From the NCBI GenBank assembly GCA_019339365.1, contig CP079859.1, forward strand, positions 2,294,001 through 2,358,000: 64,000 nt of DNA, written 5' to 3'. Numbering within the stretch: the stretch's first letter is position 1; every line of letters begins with the position of its first letter. Both the position numbers and the translations under genes were made by a program. Below the pieces are notes generated by a model. That model was not told the DNA's origin and did no database searches. It saw only the letters and a list, made by a program, of their open reading frames with translations. Below, in pieces: positions 1-64,000 of the stretch. Source of the DNA: Vibrio neptunius (GTDB taxonomy: Bacteria; Pseudomonadota; Gammaproteobacteria; Enterobacterales; Vibrionaceae).

Positions 1-142
1 CGAGCACTAATTTGTCGTCCGCACGAATGACACAAGCTGCTCCTTCGATTTCAGGTTGTTTTTGTTCTGCGAATAGTAGAGACGAAAAAAATGAGAGTGA
101 AAAAAACAAAAACACTCGTTCCAACTGCTTAAAAATGGCCAT
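1..142 (-). CDS. Nudix-type hydrolase, N-terminal part only
   Basis: Only the first 47 codons lie in the window; the gene runs off the left edge. The translation starts MAIFKQLERV, continues with a hydrophobic stretch ending near SLLFAEQ that resembles a signal peptide, and then reads GAACVIRADDKLVL, which fits the first strand of a Nudix fold. The Nudix box itself would lie outside the window, so the family call is from memory of similar Vibrio exported MutT-like proteins. The start lies 15 bases after the stop of the GNAT gene on the same strand, so the two are probably co-transcribed. Substrate unknown. Confidence 0.5.
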   Translation of the reverse strand, partial: MAIFKQLERVFLFFSLSFFSSLLFAEQKQPEIEGAACVIRADDKLVL

Positions 143-157
143 TTATTACTTCTTGAT

Positions 158-635
158 TTAATCCACTGACTTACGGAGCCAATGGATATGATGTTCGAAA
201 CCGAATTCTTTATAAAAATCTAAGGCAATGCTGTTAAAATGCCACACTTCAACAAATATCTGCTTAACGCCGCAGTCGTCAAAGCGTTGCTCGATCAACT
301 CACATAATTGTTTTGCGATACCTGACTTACGACACTCAGGCAATACATAAAGTTCATCGATACTTCCCATTTGCACAGGTCTACTCACACTAGAAGTCAG
401 CTCACAAAAATGACCTGATATGAACCCGACAATCCGTTGTTTATAATGAGCGACGAGTACGATACATTCAGGGTCATCTAAATATCGACCAATACTTTTT
501 TTCCTGCTCAATTTCCTCAGCAGGTTTAAAGTGCTCTGAACATTGGTTATGGTGCTCATCGTGTAGTCTGAACATCAGATCATTGAGCTGTTCCAAATCA
601 TGTGGTTGGGCTGCTCTAATTTTCACTTCTTGCAT
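158..635 (-). CDS. GNAT-family N-acetyltransferase (frame broken by one extra base)
   Basis: A small acetyl-CoA dependent acetyltransferase. The C-terminal 133 residues carry the GNAT core: a strand with IVLVAHYKQRIVGFI, then ELYVLPECRKSGIAKQLC, which is the acetyl-CoA pyrophosphate loop (R/Q-x-x-G-x-A/G type), then FYKEFGF near the end. The N-terminal 40 or so residues, starting MQEVKIRAAQPHDL at 635, are in another frame. The break lies in a run of seven T at 496-502; six would join the frames into one protein of about 158 residues, so I read it as an assembly error. Substrate cannot be told. It sits just upstream of the Nudix gene in a likely operon. Confidence 0.75.
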
Positions 636-695
636 ACTTTATTTTCGCGCCACAAATAAAGCGACAGTGTGAGTCGAACATAAAAATTTATCAAC

Positions 696-719
696 TAAAA
701 AGCCCCTTTCAAAAGGGGC
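696..719 (-). terminator. Rho-independent terminator of the prp operon
   Basis: Read on the minus strand this is GCCCCTTTTGAAAGGGGC followed by TTTTTAG. The stem is seven G/C-rich pairs with a small loop. It lies about 30 bases past the prpE stop, so it ends the propionate operon transcript. Confidence 0.8.
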
Positions 720-748
720 GATTTAATAATTATGGAACGCCATCTCAA

Positions 749-2626
749 CTATGAGTCGAGCGCTTTCTGAATTTCTTCTAAGCTTGAGGGGTCATCAATG
801 GTGGAAGGAATGGTATAGTTTTCGCCGTCGGCGATTTGTCGAATCGTCTTACGTAGGATTTTACCGGAACGAGTTTTTGGTAAACGTTCAACAACCAGTG
901 CGTGTTTAAAGCAAGCGACGGCACCGATTTCATCTCGTACCTTACCCACAAGTTCACCTTCAAGCTGCAAGTCATCGACTTTGACACCGTCCTTTAGCAC
1001 CACAAACCCTAATGGTAGCTGCCCTTTTAAGTCATCATGCACACCAACAACCGCACATTCCGCGATAGCAGGGTGACCGCCAACAATTTCTTCCATTTCG
1101 CCGGTCGATAGTCGATGACCTGCGACATTGATCACATCATCGATACGCCCCATGATAAATAGGTAACCTTCATCATCAAGATAACCACCATCACCAGACA
1201 CATAATACCCAGAAAACTGACTTAAATACCCCGATTCGAAGCGGTCATGGTTACGCCAGACTGTAGGTAAACAACCTGGTGGCAGCGGTCGTTTCAGAGC
1301 AACAAAGCCTTGCTTGTTCGGTGCAACCGACTCTCCCAACTCATCAAGAATCTCTACCTGATAACCGGGAATGGGTTTCGTCGCCGAACCGGCTTTCACT
1401 GGCAATAGCTCAAGACCTGTCGGATTGCCTGCAATAGGCCAACCAGTCTCCGTTTGCCACCAATGATCAATCACAGGTTTTTGTGTTTTAGTTTCGACCC
1501 ACTCTAGCGTTGGCGGATCCAAGCGCTCGCCCGCCATAAAGAGCGCTTTTAAACTAGAAAGGTCGAATTGCTTGATAAGCTTCCCATCGGGGTCTTCTTT
1601 CTTTATTGCGCGAAAAGCCGTTGGCGCAGAGAAAAGCACATCAACTTTATACTCTTCACACACTCGCCAGAATGCGCCCGGATCCGGAGTCCGTACTGGC
1701 TTGCCTTCAAATAGTACTGTTGTACAGCCATGAATCAGCGGCGCATAGACAATGTAAGAGTGGCCTACGACCCAGCCCACATCAGAAGCTGCCCAGTAAA
1801 CACCATTTTGTGGAACATTATAAATCGCACTCATTGAGTACTTCATCGCGACAGCGTGGCCTCCGTTGTCACGCACGACTCCTTTCGGTTTTCCGGTTGT
1901 TCCTGAGGTGTAAAGAATGTAGAGAGGGTCAGTAGCCAGAACTGGTACGCACGCATGAGGTAAAGCGTTGTTGCAAGCCTTTATCCAATCTACGTCTCGC
2001 GCCTGATTTAAATCTGCTTTACATTGTGAGCGTTGTAAAACCAAAACCTTTTCTGGTTTCCAACGGCTATCCATTACGGCTTTATCAACCATAGGTTTAT
2101 AGGGAATCACTTTATTAATCTCGATACCACAAGACGCTGTCATAATAACTTTTGGCTCAGCGTCTTCTATTCGTACTGCAAGCTCATTGGGAGCAAAGCC
2201 TCCGAATACAACAGAGTGAATAGCCCCTAATCGTGCACATGCCAACATCGCCATTGCAGCTTCTGGAATCATTGGCATGTAAATAACAACCCGATCACCT
2301 TTTTCAACCCCTTGTTCTGCTAGCATCCCAGCGATCTTAGCGACCTGGTCCCTAAGCTCTTGGTATGTGTACTTTTGCTTGTTACCGGTGACAGGAGAGT
2401 CATAGATCAGAGCTGTTGTCTCCCCTCTTCCTTGTTCACAATGGTAATCGAGTGCAAGCCAACATGTGTTTAGCACACCATCAGGGAACCAACGCTCAAT
2501 ACTGTTCTCATCCATTTGCAAAATGGTCTTAGGTTGCTCAAACCAGTCCAATTGCTCAGCTTGCGCTTTCCAAAACTGCTGTGGGTTTTCCTGTGCCCAA
2601 AGGTATTCTTTCTGATATGCAGACAT
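749..2626 (-). CDS. prpE: Propionyl-CoA synthetase PrpE
   Basis: Activates propionate with ATP and CoA to propionyl-CoA, the entry step of the methylcitrate cycle, in the cytoplasm. The 625-residue protein has the adenylate-forming signature YTSGTTGKPKGVV (about residue 245), the hinge and core motif GRIDDVINVAGHRLST, and the C-terminal acylation-regulated lysine in PKTRSGKILRK. It is full length for the acetyl/propionyl-CoA synthetase family. I place the start at MSAYQKEY because a strong GGAGG site lies about seven bases upstream; an earlier start at 2653 lacks this. It is the last gene of the leftward operon, behind prpF. Being in the methylcitrate operon favours PrpE over acetyl-CoA synthetase. 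Confidence 0.93.
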   Translation of the reverse strand: MSAYQKEYLWAQENPQQFWKAQAEQLDWFEQPKTILQMDENSIERWFPDGVLNTCWLALDYHCEQGRGETTALIYDSPVTGNKQKYTYQELRDQVAKIAGMLAEQGVEKGDRVVIYMPMIPEAAMAMLACARLGAIHSVVFGGFAPNELAVRIEDAEPKVIMTASCGIEINKVIPYKPMVDKAVMDSRWKPEKVLVLQRSQCKADLNQARDVDWIKACNNALPHACVPVLATDPLYILYTSGTTGKPKGVVRDNGGHAVAMKYSMSAIYNVPQNGVYWAASDVGWVVGHSYIVYAPLIHGCTTVLFEGKPVRTPDPGAFWRVCEEYKVDVLFSAPTAFRAIKKEDPDGKLIKQFDLSSLKALFMAGERLDPPTLEWVETKTQKPVIDHWWQTETGWPIAGNPTGLELLPVKAGSATKPIPGYQVEILDELGESVAPNKQGFVALKRPLPPGCLPTVWRNHDRFESGYLSQFSGYYVSGDGGYLDDEGYLFIMGRIDDVINVAGHRLSTGEMEEIVGGHPAIAECAVVGVHDDLKGQLPLGFVVLKDGVKVDDLQLEGELVGKVRDEIGAVACFKHALVVERLPKTRSGKILRKTIRQIADGENYTIPSTIDDPSSLEEIQKALDS

Positions 2627-2683
2627 AATGCTTCCTCCAGTATGTCCTGACATTACTTACATCGGGTTTGTTACCGACGAGTT

Positions 2684-3874
2684 TTATTCTTCAAAGACAT
2701 TGGAGGGAACACGCACAAAGCCCTCCATCAAAATACGAGCGCTTCGGCTCATTGCGGCTTTTTCTACCACCCAGCCTTGGTTTGAATGAGCAGCCCGCGC
2801 GCCTACTTTTAGCGTTCCTGACGGATGCCCGAAGGTCACTGAATGCTTCTCCCCGCCTCCAGCAGCCAAGTTGACCAGTGTCCCTGACACACATGAAGCT
2901 GAAGCAATAGCGACTGCAGCTGTACCCATCATTGCATGATGTAACTGGCCCATAGACAAAGCTCTCACCAGCAGATCTACGTCATTTTCATCAATCTGTT
3001 TTCCGCTTGAGGCTTGATAACTCTTCGCTTTGCTAATAAAAGCCACCTTAGGGGTGTGTTGGCGAGATTCAGCTTCTTCGACCTTATCGATAAGCCCCAT
3101 TTTTAGTGCGCCGTAAGCTCGTATTTTTTCAAATCGTGCTAATGCCACCTCATCACTATTGATATCTTGTTGAAGTTCAGTACCAGAGTAACCAAGGGCA
3201 TCCGCATCAATAAAAATCGTTGGAATACCCGCATTAATTAGGGTTGCGTTAAACATTCCAACCTCAGGCACCTCGAGATCATCGACTAAATTGCCCGTTG
3301 GGAACATACTTCCGTCGCCCGCAGCAGGTTGCATGAAGTCGACTTGAATTTCAGCCGCAGGAAAAGTCACTCCGTCTAGCTCAAAGTCTCCAGTTTCCTG
3401 AACAAGTCCATTGCGGATAGGCACGTGGATGACAATCGTTTTTCCGATATTGGCCTGCCACACTCTCACAGCAACCACACCGTTTTCCGGTATACGCTCT
3501 GCAGGAATTAACCCAGCATGAATTGCAAACGGGCCAACCGCAGCCGATAGGTTTCCACAATTTCCACTCCAGTCAACAAAAGGCTTATCAATGGAGACTT
3601 GCCCAAATAGGTAATCCACATCGTGATCAGGCTGACTACTCAGCGAAACAATGACGGTTTTGCTTGTACTCGAAGTTGCCCCTCCCATACCATCGATTTG
3701 TTTGGAATAGGGATCTGGGCTACCAATGACTCTTAGCAACAACGCATCTCGAGCCTTTCCCGGTTTTTGTGCCTCTTCGGGTAAATCAGAAAGATTAAAG
3801 AACACACCCTTACTCGTACCGCCTCGCATATAGGTCGCGGCGACTTTTATCTGACTCGGTCTAATGTCATTCAT
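2684..3874 (-). CDS. prpF: 2-methylaconitate cis-trans isomerase PrpF
   Basis: Isomerises the AcnD product so that it can be hydrated to 2-methylisocitrate. The protein of about 396 residues begins MNDIRPSQIKVAATYMRGGTSKG; the RGGTSKG loop near the N terminus and SGNCGNLSAAVGPFAI in the middle are typical of the PrpF/DapF-like fold, where a conserved Cys lies in the second motif. The chosen ATG has AAGGAG five bases upstream, overlapping the acnD stop, so translation is likely coupled to acnD. PrpF always accompanies AcnD in genomes that lack PrpD, as here. Confidence 0.93.
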   Translation of the reverse strand: MNDIRPSQIKVAATYMRGGTSKGVFFNLSDLPEEAQKPGKARDALLLRVIGSPDPYSKQIDGMGGATSSTSKTVIVSLSSQPDHDVDYLFGQVSIDKPFVDWSGNCGNLSAAVGPFAIHAGLIPAERIPENGVVAVRVWQANIGKTIVIHVPIRNGLVQETGDFELDGVTFPAAEIQVDFMQPAAGDGSMFPTGNLVDDLEVPEVGMFNATLINAGIPTIFIDADALGYSGTELQQDINSDEVALARFEKIRAYGALKMGLIDKVEEAESRQHTPKVAFISKAKSYQASSGKQIDENDVDLLVRALSMGQLHHAMMGTAAVAIASASCVSGTLVNLAAGGGEKHSVTFGHPSGTLKVGARAAHSNQGWVVEKAAMSRSARILMEGFVRVPSNVFEE

Positions 3875-3883
3875 AATCACTCC

Positions 3884-6475
3884 TTACTGAGTCAGAAAGT
3901 CTTGGGCGAAACGTTGTAATACACCGCCTGCGTTGTAAACCAATACTTCGTCGGCGGTATCGAGTCGGCACGTGACCGGCACGTCCAGCTTTTCACCGTT
4001 TTGGCGTGTGACAACTAAAGCAAGATCAGTCCCCGGCTTAATCTCACCAATCACATCATAAAGCTCGGTACCATCAAGCATTAATGACTGACGGTTGACA
4101 CCTTCTTTAAATTGCAAAGGAAGTACGCCCATCCCGACAAGATTGGTTCGGTGGATACGCTCAAAACCTTCGGCAACGATAGCTTCAACGCCTGCCAAGC
4201 GAACGCCTTTTGCCGCCCAGTCACGAGATGAGCCCTGACCATAATCGGCTCCTGCAACAACAATTAGGGGTTGTTTTCGGTTCATATAGGTTTCGATCGC
4301 TTCCCACATACGCGTGACCTTTCCTTCAGGCTCAATACGAGCCAGAGAACCTTGAACAACCTCGCCTTCGTCTCTAACCATTTCGTTAAATAACTTAGGA
4401 TTTGCAAAGGTCGCACGCTGCGCGGTAAGGTGGTCTCCACGGTGAGTCGCGTAGGAGTTGAAGTCTTCTTCAGGAACTCCCATTTTCGCTAGATACTCAC
4501 CTGCAGCGCTGGACGCAAGAATGGCGTTAGAGGGAGACAAATGATCGGTGGTAATGTTGTCACCCAGTATGGCTAGCGGTCTCATTGAAGACAGTGTTCT
4601 TTCGCCCGCCAATGCGCCTTCCCAATAAGGTGGTCTGCGAATGTATGTACTTTGCGGGCGCCAGTCATACAAAGGATCACTGTTGTTTTGTTCGTCATCA
4701 AGCTTAAACATTTGAATATAAACTTGATTAAACTGCTCAGGTCTAACGTACTTACCCACTACCGCGTCAATTTCTTCGTCAGTTGGCCAAAGGTCATTAA
4801 GGTAAATAGGCTTGCCCTCAAAGTCTGTACCCAACGCATCTCGCTCGATATCGAAGCGAATCGTTCCTGCCAACGCATAAGCAACAACCAACGGCGGTGA
4901 CGCCAAAAATGCTTGTTTCGCATAAGGATGGATACGCCCGTCGAAGTTGCGGTTACCAGAAAGTACCGCCGTCGAATACAAATCTCGGTCAATGATTTCT
5001 TGCTGAATCTCAGGGTCTAACGCACCACTCATCCCGTTACATGTCGTGCACGCATACGCGACGATACCAAAGCCGAGTTTTTCCATCTCTTCAAGCAAAC
5101 CTGCTTCTTCAAGATACAACTTCGCGACTTTTGAACCGGGAGCGAAAGACGACTTCACCCATGGCTTACGTACAAGGCCCAATTGGTTGGCTTTCTTGGC
5201 AACTAAACCTGCGGCGACAACGTTTCTTGGGTTACTGGTGTTAGTACAGGAGGTGATCGCTGCAATAATTACCGCACCATCGGGCAATTGACCTTCACTC
5301 TCTTGCCACTGGCCTGCAATACCTTGTGAAGCTAGCTCTGACGTCGGCAAACGGCGATGTGGATTCGAAGGGCCGGCCATATTGCGTGTTACTGCAGACA
5401 AATCAAACTCAAGCACTCGTTCGTATTGCGCTGAATCTAAGTCATCAGCCCAAAGGCCCGTTTGTTTGGCGTAGTTCTCAACCAGTTCAACTTGTTGGTC
5501 ATCTCGCCCCGTCAATTTTAGGTAGGTGAGCGTTTGTTCATCAATATAGAACATGCCTGCTGTTGCACCGTATTCAGGCGTCATGTTTGAGATGGTTGCT
5601 CGATCACCAATTGTCAGGTCACTGGCACCCTCGCCGAAGAACTCAAGGTACGATGAGACAACACGCTCATTGCGTAAGAACTCAGTGATTGCCAGAACGA
5701 TATCCGTTGCCGTAATACCAGGTTGGCGTTTACCCGTGAGCTTAACACCCACAATATCTGGTAGGCGCATCATTGATGGTCGACCTAACATTACTGTTTC
5801 CGCTTCAAGCCCACCCACACCAATAGCAATAACACCTAACGCGTCCACATGCGGGGTATGACTGTCAGTTCCGACACAGGTGTCCGGATAAGCAATACCT
5901 TGTTTGGCTTGCACTACAGGTGACATTTTTTCCAGATTAATCTGGTGCATAATGCCGTTACCTGCAGGAATAACGCTGACGTTTTCGAAGGCCGTTTTAC
6001 ACCACTCGATAAAGTGAAAACGGTCTTCGTTGCGACGCTCTTCGATCGCACGGTTTTTCTCGAACGCATCGGATTCAAAACCCGCGTGCTCTACCGCCAG
6101 AGAGTGGTCGACGATCAGTTGGGTCTCCACCACAGGGTTCACTTTAGCAGGGTCTCCTCCTTGATCGGCAATTGCATCACGTAAACCAGCTAAATCAACC
6201 AAAGCCGTTTGTCCCAAAATATCGTGACACACCACGCGTGCTGGATACCAAGGAAAATCTAAATCACGCTTGCGATCAATCAGTTGTTTAAGAGAGGCCG
6301 TGAGAGACTCCGGCTCACACCTTCGGACTAATTGCTCGGCAAGAACACGCGATGTGTAAGGGAGAGTCTCATAAGCTCCTGGCGTAATATCATTGACTGC
6401 TTCTCGGGCATCGAAAAAATCAAGATCAGATCCCGGAAGCGGCTTACGATATTTTAAATTCACTGTACTACTCAT
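3884..6475 (-). CDS. acnD: Fe/S-dependent 2-methylisocitrate dehydratase AcnD
   Basis: Aconitase-family enzyme of the methylcitrate cycle that dehydrates 2-methylcitrate to a methylaconitate isomer. At 863 residues it matches the AcnD/AcnA length. Cluster ligands are visible as AAITSCTNTSNP (one Cys) and YACTTCNG (two Cys). The C-terminal swivel domain carries GSSRDWAAKG and GVEAIVAEGFERIHRTNL. It resembles AcnA closely, but its place between prpC and prpF identifies it as AcnD. It replaces the cofactor-free dehydratase PrpD used by enteric bacteria. Confidence 0.93.
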   Translation of the reverse strand: MSSTVNLKYRKPLPGSDLDFFDAREAVNDITPGAYETLPYTSRVLAEQLVRRCEPESLTASLKQLIDRKRDLDFPWYPARVVCHDILGQTALVDLAGLRDAIADQGGDPAKVNPVVETQLIVDHSLAVEHAGFESDAFEKNRAIEERRNEDRFHFIEWCKTAFENVSVIPAGNGIMHQINLEKMSPVVQAKQGIAYPDTCVGTDSHTPHVDALGVIAIGVGGLEAETVMLGRPSMMRLPDIVGVKLTGKRQPGITATDIVLAITEFLRNERVVSSYLEFFGEGASDLTIGDRATISNMTPEYGATAGMFYIDEQTLTYLKLTGRDDQQVELVENYAKQTGLWADDLDSAQYERVLEFDLSAVTRNMAGPSNPHRRLPTSELASQGIAGQWQESEGQLPDGAVIIAAITSCTNTSNPRNVVAAGLVAKKANQLGLVRKPWVKSSFAPGSKVAKLYLEEAGLLEEMEKLGFGIVAYACTTCNGMSGALDPEIQQEIIDRDLYSTAVLSGNRNFDGRIHPYAKQAFLASPPLVVAYALAGTIRFDIERDALGTDFEGKPIYLNDLWPTDEEIDAVVGKYVRPEQFNQVYIQMFKLDDEQNNSDPLYDWRPQSTYIRRPPYWEGALAGERTLSSMRPLAILGDNITTDHLSPSNAILASSAAGEYLAKMGVPEEDFNSYATHRGDHLTAQRATFANPKLFNEMVRDEGEVVQGSLARIEPEGKVTRMWEAIETYMNRKQPLIVVAGADYGQGSSRDWAAKGVRLAGVEAIVAEGFERIHRTNLVGMGVLPLQFKEGVNRQSLMLDGTELYDVIGEIKPGTDLALVVTRQNGEKLDVPVTCRLDTADEVLVYNAGGVLQRFAQDFLTQ

Positions 6476-6555
6476 ATCATTGCTTCCAATCAGATAATAT
6501 TCGGGTATCCGAGCCTCCTTACTCGCTGGTAAGGAGACTCATGGGTAACTGGGTG

Positions 6556-7685
6556 TTACCTCTTTTCGATAGGAACCCAATCCTGATGTTCAGGACCTGT
6601 GTAATCCGCACTTGGGCGAATAATGCGGTTGTTGGCACGCTGCTCATAAACGTGTGCAGCCCAGCCAGTCAATCGGCTCATGACGAAGATAGGTGTAAAC
6701 AACTTGGTTGGAATGTCCATAAAGTGGTACGCCGAAGCGTGGAAGAAATCTGCATTACAGAACAGTCCCTTTTCACGTTTCATCACCGATTCGACTCGCT
6801 CAGAGACTGCATAAAGGTGTGTATCGCCCACTTTATCTGAGAGCGCTTTCGACCAACGTTTGATTAATGCATTTCGAGGGTCACTTTCACGATAGATAGC
6901 ATGACCAAAGCCCATGATTTTATCTTTATTGGCTAGCATCTGCATGATGTTGGTTTCTGCCTCATCAGGCGTCTGCCAGTTTTCGATCATTTCCATCGCA
7001 GCTTCGTTTGCCCCACCATGCAGCGGACCACGCAGAGTGCCAATTGCAGCCGTAATACAAGAATGGATATCCGACAACGTCGAGGCACAAACACGTGCCG
7101 CAAACGTCGAGGCATTAAACTCGTGCTCCGCATAGAGAATCAGCGAGCAATGCATGACCTGCTTATGCAGTTCACTCCGGATCTTTGTCCGTGAGCATTT
7201 TAAGAAAATAGCCACCAATACAATCTTGAGACTGATCGTCGGTATCAATTCGGAACGCCATCATGACTGAATCGGTACCAGTAACAAATGATGGCAGGGA
7301 ATAGCGCCAGCATTCGTTCCGTCGCATCATGTTGCTCAGAAAAGTCCATTTCCTGTTCAAGGTTGCCAAGAACCGAGCAACCTGTTCGCATCACATCCAT
7401 TGGGTGAGCGCTTGCTGGAACCAGTTCCAAAGCTTGCTTCAGCTCAGCAGGTAAGCCGCGTAAGCCAATCAGGCGCGTTTTGTATTCATCCAGCTCCTGC
7501 TGCGTCGGTAAGTGACCACGCAACAGTAGATGAGCTACTTCTTCAAACTGCGCATTATTGGCTAGATCGGTGATATCGTAACCTCGATACGTCAGACCGG
7601 TACCTGTTTTACCGACGGTGCATAATGCAGTGCTACCGGCGCTTTGACCTCGTAGGCCTGCACCACCTATCTCTTTAGTTGGCAT
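6556..7685 (-). CDS. prpC: 2-methylcitrate synthase PrpC (two frame breaks)
   Basis: Condenses propionyl-CoA with oxaloacetate to 2-methylcitrate. The start MPTKEIGGAGL at 7685 has AGGAG seven bases upstream. Citrate-synthase features are YRGYDI near the N terminus, LYAEHEFNASTF in the middle, LRGPLHGGANE and GFGHAIYRESDPR (active-site His residues), and a C terminus ending VPIEKR. The protein is split in three frames: near 7250 one extra C breaks the frame after SHDGV, and near 7175 a second shift (net one extra or two missing bases) follows DKDPE. Joined, the frames give a normal synthase of about 375 residues with no other damage, so sequence error is the likely cause. Confidence 0.88.
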
Positions 7686-7808
7686 ATTGAACTCCTTTTC
7701 TGTCCGCTCAGCCCTCTGAATGGAGCATTTTTCTGTTCGGACAAGTTTCACGTTATTGAATTAAAAGTTTTCCGATACTTTTCTTGGGCTTCCGTTTGTT
7801 TCTGTTCA

Positions 7809-8705
7809 CTATTTTCCTTCTGAAAACAACTGATCTAATTTGTCTTCGTAATCGTGGTACTTGAGGTGCTCATAGAGCTCTTTACGCGTTTGCATCGAAT
7901 CAAGCAGCGCTTCTTGATTTCCCTCTTTCAACAGGTGGGCGTATACCATTTCTGCGGCTTTATTCATCGCTCTAAAAGCACTCAATGGATACAACACCAT
8001 ATCCACATTTGATTTGGCTAACTCTTCACCACCGTACAATGGTGTTTGGCCAAATTCGGTAATATTCGCCAAGATAGGCACGTGTTTTCCAGTCGCTTGC
8101 TTTAGCGCTTCAGAGAACTGTGAATACTGCTCTAATTTATTCATTGCCTCTGGAAAAATCATGTCCGCGCCAGCTTCGACACAGGCAATCGCTCGTTCAA
8201 TAGCGCTGTCCATTCCTTCAACTGCGAGCGCATCCGTGCGAGCCATAATGACGAAACTTTCGTCATTGCGCGCATCTACTGCGGCTTTCACTCGATCAAC
8301 CATTTCTTGTTGACTGACAATGGCTTTGTTTGGTCTGTGACCACAACGTTTTTGGGCCACCTGATCTTCCATATGAATGGCGGCAGCACCGGCTTTTTCC
8401 ATTGCTTTGATCGTACGGCCGATATTAAATGCGCCACCAAAGCCAGTATCGATATCCACCAGTAAAGGCAGATCACACGCATTAGTAATGCGGTCAACAT
8501 CAACCAAGACGTCATTAAGGGTCGTGATCCCTAAATCAGGGAGGCCGTATGATGCATTGGCGATACCGCCACCTGACAAATAAATCGCTTGGTGACCTAT
8601 GTTTTTTGCCATCATGGCGCAGTATGGGTTAATCGTACCGACAATCTGCAAAGGATCATTTTGCTCTACGGCGGATCTGAATTTCGCCCCTGGAGATAAA
8701 CTCAT
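7809..8705 (-). CDS. prpB: 2-methylisocitrate lyase PrpB
   Basis: Cleaves 2-methylisocitrate to pyruvate and succinate, closing the methylcitrate cycle. The 298 residues contain the isocitrate-lyase superfamily elements [13 protein letters not shown], the metal-binding region [10 protein letters not shown], and the catalytic loop [11 protein letters not shown]. Length is normal. A purine-rich AAGGAAA site precedes the ATG. It is the first enzyme gene of the operon and starts 12 bases after the stop of the GntR regulator, so the regulator is part of the same transcript. Confidence 0.94.
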
Positions 8706-8717
8706 GACAGTTTCCTT

Positions 8718-9422
8718 CTAGTCATTTTCAGCAAGTAAAATTTGTTGCTCTATCAACCGTCTGCTGCCTGAGATATGTCTTCTCATCAACATTTCGGCCA
8801 ACTCTTCATCACGATTACGAATCGCCTGAAGGATAAATTTATGTTCGTTCAGCGCTTCTTTGGGTCTGGATTGAGCCCGCGGCGATTGGTATCGATACAT
8901 ACGCAGCAGGTGATACAGCTCATCGCATAAGAGAGCGATAAGTTTGCTATTACGGCTCGCCTGAATAATGCGATAGTGAAAGTCAAAGTCGCCTTCCTGA
9001 TGAAAGTAAGAAGCACCTGCAACTTCATCGATGTGCTTTGAGTGCTTGGCTAGCAATAACTCCAAACTCAGCAGCTCTTCTCGAGAGATATAACGTGCCG
9101 CCAAGCGTGCCGCCATCCCCTCTAAAGCCTCCCTGACAGCGTAAATTTCAACTAGCTTTTCGGGGGAGAAGGTAATCACTCTTGCCCCGACATGGGGAAT
9201 ACGCTCAATCAACCCTAGCCCCTCAAGTCGCATTATGGCTTCTCGCAGTGGACCTCGGCTCACTTCAAACCGTTTCGCTAACTCAGGCTCGGAGATCTTA
9301 CTTCCGGGTTCCAAATCACCTTCGACAATGGCTTCAATCAGAATTTCAGTCAGACTTTCTGATTTGGTGTTTTCTTTCTCTGTTGTTTTAGTTTTCATAC
9401 GAGTCGTGAGTTCATCATTCAT
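8718..9422 (-). CDS. GntR/FadR-subfamily regulator of the propionate operon
   Basis: Probable repressor of its own operon. It has an N-terminal winged helix (about residues 20-90) with the GntR hallmark VSRGPLREAIMRLEGLGLIERIPHVGARV, followed by an all-helical FCD effector domain with the metal/ligand residues spread over EALEGMAARLA, DFHYRI and LNEHKFILQAI. At 234 residues it is a typical FCD member. It lies first in the prp operon with a twin palindrome 70-100 bases upstream of its start. Vibrio and Shewanella use a GntR-type regulator here instead of the sigma-54 activator PrpR of enterics (recollection); the effector is presumably 2-methylcitrate or a relative (inference). Confidence 0.85.
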   Translation of the reverse strand: MNDELTTRMKTKTTEKENTKSESLTEILIEAIVEGDLEPGSKISEPELAKRFEVSRGPLREAIMRLEGLGLIERIPHVGARVITFSPEKLVEIYAVREALEGMAARLAARYISREELLSLELLLAKHSKHIDEVAGASYFHQEGDFDFHYRIIQASRNSKLIALLCDELYHLLRMYRYQSPRAQSRPKEALNEHKFILQAIRNRDEELAEMLMRRHISGSRRLIEQQILLAEND

Positions 9423-9494
9423 ACTTTGCTCGCTTATCTGTCTAACTCAATGTGTCAACAGTTACTAGGTTATAACGATAAAATAGCCGATCAA

Positions 9495-9525
9495 ATTGTC
9501 GACAATCAAGAGAATTGTCGACAAT
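9495..9525. promoter_or_regulatory. Twin 12-bp palindromic operator upstream of the prp operon
   Basis: Two perfect copies of the palindrome ATTGTCGACAAT occupy 9495-9506 and 9514-9525, centre to centre 19 bp, which puts them nearly on the same helical face. They lie between the GntR gene (minus) and the lipoprotein gene (plus). A TNGTNNNACNA-like core is typical of FadR-type GntR sites, so this is very likely the autoregulatory operator of the regulator at 8718-9422. Confidence 0.8.
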
Positions 9526-9693
9526 TTAGACTAAGGTATAAGCTAATCCGTTATGGATATCTGCATTTAAGGAAACAAAATACGCGATTCTCATTGCTGT
9601 TTGTGAGCTCTATCGGCAAGAACAACACAAGAACAATGACTTAACTCTTACTTGTCATTAGTATCGGTACTGTAGAAGTAACCATGGATATCT

Positions 9694-10500
9694 ATGATAA
9701 GAATGCAGACTCTAATTGGTAAGATATCAATCGCTGCTGCTATAGGCTTAAGCCTGACAGCGTGCTCAATGTTCTCAGAACCTAAGCGAGAACCCTATTA
9801 CCCTCCACTTAGAGATACCGTCTATTCTGACGAAGACATTACGGTTATCGAGTCAAACAATGTTCTTAAAGCCGCCATTAAGTCCAATCAATATGTCAAC
9901 GTTGCCAACTACGATAATGTCAACGGCACTGCAGATAAAGTGTTTGCCGAAGTATTAAATAGTTCTGCGGTAACACTAAAAGACATTCAAAATGAACAGT
10001 TTCATCAAGGTCTAGAGACCATCATCAAACAGTTCACTTGCGAGCTATATGCCAGCAAACAGCCAGTTGATTCAGTTCAGCTTTGTCCACTATCTTCTAA
10101 GATTGTCGACAATAATTTGAATTACCTACCGTTTGAGGATGGATTGCGCTTTACTCAAAGACTGAGTACAACACTGTATGACAATGAGGATAGGCTCCAG
10201 ATCGAGCTGTTTCTCAAAAGTACTCACGAGCGCTCACTCGATTCTCTTTGGGGAGCAGTACATGAACTGGGGCGTTTCAACAACAGCACCCTCTCGCCAG
10301 ACAGCCTAGTCCTGACTGTGAATATGAAGGTGTATAAAAAGTCGGACTCAAACTTACGTTGGATGTACCTTCACCCAGAGCCTTTAGTCTTCTTTGTGGT
10401 ACTGCCATCTGTGGATTTGATCGTAAGCCGCCCAAATGAGGTAGAGAGTATGAATTTCTCCTATCGAAGCGCGAAACTGCTCGTTGTCGATAGCCGTTAA
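9694..10500 (+). CDS. Predicted lipoprotein of unknown function next to the T6SS cluster
   Basis: 268 residues. A signal peptide (roughly residues 8-22) ends in the lipobox LTAC, so the mature protein begins at a lipidated Cys followed by SMFSEP; residues after the Cys (Ser, not Asp) favour outer-membrane sorting. The rest is soluble, with no motif I recognise; two further Cys residues (FTCELY and LCPLSS) could form a disulfide. The start is uncertain: MIRMQT at 9694 or the Met three codons later, neither with a clear ribosome site. It is transcribed in the same direction as vgrG, 193 bases downstream, so it may belong to the secretion locus, but it could also be an unrelated gene. Confidence 0.65.
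   Translation: MIRMQTLIGKISIAAAIGLSLTACSMFSEPKREPYYPPLRDTVYSDEDITVIESNNVLKAAIKSNQYVNVANYDNVNGTADKVFAEVLNSSAVTLKDIQNEQFHQGLETIIKQFTCELYASKQPVDSVQLCPLSSKIVDNNLNYLPFEDGLRFTQRLSTTLYDNEDRLQIELFLKSTHERSLDSLWGAVHELGRFNNSTLSPDSLVLTVNMKVYKKSDSNLRWMYLHPEPLVFFVVLPSVDLIVSRPNEVESMNFSYRSAKLLVVDSR
10102..10113. promoter_or_regulatory. Third copy of the prp palindrome, inside the lipoprotein gene
   Basis: A perfect ATTGTCGACAAT, identical to the two upstream copies, lies within the coding sequence and encodes Ile-Val-Asp-Asn. A given 12-mer is expected by chance far less than once in a window of this size. It may be an auxiliary operator about 600 bp away that supports looping, or a coincidence. Confidence 0.4.
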
Positions 10501-10693
10501 AAGAATGATGGATTCTGAGAGCGGCTCACACATTCAGTTATTATAGGGCTTAAACAGCGCGAATAATTAGTGGTAGGATTTATTTACGATAAGTTTACTG
10601 CTACTTTTTATAAATCCAACAAATTATACCTAGCGTATCAGTATAATTTTTAAGGTCTTTTTTCGACCAGACTAATTATTTCAAGGATATTAT

Positions 10694-12676
10694 ATGGCTG
10701 ATAAGTATTCAGCGTCGGCTAACTTAATTTCGGCAAAGGACTATAAGAATCAAGAGCATACAGTTAGCGAGTTTACTGTAACTCAGGCTTTGTCCACTCC
10801 TTTTGAGATTACCGCCGTACTCGTCTCCTCTAGTTTCATTGTTAAAGACCAACTTGGTCAGCTGTTGACGATAAACCGATATTCCAATGAGTCTGGCAGC
10901 AACAAGTTGCAACGCTCTTTTAATGGAGTTATTGCTCGCATCGAACAAATGGGGCTGGACGCCAATCTGCAATTCATGCAGTACCGACTCACGCTTCGAC
11001 CATGGTTCTGGCTTCTCACGCACACACATTCTTTCCGTGTTTATCAAACTCAAACGACGAAAGACATCATCAGCGATATCTTCGATAACGCGGGTTTTAA
11101 AGGTAAATACAAGCTCTCTAGTTTACCTTCAACAAAAAGAGAATATTGCCTCCAATACAACGAGTCGGATTTCGATTTTGTAACACGTTTGCTCGCAGAA
11201 GAAGGCCTACATTACTATTTCACACATGAATCCGGTGATCACACTATGGTCATCCAAGATGCACAATCACCTTTCGATAAGGCTGATGTAGCAAAATTTG
11301 ATATGCAAGAAACTCCTTCAGGAAGCTTGCCTCTGATTAAAACCTGGTCACCCGTGATGTCTTTTCACGGTGCTAGTGTAGAACTAACGGCATACGACTA
11401 CTCACAGTCTAAATTAGTCACCAGCAAAGCAAAAACCAGCAGCAATACCATCGCAAATAATACGAAGCTGGCATCTGTCCACTATCCTGATTTAGGCATA
11501 AGTGGAGATATGACCGACTTATCTAGCAACTTGGCAAAAAGACGGATTGAGCAAATAGAGCAGGATTATCAATCTGTTATTGCTCAGGCCGAACATGATA
11601 TGTTCGAGGTCGCCACTTGGTTTTCTCTGTCAAGCCACCTCGACAAATCACAACTTGGTGATTTTTCCGTAGTCAGCACATCAACGCATTATTCCGATGA
11701 TGTTCGCTGTGCTACAGAAATCAAACTCATACCCAAAGCAACACCAACATATCCAACACCACGATCAAAACAAGTAGTGAATGGATTGCAGAGTGCTACC
11801 GTTGCAGGCTCAACAGCAGGTGAAATCAACCAAGATGATCAAGGCAGAGTCCGTATTCAATTTCATTGGGATACTGAAGCCAGTGGCGATAAAACTAGTT
11901 GTTACGTGCGTGTCGCGCAAATGATGGCAGGTAGCGGCTATGGGACGCAGTTTATTCCGCGAGTAGGTCAGGAAGTACTGGTTTCCTTTATTGACGGCGA
12001 TCCTGATCAGCCAATCATTACGGGCAGTGTGTATAACAGTAAAAACGCACCGCCCTATAAAGAAGCGAATACCACTAAAACTGGGATTAAGACGAAACTG
12101 ACAGGCCAAACAAACGAGCTCTACTTTGACGATAAAAAAGACAATGAGCTGGTTTATCTCCACGCCGCAAAAGACATCACACAAGAAGTCGAAAACAACC
12201 ATACTGAAACGGTCAAAGGTGAACTCAGTCAATCAGTAACCAAAGCCATGACTATTGCCACCGAAGACAACTATACGCTGAATGTCACTAAGGCGATGAG
12301 CGGCTCAGCGAAATCAATTACGCTGGAAGCAGATGACTCCATCGATCTCAAAGTTGGCTCAAGTAAGATTTCTATTTCCTCATCCTCAATATCTATCGAG
12401 GCCACTAATATTGATGTAAAGGCGAGCAGTGCGCTAAACCTAGAGGGAACGAATGTTACCAGCAAGGCTACCTCTGCGAATAAAGTGTCAGGAACAACAA
12501 CAGCACTTGAAGCCACAAGTTCAAACAGTATTAAAGGACTGAGCATTGAAATCAAAGCCAGCACGACTCTCAGTGCTGAAGGTTCTCTCAGTGCCGAATT
12601 TAAGTCTGGGCTTAAAGGCACATTCGACGGTGGTGTATTAGGTGAACTCAAAGGCGCTATTGTGAAGGTTAATTAA
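10694..12676 (+). CDS. vgrG: T6SS spike protein VgrG (TssI)
   Basis: Forms the trimeric tip of the T6SS tube. 660 residues with the three expected parts: an N-terminal gp27-like domain (residues about 1-370, with YCLQYNESDFDFVTRLLAEEGLHYYF), an OB-fold gp5-like part (QGRVRIQFHWD, then IPRVGQEVLVSFIDGDPDQPIITGSVYN), and a C-terminal repetitive beta-helix rich in Ser, Ala and Thr (about 490-660). It ends at KVN with no added effector domain, so it is a plain rather than an evolved VgrG. The upstream gap is AT-rich. Followed after 4 bases by the next gene, so an operon with the PAAR gene is likely. Confidence 0.95.
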   Translation: MADKYSASANLISAKDYKNQEHTVSEFTVTQALSTPFEITAVLVSSSFIVKDQLGQLLTINRYSNESGSNKLQRSFNGVIARIEQMGLDANLQFMQYRLTLRPWFWLLTHTHSFRVYQTQTTKDIISDIFDNAGFKGKYKLSSLPSTKREYCLQYNESDFDFVTRLLAEEGLHYYFTHESGDHTMVIQDAQSPFDKADVAKFDMQETPSGSLPLIKTWSPVMSFHGASVELTAYDYSQSKLVTSKAKTSSNTIANNTKLASVHYPDLGISGDMTDLSSNLAKRRIEQIEQDYQSVIAQAEHDMFEVATWFSLSSHLDKSQLGDFSVVSTSTHYSDDVRCATEIKLIPKATPTYPTPRSKQVVNGLQSATVAGSTAGEINQDDQGRVRIQFHWDTEASGDKTSCYVRVAQMMAGSGYGTQFIPRVGQEVLVSFIDGDPDQPIITGSVYNSKNAPPYKEANTTKTGIKTKLTGQTNELYFDDKKDNELVYLHAAKDITQEVENNHTETVKGELSQSVTKAMTIATEDNYTLNVTKAMSGSAKSITLEADDSIDLKVGSSKISISSSSISIEATNIDVKASSALNLEGTNVTSKATSANKVSGTTTALEATSSNSIKGLSIEIKASTTLSAEGSLSAEFKSGLKGTFDGGVLGELKGAIVKVN

Positions 12677-12680
12677 ATCT

Positions 12681-13250
12681 ATGTATAAAAAAATCCCTTA
12701 CCAGAGCAGTGCTCAAATATTACCAAGATTTCAAGCGTCAGACGAAGCCACGCAAATTATTGGCGATGAGTTACCCATCGACCAAGTCATAAGCAAGCTT
12801 CAGCAAGCAAAGTTGTACAACGACCTAGTGCAATTTCTGGCTCATGCTCTACCCGTTCGCGAGAGCATCTGGTGGGCATTGTGCTGTGTATCATCAAGAA
12901 ATGATATTTGGAATGACACACAAAAGATGTCTCTTGACACGGTTAAACAATGGGCTCAGTCACCGTCGGAGGAACTTCGCAGACGAGCAGAGCTATTGGC
13001 GAATCGCCTTGAACTTAACTGTGGGCCATCATGGCTAACCCAAGCGGTGTTTTGGAACGGTTCTGGAAGCATAGTTGCGCCAGATCTACCAGTTGTATTA
13101 CCAGACCCTTTTCTTTACGCGAAAGCTGTCAGCGGTGCCATTAATCACGCGGCTTCGTTACCAGAATGGGATAAATCCGAGCAATATTACGAAAAGGCAG
13201 TTCAAACTGCTCTCGACATTGCTTCAGGAGGCAACGGAGGTATTCAATGA
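12681..13250 (+). CDS. VgrG-PAAR linked cytoplasmic protein, unknown function
   Basis: 189 residues without signal peptide or membrane segments. It has a helical look, with conserved-looking ALPVRESIWWALCCVSS and LPDPFLYAKAVSGAINHAASLP. From memory, proteins of this kind (annotated as DUF6931) sit between vgrG and PAAR genes in Vibrio and other T6SS loci; I cannot run the search. Position suggests an adaptor or chaperone for loading the spike. It starts 4 bases after vgrG and its stop overlaps the PAAR start by 4 bases, so translation of the three is coupled. No toxin motif is visible. Confidence 0.65.
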   Translation: MYKKIPYQSSAQILPRFQASDEATQIIGDELPIDQVISKLQQAKLYNDLVQFLAHALPVRESIWWALCCVSSRNDIWNDTQKMSLDTVKQWAQSPSEELRRRAELLANRLELNCGPSWLTQAVFWNGSGSIVAPDLPVVLPDPFLYAKAVSGAINHAASLPEWDKSEQYYEKAVQTALDIASGGNGGIQ

Positions 13251-13549
13251 CACTACCCGCAGCAAGATTGACAGATATGCATGTCTGCCCGATGCAAACT
13301 CCAGCGGTTCCACCAATACCCCATGTTGGTGGGCCTATCACAGGGCCAGGAGCTCCAACAGTTTTGGTCGGGAGCCTGCCTGCAGCCACACTGGGAGATA
13401 TATGTGTTTGTGTTGGCCCTCCTGATTCCATTATCAAAGGAAGTGCTACCGTTATGATAAACAGCAAGCCTGCAGCACGAATGGGAGATACGACCTCACA
13501 CGGCGGAAGTATCGTATTAGGTATGCCTACCGTTTTAATCGGTGGATAG
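13247..13549 (+). CDS. PAAR-domain spike tip protein
   Basis: Caps the VgrG trimer and sharpens the secretion needle. The 100 residues are almost wholly a PAAR repeat domain: PAARLTD-MHVCP at the start, PHVGGPI, a central VLVGSLPAATLGDICVCVGPPDSI, and the closing KPAARMGDTTSHGGSI. His and Cys residues in these motifs are the usual zinc ligands. There is no C-terminal extension, so it does not itself carry an effector. The gene overlaps the preceding one by 4 bases. Confidence 0.93.
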   Translation: MTLPAARLTDMHVCPMQTPAVPPIPHVGGPITGPGAPTVLVGSLPAATLGDICVCVGPPDSIIKGSATVMINSKPAARMGDTTSHGGSIVLGMPTVLIGG

Positions 13550-13946
13550 AATCGATTCTAGCTGCTTGTTGCAAAACAGCAGCCTTTTCGAACTTTGTGA
13601 CTATCATTGACCAGTGCAAACACCTAATTTTGCCAGAAAATCACAACATTGCATTTACAGAACAACACCTCTTAAAGGTGATAAATTTCGACAAACCGCC
13701 TTAAGAGTACAAAAAATAGACACCTTTTGGTTTTTGCAAACCATATAAAAAACAAGGTATTGATAAAAAATATACGTCATCCGGCCAATTTTCTAGAAGG
13801 GGATCACTTTTCAAGGTAAATAATAAAATTGGACGAGCCTTTTTCAAAAATAAGCCTAGACTATGAGAAATACGGTTTTATTAACTAATAATAAGTAAGC
13901 ACACATTTTATAAACTTTCTTGTGAACTACTAATAACGGACGCTGT
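13550..13946. other. 397-bp AT-rich gap between the PAAR gene and tssA
   Basis: No coding sequence is seen. It holds the terminator-like hairpin just after the PAAR gene and a long AT-rich stretch, including the inverted repeat CACCT-N5-AGGTG at 13667-13681. It must contain the promoter of the main tssA-to-kinase transcript. I found no convincing sigma-54 -24/-12 element; a candidate near 13829 lacks the GC of the -12 box. High AT content here would suit silencing by H-NS. Confidence 0.5.
13561..13588 (+). terminator. Probable terminator after the vgrG-PAAR unit
   Basis: GCTGCT, an 11-base loop, then AGCAGC followed by CTTTT. The stem is only six pairs and the T run is short, so termination may be partial. 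Placement right after the PAAR stop fits. Confidence 0.5.
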
Positions 13947-15323
13947 ATGGTTGATATTGAAGCACTATTGAAACCTATATCTGAAGAACAACCGTCAGGA
14001 ACATACCTGAAGCTAGATCGTAGTGCCTACCGTACGTTGAGAAACCACTACAACACTGCACAATCGTCATTCCGCCAGTTAATTGAAACCCCAGACGCTT
14101 CAAGTGATGAAGCGCTTATCGAAGCGAATCAGAGCAACTGGGACTTGTTGCGTACATCGACGTTTGACGCTCTGACTACGCAAACTAAAGATATTGAGTT
14201 TTTAGGTTGGTATATTGCTAGCCAGCTTTTTACTCCAGCACCTTATGACAACCTCGCTAGCTCAACGAAAGCACTAGTCGGGTTTGTTGAATCGTTTTGG
14301 CCAACACTAAACCCTCATCCTCCAATTGAGAAGTTAAAAAGTAGTGACGAATCAGGTCAGGCTAAAGAACTCGTTGAGTTTCGAACAAAACCGCTTCTTC
14401 AGCTTGTTGGTGAAAGCCAAGATTCGACAGCACTTTACATGCCATTGCAAATGATCAGTCTTATTGATGAACTCTCTTTTGGTGATTTCCTACGTGCAGA
14501 AAGAGCAGGAAAGATTGCAGAGCTAAAAGATAGAGCACAAACCCTTTTCTCTAATGATGTGCTAAGTACACTAAGTGGCCTGTCAGAGAGCTATCAAAAT
14601 TTTGATGCTGCAGAAAAACTGATTGCAAAAGAATGTCAAACGCTAGGGGTTGCTCAAGTAAGCTTCAAATTTGTCAAAGCTAACATTGCCGACCTAATCA
14701 ATGCGATACAGTTTTTGGTCGGCGACAAATTTGCCCGATGGCCGCTAGATGATGAGTTCAAGCCTGTCGTCGATGAACCGACACCAGCCGCTAGTCAAGA
14801 ATCACAATCCGCTCCTGTTAACGAAACACCACAAACAGGTGTCGAACATTCAGGTCTGGTTGCCCCGCAGCCTGTGGCTCAAAGTCCAAGTCAACCTCAG
14901 TCTGTGAGCTCGGTAGTCACTCATCGAGATCAAGCTTTCCACGAGCTGCGTAAGATCTCTGAATTTTTTCAAAGAACAGAACCTCATAGTCCTATTCCAT
15001 TTTTGCTTGAGAGGGCAATTCGATGGGGCTATATGAGCTTGCCTGAACTACTGAATGAGATGACAGGCGGTAACTCCGGTGTAATCACTCATATTAATCA
15101 AGTTTCTGGCATGGATAACTTAGCGCAAGCAGATCTAAGTAACAAACCAGCCACTTCAACACAAACAGTTTCATCCGCACCTGGGCTATCACAGACAGGT
15201 GCTCATGTTCCGTCTCCGCAGACTTCAGCTCCTTCAGAGCCAGTCACAACGAGCGAACAAACTACTCAAACTCAAGCGAACACTACTCAACCTGAAAGTG
15301 GTATTAGTAGCTTCGAGTGGTAA
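13947..15323 (+). CDS. tssA: T6SS baseplate/sheath assembly protein TssA (ImpA family)
   Basis: Coordinates baseplate docking and growth of tube and sheath. The 458-residue protein opens with an ImpA_N domain (residues about 1-190, MVDIEALLKPISEEQPSGTYL, with LGWYIASQLF and FVESFWPTLNPHPP). A low-complexity linker rich in Gln, Pro and Ser (about 270-330) precedes a helical stretch RDQAFHELRKISEFFQRTEPHSPIPFLLERAIRWG that is typical of short TssA C-terminal regions, and a second Thr/Gln-rich tail ends in SSFEW. First gene of the core operon, 34 bases before hcp. Confidence 0.92.
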   Translation: MVDIEALLKPISEEQPSGTYLKLDRSAYRTLRNHYNTAQSSFRQLIETPDASSDEALIEANQSNWDLLRTSTFDALTTQTKDIEFLGWYIASQLFTPAPYDNLASSTKALVGFVESFWPTLNPHPPIEKLKSSDESGQAKELVEFRTKPLLQLVGESQDSTALYMPLQMISLIDELSFGDFLRAERAGKIAELKDRAQTLFSNDVLSTLSGLSESYQNFDAAEKLIAKECQTLGVAQVSFKFVKANIADLINAIQFLVGDKFARWPLDDEFKPVVDEPTPAASQESQSAPVNETPQTGVEHSGLVAPQPVAQSPSQPQSVSSVVTHRDQAFHELRKISEFFQRTEPHSPIPFLLERAIRWGYMSLPELLNEMTGGNSGVITHINQVSGMDNLAQADLSNKPATSTQTVSSAPGLSQTGAHVPSPQTSAPSEPVTTSEQTTQTQANTTQPESGISSFEW

Positions 15324-15357
15324 AAACACTAAATGCTAATTAGCGAAGGAGATCAAC

Positions 15358-15879
15358 ATGGCTTCTATTTTCATGAGAATTGATGGCACTACACCTAAAG
15401 GTGCAGCAACTGTAGAAAAGATCGGTGGTAAAGATGGCTTCTTTGCTATTGACACCGTAACTTGGAACGCAGTTCGTGGTGTAGGTATTGATGTAGGTAA
15501 CGCAAACAACGCTGACCAAGGTATGGTTGCGCTAGGTGAAATCAACGTTACTCGTGGGTGTGATGGTGCAACCCCTTACCTAACGACCTTCTTGTACGCT
15601 CCAGGCGGCGAAGGTAAAACGGTTGAGATTGTCATGACTAAACCAAACCGTGAAGGTTCAGGTGCAGATCCTTACCTAATCGTTACTCTAAAAGCAGCTC
15701 GTATGTCTAGCTACAACATGGCTGGTTCTGACGGTACTCTTCCAAACGAATCGTTCTCTCTAACTTACACTGAAATCTCGAAAGCTTACTACATCGAGGG
15801 TGAAGGCGGTAAGATCGAGAAAGGCCCAGAAGTAGGGTTCGACGCAACCACTGCAAAAGTGACATCGACAGCTAAATAA
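15358..15879 (+). CDS. hcp: T6SS inner tube protein Hcp (TssD)
   Basis: Hexameric rings stack into the expelled inner tube. 173 residues; Hcp family features include IFMRIDGTTPKGAATVEKIGG at the start, EINVTRGCDGATPYLTTFLYAPGG in the middle, and FSLTYTEISKAYYIEG near the C terminus. It has an excellent GAAGGAG site before the ATG and codon use rich in GGT, CGT and GTA, as expected for a highly expressed gene. Confidence 0.96.
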   Translation: MASIFMRIDGTTPKGAATVEKIGGKDGFFAIDTVTWNAVRGVGIDVGNANNADQGMVALGEINVTRGCDGATPYLTTFLYAPGGEGKTVEIVMTKPNREGSGADPYLIVTLKAARMSSYNMAGSDGTLPNESFSLTYTEISKAYYIEGEGGKIEKGPEVGFDATTAKVTSTAK

Positions 15880-15898
15880 TTAGCCAAGGAGAACCATT

Positions 15899-16405
15899 GT
15901 GGCACTAAACTCCCAACACAAACGTGTAAGTAAAAACCGCGTAAGTATTACTTACGATGTGGAAACTAATGGCGCGGTAGAAACCAAAGAACTCCCATTT
16001 GTGGTTGGGGTGATTGGTGACTACTCTGGTCATAAGCAAGACAAGGAAGACGTTGAAGATCGTACATTCTACAACGTTGACAAAGACAACTTTGACTCCG
16101 TGATGAAACGCGTCGGACCAGAGTTGTCTTTGAAAGTCGATAACGTACTTGCAGACGATGATAGTCAGTTTGAAGCAAATTTGACGTTCAATTCAATGAA
16201 AGACTTTGAACCTGAAGCCATCGTCGAGCAAGTTGAACCTCTTAAAAAGCTTGTTGAAACGCGTAACCAACTCAAAGTCCTACTTTCAAAAGCAGACCGT
16301 TCTCGTGATCTTGAGAAACTGCTGAAAGAAGTTCTACAGAGCGCAGATACTATCAACGCACTGTCAGAAGAGCTTGGTGTCAATAAGGAAGAAGGAGGCG
16401 AATAA
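15899..16405 (+). CDS. tssB: T6SS sheath small subunit TssB (VipA)
   Basis: With TssC forms the contractile sheath. 168 residues, with the family block ELPFVVGVIGDYSGH, then FYNVDKDNFDSVMKRVGPELSLKVDN, then FNSMKDFEPEAIVEQVEPLKKLVETRNQL, and the helical C terminus that threads into TssC. The start is a GTG behind a good AAGGAG site, 19 bases after hcp. Its stop overlaps the tssC start (TAATG), so the two sheath subunits are translationally coupled. Confidence 0.96.
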   Translation: MALNSQHKRVSKNRVSITYDVETNGAVETKELPFVVGVIGDYSGHKQDKEDVEDRTFYNVDKDNFDSVMKRVGPELSLKVDNVLADDDSQFEANLTFNSMKDFEPEAIVEQVEPLKKLVETRNQLKVLLSKADRSRDLEKLLKEVLQSADTINALSEELGVNKEEGGE

Positions 16406-17883
16406 TGAGTACAGAAGCTGAAAATCAAACGCAAACCGAAGCAGCAGAAGGTTCGCTGAGTTTTCTAGACCGAGCAATCGAAGCGACTACTCAAACACCT
16501 GCTGATACAACAAAAGAGTTGTTTTCTGTTCTTGCGGAACAAGCGCTTTCAGGAACGGTGACGTGGGATAAAAACGTTACTAAAACAATCGAAAATGCAA
16601 TTTCTGAAATTGACAAGAAGCTTTCTAAGCAGCTGTCAGAAGTCATGCAACAAAAAGAGCTTCAAAAACTCGAGGGCTCTTGGCGTGGGCTGCAGAAATT
16701 GGTTAAAGAGAGCGAACTAGGACGTGATCTAAAGATCAAAATGGTCGACTTTTCCCAAGAAGAGCTTCTAGACCAGTTTGAGGATGCTCCAGCAATCGAC
16801 CGTAGCCCACTATTTAACGCTGTATACCAGGGTGAATTCGGTACGGCCGGTGGTGAGCCTTATGGAACATTCATTGGTGATTACGAGTTTAGCGCTAAAG
16901 ACGAAGATGTTGCCCTACTTCGCTATATGGGTGAAGTTGCAGCAGCATGTCACGCTCCATTTGTTGCAGCTGCAAATGCACAAATGTTTGAGTTTAATGA
17001 CTTCACCACGTTCGACGAGGGCAAACCTGTAGCAGCTGGTTTTGATTCACCAGCCTATGCCGCTTGGAATGCATTCCGTGAAAGTGATGACGCGCGCTAT
17101 GTGACGCTGACTCTGCCACGAACGCTCGCTCGCCTACCATATGGTGCTAAAGGCCTTGGAACTGAGCTATTCGATTATGAAGAGCTTGGGACAGATATGG
17201 ATGGTAACCCAAATCCAGAAAACAACGACCAACTTGTGTGGTCTAATGCAGCCTATGATCTGGGTCTCAAAATGACTCAGGCATATACTGCTTCTGGCTG
17301 GTGTACTTCTATCCGTGGTCTTGATAACGGTGGTAAGGTTGAAAACCTACCTAATCTGACGTACAAAACGGAAGCTGGCGACTTAGTTCAACAGTGTCCA
17401 ACAGAAGTAAACCTCACAGATGAGCGAGAAAAAGAGCTTAGTGACCTAGGGTTCTTGCCTTTAGTTCATTACAAAAACTCGAACTACGGCGTGTTTATTG
17501 GTGGTCAAACGACTCAAAAACCAAAAACGTTCACTGACCCAGATGCGACCGCTAACGCTGCTATCTCCGCTCGCCTTCCATACATCATGGCAAGTAGCCG
17601 CATCGCGCACTACTTGAAAGTAATGGGACGTGACAAACTGGGTTCGAACCTTGAAGCACCTGACATCCAGCGTGAACTTCAGTTGTGGATCGACCAATAC
17701 ACTAACGCTGGTGCCATTGGTAACGAGCAACGTGCTAAGACACCACTTTGTGAGTCTCGAATTGAAGTAGTCGAGCAACCAGGTCGTCCAGGCTCCTACT
17801 CAGCTGTGGCACATCTACGTCCATGGCTACAACTTGAAGAATTAACAACCTCTGTACGTATGGTTGCTAAGATCCCAGGTTAA
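16405..17883 (+). CDS. tssC: T6SS sheath large subunit TssC (VipB)
   Basis: Main sheath protein, substrate of ClpV after contraction. 492 residues, complete: N-terminal ALSGTVTWDKN and LEGSWRGLQKLVKESELGRDLKIKM, central YGTFIGDYEFSAKDEDVALLRYMGEVAAACHAPFVAAAN, the TLPRTLARLPYG block, and the C-terminal ASSRIAHYLKVMGRDKLGS followed by PGRPGSYSAVAHLRPW. Directly followed by a strong hairpin before the second tssC-like gene. Confidence 0.97.
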   Translation: MSTEAENQTQTEAAEGSLSFLDRAIEATTQTPADTTKELFSVLAEQALSGTVTWDKNVTKTIENAISEIDKKLSKQLSEVMQQKELQKLEGSWRGLQKLVKESELGRDLKIKMVDFSQEELLDQFEDAPAIDRSPLFNAVYQGEFGTAGGEPYGTFIGDYEFSAKDEDVALLRYMGEVAAACHAPFVAAANAQMFEFNDFTTFDEGKPVAAGFDSPAYAAWNAFRESDDARYVTLTLPRTLARLPYGAKGLGTELFDYEELGTDMDGNPNPENNDQLVWSNAAYDLGLKMTQAYTASGWCTSIRGLDNGGKVENLPNLTYKTEAGDLVQQCPTEVNLTDEREKELSDLGFLPLVHYKNSNYGVFIGGQTTQKPKTFTDPDATANAAISARLPYIMASSRIAHYLKVMGRDKLGSNLEAPDIQRELQLWIDQYTNAGAIGNEQRAKTPLCESRIEVVEQPGRPGSYSAVAHLRPWLQLEELTTSVRMVAKIPG

Positions 17884-17891
17884 TCCAATTT

Positions 17892-17920
17892 AAGGCCGGA
17901 GCAATCCGGCCTTCCTTTCT
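17892..17920 (+). terminator. Strong intra-operon hairpin between the two tssC genes
   Basis: Nine-pair perfect stem AAGGCCGGA / TCCGGCCTT with a GCAA tetraloop, followed by a pyrimidine-rich TCCTTTCTTCC. It sits between tssC and the next gene. It probably acts as a partial terminator or a 3'-end stabiliser, leaving hcp, tssB and tssC in excess over the downstream baseplate genes. Confidence 0.75.
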
Positions 17921-17944
17921 TCCTGTCTACAATCTAAGGACATT

Positions 17945-19338
17945 ATGACATTGAATTTCAGCGCAGATTGGCAGCAGAAGCTTGCCTCTTTAGACAATAA
18001 AAAAAGCGACTTTCTTAGAGACGCGCTCTTTTTACTGTCTGAAATTAACCCTGACGCGTTAGCTAATAAACCGTCACTCGTTAACTTCGTGTCACGTCTT
18101 ATTTCCTTCTTAGATGGAGCTTTGTCAAAGCAACTTGACAAAATCCTCCATGAACCTGATTTTGAACATCTACACAGTAGCTGGCTGGGATTACAAGGCC
18201 TTGCAACCTTGCCAATCAATAAGCAGCGTACCAAGCTCAAGCTTCTTGATATGGATTGGGATGAAGTGTCAACCGACATCAACCAAGCATACAATGTAAA
18301 AGCTTCCAGCCTATTCAACAAAATAGGTAACAAGGAGTTAAATACGCTGGGGGTAGCCCATTTGGTTGTATTGTGTACACGCATCCAATCTCTATCGATA
18401 TGGACTTCGATGCGGACTATGACGACCTTTTTACCGTCGAGCTATTGAGTAAACTCGGCGAATCAACCCTTTGCCCGATGCTTTTCTCACCCGATGAGAA
18501 ATTCTTTGTTGATCCCGGAGCTGATTGGCTTTCAGATATCAATAGAATCGAAAAAATCATCACCGGCCCAGACTACGGCGCTTGGCAGTCTTTACGCACT
18601 AAATCAAGCTCAAGGTTTGTCGGTTTTATTATGCCTTCAATACGAATGAGACAATGCTATAGCAATACCAAGGCAGGCTTCATCTACAACGAAGTCGGCA
18701 CCGGGCTTTGGGGCAGCGCGACCTTTGCGTTCGCCGCTACCATCATGCGCGAATATCACCGCGTAAATTGGTTTGGTTTTCTCAAATCGCGTTGGAATGA
18801 CAAATCTCAAGGTGCCATTGTAAACATCGACAAACATAACTGCCTATTTTTGCGCGAACCTCAGACCAGTGTGGTCCTTTTTGGGCAGATATCGACGTTT
18901 TATGCACAAAATGGATTTATACCCTTGACCAAAAGTCCACTCAGCGACAAATACTTTTTCAATGGAAACAACTCCATCTGGCAAAGCGGCGCTTCTGACA
19001 ACGAGAAAATCTTAACTCAAATTCAGACTAGTCTGATGTCTTGTCGCATTGCCCACTATTTAAAGGTTCAGGTCCGCGAGATGCTTGGCAGTTTTAACAC
19101 TGCGGCTGAATGTGAGTTGTTTTTAACCCAATGGATTGAAAAGTTTGCTAGTAATGTGACTTATGCGAACGAAGAAACGCTCGCTAAATACCCATTAAGC
19201 TTCGCTAAAATCAGCGTTTCAGAATCTGAAAATCAACCTGGTAGCTTTGTATGTACATTGAGGATTGTCCCCCAATATCAATATGATCACTTCACTGGCG
19301 AGGTCATTTTAACCACAGAACTGGATGAGGCGGCCTAA
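17945..19338 (+). CDS. Second TssC-like sheath/baseplate protein (frame broken in a G run)
   Basis: A divergent paralogue of TssC, like the ImpD-type second copy found in some T6SS loci. Full span is about 464 residues. N-terminal ALSKQLDKILHEPDFEHLHSSWLGLQGL matches the TssC block at the same place; later AFAATIMREYHRVNWFG, CRIAHYLKVQVREMLGSF, and PGSFVCTLRIVPQYQYD are also TssC hallmarks. The frame breaks after KELNTLG: the G run at 18349-18353 has five G, and six would restore the reading to LGGSPFGCIVY. It may cap or modulate the sheath; its role is not settled. Its stop overlaps the tssE start. Confidence 0.85.
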
Positions 19339-19760
19339 TGGGATTTTGGAAAACGTTTATAGAGCCGAATAGCTCAAGCCAAAGCGAAGAGATTGATGAT
19401 ATCAAATATCACCTAACTAAACTTCTCGAGTCTGAATCATCCCTAGTCGATATTGATGATCGATTCACAGAGCTACAGCGTTCTAATTTGCGCTTTGGCA
19501 TAGAAGATGTTCAGCTCTTGAGTGCCAGCTTAGATCAGACCCAACTAGCATTGCGTCTAGAAAGTTATATCAAGCACTTTGAGCCCCGCCTTACTCAGGT
19601 AATGGTTGAGTTACTTGAACGTAAGGAAAATGAGAACGCACTGGTTTTCAATATAATCGCTAGAGCAAGAACCTCCAAAGGAGAGCAAGAACTGATATTC
19701 GACTCTAAGATTTCACTCAACGATTTAACCACGGTAATGACGGAGGATAGTTATGACTGA
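19338..19760 (+). CDS. tssE: T6SS baseplate protein TssE (gp25-like)
   Basis: Baseplate wedge component related to phage gp25. 140 residues, of usual length. Visible features are a polar N terminus, DIDDRFTELQRSNLRFGIEDV, and a C-terminal gp25-type region FEPRLTQVMVELLE followed by LVFNIIARA. The start codon overlaps the stop of the preceding gene (TAATG), and its own end overlaps tssF by 8 bases, so the baseplate genes are tightly coupled. Confidence 0.85.
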   Translation: MGFWKTFIEPNSSSQSEEIDDIKYHLTKLLESESSLVDIDDRFTELQRSNLRFGIEDVQLLSASLDQTQLALRLESYIKHFEPRLTQVMVELLERKENENALVFNIIARARTSKGEQELIFDSKISLNDLTTVMTEDSYD

Positions 19761-21504
19761 TCCTTTGATGCGTTACTTTGAACAAGAGCTGACTTTTGTA
19801 AGGCGTGCCCTAGGACAATTTGGTCAGCAACACTCAGAGCATGCAGAACGCCTCAATATTCATCAAGGCCAGATCGAAGACCCCAGCCTCGCTCGTTTGC
19901 TCGACGGCGTTGCGTTACTCAACGCCACGGTAGAAAAGCAGCTTTCCGAGCAACTCCCTGAAGTTGTACAAGGTCTACTCGGTGTGCTCTACCCTAGTTA
20001 CATTCAAACTATTCCTAGTGCCGCCTACCTACAGTTGTCTCATGAGGAAGATGTTTCAGAGTCTGTTCTGATTCCGAAAGGTTCGCACTTTACCTCAGAA
20101 GCTAAGGGAAAACTTTGCCAGTTTACCACCGTTGATGATTTAAAGACGGCGCCATTCTCCTTAACGGATACAGCAGCAGCCAGCGCACCATTCAAGTTTA
20201 ATCGTCCAGCTGGCACTGAGCAGTCTACTGCTGTTATTCAACTTTCGTTGTCAACAGGCGATCCCGACACCTATTTTTCACAACTGAGTCATCAAGATTT
20301 AGATCTCTTTGTGCAAGGTTTTGAGAACAACGCAGACTCACTGGTTGAATTACTGTTAGGTCAAACTAAGGCGGTATCCATCTCTGATAGCGAATGCAAA
20401 AAACACGTTGTTTTACCAGCAGAAAAGCTAAAGAGCCGCATCAGCGATCTCAATTTTTTGTTTTTGCCACAAAAGGGCAATCAGTTTTCAGGTTTTCAAC
20501 TAATCAGCGAGTTTTTCTTTTTCAAAGAGAAGCGCCAGTTTTTTCGCTTAAAAGATTTTGGGCAAGCCATTAAGCAATTCGACTGCGCTGACATCAAGCT
20601 CAACTTATTTATGAATTCGATACCAACCGAGTTCATGCGTTTATTTGACAATCAAGTGTTTAAACTCGACATCATTCCTGCAGTCAACCTGTTTGAACAA
20701 ACGGGCGAGCCGACGAATTATGACCAGAGATGCTTAAGTATTCCTGTCAACGCAGATGCACACAGCGAAAGTGATATTGAAGTTGTTGAAGTCAAAGAAG
20801 TATTCGAGATCACCCCTCAAGGGGAGAAGCCGTTAATTCCTTTGTTTAGAGATAGCTATAAGTCAAACCCAAATGCAGATTATTGGCAAAGCTCTCGAGA
20901 TATTAATGGTCAGTTTAAACTTGCCATCAGTTTAAGACCTAATCACGACCTTGAGTTCAATAAACTCTATGGAACACATCTTCTGTGTACCAATGGAAAA
21001 CAGGCATGTGGTATTAGCGGCGACATGGAATGCCTTGAAAGCATCGATTTGCCAGGTTCCTTTAAGGCTATTTACCCACCGACTGCGCCCATTGAGCGAG
21101 AACAGAATCTGAATTTGCACTGGCAATTTGTTGGCTTACTGAATGGTAACTTTTCGTCCCTTCTCCACTCAGATAACCCAACAGAAAAGCTCAAGCAGAT
21201 GCTTCAACTATGCAGTCGTGAGCAAGTATCAGCAGAAGAAATTCAGACAATCCATAGCGTCTCAATTAAATCTCAGGTTTCAGCTTTACGTATAATGGGT
21301 AAGAACGTCTTCTCTCCTGGCACTGAAATAGAGTTGACACTCGATACTCAGAGTGGGTTCCTTGTATTTAGTGATGTTCTCAATCGCTTCTTCCAACAGT
21401 TTTGTAGCTTTGACCGTTATATCCAGCTGTCTATCCGAATCTATGGAAGAGATGGTGTTGCCAAGCGCTACCCTAAAATTCATGGGAGCCAACTAGCAAT
21501 GTGA
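19753..21504 (+). CDS. tssF: T6SS baseplate protein TssF (VasA)
   Basis: Wedge protein that pairs with TssG and TssE around the VgrG hub. 583 residues, normal for the family. The N terminus MTDPLMRYFEQELTFVRR...FGQQHSEHAERL and the segment DPSLARLLDGVALLNATVEKQLSEQLPEVVQGLLGVLYPSYIQTIPS are the clearest TssF signatures. A Met four codons in would be an alternative start. Confidence 0.94.
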   Translation: MTDPLMRYFEQELTFVRRALGQFGQQHSEHAERLNIHQGQIEDPSLARLLDGVALLNATVEKQLSEQLPEVVQGLLGVLYPSYIQTIPSAAYLQLSHEEDVSESVLIPKGSHFTSEAKGKLCQFTTVDDLKTAPFSLTDTAAASAPFKFNRPAGTEQSTAVIQLSLSTGDPDTYFSQLSHQDLDLFVQGFENNADSLVELLLGQTKAVSISDSECKKHVVLPAEKLKSRISDLNFLFLPQKGNQFSGFQLISEFFFFKEKRQFFRLKDFGQAIKQFDCADIKLNLFMNSIPTEFMRLFDNQVFKLDIIPAVNLFEQTGEPTNYDQRCLSIPVNADAHSESDIEVVEVKEVFEITPQGEKPLIPLFRDSYKSNPNADYWQSSRDINGQFKLAISLRPNHDLEFNKLYGTHLLCTNGKQACGISGDMECLESIDLPGSFKAIYPPTAPIEREQNLNLHWQFVGLLNGNFSSLLHSDNPTEKLKQMLQLCSREQVSAEEIQTIHSVSIKSQVSALRIMGKNVFSPGTEIELTLDTQSGFLVFSDVLNRFFQQFCSFDRYIQLSIRIYGRDGVAKRYPKIHGSQLAM

Positions 21505-21524
21505 TTGTTGGTTGAGAGATACAT

Positions 21525-22454
21525 ATGACATTAATTAGCGATTTAACCCAACATCCTCAACAATACGATTTCGCTCAGGCGATGCGATTACTGAATCATT
21601 GGATAAATCAAAACCCGAATCGGGTAAAGCTTGAACTTAAAGCGGAGGCAATGCCTACCGGCGACGCGAGCGAAATACAGTATTTTTCATTTAAAAACAA
21701 TCGCTTGAAACTTAGGTTAGCCAAGCAGGCATTGTCTGGTGTCAAAGGTGTCATACCAAACTATATTTACGAGGAACTTTTATCCGCGCTTCACAATGAC
21801 GATCATGCACTGAAAGATTTTCTTGATGTATTCAATCAGCGTTATTTTGAAATTGTTAGCCAACTGGAAACAGGTTCTTGGCTTGTTGTTCAAAATGAAC
21901 TTCAACCAGCAAAAACGGCATTACTCAACCATATTGCTACACTTAACAACAAACATGGAAAGTATTTTCAGTACTCCATGTTGCTTAACCAAGGTCAGAG
22001 AAACCTTAGTACCCTGAGTCAAATGCTTAATGACTATTTTCCGTTCGGTATCAAAGTCTCGACTAAAACTCATGAGCGCCGTCAGCTTCCATCTGACTCT
22101 CTGACTCGATTGGGTCGGAAAGAGCAATTCAATAGTCGGGTTGGACAAGGTTTTTTGCTCGGAAAAACCTGCTTAACGCATTTTAGTCATTTGATGGTTT
22201 ATATAACCCCAAAAACGGAAAATGAGTTGATCGCGATCCAAGCGGATCCACTGCTGGCAAGCCACATGAAGGAATTGATTCAGCATTATTTGCAAGACAA
22301 TACTCCGACTTCTGTTTACCTCAACGTAAAGCGGGAGTATCTGAATAGACCTCGTCTATCCAGCAACAAATACAACGCGGCGAAACTGGGTGAAGTTGAT
22401 TGCCTAGCGCCGGAAAGGAAACCACAACAAATAGTCAGTATTCTCCTGAAGTAA
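21525..22454 (+). CDS. tssG: T6SS baseplate protein TssG (VasB)
   Basis: Partner of TssF in the wedge. 309 residues. Typical features: DFAQAMRLLNHW near the N terminus, an early acidic/aromatic block AEAMPTGDASEIQYFSFKN, and the C-terminal KTCLTHFSHLMVYITP. The usual GLLGPNGPLP block is replaced by GVKGVIPNYIYEELL, so this is a divergent member. 20 bases after tssF. Confidence 0.9.
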   Translation: MTLISDLTQHPQQYDFAQAMRLLNHWINQNPNRVKLELKAEAMPTGDASEIQYFSFKNNRLKLRLAKQALSGVKGVIPNYIYEELLSALHNDDHALKDFLDVFNQRYFEIVSQLETGSWLVVQNELQPAKTALLNHIATLNNKHGKYFQYSMLLNQGQRNLSTLSQMLNDYFPFGIKVSTKTHERRQLPSDSLTRLGRKEQFNSRVGQGFLLGKTCLTHFSHLMVYITPKTENELIAIQADPLLASHMKELIQHYLQDNTPTSVYLNVKREYLNRPRLSSNKYNAAKLGEVDCLAPERKPQQIVSILLK

Positions 22455-22525
22455 CGCACTTCAGAGCCAAAACGAGTTGGGTATTAAAGACGTATTGATG
22501 CCTTTTGAGATACAAGGAAAACGGT

Positions 22526-25135
22526 ATGACGCAAGTTACGCTAACAAATCTAGTCGCCAAGTTGTCACCAGAATTGAAACAAGCACTTGAAGTTTCTGCT
22601 GGGGCCGCTATGAATCAAAATGTCCCTTCTATTGAGACAGAACATTGGCTGTTGCAGTTGCTTTCACAGCAAGACAAACACTTAAATAGCCTCATTCAGT
22701 CACAAAACCTATCTCAGGATAATTTGGTCAACGAGCTGTCCTCGAAGATTGCTCGTTTTCCAAAAGGGAATGAGGGTCAGCCAACGCTTAGCCAAGCACT
22801 CACCGAAATCGTAAAAGACGCTTGGATGATTGCTTCGGTAAACTATGGCCATGGTGAAGTTATAAGCCTTCATTTGGTTCAAGCCATGCTGCAACAAAAC
22901 GTACTTGGAATGAACACTCTGCAGTTGGAAAGCTTACAAAGTGTATCATTGGAGTCTTTACAAGGTCTTATCAACAAAACAGCCGTTGCACGTTCTAAAA
23001 CCAGTGCCGCCGCAGATGGCTCAGGCGGAGCACCTGTCGGTAACGATGCACTCAGCAAGTATACAACAAACCTGACTCAGCAGGCTCTCGATGGAAACAT
23101 AGACCCAATTTCGGGACGCAATTCAGAAGTACGTAAAGCCATAGACATTCTTTGTAGGAAGCGCCAAAACAACCCTATCATGGTTGGGGAACCAGGGGTT
23201 GGTAAAACAGCAGTTGTAGAAGGTTTGGCATTGCGCATTGCGGCCAATGAAGTTCCAGGCGCACTTCAAGGCGTACAAATTCATTCGTTGGATCTTGGTT
23301 TGCTGCAAGCAGGTGCGAGTGTAAAAGGTGAATTCGAGAACCGACTCAAAGATGTGATCAACGAAGTAAAGAATAGCGAAAAGCCGATTATTGTTTTCAT
23401 TGATGAAGCTCATACCCTAATTGGCGCAGGAGGCGCGGCAGGCCAGAACGACGCAGCAAACTTATTGAAACCCGCTCTTGCTCGCGGTGAGTTCAAAACC
23501 ATCGCAGCGACCACATGGGCAGAGTACAAAAAGTACTTTGAAAAAGATCCGGCATTAACTCGACGCTTCCAAGTCGTGTCGATCGAAGAACCGAATGCAG
23601 AAGACGCGAAACAAATGCTTCGTGGTATTGCGGCGTCACTGCAAAAACACCACGGCGCCTTTATCGCTGAATCCGCTATCGATGCCGCAGTTCATTTGTC
23701 TATTCGCTACCTACCTAGTCGCCAGTTGCCTGATAAGGCGATTAGCTTACTCGACACTGCAAGTGCTCGTATCGCCCTTACTCAAGGCGCTAAACCTGAA
23801 GTTATTGAAGCACTTGAGCAGACGATCCGTTATCAGCAAAATGAAAAAGCAGCGCTAGAAAAAGAGCACGCTCTGTTTGGCATTGCAGAAGATGAAATTG
23901 CCGAACTCACTGGCGAAATTGCAGATAACGAAAAGAAACTCGCAGATTACCAAGCTCGTTGGAAGAAAGAGGTCGATTTCGTTGACCAAATCAAAGAGCT
24001 TCAGCAAGAAATCAGCGATGAACAAACCGAAAATAGTGTTGATAAAGCCAAGCAAGACAAACTGAATGAACTTATCGATCAGTTGGGTGAATTGCAGGGT
24101 GAAGAGCCGCTGGTCAACGCAATGGTTGATGACAATACCATCGCTCAGGTCATCGCTAACTGGACTGGTATCCCGGTCGGAAACATGATGAGTGATGAAA
24201 TCGCTCGACTTTTATCTCTAGAAGAAGAACTAGATAAGCGTGTCATCGGTCAAGATGTAGCAAAACAAGAACTAGCCAAAGCGATCCGAATTTCTCGTGC
24301 AGGCCTTACCGACAGTCGAAAACCGATTGGCGTGTTCCTCATGTGTGGCCCAAGTGGTGTGGGTAAAACCGAAACAGCCATGGCGCTTGCAGAGCAACTA
24401 TACGGTGGTAGCAACGATCTGACAGTAATCAACATGACCGAGTTTAAAGAGGAACATAAAATATCTATGTTACTTGGTTCTCCTGCTGGCTATGTTGGCT
24501 TTGGTGAAGGCGGAGTTTTGACGGAAGCTATTCGTCGAAACCCTTATTCAGTCTTGTTACTCGATGAAATGGAGAAAGCGCACCCTGGCGTCCATGATCT
24601 GTTCTACCAGATTTTCGACAAAGGCCATATTAAAGACAGTGAAGGCCGAACTGTCGACTTTAAGAACACCATCATCATCATGACATCCAACGCAGCAGAT
24701 CAGGCCATCTGTGATGTTTGTGCGGACAATAGTGAGCGCCTAAGCAATGAAGAGCTTCTCGAATCAATTAGGCCAGATCTTCAACACTACTTTAAACCTG
24801 CATTCCTCGGACGTACGACTATTGTGCCGTACTACCCATTAAACGATGAAGAATTGTCTAAAATTACTGAAATATCTCTCAATCGAATTAAGAAAAAACT
24901 CGCTGAGCAATATCAGGCTTCGTTTACATGGAATGAAGGCTTCGTAGAGTACGTCGTTGGCAAGAACACTGACCCTACGACAGGTGGACGCGCCGTTGAG
25001 CAGATCATTAACCGCTCTTTGATGCCTAAACTCGCAGAAGAATGTATCAGTAGATTGAGTCAGCAACAGCCAATCACTCAAGTTTCCGTTACGACCGCAA
25101 ATTGTGAGGAAGGATTCGATCTTACGATTAAGTAA
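22526..25135 (+). CDS. clpV: T6SS sheath-recycling AAA+ ATPase ClpV (TssH)
   Basis: Disassembles the contracted sheath for reuse. About 869 residues. An N-terminal Clp_N domain (about 1-150) leads into AAA domain 1 with Walker A GEPGVGKTAVVEG (near residue 221) and Walker B IVFIDEAHTLIGAGG, a coiled-coil middle region (about 430-530), and AAA domain 2 with GPSGVGKTETA (near 608) and VLLLDEMEKAHP. The ATG at 22526 has AAGGA eight bases upstream; an earlier TTG in the same frame is less likely. This is the T6SS-type ClpV rather than ClpB by context and by the VASVNYGHGEV-type N domain. Confidence 0.95.
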   Translation: MTQVTLTNLVAKLSPELKQALEVSAGAAMNQNVPSIETEHWLLQLLSQQDKHLNSLIQSQNLSQDNLVNELSSKIARFPKGNEGQPTLSQALTEIVKDAWMIASVNYGHGEVISLHLVQAMLQQNVLGMNTLQLESLQSVSLESLQGLINKTAVARSKTSAAADGSGGAPVGNDALSKYTTNLTQQALDGNIDPISGRNSEVRKAIDILCRKRQNNPIMVGEPGVGKTAVVEGLALRIAANEVPGALQGVQIHSLDLGLLQAGASVKGEFENRLKDVINEVKNSEKPIIVFIDEAHTLIGAGGAAGQNDAANLLKPALARGEFKTIAATTWAEYKKYFEKDPALTRRFQVVSIEEPNAEDAKQMLRGIAASLQKHHGAFIAESAIDAAVHLSIRYLPSRQLPDKAISLLDTASARIALTQGAKPEVIEALEQTIRYQQNEKAALEKEHALFGIAEDEIAELTGEIADNEKKLADYQARWKKEVDFVDQIKELQQEISDEQTENSVDKAKQDKLNELIDQLGELQGEEPLVNAMVDDNTIAQVIANWTGIPVGNMMSDEIARLLSLEEELDKRVIGQDVAKQELAKAIRISRAGLTDSRKPIGVFLMCGPSGVGKTETAMALAEQLYGGSNDLTVINMTEFKEEHKISMLLGSPAGYVGFGEGGVLTEAIRRNPYSVLLLDEMEKAHPGVHDLFYQIFDKGHIKDSEGRTVDFKNTIIIMTSNAADQAICDVCADNSERLSNEELLESIRPDLQHYFKPAFLGRTTIVPYYPLNDEELSKITEISLNRIKKKLAEQYQASFTWNEGFVEYVVGKNTDPTTGGRAVEQIINRSLMPKLAEECISRLSQQQPITQVSVTTANCEEGFDLTIK

Positions 25136-25156
25136 GTGAGAAAGACGAACAGCAAG

Positions 25157-27705
25157 ATGGATACTGGATACATGATTAAGCCTAGACGATTTATCTCACT
25201 AAGAGCCAAACTCATCTTGGCAATTGTCTCCGCCTTGCTGTTCTCTAATGGGCTGAATACAACATTAAACTATCTCAATTTCGATAAACGACTCACCCAG
25301 ACAAGTGATTCCACCTATCAAGTTGTGCTCGACGAAACGGATAATGATATTCGTCAAGCGATGAGCTTAGGTCTTCCCCTTTCCTCGATATCAAACATTC
25401 AATCTTTGATTGAAAGGCGCTCAGACCTTGTCGATGGCATCAGCAAAATTCAGGTCGTCAATCGTACCAATCAAGTATTGTTTACTACTGGTGTAGCCAA
25501 ATTTGACACCGACAGACTACTGACTACGGACATAGTCAATACATTCAATGTAAAAGAAGGCGAGTTGAGACTTTACTACTCACCGCTATACCTAGAAAAA
25601 ATCAAACAGACATTATTGTCTCAACAAATCATGGATACCCTTTTATGGGTATTAGTCGCAGCGGTAATAGGCTACGTTTTCCTGAACTCGCTACTTGATT
25701 TTCTGCTCAAAAAGTTCAGGCCGCCACCAAGGCAATCAACGACCAAGACCTTACTGATAGGCAAGTGATGCTTTCAGTAAGGAATTACATTATTGCAGGG
25801 CGCTCTGGGTCCAAGTGGGATAAAATGCGAGCACGATACTTTCCTCTGCTTATCATTCTACTCGCCATTATCTTAACCGTCGCCTCAAATTTAGCCAGTT
25901 CCTACCAGTCTTTGAGTAAATTCTCGATCGTCTACGAAAAGCAGCTTGAGCAAAAATCTAACCTAATTGGTGATACGCTATCTCATATGATTGGGCGCAT
26001 CATTGACGAGGGGGTTCCTCTTGAGCGATTGGTCGGATTGGAGGAAGAATTTTCAGCGTATATTGAGCATCATCCTGAATTACTCTCAATTCGTTTGGAG
26101 AACAACAAAGCTGCTATCTATCAATATCCAAAATTTTTCCCAGATTATGTCGAGGCCAGTGAATTATCTATTCCAATAGATACCACTGGAATCATCAAGC
26201 TCCAAATGATGGCTGATACCAACATCATCCCTCAGATGATCAAAGACAGTATCATGGACATGATCACTGTCCTCGTTGCGTCAGGCTTGTTCGTTATCGA
26301 AATCATCCTGTTTATCTGTCATTTCATGATCATCAAACCGTGGAAACAAATTAAGCAGCTAATCGCAATGGGCGAAAACAAACAAGTACCCTATCTAGTA
26401 CAGGTTCAATCTAATGACGAATTTGGTACCCTAATTGGAAAGCTTAACCTGCGGATAAAAGCGGCCTTTGCGCGTGAAAACTTACCTGAACGAAACATTC
26501 AGGATTATCGCTTTATCAGGCTCCCTTTGTTTATCTTGATTTTCTCTGAAGCGGCCTCCCTCGCCTTTTTCCCAAACTTTGTCGCCAGTTTACCAAGCAA
26601 TCAAAACTGGATCCCTGCAGACTTAGTGACCAGCCTACCTATTTCACTCTTTATGTTATGTTGGGCAATTTCTCTTCCCTTTGCGGGTTACTGGTCCGAT
26701 AAAGTCGGTAGAAGAAAGTCGCTGATCAGTGGTGGACTTATTACAGCATTTGGTTTGGTTGCGACAGCCTTAAGTCCTAATTTGGAGTTGCTGCTCATTG
26801 CCAGAGCACTTACTGCTGTTGGATATGGTGTCGTATTTATCTCCGCTCAGGGCTACGTCACTGACACGACGAACACGCAGAATAGAACCAAAGGTATGTC
26901 GACCTTCTTATCTGCTTTTTTCTCCGGTTCACTTTGCGGGGCAGCAATTGGTGGCGTCTTAGCCGACAAATTGGGCTACTCGATGACATTTCTACTTGCA
27001 GCGACTATGGCTGTCATAGGTGTGATACTGGTCATAAGCTTCTTTGACCGTGGAGAATCGAATAGCGAAAGTAAGCCCGTACAGCTTAGTGACTTTAAAA
27101 TACTCTTAAGCAACAAGTACTTTGCTCTCATCACTTTTTTTAGTGCTATCCCTGCAAAAGTAGTCTTGACCGGTTTCTTGTATTACATCTGCCCGGTATA
27201 TTTGCAGTCTTTGGGAGAGAGCAGCGCCGTTTCAGGACGAGTAATGATGACATATGGGCTGGCAATCATCATCATCTCGCCTCTCGCCGCGATGCTGATC
27301 GATAAGTGGAATAACAAGATCGCCTTTATCTTTGCCGGCGGTATCTTGTCTGCTGCAGCATTGATGAATATTATGTTATTACCGGGAACTTCTGGATTAC
27401 TGATGATAGTAATATTAGTGGGTATAGCGCATGGCATATGCGTTTCTCCACAGGTACCGCTTATCATAGAGTTGTTATCGGATTCCGGATTAGATAAAGG
27501 CAAAACGATTGGTATCTTCCGATTGACGGAACGCATTGGCAATATTGCTGGCCCTCTGGTTGCAGGACTGGCTTTAAGTGTTTTGGGATTTCAAAACACG
27601 ATAGTGCTGTTTGGCATTGCACTACTAATCAGTTCTATTGTTCTGCTTGGCTGTTATAGCTTATTTGTTCGCAGAGATAAGAACCAACTGGAGGTGCTGA
27701 AATGA
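25157..27705 (+). CDS. Double periplasmic sensor-HAMP-MFS transporter fusion (frame broken in an A run)
   Basis: Unusual membrane protein of about 849 residues. In order: a TM segment (about 15-35), a periplasmic domain with DETDNDIRQAMSLGLPLSSI, a second TM (about 165-185), a HAMP-like linker VQAATKAINDQDLTDRQ, a third TM (about 225-245), a second periplasmic domain, a fourth TM (about 385-405), a clear HAMP second helix with SNDEFGTLIGKLN, and then a 12-TM MFS domain with the loop GYWSDKVGRRKS and RALTAVGYG. The first 185 residues are in another frame: the A run at 25709-25713 has five A, and six would join the frames through the linker without a stop. If the break were real, two separate membrane proteins would result. 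Start could also be 25136 (GTG) or 25172. Its end overlaps the next gene by 4 bases. Confidence 0.75.
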
Positions 27706-28702
27706 AAGCGTTGTTTTTATGCTTGGTTATTCTTTTCCCGTTTGTAACATCAGCGGAAGATGCTGAAGATAAAAAACATGTCGTCATGATATTGTGGCGC
27801 GGTGTGACGGATGCCGAGCGTGGATTCATCGATTACCTGTCCGGAAAAATGAACGTAAGATACACCGTCTTGGATGCTAATCGTGACAAATTCGTCCTGA
27901 AGCAGCACCTAGAAAACATTGAGCATTTAAAGCCGGATTTAATCTATACGTTTGGCACGACTATCACCCTCAATCTTTTAGGTACTGAGCATAACCCTAG
28001 CCAATTCAGAGAGAACAGTGATACCCCCGTTGTATTTAGTATCGTAACAGACCCTGTGGGGTCGAAGATTGTTAACGCTTTAGATGAAGATGGGCGAAAC
28101 TTTACAGGCGTCAGCCATATCGTTCCTCACGACGTACAGTTGAACGCCATCAGTCAGTTGAGTGGAATCCAAACCATAGGTATTATCTTTAATCCTTTAG
28201 AAAGCAATGCCGTAGTGACTGCAAGAAATATACAAACGCTTTCGGCAAGATTTAAGAAAGATGTATACTTGTATCCGCTAAGAACGAGGAACGATAAACC
28301 CGATTCTAGCTCCGTTGAAAAAGTCGTCGATCTCATGATTGAGGACGGTGTTCAACTGGCTTATCTTCCCCCGATTCGTACATCATTAGTCAAGGTAAAA
28401 GCATTGTAGACAATTTACATCAACAAGGTATTGCAACGTTTTCTGCAACCGAATCTCCTATACGAAAGCACGACGCACTGTTTGGTATTGTCAGTCGCTA
28501 TTACAACGTTGGCCAGTTTGCTGGTCACAAAGCGGAACAAATATTAAGTGGAAAATACATACCCAGCGACGTCCCTATTGAGCCACTTACTCAATACTCA
28601 TATATAGTTAATGTCGGTGCTGCTCGTACACTTAATTATTATCCACCCGTATCAATTTTAAAAATTTCCGAACTTATTGGAGGAAATGAATGGTCAGAAT
28701 GA
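27702..28702 (+). CDS. Periplasmic binding protein of the ABC_sub_bind type (frame broken in a C run)
   Basis: A signal peptide (MKALFLCLVILFPFVTSAE) leads into a two-lobe binding protein of about 333 residues resembling the ABC_sub_bind family (tryptophan/tyrosine-binding-like): VVMILWRGVTDAERGF, KPDLIYTFGTTITLNLL, TPVVFSIVTDPVGSKIV, NFTGVSHIVP, IGIIFNPLESNA. The frame breaks at the C run 28368-28372 (five C; six would continue through LPPDSYIISQGKSIVDNL). Restored, it ends at ELIGGNEWSE, overlapping the next gene by 13 bases. No ABC permease or ATPase lies nearby; the partner is more likely the sensor-MFS protein encoded just upstream. Confidence 0.8.
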
Positions 28703-29412
28703 TGCCGTATTTTACTTTCTGCCTAGCGATTTTTCTTGGCCTAGTTACTATAGCCAATGCTTCAGCACAAACGACTTTTGGTCCTGCGCGTTTGCACTTA
28801 ACAACGCAGGACTGGCCTCCTTACCAGGACTATAAACATGGTCAGATGCAAGGTATTGCGTTGGATAAAGTGAAATGCGCTCTCAGTCATATGGGGCAAC
28901 CCTATCAGATCACGATGACAGTCTGGTCAGACGCGCAGTTGCGAGTGCAAAGTGGTACTCAACACGGCTTTTTTGTCGCGACTCAAACAGCGGAGCGTGA
29001 TGAGTATGCGACGTTATCAGCCCCGATCGCACAGCAAAAACTTCGTTGGTACTTTGGTCCTGGAGTAGAGCCTAAAATGGATGAGCTTACCAAAGTTAAC
29101 CTTAAATTTTCTGCTAAATTTGGGTCCAACAAGTGGTTTTGGTTAAAGCGCAACGGATTCAACGTAGTCAAACAGCCTCGAGATGCTAAAGTATTACTAA
29201 AGCTTTTAAAACAAAGGGATATTGATGTCGCACTGGAAGATGAAAAAGTCTTTGAGAGTGAGCTAAAAGAAGCCTCTCTACCAGACGATTTTTTCCAGTC
29301 ACAATTGATGGACACTCAACCTATGGGTGTTTACTTCTCGAATCGATTCCTTAAAAAATACTCTGGTTTCCTATCTGCATTTAATGCAGCGACTTTAAAG
29401 TGTGAGGGGTAA
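28690..29412 (+). CDS. Periplasmic solute-binding protein of the SBP_bac_3 type
   Basis: 240 residues with a signal peptide (cleavage near ANASA-QT) and a type-2 periplasmic binding fold like amino-acid binding or HisJ-like proteins: LTTQDWPPYQDY, MQGIALDKVKCALSHMG, FFVATQTAERDEYATLSAPI, LLKQRDIDVALEDEKVFE, and VYFSNRFLKKYSGFLSAFN. It has a GGAGGAA site overlapping the end of the preceding gene. Such domains also occur as sensory subunits. With the two preceding genes it makes a three-gene module inside the T6SS operon. Confidence 0.85.
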   Translation: MVRMMPYFTFCLAIFLGLVTIANASAQTTFGPARLHLTTQDWPPYQDYKHGQMQGIALDKVKCALSHMGQPYQITMTVWSDAQLRVQSGTQHGFFVATQTAERDEYATLSAPIAQQKLRWYFGPGVEPKMDELTKVNLKFSAKFGSNKWFWLKRNGFNVVKQPRDAKVLLKLLKQRDIDVALEDEKVFESELKEASLPDDFFQSQLMDTQPMGVYFSNRFLKKYSGFLSAFNAATLKCEG

Positions 29413-29415
29413 CGA

Positions 29416-30355
29416 ATGACTATTAGCATTCATTTGATTTCTGTACCCTCTGATGAGGTAGTCACCTCTCGCGTGGTGTACTTACCAAAAACAGGTGGTG
29501 AATTTGGAAGGGCAACATCTTGTGACATCTCTTTACCCGACCAAAGCAAACGCATCTCAAGAGTGCATGGCAGTATTCGTCTCACAGACAACGGATACTG
29601 TGTGAAAAGTACAGGCCAAAACAGCGCCGTACTCAATGACAAAAACATGGTCCAAGGAAAAGAGTACCCGCTCAACGATGGGGATATTCTAAAGGTAGAA
29701 AACTACACCATGCTTGTCTCGACACTCGTGACCTCGAATCAAGCTCAAGACGAAGTGAAAGACGATACGTTGTTTTCAGAGCCATTTTCTCTTCAACTAG
29801 ATAACGACGAAATCGACTTTTTAGAAGAGGAACCAACCCCAGTGAACAGTCAAAAGAGCAGCCCGTTTTCTGAAGACAACGTACTAAGCGATGACCCTTT
29901 TTGCTGCGGACCCTTTTGAAGACTTAGACGCAGACGTGATTGCAGCCCATGTTGAGGTTGATGACATCCATGTTAAGGTCCCTCAAAGTCCCGAAGCCTC
30001 TGAGTTTCTGCCCGTTGATTCGAAAGTTGGTGCTCCTATCGAAGCATCACTTGAAAAACTTCTATCAATGACTGAAAAGAACCATAAATACTTGAGAAAT
30101 CCGTCTCTGCACCATGAAGCTCTCTTTGAAGCTTTAGAGAAGACGGTAGATCAGTTCTTGAATGAGTTCGCCCCCAATCAGCTTGAAAGACAATTTAGTG
30201 ATTACATCTCTGGTGGTATGTTTACCAACAAGGAGAAAAAGTACTGGAAGATATACCGTAAACATTTCCAGCACAGACAAGACAACGGTGACTTCAGGCG
30301 TCAGTTCAAAGCTCTCTTTATGGAGAATATGCAAAAACAAAGAGAGGAAAGTTAA
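29416..30355 (+). CDS. tagH: FHA-domain T6SS protein TagH/Fha (frame broken in a T run)
   Basis: Phosphothreonine-binding scaffold of the threonine-phosphorylation pathway that controls T6SS assembly. The N-terminal FHA domain (residues about 20-95) shows GGEFGRATSCDISLPD, SKRISRVHGSIR and LNDGDILKV, containing the key Gly-Arg, Ser and His. A long acidic linker follows, and a C-terminal helical domain with LHHEALFEALEKTVDQFLNEFAPNQLE is typical of T6SS Fha proteins. The frame breaks at the T run 29898-29902 (five T; four would give DDPFAADPFEDLD). Reconstructed length about 312. Its partner is probably the kinase at the end of the operon. Confidence 0.88.
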
Positions 30356-30837
30356 TGGCTAAGTGGTGTGTAGTTTTGGCTCTGTTTCTGATCGGATGTT
30401 CATCAGATCCTGTGCCTGTTGTGACTCAATACTCTTTAGCAATTAAGTCAGATACATCGACCAACCCTTCGGATTCCAATGAGTCCAATCCGGTAGTGGT
30501 TAGATTATACCAACTGACTGATGCACAGATGTTTAAGCAACAGCCTTTCATTGATTTGTACAGCAATGATACCCAGTTGCTCAGTGCCAACCTTGTATCA
30601 AAGCAAGTTTTACCAGTTATCATTCCGGGTAGTGAGCAAAAAATCACGCTAGATATCAATAATCAAACACAATATCTCGCGGTATTAGTCGAGTTTATTG
30701 ATTACCAGCAAAGTGAGCCAAAGTCAGTTTCAATGTTGCCTAAAAACTCTGACGAGTATTTACAACTTAGTCTCTCAAGTGACAAGGCCAAACTAGAAGT
30801 TATTACGCCAGATTCTCCCTGGTGGAAATTGTTTTAA
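30355..30837 (+). CDS. tssJ: T6SS outer-membrane lipoprotein TssJ
   Basis: Anchors the TssJLM membrane complex in the outer membrane. 160 residues with a signal peptide and lipobox LIGCSS (Cys near residue 15). The mature part has the TssJ transthyretin-like pattern: VVRLYQLTDAQMFKQQPFIDLYSND, then VIIPGSEQKITLDINNQTQYLAVLVEF. Start codon overlaps the stop of the FHA gene by one base. Confidence 0.9.
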   Translation: MAKWCVVLALFLIGCSSDPVPVVTQYSLAIKSDTSTNPSDSNESNPVVVRLYQLTDAQMFKQQPFIDLYSNDTQLLSANLVSKQVLPVIIPGSEQKITLDINNQTQYLAVLVEFIDYQQSEPKSVSMLPKNSDEYLQLSLSSDKAKLEVITPDSPWWKLF

Positions 30838-30857
30838 TCATAAGATAGGGAAAGTAC

Positions 30858-32190
30858 GTGGACGCATTCAAAAAAAGTAGTATGGCAAGAAGGTATGTTC
30901 ATTGCCCCACAACATTTTCAGCAACAGGATCGATATGTACAGAACTACGTTCGCCAAAATATTGAAACGTTAGCCGGATTTGCTCCCTTTTATGGTGTCA
31001 CTGAATTAACCATCAATCACGATTTGCTTAAAATAGGTAAGCTCTCTATCACTTCTTCAGCTGGTGTCTTTCCTGATGGGACTCATTTTGAGCTAAAAGA
31101 AGAAGTGGCTCGAGATATCCCTCAAGGTACAATCGAAACTATCGCTTTTCTCGCTTTACCCATTTCACTGCAAGGCAACAATGACTATGGGAGTGACGAA
31201 TCAGAGCAAAGCCGTTATGTCACTCAATCGATTAGCGTGTTTGATACCTCAACATCAGAAAATGCCAGCGTTGAAATAGACGTTGCACAATTAAACATTT
31301 CTATAAAGCTTGCCGGTGAAGATACGTCGGGCTTTACTCTTATCCCGATATCTAAGATTCTGGAAAGTAACGAGTCTGGTGAGGTTGTCCTTGACCGTGC
31401 CTTCATTCCAGCTTGTCTTCACTACGGCGCGTCGACACTCCTCATGGAACGAATGAAAGAAATACACGCCCTATCTTCTAACCGCGCAACCAATTTGCTT
31501 AAACGTATTCATGCCGGCCAAGGGCAAAAAAGCCCGCAGTCGATGATGCAAGACTACCTTTGGTTACAGACATTGAACACTTGGCTTCCGTGGTTCGATC
31601 TCACGATTAACAACCCCAAATGTCAGACACATGATTTATATCTGGAACTACGTAAATTCGAAGCTCAAGTCATGGCTTTAACGCCTGCGATACCTGAACC
31701 ATGCAGTCAGCTTCAGTATCAAAAGCTCTATGATAGCTTTAACCCATTGTTCTCTAGTCTGCGCAACATGCTAACGCTAGTCCAACAGGATTCCGTAATC
31801 GAGTTTAACTGGGATTCTTCCCTGTTTGAGCGTCGTCGCCTTCTAAGGACCTTGATAAAAGATACGGCAAGCGTCTCTAATCGTCGTTTTGTACTGGCGG
31901 TAAAATCTAATATCAGTAGTGCTGAATTGAACGAACTTTTCCCAGTCGCTGCAAAACTGGGTAACAATGCACGTATCGTCGAGCTGGTTAGAAACAGTTT
32001 ATCGGGGATCGCATTGTCTCCCCTACCTGTTGCCCCGAGCGAGCTGAAACCAATGCAAGGCGTTGCCTACTTTGAAGTCGACACTTCAGACAGAATGTGG
32101 CTAGAGATGTTAGAAAATCGTGATGCGATAGCACTGCACGTTGATACTCGCATTGGTGAATTAGAAGTCATGTTGTACGCGTTGAGATAA
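30858..32190 (+). CDS. tssK: T6SS baseplate-membrane adaptor TssK (start region frame-broken)
   Basis: Trimeric adaptor between baseplate and the TssL/TssM complex. From GMFIAPQHFQQQDRYVQNYV onward the protein is intact, with QDYLWLQTLNTWLPW and a C-terminal VMLYALR. The usual residues before GMFIAPQ (here KKVVWQE) are out of frame with any start: the A run at 30870-30876 has seven A, and with six a GTG start at 30858 reads straight through. Full length is then about 443, normal for TssK. If no error exists, translation would have to begin at ATG 30895 and lose the first dozen residues. Confidence 0.92.
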
Positions 32191-33401
32191 TGCCAATGGA
32201 CTATTTAGACGAAGAAACACTGGTTTGGGACACAAATAAATCTGACTTCACCGACAAAAACAGCGACGAAAGTACCACGAGCTGGGCGTCGGTCAACGCC
32301 AGTAAAAATCATCATGAATTTCTGAATTATTTCGATAAAGCAGAGAATCAATTGATCAACATCAGTAGCGAATTACTGGCGACTACCCTGAAAGTCTCAA
32401 CGTTGCCCGAACCCGAAGATGTCACAACGCTGCGCCATCAGCTTGTTAGTAACATCAATAATATTAAGGCCAAAGGTGCCGAGTTAGCTTATCCCGTTGC
32501 GGTGATCGATAAACTCTGTTTTTTGTACGCGGTTGTTCTAGACGAGCTCATTATCTACAGCGAATGGGGAGAAAAGCGAGGTTGGGAGAATAAAACCTTG
32601 CTGAGTGAATTGTTTGGTATGCGTAACGGTGGTGAGCTGTTTTTTACTGTCGCAGAAAAAGCAACACGACAACCTCACAAACTTATTGATTTGCTTGAAG
32701 TTATCTACATTTTCCTAAATATTGGCTTCAAAGGTCAGTACAGAGAAACGGGTAGCGAGCAATTGAAAGCCTTCATTCACCAGCTCGAGCAAGTTATCAG
32801 CCAATACCGTCAAAGCAACAGCATTCATTGTCGCACACGGGTTAAGCAGCCTAAAGCACGCAAGCCGACACGAAGAAAACGCTACTTATTGACCACACTG
32901 TTTTTTAGTACTTTGATTGCTTTAAGCATATTCTTAACCGACTTTTGGTACGACAAAACAATGCCCCAAAGGGCCCGTGATTTCAGCTTTTTACCCGACT
33001 TCAGCGAACGTTACATCTTATCTGGAGAAGTCAATGACATCGTTTTTATCAGTAATGATGAAGATTTGGTCAGCCCACCTCAAAGAGCAAGCAAAGTCGA
33101 AATGGTGGACGCAACACCGCCTCCTTCGATGATCACAAGCAAGTCGACGTGGTTAGTACAGCTAGCAACATTTTCATCACAGAAGAATGCTGACGCTTTT
33201 ATTAGTACACTATCGCCTTCAGCATACACGCCTTCAGTGGAACAATTTCACTCCTATTTCCGTGTCATTGTACACAGTGAGTCGGCGCAGCAAGCTCGTG
33301 AGATAAAGGCTTGGTATTTGGAGAAAGACGCTATCAAAGCCATCGTTGTGCAGAACAGAAAAACAACAAAAGACACTAAGAAAACATCAGAGGCTCCATA
33401 A
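32190..33401 (+). CDS. tssL: T6SS inner-membrane protein TssL with C-terminal SPOR domain
   Basis: DotU/IcmH-family member of the membrane complex. 403 residues: cytoplasmic DotU domain (about 50-210) with YAVVLDELI, the conserved EWG and ELFFTVAEKA segments and FIYIFLNIGFKGQY-type motif; a single TM (about 231-250) after a basic patch KPTRRKR; then a periplasmic part whose last 80 residues (from WLVQLATFSSQKNADAF, about 319) look like a SPOR peptidoglycan-binding domain. Plain TssL proteins end just after the TM, so this is an extended form that can probably hold the cell wall itself. ATG overlaps the tssK stop. Confidence 0.93.
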   Translation: MPMDYLDEETLVWDTNKSDFTDKNSDESTTSWASVNASKNHHEFLNYFDKAENQLINISSELLATTLKVSTLPEPEDVTTLRHQLVSNINNIKAKGAELAYPVAVIDKLCFLYAVVLDELIIYSEWGEKRGWENKTLLSELFGMRNGGELFFTVAEKATRQPHKLIDLLEVIYIFLNIGFKGQYRETGSEQLKAFIHQLEQVISQYRQSNSIHCRTRVKQPKARKPTRRKRYLLTTLFFSTLIALSIFLTDFWYDKTMPQRARDFSFLPDFSERYILSGEVNDIVFISNDEDLVSPPQRASKVEMVDATPPPSMITSKSTWLVQLATFSSQKNADAFISTLSPSAYTPSVEQFHSYFRVIVHSESAQQAREIKAWYLEKDAIKAIVVQNRKTTKDTKKTSEAP

Positions 33402-33403
33402 CA

Positions 33404-36400
33404 ATGGCAGAATCAACTTCATCTAAACCCGCGAACCATAGACGAAGCAGCATACTTTGGACTCTGCTGTGTTTGGTTGTTATTTTTGTCATAGGTGGCG
33501 TTTTGACTTGGAAGTTCGCCTACCCTGCGCATACCTTAGTCGGTGTTTTGTCAACGCTGCTCGTCGCGATCATTTTAGGCGGGTTTTGCTACTGGTTACT
33601 CTCTAAGCGAAAAAGTAAGTCACAAGCACCAAGTCAGGATAGGGCCCTAATAAACAAACGTTGTAAGCTGCTGGCACAACATTTTAAGTTGATGCTCAAT
33701 GTTCAGAAACGCAAAAAGCGCTTAATGAGCCGTTATGACCTCCCAATCTACCTCCTCCTCAGTGATGATCCACGAAAGGATAAAAGTATCATCACTCAAA
33801 TGGGTTACGAGGCATACAAAGTCGACGATTTCGGCAACGACATAGAGTTCCCCATTCTTTTCTGGTTAAGTGAACATTCCATTCTGATTTCAGTAAGTCT
33901 TGGTGAAGACCAGAATCCCGCCTATATTAAAACATTATGTAATAGCTTGAATAAATGGCGCCCTCGCCAAGCACTTAACGGCCTGATCCTTACCACTGAT
34001 GTCCGCCAACTACTCAATACAACTGAAGTGTTGACGCAAAAGGCAGATCAAATAAAGTCGGAAATTCAAAGCTTTAATCGCACATTCGGTTTGAACCTTC
34101 CCGTTTATAACATCATCACTCAGATGGGTCAGATAAACGACTTCTGTCAGTTTTTTTCCGCATTTGATGAAACCAAACGCAACGAGGTATTTGGGGCAAC
34201 CTCACCAATTCAAAAACATGGTGGGATTGATGGTGATTGGTTTAATGAAGAGTACGACAGCCTCATTAGTCAGTTGATCGCCAATATGAGTACGGCATTG
34301 GCTTCCCAGCTCAATCAAGACTACCGTAATGCCATCTGTGCGGCGCCATATCAGTTTGGACTGCTCAAACAGAGCTTGTGGCAGTTCCTGAATCGCTTGT
34401 ATCGAGGTGACCAACTCCAAGATGGTCTAAATTTCCGCGGATTCTATTTTACCCATAGCGGTTCAGTTCAAAGCCAATTTGACGTATTGGCAAATGTTGT
34501 CAACCAATCCTTAGGCCACGAGCAATTCCAACAACACCAACAGATACCTGTACAGCAAACTCTGTTTGCGCAGCACTTGGTGAGTCATACCATAATCAAT
34601 GAGCATGACCTAGTCGGAGTAAACCGTCGTAAGGAGAACATACTTCTCGCTATGCAAACTGCCTATACGCTGTTTTGGCTAGGTCTGTTTGTCAGTGTTT
34701 TACTTGTGATCAAACTGGATTTTGACTATCAAAGTCAGCGTGAAGCTCGGGCCGATAACATGGTTGAGCGTTACAAGGAAGCGATTGCAGCTCAACCCTA
34801 TGACATAGAAAACATGTCGGATAACATACCGAACCTGTACTCTCTGAATAGAATCTATTCTCTCTACCTTGAGCCAAAACCTTGGTACACCCTACCCTTC
34901 ATGCCAAGTTCTAGCATCATGAGCGAAGTACAAAACGCTTACTTTAGTGAGTTGCAACGCGTACTCATTCCTTCGATGGAAAACACGCTAGAAAAGGACT
35001 TGTTTGTCTACGTCAACCTTGAAGATCAGTCTAAGACTTTGTCACTGTTAAACAACTATCGTCTCTTATTTAATGCAGATCGCACCAATATTGGCGAGCT
35101 CAAGAACTACTTTGTCACGACCTTAGAAGAACAGGGCGAAGCTGACAGTGTTAAATTGGCTCAGCTCAAAGTGCTGCTAGACGATGTGTTCGCTCAAGAT
35201 TTAGTGCCAATCAAACCAAACTTCGACTTAGAAAGTTTAGCGAAGAAAGTGATTAACCAAACTGGTATTGAAACACTGCTTTATGAACATATTGTCAATT
35301 CTCCAAAATACTCGAAGCGTATTGATGTCCGTCAAGAGCTCGGTAGCAATTTTGGTCAACTGCTGTCTTTTTCACCCGACTATGTCGGCTATCTAGTGCC
35401 TTACTTGTTCACGCCAGCAGGCTTTAGCGACATAGACTTGTCTGTTGATTCACCAGTACTGAAAGATGCACTTAAAGCGTATGAAGGTGTCGCAGGTTCC
35501 TCTCCAAGTGCATTAGAAATGTATCGTATCAGTCGCGACCTCAAACAAATGTACCAAGGTGATTACATTAACTACTGGCGTGATTTTGCATCACACATCG
35601 AGGTTAAAAGCCTAACCAACGCCGATGAGCTTAAACAAACGCTATCAGTACTCACAACGGCATCAAACAACCCGTTAGCTCAGCTTTATAATACGATGAG
35701 TAAATACACGTCGGTTGAACTTGTTCAGCCAGAGACGACTAAGGAGGGAGAACAACCTCCTGAGCAAGATATCGATAAGAAAGAGTCTGCGCGACAGATC
35801 TCCATTGCATTCAACCAGTACCACAAACAGGTAACCGCTGATGAGCAAGGAACAAAGCCCATCGACTCTTTGCTAGGACAGTTTACCGATGCTGAAACTT
35901 GGTTAGGCAAGTTCTACGACGCAGAAGATCCTCAGAAAGTCGCTTATCAAGCCCTGACTGCTGAAATTAAAACCAGCAATCCGGTTTCTCTACTTGCTCA
36001 GCAAGAGGCTTCACAACCTAGTATTTCTCGTCAAATATTGTCTCAGGTAACGCAGCAAGCCAATGATTTGGTCATGGGCCTAGCCCACGCCTACCTAAAC
36101 AGCACTTGGAAAGTAGAAGTCTATCAACCTTATGAAACGACCATTGCTGCTTATTATCCGTTTAACAAGACAGCAAGCTTAGATGCAAGTACCGCAGACG
36201 TTGCGGCATTCTTTAAAGTCAACGGTACCATCGATCAGTTTTATCAAACTAAGTTAAAGAGTTTCTCCACTGAAGAGCGCTCACCTTATCTCTACGGTTT
36301 GTTGCCAAACACGGGGTTCGCACTAGACCCAACTGTATGGCAAATGATCGAGAAGGCACGTGATATCCGCAGTGCTTTATTCTTAGCTGATCCGCAGAAC

Positions 36401-36787
36401 ATGTCTTTACAGTTCCAAGTCAAAGCCAAAGAGATGAGTTCTGACGTTACAGAGTTTATCATTCGCGGTGAAAAACCCTTATTTACTTACCAGCATGGTC
36501 CACGGCTATGGAGTAAACAAAGTTGGAATTCAGCATCTATCGAACAAGATAGCTTAGGGTTTCAGATAATGGCCCAAGCGAACGCCATCGCCAACGAAAA
36601 ATTTGAAGGTAATTGGGCTTGGTTTAAGCTTATTGAGCCAAGAGTCGCCTCAACGACATCCCAACAAACTGAAGTCGCCATTAAATACGGAGAGAGTCAG
36701 GTTCAATTAAGTATCAAAACTCAGGGGCAAAACAACCCGTTCGTACCGAACTTCTTCTCAGCATTCTCACTACCTTCGAGTATCTAA
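33404..36787 (+). CDS. tssM: T6SS inner-membrane protein TssM (IcmF)
   Basis: Largest membrane-complex protein, linking TssL to TssJ. 1127 residues with two N-terminal TM segments (about 18-37 and 43-66), a cytoplasmic domain, a third TM (about 420-440, TLFWLGLFVSVLLVIKL), and a long periplasmic part ending in the IcmF C-terminal beta domain (GPRLWSKQSWNS, FEGNWAWFKLIEP, FSAFSLPSSI). Where many TssM proteins have a Walker A GPPGSGKT this one reads LLSDDPRKDKSII, so nucleotide binding looks lost. Starts 2 bases after tssL. Confidence 0.94.
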   Translation: MAESTSSKPANHRRSSILWTLLCLVVIFVIGGVLTWKFAYPAHTLVGVLSTLLVAIILGGFCYWLLSKRKSKSQAPSQDRALINKRCKLLAQHFKLMLNVQKRKKRLMSRYDLPIYLLLSDDPRKDKSIITQMGYEAYKVDDFGNDIEFPILFWLSEHSILISVSLGEDQNPAYIKTLCNSLNKWRPRQALNGLILTTDVRQLLNTTEVLTQKADQIKSEIQSFNRTFGLNLPVYNIITQMGQINDFCQFFSAFDETKRNEVFGATSPIQKHGGIDGDWFNEEYDSLISQLIANMSTALASQLNQDYRNAICAAPYQFGLLKQSLWQFLNRLYRGDQLQDGLNFRGFYFTHSGSVQSQFDVLANVVNQSLGHEQFQQHQQIPVQQTLFAQHLVSHTIINEHDLVGVNRRKENILLAMQTAYTLFWLGLFVSVLLVIKLDFDYQSQREARADNMVERYKEAIAAQPYDIENMSDNIPNLYSLNRIYSLYLEPKPWYTLPFMPSSSIMSEVQNAYFSELQRVLIPSMENTLEKDLFVYVNLEDQSKTLSLLNNYRLLFNADRTNIGELKNYFVTTLEEQGEADSVKLAQLKVLLDDVFAQDLVPIKPNFDLESLAKKVINQTGIETLLYEHIVNSPKYSKRIDVRQELGSNFGQLLSFSPDYVGYLVPYLFTPAGFSDIDLSVDSPVLKDALKAYEGVAGSSPSALEMYRISRDLKQMYQGDYINYWRDFASHIEVKSLTNADELKQTLSVLTTASNNPLAQLYNTMSKYTSVELVQPETTKEGEQPPEQDIDKKESARQISIAFNQYHKQVTADEQGTKPIDSLLGQFTDAETWLGKFYDAEDPQKVAYQALTAEIKTSNPVSLLAQQEASQPSISRQILSQVTQQANDLVMGLAHAYLNSTWKVEVYQPYETTIAAYYPFNKTASLDASTADVAAFFKVNGTIDQFYQTKLKSFSTEERSPYLYGLLPNTGFALDPTVWQMIEKARDIRSALFLADPQNMSLQFQVKAKEMSSDVTEFIIRGEKPLFTYQHGPRLWSKQSWNSASIEQDSLGFQIMAQANAIANEKFEGNWAWFKLIEPRVASTTSQQTEVAIKYGESQVQLSIKTQGQNNPFVPNFFSAFSLPSSI

Positions 36788-36789
36788 AT

Positions 36790-37536
36790 GTGAACATGAA
36801 CAACGAAGCAGGACACAAAATAGAATCTTGTTTTAGAGTACTGGGCATCACCCAGTATTCACTGCTTCGTAATACAACCTATCTTGCTACTCATCCTCAG
36901 TTTGGTTCAACCATTGTAAAGTTCGCTCAAACTGTAGCGGCAAAACAACAGCTCAAAACCGAAGCTGAATTCCTGCATCATCATTCTTCTCCCTACTGGC
37001 CCAAGTTTCTCGACTATGGATCCGACATGGGGATGGACTGGCTGATGCTGGAATTTTTTGAGTCTCTGTCAATCGATTATTCACAGTTAGACCTATGTCT
37101 AAAAAAAGAAATTACCAGTAGCGCTGAACAAGCTCTCATTGCCTTGCATGGCACAGGATACATTCATGGTGATATCAAACCTTCTAATCTGATAGTCACC
37201 CCATGCTACCGAACCCTATTGGTCGACATGGGGAGCATACTCCCCATAGGGTCCAACTACGAACACCAAACACACTCTTCTCTCTCTCCTATGTTTTCTG
37301 CTTTAAACCCCAATCTACGCACTGGCAAAATCTCCCCTCAGAATGATTTCTTTTCACTCGCCATTTCACTGCAGACAATGTGGGAACATCACCCTTTTTC
37401 AGAGCAATCTTTAATAGAGTTTATAAAAACAGAAAAGCCCCCCAAATTGGGGAGCCTTTCGAGTTGTTATCAAATACTCATTGCCCAACAAGTTAAACGG
37501 GCTAAGCAACTTGCTCCGGCCTCAAATACTGACTGA
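36790..37536 (+). CDS. Small Ser/Thr protein kinase of the T6SS operon (PpkA-like)
   Basis: Probably phosphorylates the FHA protein or other T6SS parts. 248 residues, kinase domain only. Visible are the beta-3 lysine in STIVKFAQ, the catalytic loop HGDIKPSNLIV (HxDxKPxN) and LVDMGS in place of the DFG motif, then QNDFFSLAISL as the helix-F Asp region. There is no TM segment or sensor domain, unlike full-length PpkA. No PppA-type phosphatase is in the locus. Start could be GTG 36790 or ATG 36796. Its last 35 bases overlap a minus-strand gene remnant, and an inverted repeat lies within its 3' end. Confidence 0.85.
   Translation: MNMNNEAGHKIESCFRVLGITQYSLLRNTTYLATHPQFGSTIVKFAQTVAAKQQLKTEAEFLHHHSSPYWPKFLDYGSDMGMDWLMLEFFESLSIDYSQLDLCLKKEITSSAEQALIALHGTGYIHGDIKPSNLIVTPCYRTLLVDMGSILPIGSNYEHQTHSSLSPMFSALNPNLRTGKISPQNDFFSLAISLQTMWEHHPFSEQSLIEFIKTEKPPKLGSLSSCYQILIAQQVKRAKQLAPASNTD
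37435..37463 (-). terminator. Leftward terminator-like hairpin inside the kinase 3' end
   Basis: On the minus strand: AAGGCTCCCC, short AATT loop, TGGGGGGCTTTTC and then TGTTTTTA. The stem has wobble pairs but the following T-rich tract suits termination of a leftward transcript, about 40 bases past the minus-strand reading frame that ends at 37502. Confidence 0.5.
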
Positions 37537-37657
37537 TATCCACTTTATCGTTCTGGCTTTTAGGCAAAAACTTGTTGGCATACATTGCACTGTGAACTTT
37601 ATGAACAAAATCGTCACAATGCTCAATATTGTTTTTATCTACGTATTAACGACAACT
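37502..37657 (-). pseudogene. Possible C-terminal remnant of a leftward gene
   Basis: A minus-strand frame open from 37657 to a TAG at 37502 translates to a protein-like sequence: NNIEHCDDFVHKV, MYANKFLPKSQNDKVD, ISQYLRPEQVA. It has no plausible start except an internal ATG, and a stop lies just upstream. A leftward terminator follows. I do not recognise the family. It may be the tail of a deleted gene or of one broken by a sequence error. Confidence 0.35.
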
Positions 37658-37779
37658 ATTTAACACTCCATTAACCTTAATCGCATCTATTGACGAGTTT
37701 CCCTACCTTGTTAATGGAAAACTGATAACGATAAGTGCAATCTCAATGAAGATGCACCTGAACATAAGGAACGTGAATC

Positions 37780-38751
37780 ATGTTTAAGGTACTCAAGCCA
37801 ACACTGGCAGCTTCAATCATCGCTGCGTCTTTTTCTTTCAACACTTTTGCAGCTGATCTTGAAAAAATACACTTCCTCATCCCCGGAGGTGCTGGTGGTG
37901 GCTGGGATATGACAGCACGTGGTACAGGAGATGTCCTCGTTAAGTCAGATATTGTCGATAACGTATCATTCCAAAACTTATCCGGAGGTGGTGGTGGTAA
38001 AGCCATTGCTCACCTAATTGAAACCGCTAAGCGTCAAGAAGATACGCTAATGGTGAACTCAACTCCGATCGTAGTACGCTCACTGACAGGCATTTTCCCT
38101 CAGTCATTCCGTGACTTAACGCCTGTTGCAGCCACCATTGCAGATTATGGTGCCATCGTGACCTCTGTTGATTCCAAGTACAACACATGGGAGGACGTGG
38201 TTAAAGATTTCGAATCTAACCCTCGCAAGGTCAAAATTGCCGGCGGATCCGCTCGTGGTAGTATGGACCACCTAGTGGTAGCAGCAGCCTTCAAGGGCGA
38301 CGGTTTCGATGCACGAAAAGTGCGCTATATCGCTTATGATGCAGGCGGCAAAGCTATGGCGGCTCTCCTCTCTGGCGAAACGCAACTGCTCTCAACGGGT
38401 CTCGGCGAAGTACTTGAAATGTCAAAATCAGGGCAAGTTAAGATCCTCGCGGTCACAGCGCCTAAGCGCCTAGAAGCAGCACCAAATATTCCAACTCTGA
38501 CTGAATACGGAAACGAAACCGTCTTTGCTAACTGGCGTGGATTCTTTGCCGCTCCAGGGACAAGCCAAGAAAAACTGGATGAGTGGAACACCGCACTTCA
38601 GAAAATGTATAACACCGACGAGTGGCAAGTGGTTCGAGATCGTAATGGCTGGATTGATAACTACAAGGCAGACAAAGATTTTTACGCTTTCCTTGAAGAC
38701 CAAGAAAAGCAAATGGGCGACCTGATGCGCGAGCTAGGTTTCCTTAAGTAA
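37780..38751 (+). CDS. tctC: Tripartite tricarboxylate transporter, periplasmic binding protein TctC
   Basis: Bug-family substrate-binding subunit of a TctABC secondary transporter for citrate or a similar carboxylate. 323 residues with a signal peptide (cleavage after NTFAA). Family motifs: IHFLIPGGAGGGWDMTARGTGDVL at the mature N terminus, GGSARGSMDHLV in the middle, GEVLEMSKSGQVKILAV and NWRGFFAAPGTSQEKLD. AAGGAA lies 9 bases before the ATG. First gene of tctCBA; a hairpin separates it from tctB. No tctDE two-component pair is next to it, which is the common neighbour in enterics. Confidence 0.93.
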   Translation: MFKVLKPTLAASIIAASFSFNTFAADLEKIHFLIPGGAGGGWDMTARGTGDVLVKSDIVDNVSFQNLSGGGGGKAIAHLIETAKRQEDTLMVNSTPIVVRSLTGIFPQSFRDLTPVAATIADYGAIVTSVDSKYNTWEDVVKDFESNPRKVKIAGGSARGSMDHLVVAAAFKGDGFDARKVRYIAYDAGGKAMAALLSGETQLLSTGLGEVLEMSKSGQVKILAVTAPKRLEAAPNIPTLTEYGNETVFANWRGFFAAPGTSQEKLDEWNTALQKMYNTDEWQVVRDRNGWIDNYKADKDFYAFLEDQEKQMGDLMRELGFLK

Positions 38752-38758
38752 TCCTGTC

Positions 38759-38783
38759 GAGGGCAAACTGCACTTGCCCTCTT
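38759..38783 (+). terminator. Attenuator hairpin between tctC and tctB
   Basis: Perfect 8-pair stem GAGGGCAA / TTGCCCTC with a 7-base loop, followed by TTACCTTTTTG. It probably ends most transcripts after tctC, giving more binding protein than membrane subunits. The gap to tctB is 200 bases and no gene is seen in it. Confidence 0.7.
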
Positions 38784-38951
38784 ACCTTTTTGCCGTACCT
38801 GAGACAACGACACAATCTCCTCTGTTTAGAAATAAACAGCTAAGCCTCTTTGACTAGCAGCAAATGGCTTATTGGTTAGTGATGTATGCTCATTAATCCC
38901 TCTTGTACGGCTTTTTTTCTTCCTTCAATGTGAATGCAAATGGAGTTGGAT

Positions 38952-39470
38952 ATGTCGGACTTGCCAACGAATTCTTTCAACAAAGGTCAATTTTTCTCAA
39001 AAGAGAATTTGCTTTGTCGCGATCGCGTCGGCGCTATGATCTTTCTTTTAGTATGCCTTTGTTATGGCTACCAAACATCACAAATTCCTCTTTTTCCCGG
39101 TGACGAATATGAACCCTTCACGGCTCGCACCTTGCCCACACTACTGACCTTTATCGGTATTGGTTTATCTCTGATTCTTCTGGTGACAGGTCAAGCGGAT
39201 AAATTAAGCGGCGCAGTAGTGGATTTTAACTGGAAACTGCTGATCGCTTTTCTTGCGTTAATGGCGTTTTACGGTTTAGGGCTGACTTACATTGGGTTTG
39301 TACTCGCAACGGGATTATTTCTACTCGCAGGTTTTTACCTGCTGGGTGAACGGCGGAAAAAAGTCCTGTTCGGAGCCTCTTTCCCTTTTGTCATCGCATT
39401 TTATCTGCTGCTCACCCAAGGACTGGATATTTATCTAGAACCGGGCGTCATTTTCACCATGTGGTCGTAA
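38952..39470 (+). CDS. tctB: Tripartite tricarboxylate transporter, small membrane subunit TctB
   Basis: Small four-helix membrane protein of the TctABC carrier. About 172 residues with TM segments near AMIFLLVCLCYGYQTS, LPTLLTFIGIGLSLILLVTG, LLIAFLALMAFYGLGLTYIGFVLATGLFLLAGFYLL and FPFVIAFYLLLTQGL. The start at 38952 (MSDLPTNS) has GGAG six bases upstream; two earlier in-frame ATGs (38934, 38940) do not. 17 bases before tctA. Confidence 0.85.
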   Translation: MSDLPTNSFNKGQFFSKENLLCRDRVGAMIFLLVCLCYGYQTSQIPLFPGDEYEPFTARTLPTLLTFIGIGLSLILLVTGQADKLSGAVVDFNWKLLIAFLALMAFYGLGLTYIGFVLATGLFLLAGFYLLGERRKKVLFGASFPFVIAFYLLLTQGLDIYLEPGVIFTMWS

Positions 39471-39487
39471 ACAGTAAGGAATAGCAA

Positions 39488-41014
39488 ATGTTAGATGGAA
39501 TCTTACAAGGTCTTTCGACCGCAGTGATGCCGATGAACATCATGATGGTGATCGTCGGTTGTTTCGTTGGTACTTTCATCGGTATGTTGCCTGGCCTTGG
39601 CCCAATTTCAGCCATCGCTTTGATGATACCCATTACGTACGGCTTAGATCCTTCATCAGGTCTAATTTTAATGGCAGGTGTGTATTACGGTGCGGTATTT
39701 GGTGGCTCGACTTCTTCTATTCTGATCAACGCTCCGGGTTGTTCTTCTACCGTTGTGACCGCTTTTGATGGCTACCCAATGGCGCAGAAAGGTCAGGCTG
39801 GTAAAGCACTTGCTCTGGCTGCCTACTCGTCATTTACAGGTGGTACCCTATCCGCGATTATGCTGCTTGTCGCGGCTCCTGCTCTGGCAAGCGTGTCACT
39901 TAGCTTCCAGTCTTCTGACTACTTCGCACTGATGCTATTAGGCTTGTCAGCTGTTGCCGCTTTTGCTGGTAAAGGTCAGGTAATCAAAGCTTGGATGATG
40001 ACCATTCTAGGCTTAATGCTCTCCACGGTAGGTATCGATAAAGGCGTGGGAGTAGAACGCTTTACGTTTGGACTGACAGACTTAATGGATGGATTCAGCT
40101 TCCTGCTTTTAGCTATGGCGACTTTTGCATTAGGCGAGACCTTAATGGGCATCCTTAAACCAGAAAAAGACACTCGCAACGAAGAACAAAGCAAAATGAG
40201 TGACATTGGCAGCATGAAAGTCACCAAAGAGGAAATCAAAGAGGTCGCGCCTGTTTCGATTCGTTCTTCTATATTGGGCTTCTTTACCGGCGTGTTGCCA
40301 GGCGCTGGTGCAACTATCGCAGCCTTTCTGAGCTATGGTATGGAACGTAACCTAGCACCTAAAGATAAAAAAGAACAATTTGGTAAAGGCAGCATCCGCG
40401 GGTTGGTTGCTCCAGAGTCAGCGAACAATGCAGCATCAAGTGGCTCATTTGTACCGCTTTTAACCTTGGGTATTCCGGGTTCAGGCACAACAGCGATCAT
40501 GTTAGGCGCACTGATTGCTTATGGTATCCAACCGGGCCCACGTCTGTTTGTCGAGCATCCTGACGTCTTCTGGTCAGTTATCATCTCGATGTACTTTGGT
40601 AACATTGTTTTAGTGATTCTCAACTTGCCACTGATTCCTTATATTTCCAAGTTGTTGGCAGTCCCTAGAACCGTGCTATTACCAATGATTTTGTTCTTCT
40701 CTATTACTGGTGTTTACCTAGTGTCATTCAACACTATGGATGTCTTCATCATGTTGTTGATTGCGATGGGTGCCATTGCACTGAGGCTAGCTAATTTCCC
40801 TCTCGCTCCACTGTTGCTTGGTTTTATCCTTGGCGGATTGATGGAAGAGAACTTACGTCGGGCATTAATGATCAGTGACGGAGAACTCAGCTTCCTATGG
40901 GAAAGACCTATTTCAATGACCTTTACCGTGTTAGCCGTATTGGTATTGTTTAGCCCTATTCTCGTTAAGCTGTTTCAAAGACTAAAACCTAGTCCGGTTA
41001 AAGCGGAGCAATAA
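39488..41014 (+). CDS. tctA: Tripartite tricarboxylate transporter, large membrane subunit TctA
   Basis: Main permease of the carrier, driven by an ion gradient. 508 residues and about a dozen TM segments. Two TctA signature repeats are seen: GMLPGLGPISAIALMIPITYGLDPSSGLILMAGVYYGAVFGGS with SILINAPG, and GVLPGAGATIAAFLSYGMER followed by GVLAPESANNAASSG-like APESANNAASSGSFVPLLTLGIPGSGTTA. Length and order match the family. Ends the operon; a terminator follows. Confidence 0.95.
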   Translation: MLDGILQGLSTAVMPMNIMMVIVGCFVGTFIGMLPGLGPISAIALMIPITYGLDPSSGLILMAGVYYGAVFGGSTSSILINAPGCSSTVVTAFDGYPMAQKGQAGKALALAAYSSFTGGTLSAIMLLVAAPALASVSLSFQSSDYFALMLLGLSAVAAFAGKGQVIKAWMMTILGLMLSTVGIDKGVGVERFTFGLTDLMDGFSFLLLAMATFALGETLMGILKPEKDTRNEEQSKMSDIGSMKVTKEEIKEVAPVSIRSSILGFFTGVLPGAGATIAAFLSYGMERNLAPKDKKEQFGKGSIRGLVAPESANNAASSGSFVPLLTLGIPGSGTTAIMLGALIAYGIQPGPRLFVEHPDVFWSVIISMYFGNIVLVILNLPLIPYISKLLAVPRTVLLPMILFFSITGVYLVSFNTMDVFIMLLIAMGAIALRLANFPLAPLLLGFILGGLMEENLRRALMISDGELSFLWERPISMTFTVLAVLVLFSPILVKLFQRLKPSPVKAEQ

Positions 41015-41025
41015 ACACCCATTCT

Positions 41026-41048
41026 AAGGAGGCAATTTAGCCTCCTTT
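41026..41048 (+). terminator. Terminator of the tctCBA operon
   Basis: AAGGAGGC / GCCTCCTT, eight pairs around an ATTTA-type loop, followed by TGTTACC. Placed 12 bases after the tctA stop. Confidence 0.75.
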
Positions 41049-41059
41049 GTTACCTCTAT

Positions 41060-41092
41060 TTGCCAACACTATCATTTAGAGTTTATACTCTA
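41060..41092 (+). promoter_or_regulatory. Promoter with overlapping operator for the TolC/HlyD/ABC-2 operon
   Basis: A -35 like TTGCCA (41060-41065) and a -10 TATACT (41084-41089) are 18 bp apart. The -10 is covered by an inverted repeat TAGAGT-TTAT-ACTCTA (41077-41092), and another TAGAGTT half-site lies at 41103-41109. This looks like a repressor site of TetR or MarR type; no regulator gene for it lies nearby. Confidence 0.55.
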
Positions 41093-41116
41093 ATTTTTAC
41101 AAGTAGAGTTCATTGT

Positions 41117-42543
41117 ATGTCGCTGCGTCCTATTGCCTTGATAATTGGCTGCCTTAGCTCATTCCCGTTTGCAGCCCATTCTGCGGCAATCAGTTTTAGT
41201 GAAGCTTGGCAGCTATTGCAAAACGAAAATAATTCGTTAGCTGCACAAAGAGCGAATGTTGACCGATATCAACACTTAGAAAATGCGACGGCTAACCTGA
41301 ACCTACCATCAGTGACGATTGGGGCAAACTACACGCGCTTAGATACCGATGTCACTCTATCGGGCAACCAATTGATTGAAAGTACTAATGGCACCTTACC
41401 CAGTGTTGGTAGTCTCTCACTCCCTCCTTCATTACTCTCAGGGCTCGGTCAACTGTTTACCGAGCTAGGCAATACAACGTCTACGATTACCCAACGGGAC
41501 ATTTTTACGTCTTCTATCAGAGCCATTTGGCCTATTTTTACTGGTGGTCGAATTACTGCAGCACAATCAGCCGCACAAGGTAAATCAGAGGAAGCGCAAA
41601 GCCAACTCGCGATGGAGACTCAAGCGCGATACGAAGACTTAAGCAAATACTATTTTAGTGTCTTGCTAGCGAAAGAAGTGGTCGAGACACGCAAGTTGGT
41701 AGAAAGCGGCTTAAAAACACACAGGGACAACGCACTTAAATTAGAGCAGCAGGGACAAATTGCTCGAGTTGAACGCCTTCAAGCGGAATCCGCACTCGAT
41801 CAAGCGACCATCGAGCGCAAGAAGGCACAAAAGAATCTTGATATCGCACAGACAGCGCTGACTCAAATACTCAGCCAATCTTCAACGGTTGAGCCTCGCG
41901 ATCATCTGTTTATCAACGACACACTCCCCCAATGGACGCATTCATTAACCAAACTCTCATCACCTACCCGGGTTTGTCGTTGCTTGATGCAAAAGAGAAG
42001 CAGGCACGGAGTCTGATCAAAGCAGAAAAAGGCAAATATTACCCTGAGGTCTACCTGTATGGTGATTACAGCCTGCATGAAGACGACTCACTCGCTAGTC
42101 AGATGAAACCAGATTGGCTGGTTGGCGTTGGTGTCAGTATTCCACTCATTGAGTCAACCGGTCGCTCGGATCAAGTTAAAGCGGCTCATAGTGCTGTATC
42201 TCAAGTGCAGTACCTCAAAGCACAAGCCAAACAAGATTTAACCGTGCTAGTACAAAAGACTTATCTAGAAGCGCAGCAAGCTCAGGAAGAAGTGCTCGGA
42301 CTTAACTCCAGCATTGAGCTGGCTGAAGAGAACATCAAACTACGAGAGAAAGCTTTTTCTCAAGGCCTTTCTACCTCGACGGACGTCGTTGATGCTCAGC
42401 TTTACTTAGCCAGTGTCCAGACACAGAAATCAGCTGCAAGCTTTAACTACTTAATATCATTATCAAAGCTTCTTGCCTTATCGAGCGAAATGAACACATT
42501 TCAGCAATATCAGCAAACCTCTATCAACACTTCAAACCTTTAG
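41117..42543 (+). CDS. TolC-family outer-membrane efflux protein (frame broken in a C run)
   Basis: Outer-membrane channel for the export system encoded downstream. Starts MSLRPIALIIGC with a signal peptide (cleavage near AHSAA). Two OEP halves: ISFSEAWQLLQNENNSLAAQRANVDR ... ARYEDLSKYYFSVLLAKEVVETRKLV, and YPGLSLLDAKEKQA ... VGVGVSIPLIESTGRSDQVKAAHSAV ... FSQGLSTSTDVVDAQLYLASVQ. The frame breaks at the C run 41926-41930 (five C; six would read LPPMDAFINQTL). Reconstructed length about 475. Nine bases before the HlyD-like gene. Confidence 0.87.
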
Positions 42544-42552
42544 GATATCAAG

Positions 42553-43526
42553 ATGAAAAAAGCCAAACCAATTGTCCTGACTGTTGCCGCTTTAGCCATA
42601 TCGTCTTGGATCGGGTATCGCTTCTATCAGGCTTATCAACCAAAGCCAGTGCGTCTGCAGGGGCAAATTGAATCGCAACAATACAGTATTTCTTCCAAGG
42701 TACCGGGACGTATCGATCAGGTGCTGGTTCGCAAAGGTGACAAAGTAGAAAAAGGCGAGTTGATTTTCACTCTTCATAGCCCAGAAATAGAGGCTAAACT
42801 GGAACAAGCCATTGCTGGTCAGAAGGCCGCAGGCGCACTCGCTCAAGAAGCAGAAAAAGGCGCAAGAATACAGCAAATTCAAGCGGCAAAAGACCAATGG
42901 CAGAAAGCCAAAGCCGCCTCTCAATTAATGGAGAAGACCTACCTTCGGGTTAATAATCTCTACAAAGATGGCGTTGTCGCTGAACAAAAGCGCGATGAAG
43001 CCAAAACCCAATGGGATGCAGCAAAATACACCGAAAGTGCCGCCTATCAAATGTACCAGATGGCTCATGAAGGCGCTCGCGACGAAACCAAGGTTGCGGC
43101 TGCAGAAAAGCACGCATGGCAGCAGGCGCCGTTGCCGAAGTCGAAGCTTATGCACAAGACACACAAATCGAAAGCTGGTTTGAAGGGGAAGTCTCACAAG
43201 TACTATTGCAAAGTGGTGAGCTGGCTCCTCAAGGTTTTCCTGTCGTGACCGTCATTGATACGAACGACTCCTGGGCAGTACTGAATGTCCGCGAGGATCA
43301 GCTTCGTCATTTTACTAAAGGTCAGCGATTCAATGCTTATTTACCCGCACTTGGCCATTCACTGGAATTTGAAGTGACACATATCGCCGTCATGGGTGAC
43401 TTTGCCACTTGGCGTTCAACCGATGCCTCACAAGGCTTCGACTTGCGCACATTTGAGGTCGAGGCTCGCCCATTGGCGCACAAGGATACCCTGCGCATGG
43501 GTATGAGCTTAGTTGTTGAGTTGTAA
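42553..43526 (+). CDS. HlyD-family membrane-fusion (periplasmic adaptor) protein (frame broken)
   Basis: Bridges the inner-membrane permeases to the TolC-like channel. About 324 residues: an N-terminal TM (VLTVAALAISSWIGYRFY), the biotinyl-lipoyl half motif SISSKVPGRIDQVLVRKGDKVEKGELIFTL, a coiled coil (about 75-180), and the second half FEGEVSQVLLQSGELAPQGFPVVTVIDTNDSWAVLNVRE. One base is missing around 43115, between AEKHA and MAAGAVAEVEAYAQ; unlike the other breaks this is not in a long homopolymer (CC to C would suffice). This is the EmrA/YhiI-like class. Confidence 0.87.
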
Positions 43527-43527
43527 C

Positions 43528-44688
43528 ATGGCTAATTTATTCGCCACGCAGTGGCGCATACTGCAACGAGACCGATGGCTGCTCTCGTGTCTGACATGGA
43601 TACCGCTTGTTTTGGTCGTATCAATCTGGGCGATATTCTCTCAAGGTATCGCAAGAGACCTCCCCATTGGCATTGTCGATTTATCCCACAGTCAACTTTC
43701 AAGACAGCTTAGTCGCAACTATGATGCGACCTCCACGTTGTCTGTCGCTCATCACTTTACTGATATTTCCCAAGCAAAGCATGCATTGGTTTCAAGCCAA
43801 GTGTATGCATACGTGATTATTCCGAATAATTTTGACAAAGACATCTATCGCGGCCTGCCTCCAAAGGTGAGTGCATTCTACAACAGCCAAACGATATTGA
43901 TTGGTAAGCTAATCAGCTCAGCGTTATTGCAAGCCCACACGACATTCAATGCGCACATTGATGCATCAAAAGCACTTGCCAAAGGAAACCATACCTTGGG
44001 CTCTGCAGTAGGCAATGCACTTCCAGTGCAAACGCAAATTACACCTCTGTTTAACAAAAACACCAACTACGCTCAATTCCTAGTTTCTGCCATTGTTCCA
44101 GCTTTGTGGCAAATCATCATCGTGGTTTCAACCATATTAGTGTTGACCGCCAATCACAGAGACAGAGGTTTGGCTCATTGGTTAAACAGAGCCCCAACCA
44201 CACAGTGGTTTTACACATTGCTGCCTTATTTCCCCGTATTTATGGCGCAAGGTTTCACTTTTCTTTGCTGGTTTTATCTGGGTTTTGATTGGCCAATGAA
44301 TGGCAGTTTACTGGTGCTGATGTTTGCTCAAGGGCTGACAGTGATAGCCTGTATGATCATGGGCAGTTTTTTCTTCTTTTTAACACTCGACCCTGCGCGC
44401 GCAATGAGTTTTGCAGGGGCATTTACTGCGCCCAGTTTTGCTTTTATGGGCATCACTTTTCCAGTCACTGACATGAACCCAATCGCACAGTTCTGGCGAA
44501 GTTTGCTCCCTATCAGCCATTACATCGAGGCTCAAGTAAGCCAAGTCAGCTATGGGCAACTTGGGGTTACCACGGCGCTACATCTGTTACCAATGTTAGG
44601 GTACCTGTTGCCTGCATTACTATCGGTATTTTTGATCAACAAGCATCTATCCCACCATCACAGCCTCAATATAAAGGGGGCCAAATGA
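43528..44688 (+). CDS. ABC-2 type permease, first of two
   Basis: Inner-membrane permease of an export system. 386 residues from MANLFATQWRIL, right after the adaptor stop. ABC-2 (PF12698-like) layout: an N-terminal TM, a large extracytoplasmic domain (ARDLPIGIVDLSHSQLSRQLSRNYDAT, AYVIIPNNFDKDIYRGLPPKVSAFYNSQ), then five TM segments with FAQGLTVIACMIMGSFFFFLTLDPARAMSFAGAFTAPSFAFMGITFP. No ATPase gene is in the operon. Overlaps the next permease by 4 bases (ATGA). Confidence 0.88.
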   Translation: MANLFATQWRILQRDRWLLSCLTWIPLVLVVSIWAIFSQGIARDLPIGIVDLSHSQLSRQLSRNYDATSTLSVAHHFTDISQAKHALVSSQVYAYVIIPNNFDKDIYRGLPPKVSAFYNSQTILIGKLISSALLQAHTTFNAHIDASKALAKGNHTLGSAVGNALPVQTQITPLFNKNTNYAQFLVSAIVPALWQIIIVVSTILVLTANHRDRGLAHWLNRAPTTQWFYTLLPYFPVFMAQGFTFLCWFYLGFDWPMNGSLLVLMFAQGLTVIACMIMGSFFFFLTLDPARAMSFAGAFTAPSFAFMGITFPVTDMNPIAQFWRSLLPISHYIEAQVSQVSYGQLGVTTALHLLPMLGYLLPALLSVFLINKHLSHHHSLNIKGAK

Positions 44689-45807
44689 CATTCAAAGAAG
44701 TGTTCTACGCTGAACTCAAAGCGCTTCTAACAAACCCGGTTGTAATGCTCACGGTATTTGGAGGTGTTGTGTTTTATTCTTTCCTCTACCCGCTCCCGTA
44801 TAGCCAACAAACCCCGAGAGAGCAAAAAATCAGCATTGTCAACCTTGATCAAAGCCAGATAAGCTTCAAACTGGAACGCATGGTGGATGCGACACCACAA
44901 GCGAAGGTTGTTCAACGAGATTACACCATCGAATCAGCTCACCAAGCCTTTCTCAACGGTGAGGTGAGCGGCTTTCTAGTCATTCCAGAGCATTTCTATA
45001 AAGACTTATTGCTCGGTAAAAGCCCAACGCTATCCTTTGCCGGCGATGCTTCCTATTTTCTGGTTTACGGCACCATCGTTGAGGGATTGGCCCAGGCTGG
45101 TGGAACACTGGCCGCGCAAACTAAGGTCTCTCGTTTGCTCTTGGACGGCACCCCTATGGCGTTGGCGAGTGAGCAATATGCTGTAACCACACTCAATCTG
45201 AAACCAACATTTAATCCGCGTCTCGGTTATATCGATTACGTTGTTCCCGCGGTGTTTGTTCTCATTCTGCAGCAGACAATGGCGATGGCTTCTGGCTTGG
45301 TGACAGGCAGCCAAAAAAACGGGACAGGTTATTGGAGCGCAACCCAACCCATCACACTGCTTCTGGTTAGATTCAGCCTGCTTATCGGTATTTACTATCT
45401 CCTGAGCATGTTCTACTTCGGGGAAAGTTTCTCGATGCATGGCGTCAACCAACTCGCCAATATCACTCAGCTAGCGGCGTTATTGTTCCCATTTCTTTTT
45501 GCATCCTGCGCCATCGGCATCTGGCTCGGTACAATCGTTCCAAGACGAGAGCTCGTCACCTTGGTGGTACTCATAAGCTCTATGCCTTTAATTTTCAGTG
45601 CAGGCTTTATCTGGCCATTAGAAAGTATCCCAACACCGATAATCTGGATATCACAACTTTTTCCTAGCACTCCCGCTATTCAGGGGTTTCTCGCATTGAA
45701 TCAAATGGGGGCCACTTGGGATCAGATTTCCTCCCAATGGATTTTACTCTGTCTCCAGTGCGTTTTATGGGGGGCTAGCCTTAGTTAGCTATCGGAAATG
45801 GCGTTAA
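44685..45807 (+). CDS. ABC-2 type permease, second of two (frame broken at its C terminus)
   Basis: Paralogue of the previous permease with the same layout: ISIVNLDQSQISFKLERMVDATPQAKV and GFLVIPEHFYKDLLLGKSPTLSFAGDASYF in the extracytoplasmic part, then TM segments including DYVVPAVFVLILQQTMAMASGLVTG and LVVLISSMPLIFSAGFIWPLESIP. The end is disturbed: the G run at 45769-45774 has six G; with five the frame reads LWGLALVSYRKWR and stops at 45807 rather than 45788. The two permeases probably form a heterodimer. Confidence 0.85.
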
Positions 45808-45982
45808 CCAAGGTTAAAGTCATGTCAGCGCTCACTGCATATGCAATAGTAAACTCTGGCCGACATCAGATTTTGCTTAGTTAGCCATAGAATCGATCAA
45901 CTGATGCAAATGGCAGGTTAGAATCTATGATCGGTTCTATATCCTAGAATCCAATTAAGCCTCATCACAAGCAATATCCAAT
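45808..45982. other. Gap between the ABC-2 operon and the EAL remnant
   Basis: No gene is seen. It contains a loose long-range inverted repeat AGAATCGATC (near 45889) and GATCGGTTCT (near 45940), one mismatch, whose meaning is unknown. Confidence 0.3.
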
Positions 45983-46224
45983 ATGAATAAAACAGCACCT
46001 TTGCTCAATTTAACTTTTGAAACCAAATCTCTGCTTGCTTATGTATTGATACCGCTTGTCATTGTATTCCCTGCCTCACTTTATCTCGCCTATCAGGGAA
46101 TTAACGACAGTCTAAAAAACATCGCTAAGTTCAGTATCTCGGCGAAATGAACGTTTCCTATCTGCAAGGTTACTATTTTTCTCAGCCTCTAGAATTAGAG
46201 ACGCTAAAACAATCGTGGTTATAA
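45983..46224 (+). pseudogene. Remnant of a membrane EAL-domain c-di-GMP phosphodiesterase
   Basis: The ATG at 45983 starts MNKTAPLLNLTFETKSL with a TM segment (LLAYVLIPLVIVFPASLYLAY), the N terminus of a membrane signalling protein; this frame stops at 46148. Overlapping it in another frame, from about 46129 to 46224, is the typical tail of an EAL domain: YLGEMNVSYLQGYYFSQPLELE (the QGY and P motif). The whole middle, including the EAL catalytic residues, is missing. Unlike other broken genes here this is a large internal deletion, so it is a true pseudogene. Confidence 0.65.
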
Positions 46225-46255
46225 AATGCGCCAGTGCGACACACGGGCGCTATTT

Positions 46256-46701
46256 TTAAAACCCTCGCCGTTTCCAAAACTCACCCTCATCACGGCTGTA
46301 TATATCAAACGTTTTATCAGCGATGAGCTTGCCGCTCATTTCGATAGTCATTCGCCACTTGCCAATATTGGAGTCAAAGCCGTGAATCGGATCCAATAGT
46401 TGGATGGTATCACCGAGATAAAAATCCCAGTCGTTACTGCCAATGTGCAAATCACCTGTAAAAGGATCCAACACTTGGCCCTTTTCCCTAACACTCCGGG
46501 GTGTTCAATACAGTACTCGATAACTTGCCCTTTGGCTTTTTTGATATTGACAATCAAACCAAATTCAATATCCGGATCGGCTGGCACTTTTGTTGTAAAT
46601 TCCTGTATCTTCGGTAGATGCTTTGCCTTAGAGTCCCACTGACTATAGATGCCGTAAGACGTCAATTCTACTATGGCTGATCTTTTCGCCATTCTTGCCA
46701 C
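46256..46701 (-). CDS. DUF3859-type protein (frame broken in an A run)
   Basis: Soluble protein of about 148 residues, function unknown. Segments MAKRSAIVELTSYGIYSQWDSKAK, DIEFGLIVNIKKAKGQVIEYCIEHPG, and after the break NDWDFYLGDTIQLLDPI and GKWRMTIEMSGKLIADKTFDI follow the DUF3859 pattern from memory. The frame breaks where the minus strand has four A (plus-strand T run 46482-46485); five would read LGKKGQVLDPFTG. The start at 46701 or 46692 overlaps the end of the P-loop gene upstream, so the two are translationally coupled. Confidence 0.75.
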
Positions 46702-47063
46702 CGTTTTTTCATTTGTTGAATAGTAACCGATGTTACCCCGTGAATATTGCCATAGTTATCTTTACACTCAATGATTTCAAACTCGGCACCGTATCGCTGT
46801 GCCATCTGATAGTAAGGCGCGATTTCCCATCTCATAACAAACGTGTTCGACACAACCACACTTTGCCCATTGAGCAAACTGTCTCGCGCCATGTACTGAC
46901 ACCAATCATGAGCCTTGGCAATATGTTCTGGTCTGAATTCATAGTCACCGTTGTCATCAACAAAATACATGTCCGCTTCGTAATGATTCACACCTAGGGT
47001 TTTAGCCAGAGTACTTTTCCCTGAGCCAGGCAAGCCGCGAACAATGGTCAGTTTTAAGGTCAT
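46671..47063 (-). CDS. Small P-loop ATP-binding protein, kinase-like
   Basis: About 130 residues. Walker A GLPGSGKSTLA lies at the N terminus, then YEADMYFVDDNGDYEF, QYMARDSLLNGQSVVVSNTF (Walker B-like) and a C-terminal helix. This arrangement resembles AAA_33/polynucleotide-kinase-type or NEDD4-binding-protein-2-like small kinases. I prefer ATG 47063 (MTLKLTIVRGLPG) to the earlier 47114, because the P-loop is then at the usual distance from the N terminus. Substrate unknown. Confidence 0.7.
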   Translation of the reverse strand: MTLKLTIVRGLPGSGKSTLAKTLGVNHYEADMYFVDDNGDYEFRPEHIAKAHDWCQYMARDSLLNGQSVVVSNTFVMRWEIAPYYQMAQRYGAEFEIIECKDNYGNIHGVTSVTIQQMKKRWQEWRKDQP

Positions 47064-47154
47064 AAAAATGGTTATATCGAATAATGAAGCGCTGATCTTA
47101 GCGTAAATAAGCATAAAAATGCTATCGACATCTCATTTCGTTTGAGTTAACTTT

Positions 47155-47170
47155 GGAAGTATAGACGTCC
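47155..47170 (+). promoter_or_regulatory. Possible MetJ operator upstream of metA
   Basis: AGACGTCC at 47163-47170 matches seven of eight bases of the met box AGACGTCT, and the preceding eight bases GGAAGTAT match weakly. It lies 21 bases before the metA start, the usual place for MetJ repression. Only one good box, so tentative. Confidence 0.35.
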
Positions 47171-47191
47171 AAAAAGCTTAGGGAGAAAGCT

Positions 47192-48133
47192 GTGCCGATC
47201 AAGATCCCCGACCAATTACCTGCCAGTGATGTATTACGTCAGGAAAACATCTTCGTAATGCCTGAATCTCGGGCATCGACTCAGGAAATTAGACCACTCA
47301 AGGTATTGATTCTTAACCTTATGCCGAAGAAGATAGAAACCGAGACTCAGTTTCTTCGTTTACTTTCCAACAGTCCACTTCAAGTCGATATTGAGCTACT
47401 GCGTATTGATGACAGACCAAGCAATAATACGCCGACCGAACACCTTGATAACTTCTATCGTCAATTTGAGATGGTGAAAGGGCGCAACTTCGATGGACTG
47501 ATTATTACTGGTGCTCCGCTGGGCTTAGTCCAGTTCGAAGATGTTATCTACTGGGAGCACCTACAAGCAATCATGAGTTGGGCGAAGCAGCATGTTACCT
47601 CAACCCTGTATGTCTGTTGGGCTGCGCAAGCCGGTTTAAAACTGCTTTATGATTTGCCAAAACGCACACGTAAAGAAAAACTCTCCGGAGTTTATCACCA
47701 CCAAATTCATCAGCCATATCACCCGATACTACGTGGCTTCGATGATACGTTTCTTGCGCCCCACTCACGATATGCTGACTTTTCTCCAGAGTATCTAGCC
47801 GAGCATACTGATTTGGATTTACTCGCCACCTCAGATGTTGCAGGTGTGTATTTGGCCGCAACAAAAGACAAGCGAAATGTATTCGTTACAGGCCATCCCG
47901 AATATGACGCGTTTACACTTCATAACGAGTATATTCGGGATCTTGGTGAAGGTATGGAACCCGTCATTCCGGTGAACTACTACCCAAACAATAACCCGGA
48001 TAACAAACCTATCGCGAGCTGGCGTAGCCATGGCCACCTACTTTTCTCAAACTGGCTCAACTATTGTGTTTACCAGCAAACGCCTTACGATCTGGATCAC
48101 TTCAGTGAAGCAAACTTTACTAAGGACGATTGA
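47192..48133 (+). CDS. metA: Homoserine O-acyltransferase MetA
   Basis: First committed step of methionine synthesis: acylates homoserine, usually with succinyl-CoA in this group. 313 residues, normal length. Starts [23 protein letters not shown] from a GTG behind AGGGAGA. The catalytic Cys is in [15 protein letters not shown], with the His/Glu partners in [32 protein letters not shown] is also diagnostic. Its 3' end overlaps the convergent hydrolase gene by 14 bases. Confidence 0.96.
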
Positions 48134-48932
48134 AATCAGCGATACTGATGAGTTGTTTGATCTCGTTAATCACCTTCGGGGTATTTTGCCACAGAATAAA
48201 ATGCCCCGCCCCTTGCACTTCTATGAGTGTTTTCTCTGTCCCTGTTAAGCGCTGAATCGCAAATATTGAGTTTTTTGGATCGGCAATATTGTCTTCATCA
48301 CCATGAATCAAAGTCACAGGCACTGAGTCCAATGAGCCCCAGTCTTTATTGCTCAACTTGGAAAGCTCATCAGCCAGCGGCATCATTTCTCCATTCGACT
48401 TTTTCCAGTTGTCAGACAAAAACACACTGACCAACCAAGTATCTGCAAGCTCGTTATACCATTTTGGTTCCTCTAGTTTGGGATCAAAGGCAGGCGCCAC
48501 CAGCACCATCCCCTGTACAAGATTGGGGAACATTAGTGCAAGGTTCAGAGCAATTGGACCACCAAGGGAATGGCCAATGAGAATGTTAACTTTGTCTTTA
48601 GCAAGTAAGGACTCTATCGACTTTGACTGCGAATCCAAATCCGCTGCGAGCGCTTTTGGAGACTGGCCATACCCGACACGATCCACAGAGATAAGCTCGG
48701 CATTTTCCAGCAACCATGCATCTTTAAGATACGCTTCATACCCCTCTTTGTTGCCCGGTGAACCATGTATGAAGATCAACCGATAATGACTGGCTTGGTT
48801 GCCCTTTGCTACATAAGCAACACCACTACGAGCAAAATGAGTGGTGGTATCCAGATCTGAAGCAATGGACGACTTTATCGATAGCCCAGCAAGGAAGCTT
48901 AAAACGGTTGCACCAACGACCTGTTTTCTCAC
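48120..48932 (-). CDS. Exported alpha/beta hydrolase
   Basis: 270 residues with a probable signal peptide ([25 protein letters not shown]). Alpha/beta-hydrolase features: oxyanion region [16 protein letters not shown], nucleophile elbow [13 protein letters not shown] (Ser), acid residue [10 protein letters not shown], and base in GAGHFILWQ (His). Substrate unknown; lipase/esterase or haloperoxidase-like. Convergent with metA. Confidence 0.85.
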
Positions 48933-49054
48933 ACTTCTTCTCCTTTATTTTCTAGCATAGTTACCAAGTCACTCGCATGATGGCGTTCATTTTTACCAGA
49001 CCGGATAGACCTCATTATACATTCAGGATACTCGGAACTTTCTTCAGCTATGTT

Positions 49055-49732
49055 ATGCGCTTCTTTTATCTCGTCGTTACCATGCTTTTACCCGCCTGTG
49101 TCACAATTGACACTCCATTGGTTACCTCGGATGCACAACATAAGGCCGATGCGCGAGTCACATTAGGCTTTGGTTATTTGCAACGAGGCAATAGAGTGAA
49201 AGCAAGAGAGAACTTCCAGCAAGCATTGGAGCACGCACCAAAATATTATCGTGCTCAATTGGCGATGGCACATTATCTCGAACAAGCTTCTGAGTTCACC
49301 CTCGCAGAACACTGGTTTCAACAAGCGATTTCTCAACATCCTGATAATGGGCAGTTGCTCAACGATTATGGTCGTTTTCTGTGCAAGCAATCTCGCTATC
49401 AGGAAGCGAGCGTACTGTTCGAAAGAGCGGTACTGCAACCCAATTATTATTATGTTGCCGACAGCTATGAGAATGCCGCATTTTGCGCATTGAAAGCAGG
49501 CCAACCAAAGACTGCCGCTCGTTTCTTTGAACGGGCGATCGCTCATGATCCGAGCCGGCCGCAGGCCATTTTAAATCTAGTGAAATTGGAAATAAATCAA
49601 GGAAAATATGAATCCGCGCAAAACCGTCTAACACAGTTTCATCAGCAGTTTGGCGTTCAGGCTCTATCACATCGGCTCATGGTCGAGTTAGAGCTCAAAA
49701 AACGTCGACGTTCCGCTTTACCCAAGCCATAA
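49055..49732 (+). CDS. PilF/PilW-like TPR lipoprotein
   Basis: About 225 residues. Starting at MRFFYLVV gives a short signal peptide and lipobox LLPAC; a longer frame from 48977 would bury this signal, so I prefer 49055. At least four TPR repeats follow: ARVTLGFGYLQRGNRVKARENFQQALEHAP, LAMAHYLEQASEFTLAEHWFQQAISQHP, NDYGRFLCKQSRYQEASVLFERAV, and ENAAFCALKAGQPKTAARFFERAIAHDP. This matches the PilF/PilW pilotin family that helps PilQ assemble type IV pilus secretins, but no pilus gene is nearby, so it may be a paralogue with another job. Confidence 0.75.
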   Translation: MRFFYLVVTMLLPACVTIDTPLVTSDAQHKADARVTLGFGYLQRGNRVKARENFQQALEHAPKYYRAQLAMAHYLEQASEFTLAEHWFQQAISQHPDNGQLLNDYGRFLCKQSRYQEASVLFERAVLQPNYYYVADSYENAAFCALKAGQPKTAARFFERAIAHDPSRPQAILNLVKLEINQGKYESAQNRLTQFHQQFGVQALSHRLMVELELKKRRRSALPKP

Positions 49733-49746
49733 ATTTCTCGACAAGT

Positions 49747-49941
49747 TTATCGTTTTTTTCGTTGGGAGAGTGGAATCTTATGGCGATGGCGGACTCGTGA
49801 AGCGCGCTGAATTTTGAGATATTCTTTGTAAACAATATAAATAAACCCGAGTAGGCCAGAGGCAAACAGAAGCGCAAAAAATACAAGTAGACTGTCGCAC
49901 AGCCAATCAGGTTCACAGGGCATATAAATTTCAAACTCCAT
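49747..49941 (-). CDS. Small single-TM protein, unknown function
   Basis: 64 residues: MEFEIYMPCEPDWLCD, a TM helix (SLLVFFALLFASGLLGFIYIVY) and a basic C-terminal tail RHRHKIPLSQRKKR. A strong GGAGGG ribosome site lies six bases before the ATG. A longer overlapping frame on the same strand (49695-49952) has no such site and is probably not real. Between two unrelated genes; function unknown. Confidence 0.55.
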   Translation of the reverse strand: MEFEIYMPCEPDWLCDSLLVFFALLFASGLLGFIYIVYKEYLKIQRASRVRHRHKIPLSQRKKR

Positions 49942-49968
49942 ATACCCTCCATTTAGTCTTCGACAAGA

Positions 49969-51021
49969 TTAGCTCTTAAGTTTCAGCCACTTTTGGCGTT
50001 CGGCTTCCGTTTTAAATGTCCAAGCGATAAATCGGCTCACTTTTTGCCCTTGGCTCATTTCCACCACTTTCACCTCTTTAGCACCCGCTTTTTCGAGGTT
50101 TTTTCGCATCCATCGTACATTCTCTTTCTTCGAGATCAACGTAGAGAACCACAGGACTTGCTGCGCAAAATCACGGCTTTCAAACGCCATGTTTTTTACA
50201 AACGCGGCTTCGCCACCAGGGCACCAGAGCTCTGCTTTTTGACCACCAAAGTTAAGTATAGGTGACGACTTAACTTTCATTTGCTCAGAAGGCTGACCAC
50301 GCTTACTTTTGCTGGCCGATAAGTTTTTGATCTTTCTCTCTGTGCCTTGCTGTGCTTCTTCTAGTGACTTATGAAAAGGCGGATTACAGGTGGTTACGTC
50401 ATAGAACTCGTTTGGTTTGATGATGCCTTTAAAGAAATGACGGCTATCTTTTTGCAATCGAGCTTCAACGCGCCCACTCAGTACCTTATTCGACTGGGCA
50501 ATGTGATTAGAATTATCAACTGAAACAACATCAACATCAGAGCCTACATAGTGCCAGCCATACTGAGTCACACCAACAATAGGGTAAATACAGTTAGCCC
50601 CAAGCCCGATGTCTAGTGCACGAACTTGATTATGTTTCAGGCTTTTACTTTCTTTGGTTAATATCTCAGCGAGACGATGAATGTAGTCTGCACGCCCAGG
50701 AATAGGTGGGCACAAATAACCTTGTGGTATGTCCCACTCGGTGACTCCGTAATGGTGAGTAAGCAACGCCCTATTAAGCAATTTAACCGCTATTGGATCT
50801 GAGAAATTGATGCTCGACTCGCCCTTGGGGTTCTTCACGATATGCTTTTTAAGCTCTGGCAGTGCCGCTGTGAGTTTTGCGAAATCATATCGCCCTTGGT
50901 GCAAATTGCGCTTATGCAGACCTTTCTGCCCTTTGATCGTAACGACTTTCATCTCGCTAGCGTTCAGCGTGCCTTTTCCTGAGGGTTTAATTGCGTTATG
51001 GGGGTGACTTGAAGGGGGCAT
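49969..51021 (-). CDS. rlmF: 23S rRNA (adenine-1618-N6)-methyltransferase RlmF
   Basis: S-adenosylmethionine dependent methyltransferase that modifies A1618 of 23S rRNA. The core matches RlmF (YbiN): [53 protein letters not shown], the SAM-binding [16 protein letters not shown], and the catalytic [12 protein letters not shown] (NPPF), typical of N6-adenine methyltransferases. The start is unsure: 51078, 51021 or 50952 (MKVVTIKG) are possible; none has an ideal ribosome site. Confidence 0.93.
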
Positions 51022-51138
51022 AAAATGTACTTCTATTGACAAAAGAGTGTTACTTACCATTCCACATGGCTCTAACACAACAGAGGTACATAATACAAAA
51101 AGTGAGCAAAATTTGTAGTTGTTTCACAACGTAAGCAA

Positions 51139-52338
51139 CTAGTGCTTATTGCACAGAGTGTTTATCTTACGTGAGTACACTATCAAGATACTTGCTAACA
51201 ACATTTCAAATATCCCGCTAACGATAAACATCCCTTTTAAAAAATCCACATTAGAGCTAAGTTCATAATACTCAATGAGAATTGCACACATAAGAATGGA
51301 CACAGGGTATACTCCCTGCCCAATCAAGCGACGAAAGCCAAATAAGCTTGCTCTTGAGTCCTTTTCAGTTTGCTCAACCCAAAGAATCTGGTTCGCCATA
51401 TTACCTATTGGAATTAAAGCAGAACGAACAGCGACGAATATGCTGAAGGCTACTAAACTAGCCGTAAAGCTAATCGCAAACCTGCCTAATAAAGCACAAA
51501 ACAATGTCGTTAGCCCTATCAAGAACAAAGGTTCAATACTTAGCTTTTTTATCGAGTATAAAGTGCCAGCCAATGTCCCTACAGCGAGTAAAAAATTATA
51601 GAGTGAAAGTGTTTGCTCGTACGAACCAAAAACCATTAAAACATAAGCAACCAAAAAGGCCGACGCAATACCATTTGCAGTGTTGAAAGCACAGAAAAAG
51701 AAAAGTGATGCTTTCAACTTCGGTTTATCAGCTAGAAAGCTAAGGCAAGATCTAATATCTATTTTATTCTTAGTAACAAGATCGCCTTTATTCCATTCCG
51801 CTAATATCAAAGCTATCCAAAGTGAAGCAGCAGACAATATAGCGGAAACAACCAAAACTGATGAAGGATCAATATCATTATAAATAATTCCTGCTAAGAC
51901 AGGACCTATTATCAACGCTCCTTTATTGAAAAAACCTTGAAATCCATAAGCAATTCTTAAATTTTCACCCTCTAATTTCTCCGGAATCCAAGCCATTATA
52001 GCAATGTCATTAAAAGAGGAAATGACTGCCCTAATAAATATAAACAAAAATATTAATGTGATAGTCAAACTTTCTTCATAAGACAACATTGCCAAAATTA
52101 AATAAACAAATAACAACAATAAACTACAAGAGCTTATCACTTGGCTCTGCCCTATTCTATCAACGATTCGACCAGCAATAAAACTGAGATAAATCGTTGG
52201 TGCAATCGCAATGAAGATAGATATAGCCATCACGGATGAACTATTTGAGCCTTCAAAAATAGCGATACTAAAATAGAAGCTTACGACATTATTCATCAAA
52301 ACCAAACAAGATTCAATTATAAGAAATAAATATATCAC
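51139..52338 (-). CDS. MFS transporter in an AT-rich patch
   Basis: 399 residues, about 12 TM segments. It has MFS features FIAGRIVDRIGQSQVISS (loop 2-3), AWIPEKLEGENLRIAYGFQGFFNKGALIIGPVLAG and later EQTEKDSRASLFGFRRLIGQGVYPVSI. It resembles drug or siderophore efflux MFS proteins, substrate unknown. Base composition is far more AT-rich than its neighbours (runs such as TTATAAATAATT), which suggests recent gain. A 34-codon gene encoding a basic peptide lies 209 bases upstream on the same strand. Confidence 0.85.
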   Translation of the reverse strand: MIYLFLIIESCLVLMNNVVSFYFSIAIFEGSNSSSVMAISIFIAIAPTIYLSFIAGRIVDRIGQSQVISSCSLLLLFVYLILAMLSYEESLTITLIFLFIFIRAVISSFNDIAIMAWIPEKLEGENLRIAYGFQGFFNKGALIIGPVLAGIIYNDIDPSSVLVVSAILSAASLWIALILAEWNKGDLVTKNKIDIRSCLSFLADKPKLKASLFFFCAFNTANGIASAFLVAYVLMVFGSYEQTLSLYNFLLAVGTLAGTLYSIKKLSIEPLFLIGLTTLFCALLGRFAISFTASLVAFSIFVAVRSALIPIGNMANQILWVEQTEKDSRASLFGFRRLIGQGVYPVSILMCAILIEYYELSSNVDFLKGMFIVSGIFEMLLASILIVYSRKINTLCNKH

Positions 52339-52547
52339 AGCAATACCTAGAGTATATTTGTTATAACATCGGTTTGAGCTGACTGGATAAAATCAAAGCC
52401 ACTATTTGTTAGATAATATATTCTCTATTGTTCGTTCTCTTAAAAAATAAAAAGTTACCTTCAATTTATGAACTCATACTTAAACCTATCACTTATATGC
52501 CGATAGGTATATATAGGCATAACAGTTAAATAAAAAACCGACATCTT

Positions 52548-52652
52548 TTATCCGTTTGGTTTGCCTGGGGAATGCTTGTCAGGATCAGGTACTGAGTGGT
52601 CTAACCGTTTTGTTAGCTTAGAGAGCCTCTGTTTTAGTTTTACACTATTCAT
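52548..52652 (-). CDS. Small basic peptide gene upstream of the MFS transporter
   Basis: 34 codons starting MNSVKLKQRLSKLTKRL and ending HSPGKPNG, too short for usual annotation. The N-terminal half is a cationic amphipathic helix; the C-terminal half is Pro/Asp/Gly rich (VPDPDKHSPGKPNG). There is no Cys. A good AAAGGAA site lies seven bases before the ATG. A second ATG directly upstream (52655) is possible. It could be a secreted peptide precursor handled by the MFS protein, or an unrelated small protein. Confidence 0.45.
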   Translation of the reverse strand: MNSVKLKQRLSKLTKRLDHSVPDPDKHSPGKPNG

Positions 52653-52664
52653 CATCTATTCCTT

Positions 52665-52859
52665 TCATTTAGTTATAAAAATACCACTAAATCCTAGCGG
52701 CCAAAAAATTTTAAATTTATAACAATTTAAAAACAAATAAATAATTAAATTAATTAAATTAATTATATTCAGCTTAGTGAGTATTGGGGAGATAAATTCA
52801 TTAAAATCTTCTGTTAATATTAAATAATAAATAAAGAAAAGCGAACTTTTAAACGACAA
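52665..52859 (-). CDS. Doubtful 64-codon hydrophobic reading frame
   Basis: Reads from a TTG with no ribosome site and is very AT-rich, with runs of Ile, Leu, Asn and Phe (one or two TM segments possible). Its stop overlaps the ribosome site of the downstream peptide gene, a geometry seen in translational coupling, but AT-rich DNA easily gives such frames by chance. The remaining gap 52339-52547 holds only AT-rich DNA and a short inverted repeat CCTATC/GATAGG near 52486-52507. Confidence 0.2.
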   Translation of the reverse strand: MSFKSSLFFIYYLILTEDFNEFISPILTKLNIINLINLIIYLFLNCYKFKIFWPLGFSGIFITK

Positions 52860-52886
52860 AGGTAAAATTAATTCTGATTTGGTATG

Positions 52887-53384
52887 CTACTTGGTCGTAG
52901 TGAGATAAATCATAAATAAGCGAGCATCCAACTCAAGTTGATGATAGTCAGGCTCCATATAGCAGCAGAGCTGATAGAAGGCCTTGTTGTGTTCTTTTTC
53001 TTTAAGATGGGCAAGCTCGTGAACCACTAGCATACGAAGCAATGGCTCCGGTGCATTCTTAAACACACTAGCAATACGAATCTCATTCTTTGATTTTATT
53101 TTTCCACCATGAACCTTAGCCACATAGGTATGCAGCCCCAGAGCATTGTTGATAAGGTGAATTTTGTTATCGTAGATGACTTTGCTCAAAGGCGCCGTCT
53201 TCTTCATATAGCGGTTTTTCAGCGCCATTGTATAGTCGAACAGCGCTTTCTCACTCTTTATGGTATGGTTGTCTGGATAACGCTGTTCAAACCAATTTTT
53301 TAAGCGGCCGGACTCTACCATCTGAGTCACAGGCGTCACAATATGTTCAGGATACCCTTGGATGTAACGAAGCGCTGGGTTCAT
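52887..53384 (-). CDS. YgjP-like (DUF45/M48-type) metallopeptidase
   Basis: 165 residues. The zinc-protease motif is VVHELAHLKEKEHNKAFYQLC (HELAH with a downstream His), and PALRYIQGYPEHIV opens the protein. Length and motif match the YgjP family of small, probably cytosolic metalloproteases. Substrate unknown. Upstream of the AT-rich patch on the same strand. Confidence 0.82.
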   Translation of the reverse strand: MNPALRYIQGYPEHIVTPVTQMVESGRLKNWFEQRYPDNHTIKSEKALFDYTMALKNRYMKKTAPLSKVIYDNKIHLINNALGLHTYVAKVHGGKIKSKNEIRIASVFKNAPEPLLRMLVVHELAHLKEKEHNKAFYQLCCYMEPDYHQLELDARLFMIYLTTTK

Positions 53385-53497
53385 AGGATAAGTTTCAGTC
53401 AGCTAAATTGGAGACGAGTAAGTCTACCTGAATCACACTTGCCATTCACTGTCTTTTCATTACACTCTGCTGCAAAGAAAGAGGTAGGACATTAACA

Positions 53498-53728
53498 ATG
53501 AAAAGACTTGTGCTGTATGTAAAGGATAAATGCCCTCACTGCAAAGATGCACAGCGGTACCTAGACGAAAAGGGTTACGCGTACAGATTAACCAATGCAA
53601 AAATGCAACGGGGCAGAAAAGAGCTAGATGCTATTGGAGCACGTTCATTACCCGTGCTCAAAATTGGCGATCGCTATATGATTGGCTGGAACCCCAGAAA
53701 TTTCGAGAAGATGTATCACTCGAAGTGA
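53498..53728 (+). CDS. Small glutaredoxin-like protein
   Basis: 76 residues with the dithiol active site CPHC at residues 11-14 (VKDKCPHCKDAQRYLDEKG), the cis-Pro loop ARSLPVLKIGD, and the C-terminal YMIGWNPRNFEKMY. It is shorter than classical Grx and similar to NrdH/GrxA-like forms. A good GGTAGGA-type site precedes the ATG. It abuts the stop of the convergent sensor kinase gene. Confidence 0.85.
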   Translation: MKRLVLYVKDKCPHCKDAQRYLDEKGYAYRLTNAKMQRGRKELDAIGARSLPVLKIGDRYMIGWNPRNFEKMYHSK

Positions 53729-56167
53729 TCATGCTTCACGCATCGTATTGGCTTCTATAGGTTTTAACGTTGCGTGAAACACTTCATCCAGTTTGTCAGA
53801 GCTGATAGGCTTGGTGATGACGTCCGCGCAGCCCTCAGAAATCATCCTTTCTCTCGTCTGTTCGAACGCATCCGCTGTACAGCCAATAATCACGGGGGGA
53901 TTGGCTAAATTGAGCGACATAATGGCCTTTGTTGCTTTCATGCCATCCATTACCGGCATATGATTATCCATTAAGACACAATCAAAGTGTTGTTGTTGAA
54001 CTCTCTCAACCGCAAGTTCACCATTCTCAACCACTTCATACTCAAAGCCTTTATTTTTAAGAAATTTGCCTAGGACCAGCGCATTCACTCGAGTATCTTC
54101 AGCAATTAACACCCTCAGTCCAGTACCGGCAAAAGGAGAGAGTCGTTCTTGTTTATTATTGCCCTGAAGCACCTTTTTCAAACCGACAGGAACCACAATT
54201 GTAAACCTGCTCCCTTTACCCACCTCACTGGTGAGGTTAAGCGTGCCATTCATAGCCTGAACCAAGTCTCTCGTTATCGATAGACCTAAGCCAGTGCCAC
54301 CGAACCTTCTGGTTGTATCACTCTCAGCCTGTGAAAATGGGTCAAAAATTACTGACTGTTTCTCTGGGCTAATGCCTATCCCGGTATCGGAAACATCAAG
54401 ATGAAGTTCAATACCCTGACTCTGTTCTACCACATTTAAAGACAACACAATGCTACCCTCAGATGTAAATTTGAGCGCATTACTTAGCAGGTTCTGCAGG
54501 ATCTGTAGTATGCGAGTCTCATCTGCCACTAGTGCACGGTCGCAAGATTGAGAGTACTCACACTTAAACTCCAGCTGTTTCTCTGCACACAATGGGGCAT
54601 AAAGTCGAGTCAGCCTTGCAACCACATCTTTCAGCAGAAACTCAACTTTTTCTAGCTCCAGCTTACCCGCTTCAATTTTAGAGAAATCAAGTATGTCATT
54701 CAGCACATTTAACATGTGTTTTCCTGAGCCGAGAAATGTCTCCACATACTCCTGTTGTTCCTGGTTGAGTGGCGTATTTTTGAGGAGGTCACCAACGCCA
54801 AGAATACCATTCATCGGTGTTCGCAGCTCATGACTCATTGCCGCCAAGAATTGGGATTTTGCGATGTTTGCCGCTTCTGCTTCAATCGCCTTAATCTTCA
54901 AAGATTCTTCCAATTCTACGCGCTGGGTAATATCCCTCTCCACCGCCATAAAACCCTCTATCTGCCCGTGCGTAGAGTATAAAGGTGTCAGTGCAATTTC
55001 TATCCAGTATGAGCGCCCTTCCTTGTTGTAGTTCAGTAGCTCGAAGAATCCAGGTTCTCTGCGATCTATCATTTGTCGTATTTTTCGTGTGGTTCGCTTA
55101 TCGGTATCATCGCCCTGAAGCACATCACCAGGCTTTTTACCGATCATTTCTGACAGACAATAACCTGTAAGCTTCTCAAATGCCCCATTGACCCACGTTA
55201 CCTTGGAATCGAGATCGGTGAACACCACAGCATCGCGCATATGTTTCACCACTCGAGCTAAACGGGCCGATTCCGCCTCACGTATTTTTAGCGACTCAGA
55301 TTGCTCATAAAGCTGCTGTTCAGATTCCGCTAGCTTGCGAAATGGTGAGACTAAAATTCGTCGCCCAAAAATGAACATAACGACCAATGTCAAACTAGTA
55401 GCGATCACCATGCCTACAAACAGGCTGCCCGTTAAATTCGATTCTGCATCAATGACCAGTTGTGGCGAGACAGAATACAACAAAGACAAATCAGTCCCAG
55501 CAATAGGAAACCTGTCCATCGTCCAATGGTTAGGAGCTTGCATGTTCCAATTAAGTCTGTTTTGGGCAATGCCAAACCAGTGCATACTGTCAGTGCCCAA
55601 GCTTTCAAAAAACTCACTTTCATTCAGTGACGTAACATAAGTGCCTAGCCCTTCAGCATAACCATTGTAAAAAATCGGAGAGCTAACAAGGAGATAATCC
55701 CTGCCAGCATGTTGGTAGAGTGAGTACGAAGGCTTTTCCATTAGAGCCTCGTTTTCGATACCGGTCGTGATGAAGGTATGCACAACGTCAGGCAATGTTA
55801 TCTCCTGATAAACGTTACCACCCGAGAAATCAAAGATGTTTACGTAAGCGGTCGAACCAGAAGACTTGAGCAGCTCAAGTTGATCTTTAAACGCACTCTG
55901 ATCATTCACTCCTTCTAAGACTGCACCTTTAGTAACGGGGTGAGAGGTCACGTGCTCAAGCCTCTGCTCATGTAATTTTAGAAACTCAAATACATACCTC
56001 TCAATGGCAACGAACTTTCCTTTCAAGCTTTCATTTATCAAGATCTGAGCGGTTTCTCTGGCTTGATGTTGAACAAAAACAAAGCTCGCAAGCATAAAAA
56101 CGCAGGCCCCAACGATGAGAAACAAAGAAAACAGATGCATTCCATTTTTCTTATCAAACTTCAACAT
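53729..56167 (-). CDS. Hybrid sensor histidine kinase
   Basis: 812 residues: TM1 (about 12-32), a large periplasmic sensor region, TM2 (about 245-268), a short linker, a PAS domain (about 305-420, MRDAVVFTDLDSKVTWVNGAFEKLTGY), HisKA with AMSHELRTPMNGILG, HATPase with NLLSNALKFT, DTGIGIS and GGTGLGLSI, and a C-terminal receiver with CVLMDNHMPVMDG. There is no HPt domain, so the phosphate must pass to a separate HPt. It lies 22 bases downstream of a periplasmic binding protein gene on the same strand, suggesting that protein feeds its signal to the kinase, as TorT does to TorS. Confidence 0.9.
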   Translation of the reverse strand: MLKFDKKNGMHLFSLFLIVGACVFMLASFVFVQHQARETAQILINESLKGKFVAIERYVFEFLKLHEQRLEHVTSHPVTKGAVLEGVNDQSAFKDQLELLKSSGSTAYVNIFDFSGGNVYQEITLPDVVHTFITTGIENEALMEKPSYSLYQHAGRDYLLVSSPIFYNGYAEGLGTYVTSLNESEFFESLGTDSMHWFGIAQNRLNWNMQAPNHWTMDRFPIAGTDLSLLYSVSPQLVIDAESNLTGSLFVGMVIATSLTLVVMFIFGRRILVSPFRKLAESEQQLYEQSESLKIREAESARLARVVKHMRDAVVFTDLDSKVTWVNGAFEKLTGYCLSEMIGKKPGDVLQGDDTDKRTTRKIRQMIDRREPGFFELLNYNKEGRSYWIEIALTPLYSTHGQIEGFMAVERDITQRVELEESLKIKAIEAEAANIAKSQFLAAMSHELRTPMNGILGVGDLLKNTPLNQEQQEYVETFLGSGKHMLNVLNDILDFSKIEAGKLELEKVEFLLKDVVARLTRLYAPLCAEKQLEFKCEYSQSCDRALVADETRILQILQNLLSNALKFTSEGSIVLSLNVVEQSQGIELHLDVSDTGIGISPEKQSVIFDPFSQAESDTTRRFGGTGLGLSITRDLVQAMNGTLNLTSEVGKGSRFTIVVPVGLKKVLQGNNKQERLSPFAGTGLRVLIAEDTRVNALVLGKFLKNKGFEYEVVENGELAVERVQQQHFDCVLMDNHMPVMDGMKATKAIMSLNLANPPVIIGCTADAFEQTRERMISEGCADVITKPISSDKLDEVFHATLKPIEANTMREA

Positions 56168-56189
56168 AGACCTGCGTTACCTTTGCGTT

Positions 56190-57431
56190 TTAGATAGACT
56201 TAGGAATCAGTTTTACCGCGTTTTTATCGTCATAAGTCGCCATACAGAAATCGTCTGCACCCAAGGCCTCATGCGCGTCAAAATTGTCTTCAGTGAACGG
56301 AATGAACGGAGTACGATACTCTTTAATCAGCCCCTGAACTGGCACATCCATCGACTCCAATGCTTGCTTTAGTGCAATTCGGTTTGATTCAGCATCATCA
56401 GTTAGCTCCACTGTGCTAGCGGCTTGAAGAAATACCTTGGCCAAATCGTAACCGTGAACAAAACCGGCAGGCGCTTCAATATTGGTATCTTCAAAGTAAG
56501 CCGGAAATAGGGTTTGCGCATCCTTGAACACATTCTGATTGAAACGGTTTGGCTCTGAGCTGTAGAAATTGAAACACGATTGAATGAAATGAAGGTTCGC
56601 TTTTTCGCGAATAGTGAAAGGCACATCCTGTGCAAACTTACCGCCAGTAATGCCCCAGTGGCTATATATCGGCATTTCCACGTCAACACTGGCCACACTC
56701 TCAACAATAAGCTTGCCTTCACGGCTGTTAGCCACCAGCAGAACACAATCGCCTCCGCTCGATTGTGCTTCACGAATCAAGATTCGCGCATCGACATCTT
56801 TGATTCCCCAATCAAACCAACTGGTTTTTACGCGCTCGACCAACTCTTCAGGTAAAGCAGACATCATCGCTTTGTAGTTTGACTTGCCCCACCCCGTGTT
56901 TTCTAGCATCAAGTGAGGCTGTTTACACTGCTGCTCTAACGCGTAGTTAACCAGTATTTCCCCTACTTTGGAATCGTCTACCGAAAGACGGAATACATAG
57001 TTTTCCTCGGTAGAAGGATATCGAGTGATAGGCGTCCCTGCAGCCCAAGGAACCAAGGTCAACATCTTTGATTTATTGATGTACTCTCGGTATTTGATCA
57101 ATGGCGGAGAATGCAGGCCACCGATGTAAACCAATCCGTCGCTGTCTTTGAGAAAACGCTCCATGTTTTTCTTGCTGCGTAAGACATTTCCTCTATGGTC
57201 AGTGGTCACAAACTCTACTGGAATCCCTGATATTTGGTTGCCTTGCTGAGAGAAGGCGACCTTGACTCCATGCTCAATAGAGAGTGCTGATTCCAGATGC
57301 CCTGTCCTGTCGGCATCAAGATAGATCTTAAGCACATCGGGTTTTGCAGCCTGTGCCACGCCGACAAACATCGCGACGACTACAATTAAAAATGTCCTAA
57401 CCATATATATCACCAACCTAGACGTTATCAT
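56190..57431 (-). CDS. Periplasmic ligand-binding protein paired with the sensor kinase
   Basis: About 404-413 residues with a signal peptide (from MVRTFLIVVVAMFVGVAQA; start 57404 or 57431). It has a type-1 binding-protein fold of the branched-chain amino-acid family: GVKVAFSQQGNQISGIPVEFVTTDHRGN, GLVYIGGLHSPP, ENYVFRLSVDDSKVGEILVNYALEQ, FVHGYDLAKVFLQAA. No ABC permease or ATPase is nearby. Its likely partner is the downstream hybrid kinase, making this a sensing rather than a transport protein. Ligand unknown. Confidence 0.85.
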   Translation of the reverse strand: MITSRLVIYMVRTFLIVVVAMFVGVAQAAKPDVLKIYLDADRTGHLESALSIEHGVKVAFSQQGNQISGIPVEFVTTDHRGNVLRSKKNMERFLKDSDGLVYIGGLHSPPLIKYREYINKSKMLTLVPWAAGTPITRYPSTEENYVFRLSVDDSKVGEILVNYALEQQCKQPHLMLENTGWGKSNYKAMMSALPEELVERVKTSWFDWGIKDVDARILIREAQSSGGDCVLLVANSREGKLIVESVASVDVEMPIYSHWGITGGKFAQDVPFTIREKANLHFIQSCFNFYSSEPNRFNQNVFKDAQTLFPAYFEDTNIEAPAGFVHGYDLAKVFLQAASTVELTDDAESNRIALKQALESMDVPVQGLIKEYRTPFIPFTEDNFDAHEALGADDFCMATYDDKNAVKLIPKSI

Positions 57432-57590
57432 TTAGTTCTCTAGTTAGCCTAGGAAAGCATGCCGTTTTTTCCAGTAATTTGTTGACTTTAATAAACAAAA
57501 AAACAGATTTTATTCACTCTTCAAGATGCAAGCCCGCGTTAACTGTATCAATGGTAATACTGTTACGATGACCTTGAAAAGAAACGTGAA

Positions 57591-58460
57591 CTACACATAT
57601 TGCTTCACAAACTCGATAAAGGTTCGGTCTGCAATTGAGAGGTAAGCATTCTTTCGCCATGCTAGGGATAAGGCAAGATTAACCGGTTGATCAAAGGGAA
57701 TAGCCACTACGTCTTTTTCATGCTCTGTCACCAACTTCAAAAGTGCAGTGATTGCAAACTCATGTTTCACAATACTGAGTATCATTGGCAATAGATTCGT
57801 TTCAAATGAAAACTTCATTTCTTTGTCGTGTAAACGCGCCTGACTCTCAACAAAATCACGGTGAAAATAACCGGGCTTAAACATGACCAGTTCATGTTTG
57901 AAAAACTCTTCAAAGCTGATGCTTTTGTTTTTTGCCAAAGCATGTTCTGGCCCCACAACGGTGACCATTTCTACATTCAGCAAATGATCGGTTTCCAGAT
58001 CTTCCGGCACATTTTCATCGTCAATCACACCGATATCCAGTTCACCATCCAAAAGCATCCTTCGAATAGAGCGTGTCCCTGCATCAATTAGTGTGAGTTT
58101 CAGGTTAGGATAATGCGACTTAAATGCCATCAGGACTTGCGGGAAGAAATAAGAACCTAACATGCTTGGTGCTCCGAGCCGAACTTCCCCTTTTTCAAGC
58201 CCTCTCAGTTCATCTATTGCTAACTTAGCATCATCGATTTGTTGCAAGACTCGCTTCGCGTGTTCATAGAGCACCTTACCTTCATCGGTGAGCGTGACAC
58301 GCCGTTCTTCTCGTCGGAATAATTCTACACCTAATTGTTGTTCAAATTTCTTGATTGAAATACTCAGTGCAGGCTGCGCAATATGCAACGCTTTTGCTGC
58401 CATAGTGAAATGGCCATGCTCAGCGACGGCAACAAAGTGTTTTAAGTGTCGGGAGTCCAT
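57591..58460 (-). CDS. LysR-family transcriptional regulator
   Basis: 289 residues. N-terminal winged helix MDSRHLKHFVAVAEHGHFTMAAKALHIAQPALSISIKKFEQQLGVELFRREERRVTLTDEG, then the LysR substrate-binding domain (about 90-289, RLGAPSMLGSYFFPQVLMAFKSHYP). It is divergent from the MFS gene at 58577 with a 116-bp AT-rich spacer, the classic arrangement of a LysR protein and its target. Inducer unknown. Confidence 0.92.
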   Translation of the reverse strand: MDSRHLKHFVAVAEHGHFTMAAKALHIAQPALSISIKKFEQQLGVELFRREERRVTLTDEGKVLYEHAKRVLQQIDDAKLAIDELRGLEKGEVRLGAPSMLGSYFFPQVLMAFKSHYPNLKLTLIDAGTRSIRRMLLDGELDIGVIDDENVPEDLETDHLLNVEMVTVVGPEHALAKNKSISFEEFFKHELVMFKPGYFHRDFVESQARLHDKEMKFSFETNLLPMILSIVKHEFAITALLKLVTEHEKDVVAIPFDQPVNLALSLAWRKNAYLSIADRTFIEFVKQYV

Positions 58461-58576
58461 CAGATACCCATATCAAAAATATATCAACTCTATATTTTTA
58501 ATATATTTTATTAATCCAGTTATCACTGATATTTTGATCACAATAACTCACTGAATCACTAGAGTAGTCAACAATA

Positions 58577-59824
58577 ATGATCGAACTCGGAAGCCAAGAT
58601 TACCGACGGGTAACACTGAGCCTTGCCCTCGGCTCATTCATCGTGTTTTGCAACCTATATTTGTTTCAACCTATGCTGCCTTATATGGCTCAGCACTTTG
58701 CCGTCTCAGAGACTAAGATTAACTGGCTGTTTGCTGCGAGTACGTTGGCGCTTTCTTTAAGTCTGGTACCATGGGCAGTGGCATCTGAGGCTGTGGGTCG
58801 AAAGAGGATAATGCTTACAGGCCTGCTCGCCATGCCTGTCATTGGTATCGGAATGCTCCTGTCTCCTTCACTTCTTAGCTTGGTTGTCATGCGTGCACTC
58901 ATGGGCGTCGCTTTAGCTGCTTTCGCTTCTGTAGCAGTCGCTTACATGGTGGAAGAGCTGTCGCCTAACGCTTTCGGCCAAGCAATTGGTGGCTATATAG
59001 CGGCCAACTCACTCGGCGGCATTGTAGGGCGTATTGTCGGCGGTACTCTCACAGATGCCTTCGGTTGGCAACAAGCCGTCATTGCTATGGCGGTGTTTAC
59101 CTTGATTGGTGCAATCAGCGTATGTGCTTTACTGCCAAAGCAGAAGCACTTTTCTCCCCAAAAAGGGATGCTTCGCTACCACAACCGTGCATTGGTTAAG
59201 CACCTTAAAAATAAAACCGTTTGGTTTGCCATGCTAATTGGGGGGGTAAATTTTGCTTTGTTCGTTAACTTATACTCAGTAATGGGCTTTCGCCTCGTTG
59301 AAGCACCACACTCGCTCCCTATTGGCCTAACCTCATTGATTTTTCTCTGCTACTTACCCGGAACCTTGAGTTCAAAACTCACGTCAGTATGGAACCGATA
59401 TCATCAGCCCATTTCAGGTATGGTTTGCGGCACAATCTTAAGCCTGATCGGTATGGTCGTTGCCTATGTCGATCGGATACCATTTATGATTATCGGGTTA
59501 GCACTTATCAGCTTTGGTGCCTTCTTTACACATACGCTGGCCTACGCCTGGGTTAGTCAAAAAGTAAACCAAGCGAAAGCCACTGCAACAGCTCTATACC
59601 TCGTCCACTACTACGTTGGTGGTAGCCTAGGAGGCTTTTTCTTAATTTACTGCTGGCAACATGGTGGTTGGGCGTACGTTATCGCAGGCGGAATGCTGTT
59701 GTATCTAATGATTTTTACGCTGTGCTACAAACTGAATGTGATTCACCACAGTTCATCAGAGCTGGAGAATGAGGCGACCACTGGTTCAACATCTGAGTTG
59801 AAGACAACGCATTCATCTCATTAG
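58577..59824 (+). CDS. MFS transporter (YnfM-like), probable LysR target
   Basis: 415 residues with 12 TM segments: SLALGSFIVFCNLYLFQPMLPYMAQHF, loop VPWAVASEAVGRKRIML, RALMGVALAAFASVAVAYMVEELSP, GGYIAANSLGGIVGRIVGGTLTDAFGWQQAV. This pattern fits the YnfM branch of MFS exporters. A hydrophilic C-terminal tail of about 30 residues rich in Ser, Thr and Glu follows. Likely controlled by the divergent LysR gene. Confidence 0.88.
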   Translation: MIELGSQDYRRVTLSLALGSFIVFCNLYLFQPMLPYMAQHFAVSETKINWLFAASTLALSLSLVPWAVASEAVGRKRIMLTGLLAMPVIGIGMLLSPSLLSLVVMRALMGVALAAFASVAVAYMVEELSPNAFGQAIGGYIAANSLGGIVGRIVGGTLTDAFGWQQAVIAMAVFTLIGAISVCALLPKQKHFSPQKGMLRYHNRALVKHLKNKTVWFAMLIGGVNFALFVNLYSVMGFRLVEAPHSLPIGLTSLIFLCYLPGTLSSKLTSVWNRYHQPISGMVCGTILSLIGMVVAYVDRIPFMIIGLALISFGAFFTHTLAYAWVSQKVNQAKATATALYLVHYYVGGSLGGFFLIYCWQHGGWAYVIAGGMLLYLMIFTLCYKLNVIHHSSSELENEATTGSTSELKTTHSSH

Positions 59825-59865
59825 AATTATTTCGACGCTTACAGCCCCAAACCGAATCTGGTATT

Positions 59866-59895
59866 CTTGCTTCCAAATTGAAAATTGGAAGTAAG
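59866..59895 (+). promoter_or_regulatory. Hairpin covering the ribosome site of the DUF1415 gene
   Basis: Arms CTTGCTTCCAA (59866-59876) and TTGGAAGTAAG (59885-59895), one G-T mismatch, 8-base loop. The 3' arm contains the GGAAG ribosome site and ends right at the ATG. It may serve as an RNA switch limiting translation, or as the terminator of the MFS gene. Confidence 0.45.
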
Positions 59896-60459
59896 ATGAC
59901 AACCCCAAGCTCAACCCAAACCATCGCAGAGCATGTTAATCAATGGCTTAACAATGTGGTAATTGGTCTAAATTTGTGCCCATTCGCTGCTAAGCCACAA
60001 CGCAATAAACAAATAAAAATATTTGTCAGTGAAGCTAAGCAAGAAGAGACATTGCTGGAAGACATCCTCAGCCAACTCATGGAATTAGAATCTAAAACCG
60101 CTGAGGAGTTAGAAACCACATTGGTCGTTGTACCAAACATGCTTAACGATTTTTATGACTATAATTTGTTCATTGACTGGGTTGAAGCATTAATCCGGCA
60201 GCAAGGCTGGGAGGGAACCTACCAGTTAGCGACATTTCATCCAGACTATTGTTTTGGTGGAGCACAGCCAGATGATGCAGAGAACCTGACTAACCGTTCT
60301 CCTTACCCTGTGTTCCATCTTATTCGAGAAGAAAGTATGGAGAAGGTGCTCAAACATTATCCGGACCCTGAATCTATCCCCGATACCAACATAGCTCGCG
60401 TTGAATCCCTCAGTCAGGCGGAGTTGGTAAAACTTTTCCCTTACTTGTTTAAACGGTGA
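59896..60459 (+). CDS. DUF1415-family protein
   Basis: About 187 residues, cytoplasmic, function unknown. The N-terminal VNQWLNNVVIGLNLCPFA (NLCPFA motif) and the C-terminal block LATFHPDYCFGGAQPDDAENLTNRSPYPVFHLIREESME are the family hallmarks. I take ATG 59896 with GGAAG upstream, not the earlier TTG. A hairpin covers the ribosome site. Confidence 0.88.
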   Translation: MTTPSSTQTIAEHVNQWLNNVVIGLNLCPFAAKPQRNKQIKIFVSEAKQEETLLEDILSQLMELESKTAEELETTLVVVPNMLNDFYDYNLFIDWVEALIRQQGWEGTYQLATFHPDYCFGGAQPDDAENLTNRSPYPVFHLIREESMEKVLKHYPDPESIPDTNIARVESLSQAELVKLFPYLFKR

Positions 60460-60495
60460 CCGTGACATGAGTGGAGTCCAATCTCCACTCATCAT

Positions 60496-61563
60496 TTATG
60501 AGGCGGGTATGTTTGCCAGAGCACGAACCACAATTCGGTTTCGCCCCCGATTTTTAGCCTGATAAAGCGCTTCGTCAGCCACTAAGATGATCTGATCGAG
60601 TGTTCCCTTCTTCGTATCATCCCCTGACTCGATCCCAAAATCAAATTCACACACACCAATGGATACCGTTATAGGGACCCCATCTAGGATAATCTCATTG
60701 ACAGATTGATGCAGTTTTTCGATCAGTTGACGCCTTTCCAGTTCGGTTCTCTCGGGCAGCCAAACGACAAACTCTTCTCCCCCAAACCGAGCAATGAAGT
60801 CTCTTTCAGACAAACAGGACTGAAGTTGTTGCGCGGTTTTCTTTAAAACATCATCACCAATTTGATGACCGTGAACATCATTGACCTTCTTAAAGTGATC
60901 AATATCAATCACGGCCAGTGAACCTTTGCCAGAAGCGACCTTCATGCGTTCTATATCAAGGTGGATGGTTTTGAACATACACCGTCGGTTGGCGATGTTG
61001 GTCAACGCATCATGATAGGCTTGATACTCTAGCTGGCTATTCAACTTTCGTAGCCGCTCTTCCTGCTTACGGCGGATCAACTCTACTTCCACCCAAGACG
61101 CCATTAGCTTGAGTGCATCAATGTCGATATCTTTGAACTTCCTTGGGTAGGGAGACGCAGATGAAAAATTCAGCGTACCAAAAACCTCATCGTCAACAAA
61201 AATTGGAATACCAATGTATGACTCTAATCCAAACGCTTGGTAGGCAGGGTGTTTTGCATACTCATTGCTTTCTCCCATATGCTCAATTGATACTGGACCA
61301 AATGAACCGCAGGTGATTTGGCAATAAGTAGATTCATAACTAAACGTATCCCCGGGTTTTAGCTCTACCCCCTCCGACGTCACACAATACAGTACAGTGT
61401 ATAGATCGCCATCAATTCGGGATAAAATACCAATATCCAGATTAAAACGTTCCAAGCCCATCATGATGAGTTGGGTGATCTGAATATCAAATCCTTTCTG
61501 ATAGTCATTAGTGATCTGATAAAGACGTCTTATGATCTTTTCACTTTCACTCGCTACAACCAT
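60496..61563 (-). CDS. GAF-GGDEF diguanylate cyclase
   Basis: 355 residues, cytoplasmic. An N-terminal GAF domain (about 20-165, ITQLIMMGLERFNLDIGILSRIDGD ... SYIGIPIFVDDEVFGTLNFSS), a short coiled coil, then a GGDEF domain with DALTNIANRRCMF, AVIDIDHFKKVNDVHGHQIGDDVL and the active-site loop GGEEF, so it should be catalytically active for cyclic-di-GMP. No inhibitory RxxD is clearly seen just before the loop (it reads SERDFIARFGGEEF, with RDFIARF). Divergent from the next gene. Confidence 0.92.
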   Translation of the reverse strand: MVVASESEKIIRRLYQITNDYQKGFDIQITQLIMMGLERFNLDIGILSRIDGDLYTVLYCVTSEGVELKPGDTFSYESTYCQITCGSFGPVSIEHMGESNEYAKHPAYQAFGLESYIGIPIFVDDEVFGTLNFSSASPYPRKFKDIDIDALKLMASWVEVELIRRKQEERLRKLNSQLEYQAYHDALTNIANRRCMFKTIHLDIERMKVASGKGSLAVIDIDHFKKVNDVHGHQIGDDVLKKTAQQLQSCLSERDFIARFGGEEFVVWLPERTELERRQLIEKLHQSVNEIILDGVPITVSIGVCEFDFGIESGDDTKKGTLDQIILVADEALYQAKNRGRNRIVVRALANIPAS

Positions 61564-61747
61564 ATCCTGTCCTGATAGCTGGCATTTGTTATAATTAAGA
61601 TAGCCTTAATCCGATAATGATATCAATAACCTGACGCAGAAAACGCTGAACAATTGGCCCTCGTAGCATTTATTTTCGTGCTGTAATGGCACGTTTCATG
61701 AGGCTTTGTTAGTATGACGTGATAATTACCAAATGCAGGTTAAGTGA

Positions 61748-62323
61748 ATGCACCTATCCAAACTTACTCAAGAAATCTTTGACCATCTTTACCGCGACAT
61801 TACTGAGTTTCGTACTACTTTCGACTTGCCTGTTGCCTCTCCAGAAAGCTTAGACCAAAAAGCGGATACACTGCATACCTCTTTAGCAGTAGAAGAGCTT
61901 ACCGAACTGGCAGAAGCTGATAATAAGACAGAACAAGCGGATGCTATCATAGACAGTGTTTACGTTTTGATGGGTCGTCTAGTTCATTTGGGTGATGACA
62001 AGGTTGAATCGAACCTTGCGATCAGTTATCTGATTGACCTACTGCTTAATGTTGCCGTTAATCGTGGCATCAACTTTATACCATGTTGGGACGAAGTCCA
62101 CTCAAGCAACATGAGTAAGGTTTGCCGCAACGAAAAAGAATACGCAGAAACAGAAGCCCATTACGCTGAACAAGGCATTCAATTAATGGCGGTGCAAAAA
62201 GGTGATTACATCATCGCAAAATGTGCCGAAGATTTTGTTTCTGAAGCGAAAACTATCCGCCAAGGCAAGGTATTGAAGTCTGTTTACTACCGACCTGCTG
62301 ATCTGGCGCCGCTAACGGCATAA
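61748..62323 (+). CDS. MazG-like nucleotide pyrophosphohydrolase family protein
   Basis: 191 residues. An all-alpha NTP-PPase signature is seen in VEELTELAEADNKTEQADAIIDSVYVLMGRL (EExxE and a downstream ExxD-like D-A-I-I-D). The C-terminal region (DEVHSSNMSKVCRNEKEYAETEAHY) resembles phosphoribosyl-ATP pyrophosphatase-like proteins. It may cleave aberrant nucleotides. AGGTTAAGTG precedes the ATG. Confidence 0.78.
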   Translation: MHLSKLTQEIFDHLYRDITEFRTTFDLPVASPESLDQKADTLHTSLAVEELTELAEADNKTEQADAIIDSVYVLMGRLVHLGDDKVESNLAISYLIDLLLNVAVNRGINFIPCWDEVHSSNMSKVCRNEKEYAETEAHYAEQGIQLMAVQKGDYIIAKCAEDFVSEAKTIRQGKVLKSVYYRPADLAPLTA

Positions 62324-62330
62324 GTCTCCA

Positions 62331-62369
62331 GAAAAAAAGCCGCCACCTTCGGAAATCCTTAGGTGGCGG
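62331..62369 (-). terminator. Strong leftward terminator downstream of btuCD
   Basis: Minus strand: CCGCCACCT, 12-base loop, AGGTGGCGG, then CTTTTTTTCT. Nine G/C-rich pairs and seven T make this a strong Rho-independent terminator. It lies 250 bases past the btuD stop, so it closes either a long 3' UTR or a separate small RNA. Confidence 0.8.
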
Positions 62370-62560
62370 AAGCTGCCATAGTCATAAAAATGGCTTATTG
62401 TTGTCAAATGTCCGGTTTCCCTTCGAATTGACTAAGCCTAACAAGAACGAGAATGTATCGTTTTTATTAAAGCTAAACTTATGCCAAGTTTTTACAAAAC
62501 ATAACTTGTTGATTTTTATAATAATGATATTTCCAGCAATTTATGTGGAGTTGAGACTTG

Positions 62561-62593
62561 CTCAAACATAGTGCGTAACGCACTATATTTGAG
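62561..62593. repeat. 33-bp near-perfect inverted repeat after btuD
   Basis: Arms CTCAAACATAGTGCGT and ACGCACTATATTTGAG around one central base, with one mismatch. There is no T run on either side, so it is not an obvious terminator. It may be an operator, an RNA hairpin at the btuD 3' end, or a dispersed repeat. Confidence 0.6.
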
Positions 62594-62619
62594 AATTGGC
62601 TAATGGGGCGATTGCCTGA

Positions 62620-63375
62620 TTAATCAAAGATTAATACCGGTTCTCCGTTAAAATCCGTTTTTTGAACTCGAGTTTTGAATACTTTAGAAAGCTCACTTGG
62701 CTCGAATACCTGCTCTACAGAACCTACTTTCTGAATAACGCCTTTATCCAATAATAAAGCCTTATCGGCATGCTTAAGCGTTCGATTAAGGTCATGATTA
62801 GACATCAACACAGTGATACCCATATCAGCAACTTTACGAATCAGTTTATAGAGTAACGCTTCCTGACCTATATCCAGTGGCGCCGCAGGCTCATCCAATA
62901 TAAGAAGCTTCGCATAAGGATTTAGAGACGGCCAGATTTGCAGGCATATCGCACATAACCTCACTCGCTGCCACTCGCCTCCAGACAATTGGTGAATCGA
63001 ACGATGAAGCTTATCCTCCAGTTCAAGTACATCCACCAGCTCTTTGACGACTTGTTCCACCGCATCATCCAAGTTCAGCACAGAGCTTGGGAGTGACAGT
63101 GAAAGATATTGTGAAACCTCAAGGTTGAAAGCAGGACGATCACTCTGGCTCAAAAATCCGCGATAGCTTGCAAGGCTCTCAATGGAGCTACTTTTAACGT
63201 CTAAATCAAACATCGTAGCGTCACCCTCAAAGTCTAACAAGCCAGCAACCGCCGTCAGCAAGGTGCTTTTACCACTGCCATTTGGACCAACAACATGAAG
63301 CACTTCACCTTTGTCTACAGAAAACGAAAGCGGTAACAAACGTGAGCCAACCGATAAACTATTAACGTGAATCAT
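62620..63375 (-). CDS. btuD: Vitamin B12 ABC transporter ATPase BtuD
   Basis: 251 residues. ABC motifs: Walker [11 protein letters not shown]-loop region [14 protein letters not shown], signature [11 protein letters not shown], Walker [13 protein letters not shown] and switch His in [13 protein letters not shown]. The sequence around [20 protein letters not shown] and the btuC neighbour identify it as the BtuCD ATPase, powering cobalamin uptake across the inner membrane. Overlaps btuC by 14 bases. Confidence 0.9.
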
Positions 63376-64000
63376 GATGTTTCACCAGCATCCAGATAAA
63401 GACAGGAGCTCCGATGGTTGTCGTGACTACTCCAAGGGGTAGCTCAGCAGATTCTAGGGCGACTCGAGCAATGATATCGGCAAACACCAACAGCATCGCA
63501 CCAGACAGTGCGGAGATAGGCAGCAAATATCGATTCTCACTACCCAATGCAAGCCTGAGAAGATGAGGAACGATCAAACCAATAAATCCAATCACACCAC
63601 CAAGTGCAACTGCGCCGCCAACCAGAATCGAAACGGCTAAGATTAACTTCCAGCGCACAGCTTCCACGTCAACACCAAGCTGCTTAGCATGTAACTCACC
63701 CATCATCAGCTTGTCTAGTGTCTTACCTTTCATGCATAGCCAAACAAATACAGGGACAAGAGTCAGCGTCAATACGTGGTGATACCAACTTGCCCCCCAA
63801 TGCTACCCATTAGCCAATACATTAACTGTCTTAAGCTAAGATCGTCACTGAAATAGAATGCCCAGGTGACAATAGCGCCTGTCAAAATGCCTAACGCCAC
63901 CCCAACCAACAAGAGTCGAGTAGTACTTAAACGCATGACTTTCGCCATTGAAACAAGCAACAGTGTAAACACCAATGCGCCAATGACAGCGGCGATCATA
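63362..64000 (-). CDS. btuC: Vitamin B12 ABC transporter permease BtuC (5' end outside window, frame broken)
   Basis: FecCD-family permease, C-terminal two thirds. Seen: [41 protein letters not shown], then after the break [32 protein letters not shown], the coupling helix region and [31 protein letters not shown]. The plus-strand C run at 63793-63798 has six bases; seven would give [15 protein letters not shown] and join the frames. The N terminus and any B12 riboswitch lie beyond the right edge. Confidence 0.87.

What the first reader, a model, noticed from the sequence alone, without database searches (positions are those of the whole stretch)
25157..29412. Sensor-HAMP-MFS fusion with two periplasmic binding proteins inside the T6SS operon
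Between clpV and tagH, where T6SS operons normally have no transport genes, lie three tightly coupled genes (overlaps of 4 and 13 bases). The first, once a single missing A is restored, encodes two tandem periplasmic sensor regions, each followed by a HAMP-like linker (the second with SNDEFG), ending in a 12-TM MFS domain. A HAMP sensor with a transporter as output is unusual. The other two are periplasmic binding proteins of two different families without any ABC permease. Seen: domain order, overlaps, no stop in the joined frame. Inference: a ligand-sensing or uptake module that tunes this T6SS, perhaps replacing a sigma-54 activator, which is absent.
Basis: partly seen in the sequence, partly recalled or inferred. 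Interest (0 to 1): 0.8.

Follow-up and report, generated by a model that had tools for sequence, protein, structure and literature searches.

The report
Sensor-transporter cassette built into Vibrio T6SS
Inside the genes for a bacterial injection machine of marine vibrios sits a conserved set of genes that looks like an outside-sensing receptor joined to a transporter plus two ligand-catching proteins; relatives of this set appear to have been attached to such machines more than once, so it may tell the machine when to act, although that has not been tested here.

Summary
The block is real and conserved. The order clpV / sensor-MFS / ABC_sub_bind / SBP3 / FHA holds in 39 of 40 related loci. 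By gene order this is the T6SS called T6SS2 (anti-eukaryotic) in V. coralliilyticus. The 'fusion' joins two genes that are mostly separate in relatives: a small sensor and a Cache-(HAMP-like)-MFS protein, followed by ABC_sub_bind. That cassette also occurs beside SpoIIE/STAS partner-switch genes, a cyclase or a T3SS, and in three T6SS arrangements. On the MFS tree types A and B sit apart with different neighbours. SBP3 is the constant part: six T6SSs without the cassette still carry it between clpV and FHA. Best reading: a periplasmic ligand-sensing input that tunes T6SS firing, possibly through the FHA/PpkA pair. No function was tested.

The parts
22505..25135 (+). clpV (tssH), upstream neighbour
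   Evidence: ORF; ClpV HMM order in relatives
25136..25768 (+). first piece of the sensor-MFS gene: TM, periplasmic Cache-type sensor 1 (about 25364-25579), TM; frame interrupted in this assembly, intact copies exist
   Evidence: inner positions mapped by me from the model of the intact relative
25765..27705 (+). second piece of the sensor-MFS gene: TM, sensor 2 (about 26038-26217), TM, HAMP-like linker (about 26323-26466), MFS (about 26506-27699)
   Evidence: Pfam MFS_1; model of the intact relative, positions mapped by the MFS match offset
27702..28409 (+). first piece of ABC_sub_bind (PF04392) periplasmic protein; signal peptide by eye, no lipobox in relatives
   Evidence: 54.6 bits; lipobox regex 0 of 19 relatives
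28373..28702 (+). second piece of the ABC_sub_bind gene in another frame; one frame of 330-339 aa in 17 of 19 named relatives, 374 aa in two
   Evidence: 23.8 bits
28690..29412 (+). SBP3-type periplasmic binding protein; signal peptide by eye, no lipobox in relatives; the constant part of this T6SS class
   Evidence: alignment
29416..30355 (+). tagH (FHA) in two frames in this assembly, single 312-aa frame in V. neptunius S2394
36790..37536 (+). PpkA-like Ser/Thr kinase at the end of the T6SS operon
   Evidence: Pkinase 36.8 bits over cut-off 31.7

Best explanation
The three genes are an envelope ligand-sensing input of this T6SS. Two soluble periplasmic binding proteins (ABC_sub_bind and SBP3) would bind a small ligand and dock, as LuxP does on LuxQ, on the Cache-type sensors of an inner-membrane receptor whose C-terminal part is an MFS. 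The MFS would move the ligand, or act as a ligand-gated conformational switch. The state of the receptor would be passed to the T6SS, possibly via the neighbouring FHA protein and the PpkA-like kinase, setting when the machine assembles and fires. Shown here: gene content, order, conservation, Cache and MFS folds by prediction, association with T6SS in three arrangements, occurrence of the same cassette beside signalling genes elsewhere. Inferred: ligand binding, docking, direction of signalling, the FHA/PpkA route.
Against: No function, ligand or interaction is tested. Six T6SS clusters of the same class lack the MFS/ABC_sub part and look otherwise complete, so it is not essential. Of the 48 loci outside the main Vibrionaceae types, the secretion genes that I searched for show in 3 (L074, L122, L124), so the cassette is not a T6SS-specific thing. 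The MFS keeps transporter motif A in 12 of 12 type A rows, which also fits plain transport. The HAMP is not detected in this protein. No direct link to FHA or PpkA is shown. Neighbour counts come from related genomes and are not independent; the SpoIIE, STAS and RsbW-like queries were taken from two of the loci themselves (L123, L124).
Confidence: 0.5

Rival explanations
1. A transport module that happens to be co-transcribed: the MFS imports or exports a metabolite caught by the two binding proteins, and the T6SS link reflects shared niche, not signalling.
For: MFS motif A intact in 12 of 12 type A rows; best structural matches are exporter-type MFS: NorA, VMAT, MdfA; two binding proteins; a tripartite Tct transporter operon lies just downstream of the T6SS in the window.
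Against: Cache sensors fused to the transporter; no ABC permease partner; motif A lacks its first Gly, its Asp and its second Gly in 5 of 5 type C rows, its first Gly in 11 of 11 type B rows, and its Asp in 21 of 26 'other' and 13 of 18 SpoIIE-linked rows; neighbours elsewhere include SpoIIE, STAS, HATPase_c_2 and cyclase genes.
Confidence: 0.25
2. SBP3 alone is the T6SS-relevant accessory (periplasmic co-factor of the membrane complex or of PpkA) and the MFS/ABC_sub cassette is an optional passenger.
For: SBP3 stays between clpV and FHA in 6 of 6 cassette-free clusters of this class and in L214; close SBP3 found in 50 of 52 genomes with the cassette and 6 of 244 without.
Against: The cassette stands next to SBP3 or in the same run of T6SS genes in three arrangements, and 41 of 47 rows of the type A clade in the ClpV tree keep it.
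Confidence: 0.15
3. Inside-out signalling: the MFS or cytoplasmic state drives the periplasmic domains, which act as outputs on the T6SS membrane complex, as in LapD.
Confidence: 0.05
4. The block is degenerating in this strain: the two frame breaks are real pseudogenising mutations.
For: Two of the three genes are broken in the window; the fusion gene is also interrupted in one other genome (L077).
Against: Indels are excessive relative to substitutions over the whole 21.8 kb and mostly sit by homopolymers; tagH, the second tssC-like gene and prpC are split as well although relatives have them in one frame.
Confidence: 0.1

Closest known systems
Pseudomonas aeruginosa TagQRST upstream of PpkA/Fha (recalled)
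   Same: Envelope proteins encoded in the T6SS cluster and thought to feed the threonine phosphorylation pathway; here too FHA and a PpkA-like kinase are in the cluster
   Different: TagST is an ABC transporter and TagQ/TagR are other families (recalled); here Cache-MFS plus two binding proteins, homology not tested
LuxPQ (periplasmic binding protein controls a membrane sensor)
   Same: Proposed docking of a soluble binding protein on a membrane-bound periplasmic sensor; LuxP's role is stated in PMC11837519 (passage)
   Different: LuxQ is a kinase/phosphatase, this receptor ends in an MFS
Cache-HAMP receptors: WalK, chemoreceptors, HAMP-SpoIIE phosphatases
   Same: TM, Cache fold, TM, HAMP-like linker
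   Different: Cytoplasmic enzyme or signalling output replaced by an MFS; two sensors in tandem
DHA1-type MFS exporters (NorA, MdfA, VMAT)
   Same: Fold (NorA 8ttf TM-score 0.81 by target length)
   Different: N-terminal 445-residue double sensor; motif A eroded in types B and C and in many other relatives
T6SS of V. fluvialis (VflT6SS1) and V. splendidus in PMC5371669
   Same: Section 15 notes an ABC-type periplasmic component and an MFS transporter at the left junction of VflT6SS1, and that homologues of V. splendidus VS_1324 and VS_1325 are missing in V. furnissii and V. fluvialis; VS_1326 is annotated ClpB
   Different: The section draws no link between the two facts and gives no function; that these are types B and A is my inference from gene order

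Membership tests
T6SS gene cluster | TssA-M core, Hcp, VgrG, ClpV present around the block | tested here: met
   Window ORFs; the names of the Tss genes are my reading, only the kinase, TctC and the block were run against Pfam. The window's proteins find the same run of genes in relatives
V. coralliilyticus T6SS2 (anti-eukaryotic) | Hcp VIC_RS20130 and VgrG VIC_RS20150 with three genes between | tested here: met
   Paper table (PMC11371242, passage); locus order Hcp, TssA, gap, small gene, VgrG in L130 of G553, whose sequence equals L010 of BAA-450; my ORF picker did not call PAAR in that gap; the step of five between locus tags is recalled
MFS transporter | MFS_1 profile; motif A | tested here: met
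   34 of 34 members match MFS_1; motif A in 12 of 12 type A rows
HAMP domain | PF00672 above the gathering score | tested here: not met
   No match in the V. neptunius protein; 8 of 34 family members at E<=0.05, P0086 over the cut-off
Cache sensor | Cache fold between two TM helices | tested here: met
ABC_sub_bind (PF04392) | Profile above the gathering score | tested here: met
   89.1 bits in the intact relative
TrpX tryptophan-binding protein (NF041285) | Score above 390 bits | tested here: not met
   58 and 29 bits for the two window pieces; the intact relative was not scored against this library
ABC importer | Permease and ATPase genes | tested here: not met
   None among the ORFs of the block
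SBP_bac_3 (PF00497) | Profile above the gathering score 26.4 | tested here: inconclusive
   24.1 bits here; 28.4 and 30.0 bits in relatives L214 and L219, 17.8 in L217
TagQRST | Homologous proteins | not tested
   Compared by role only

The most novel reading that the evidence does not exclude
A so far undescribed signalling family (as far as my searches show): Cache-(HAMP-like)-MFS 'export-and-sense' receptors with a dedicated binding protein, which feed different outputs (SpoIIE/STAS partner switches, cyclases, T3SS, T6SS). In T6SSs it would work as an autocrine or host-ligand gate: the MFS exports or moves a ligand, the periplasmic proteins capture it, the Cache domains read it and the T6SS is licensed. 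In the type C version a D-Ala-D-Ala-ligase-like ATP-grasp gene precedes the receptor in 5 of 5 loci read and could make the ligand.
Probability: 0.2. Interest if true: 0.85.

Novelty: new variant of a known kind. Interest (0 to 1): 0.6.

Why it matters
How vibrios decide when to fire an animal-directed T6SS is open: in V. coralliilyticus, T6SS2 transcription and secretion respond in opposite directions to quorum-sensing mutations, and the authors infer another, likely post-transcriptional, mechanism (PMC11837519, passages). A conserved sensing cassette inside the matching operon is a concrete candidate, testable by deletion. More widely, an MFS as the C-terminal half of a Cache receptor, attached to several unrelated outputs, would widen the known ways in which transporters signal.

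Tried and rejected
A real frameshift or programmed slippage: not my first choice, because an intact frame is the rule in relatives and the window has excess indels. Two separate genes in this T6SS: rejected for type A. ABC importer: no permease or ATPase in the block. TrpX: far below cut-off. Ats3-type regulator: a GlxA-superfamily regulator at another Vibrio T6SS (PMC9545535, passages), unrelated. Recent insertion as the explanation of the six empty clusters: the ClpV tree puts them inside type A, so loss at least twice is simpler (quick tree, several open forks). Text searches listed no paper on a HAMP-MFS receptor or on this T6SS module among the titles and abstract openings shown; led to PMC5371669. 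The library holds open-licence PMC papers only and the lists were capped. Foldseek against PDB with the sensor half gave one match at E<=0.001, an integrative WalK model; pdb_via gave the Cache matches. A sequence search of PDB with SBP3 found nothing at E<=1. My first motif A scans were faulty - one pattern too strict, the other also hit a later loop - and are replaced by an alignment-based reading.
Full report
What is there. The window is G000:C1:2294001-2358000 of a two-contig 5.36-Mb genome, 98.5% identical over 21.8 kb to Vibrio neptunius S2394. A complete-looking T6SS operon runs from VgrG (10694) to a PpkA-like kinase (36790-37536) (the Tss names are my reading). Between clpV and tagH lie the genes of the finding. 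In the window the first is read as 25136-25768 and 25765-27705, the second as 27702-28409 and 28373-28702, the third as 28690-29412. In 19 of 19 named Vibrio loci (L009-L027, of 20 loci; the twentieth, a Sporolactobacillus MFS at 21% identity, was dropped) the first gene is one frame of 847-872 residues, and the second one frame of 330-339 residues, or 374 in two loci where the longest frame starts further upstream. Over 21.8 kb the window carries 6 indels beside 320 substitutions relative to S2394, five of them single-base and five by homopolymers, against 1 gap beside 1692 substitutions between two other vibrios; tagH, the second tssC-like gene and prpC are split too.

Which T6SS. In V. coralliilyticus BAA-450 the published T6SS2 Hcp is VIC_RS20130 and VgrG VIC_RS20150, while the T6SS1 Hcp and VgrG are VIC_RS16330 and VIC_RS16325 (PMC11371242, passages and section 6). 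The BAA-450 locus homologous to the window has Hcp, TssA, a gap where PAAR should lie, a small gene and VgrG (L130; identity of the genome by sequence), so the window's system corresponds to T6SS2, which that paper describes as anti-eukaryotic. A quorum-sensing paper finds some T6SS2 genes transcriptionally activated but T6SS2 secretion repressed by quorum sensing and proposes another, likely post-transcriptional, mechanism (PMC11837519, passages).

Distribution inside Vibrionaceae. Of 296 genomes, 52 carry the protein at E<=1e-90: 41 with the two-sensor form (type A, the window included), 10 with a single-sensor form plus a separate 265-289-aa sensor gene (type B), and one (G631) of 966 aa in whose stretch I found no T6SS gene. 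Of 40 type A loci fetched, 39 show clpV, fusion, ABC_sub_bind, SBP3, FHA in that order; L078 ends at a contig edge, and in L077 the fusion gene is itself interrupted. Type B sits upstream of VgrG in 7 of 7 loci printed, of 10 (VgrG confirmed by HMM in five of these), and SBP3 lies between clpV and FHA in 5 of 5 extended. A search with SBP3 hit 100 of 296 genomes. By score, 56 are close (329 bits or more): 50 of the 52 genomes with the cassette, and 6 without it. In all six the cluster reads clpV, SBP3, FHA; one of the six, G643, has a type C protein in another cluster, the other five have none. Fisher p is 3e-47, uncorrected for kinship. In the ClpV tree five of the six form a clade inside type A and the sixth stands apart, so loss at least twice is likely (quick tree, open forks). 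A lower SBP3 tier of 39 genomes (146-242 bits) was searched with a third, more distant MFS (type C): 34 of 39 have it, in all 34 1138-1258 bases upstream of SBP3 on the same strand. Five type C loci read show a D-Ala-D-Ala-ligase-like gene, MFS, ABC_sub_bind (22-34 bits with my HMM, over the Pfam cut-off in the two tested), SBP3 and FHA after clpV, with two further ORFs after clpV in L221; L214 has SBP3 alone. Three further genomes at 168-175 bits were left out of that tier (one read, L219, has no T6SS gene), as were weaker hits.

Distribution beyond. The protein was found in 4 of 369 class-level, 8 of 398 phylum-level, and 44 of 199, 9 of 61, 2 of 194, 1 of 3 and 1 of 4 order-level genomes (the samples overlap, cut-offs 1e-90 or 1e-80). 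I read 48 further loci from 47 genomes (L122 is a type B locus of another family, L073 is Vibrio G631; not all hits were fetched). ABC_sub_bind shows in 41 of 48 and a separate small sensor gene directly upstream in 31 of 48; of the seven without ABC_sub_bind two lie on short contigs. SpoIIE is within the fetched stretch in 17 of 48, and SpoIIE, STAS or HATPase_c_2 in 19 of 48; by SpoIIE numbers in the 47 genomes 0.66 would be expected in random 19-kb windows, maximum 6 in 200,000 simulations, again without correction for kinship (eight of the 17 come from one family group, f235). L124 adjoins an FlhB/YscU-family gene in a run of ORFs that by eye is a T3SS rather than a flagellum; L075 a Cache-HAMP cyclase; L074/L129 a weak VgrG match (71 bits) and weak tssK/tssL matches (51 and 25 bits). 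In the other 45 of 48 none of the secretion genes that I searched for shows.

Relation of the types. In the tree of the sensor-MFS protein (88 rows) type B is one clade (100*) whose nearest rows are two SpoIIE-linked loci (100*); type A, with P0078 (Motilimonas) and P0081, is nested among other single- and double-sensor proteins (99-100*). The two T6SS-linked groups are therefore not each other's nearest kin in this tree, which suggests separate recruitment; the deepest split itself is weak (85-91), and the tree is a quick one with long branches. By alignment, MFS motif A is kept in 12 of 12 type A rows; type B lacks its first Gly in 11 of 11 but keeps the Asp in 10; type C lacks first Gly, Asp and second Gly in 5 of 5; the Asp is also missing in 21 of 26 'other' and 13 of 18 SpoIIE-linked rows.

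Mechanism. I propose a sensing input: binding proteins catch a ligand and act on the Cache domains; the MFS is transporter or conformational partner; the output reaches T6SS assembly, perhaps through FHA and the kinase. Steps shown: anatomy, synteny, recurrence. Steps inferred: everything functional. Control of T6SS assembly through PpkA and Fha by an envelope protein has a published example in TssW of Acidovorax citrulli (PMC12607579, passages); TagQRST is recalled.

Print. PMC5371669 (section 15 read) reports, without linking them, an ABC-type periplasmic component and an MFS transporter at the left junction of the V. fluvialis T6SS1, and the absence there of homologues of V. splendidus VS_1324 and VS_1325, numbered next to the ClpB gene VS_1326. 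I read these as type B and type A, an inference from gene order only. A search for VS_1325 gave this paper and one irrelevant paper.

Noticed in passing
window 6556-7248/7245-7751, 17945-18448/18373-19338, 29416-29919/29891-30355, 41060-42016/41932-42543, 42553-43248/43116-43526: Further genes (prpC, a second tssC-like gene, tagH, a TolC-like and an HlyD-like gene, named by eye) are split over two frames; the first three are single frames in relatives. Suggests indel noise in this assembly.
   Followed up: partly
L215-L218, L221: A second Vibrionaceae T6SS class has a D-Ala-D-Ala-ligase-like ATP-grasp gene before a two-sensor MFS, ABC_sub_bind and SBP3, all between clpV and FHA.
   Followed up: partly
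L124:995-9393: The sensor-MFS and ABC_sub_bind cassette stands between export genes that look like a T3SS and a HAMP-SpoIIE phosphatase gene.
   Followed up: partly
L123:8491-13355: The cassette directly follows RsbW-like HATPase_c_2 and STAS genes, a partner-switch arrangement.
   Followed up: partly
L208:6738-9884, L209:6631-9843, L212:4943-8155: Beside the PpkA-like kinase of cassette-free T6SS clusters lies a 1048-1070-residue protein; the L208 copy has SBP_bac_3, HAMP-like and HD domains. Possibly a replacement sensor.
   Followed up: no
L133:5184-19901: A single open frame of about 4900 residues, running off the stretch, lies downstream of a type B T6SS; not studied.
   Followed up: no
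window 37780-41014: A tripartite tricarboxylate (Tct) transporter operon follows the T6SS; not part of the module.
   Followed up: no
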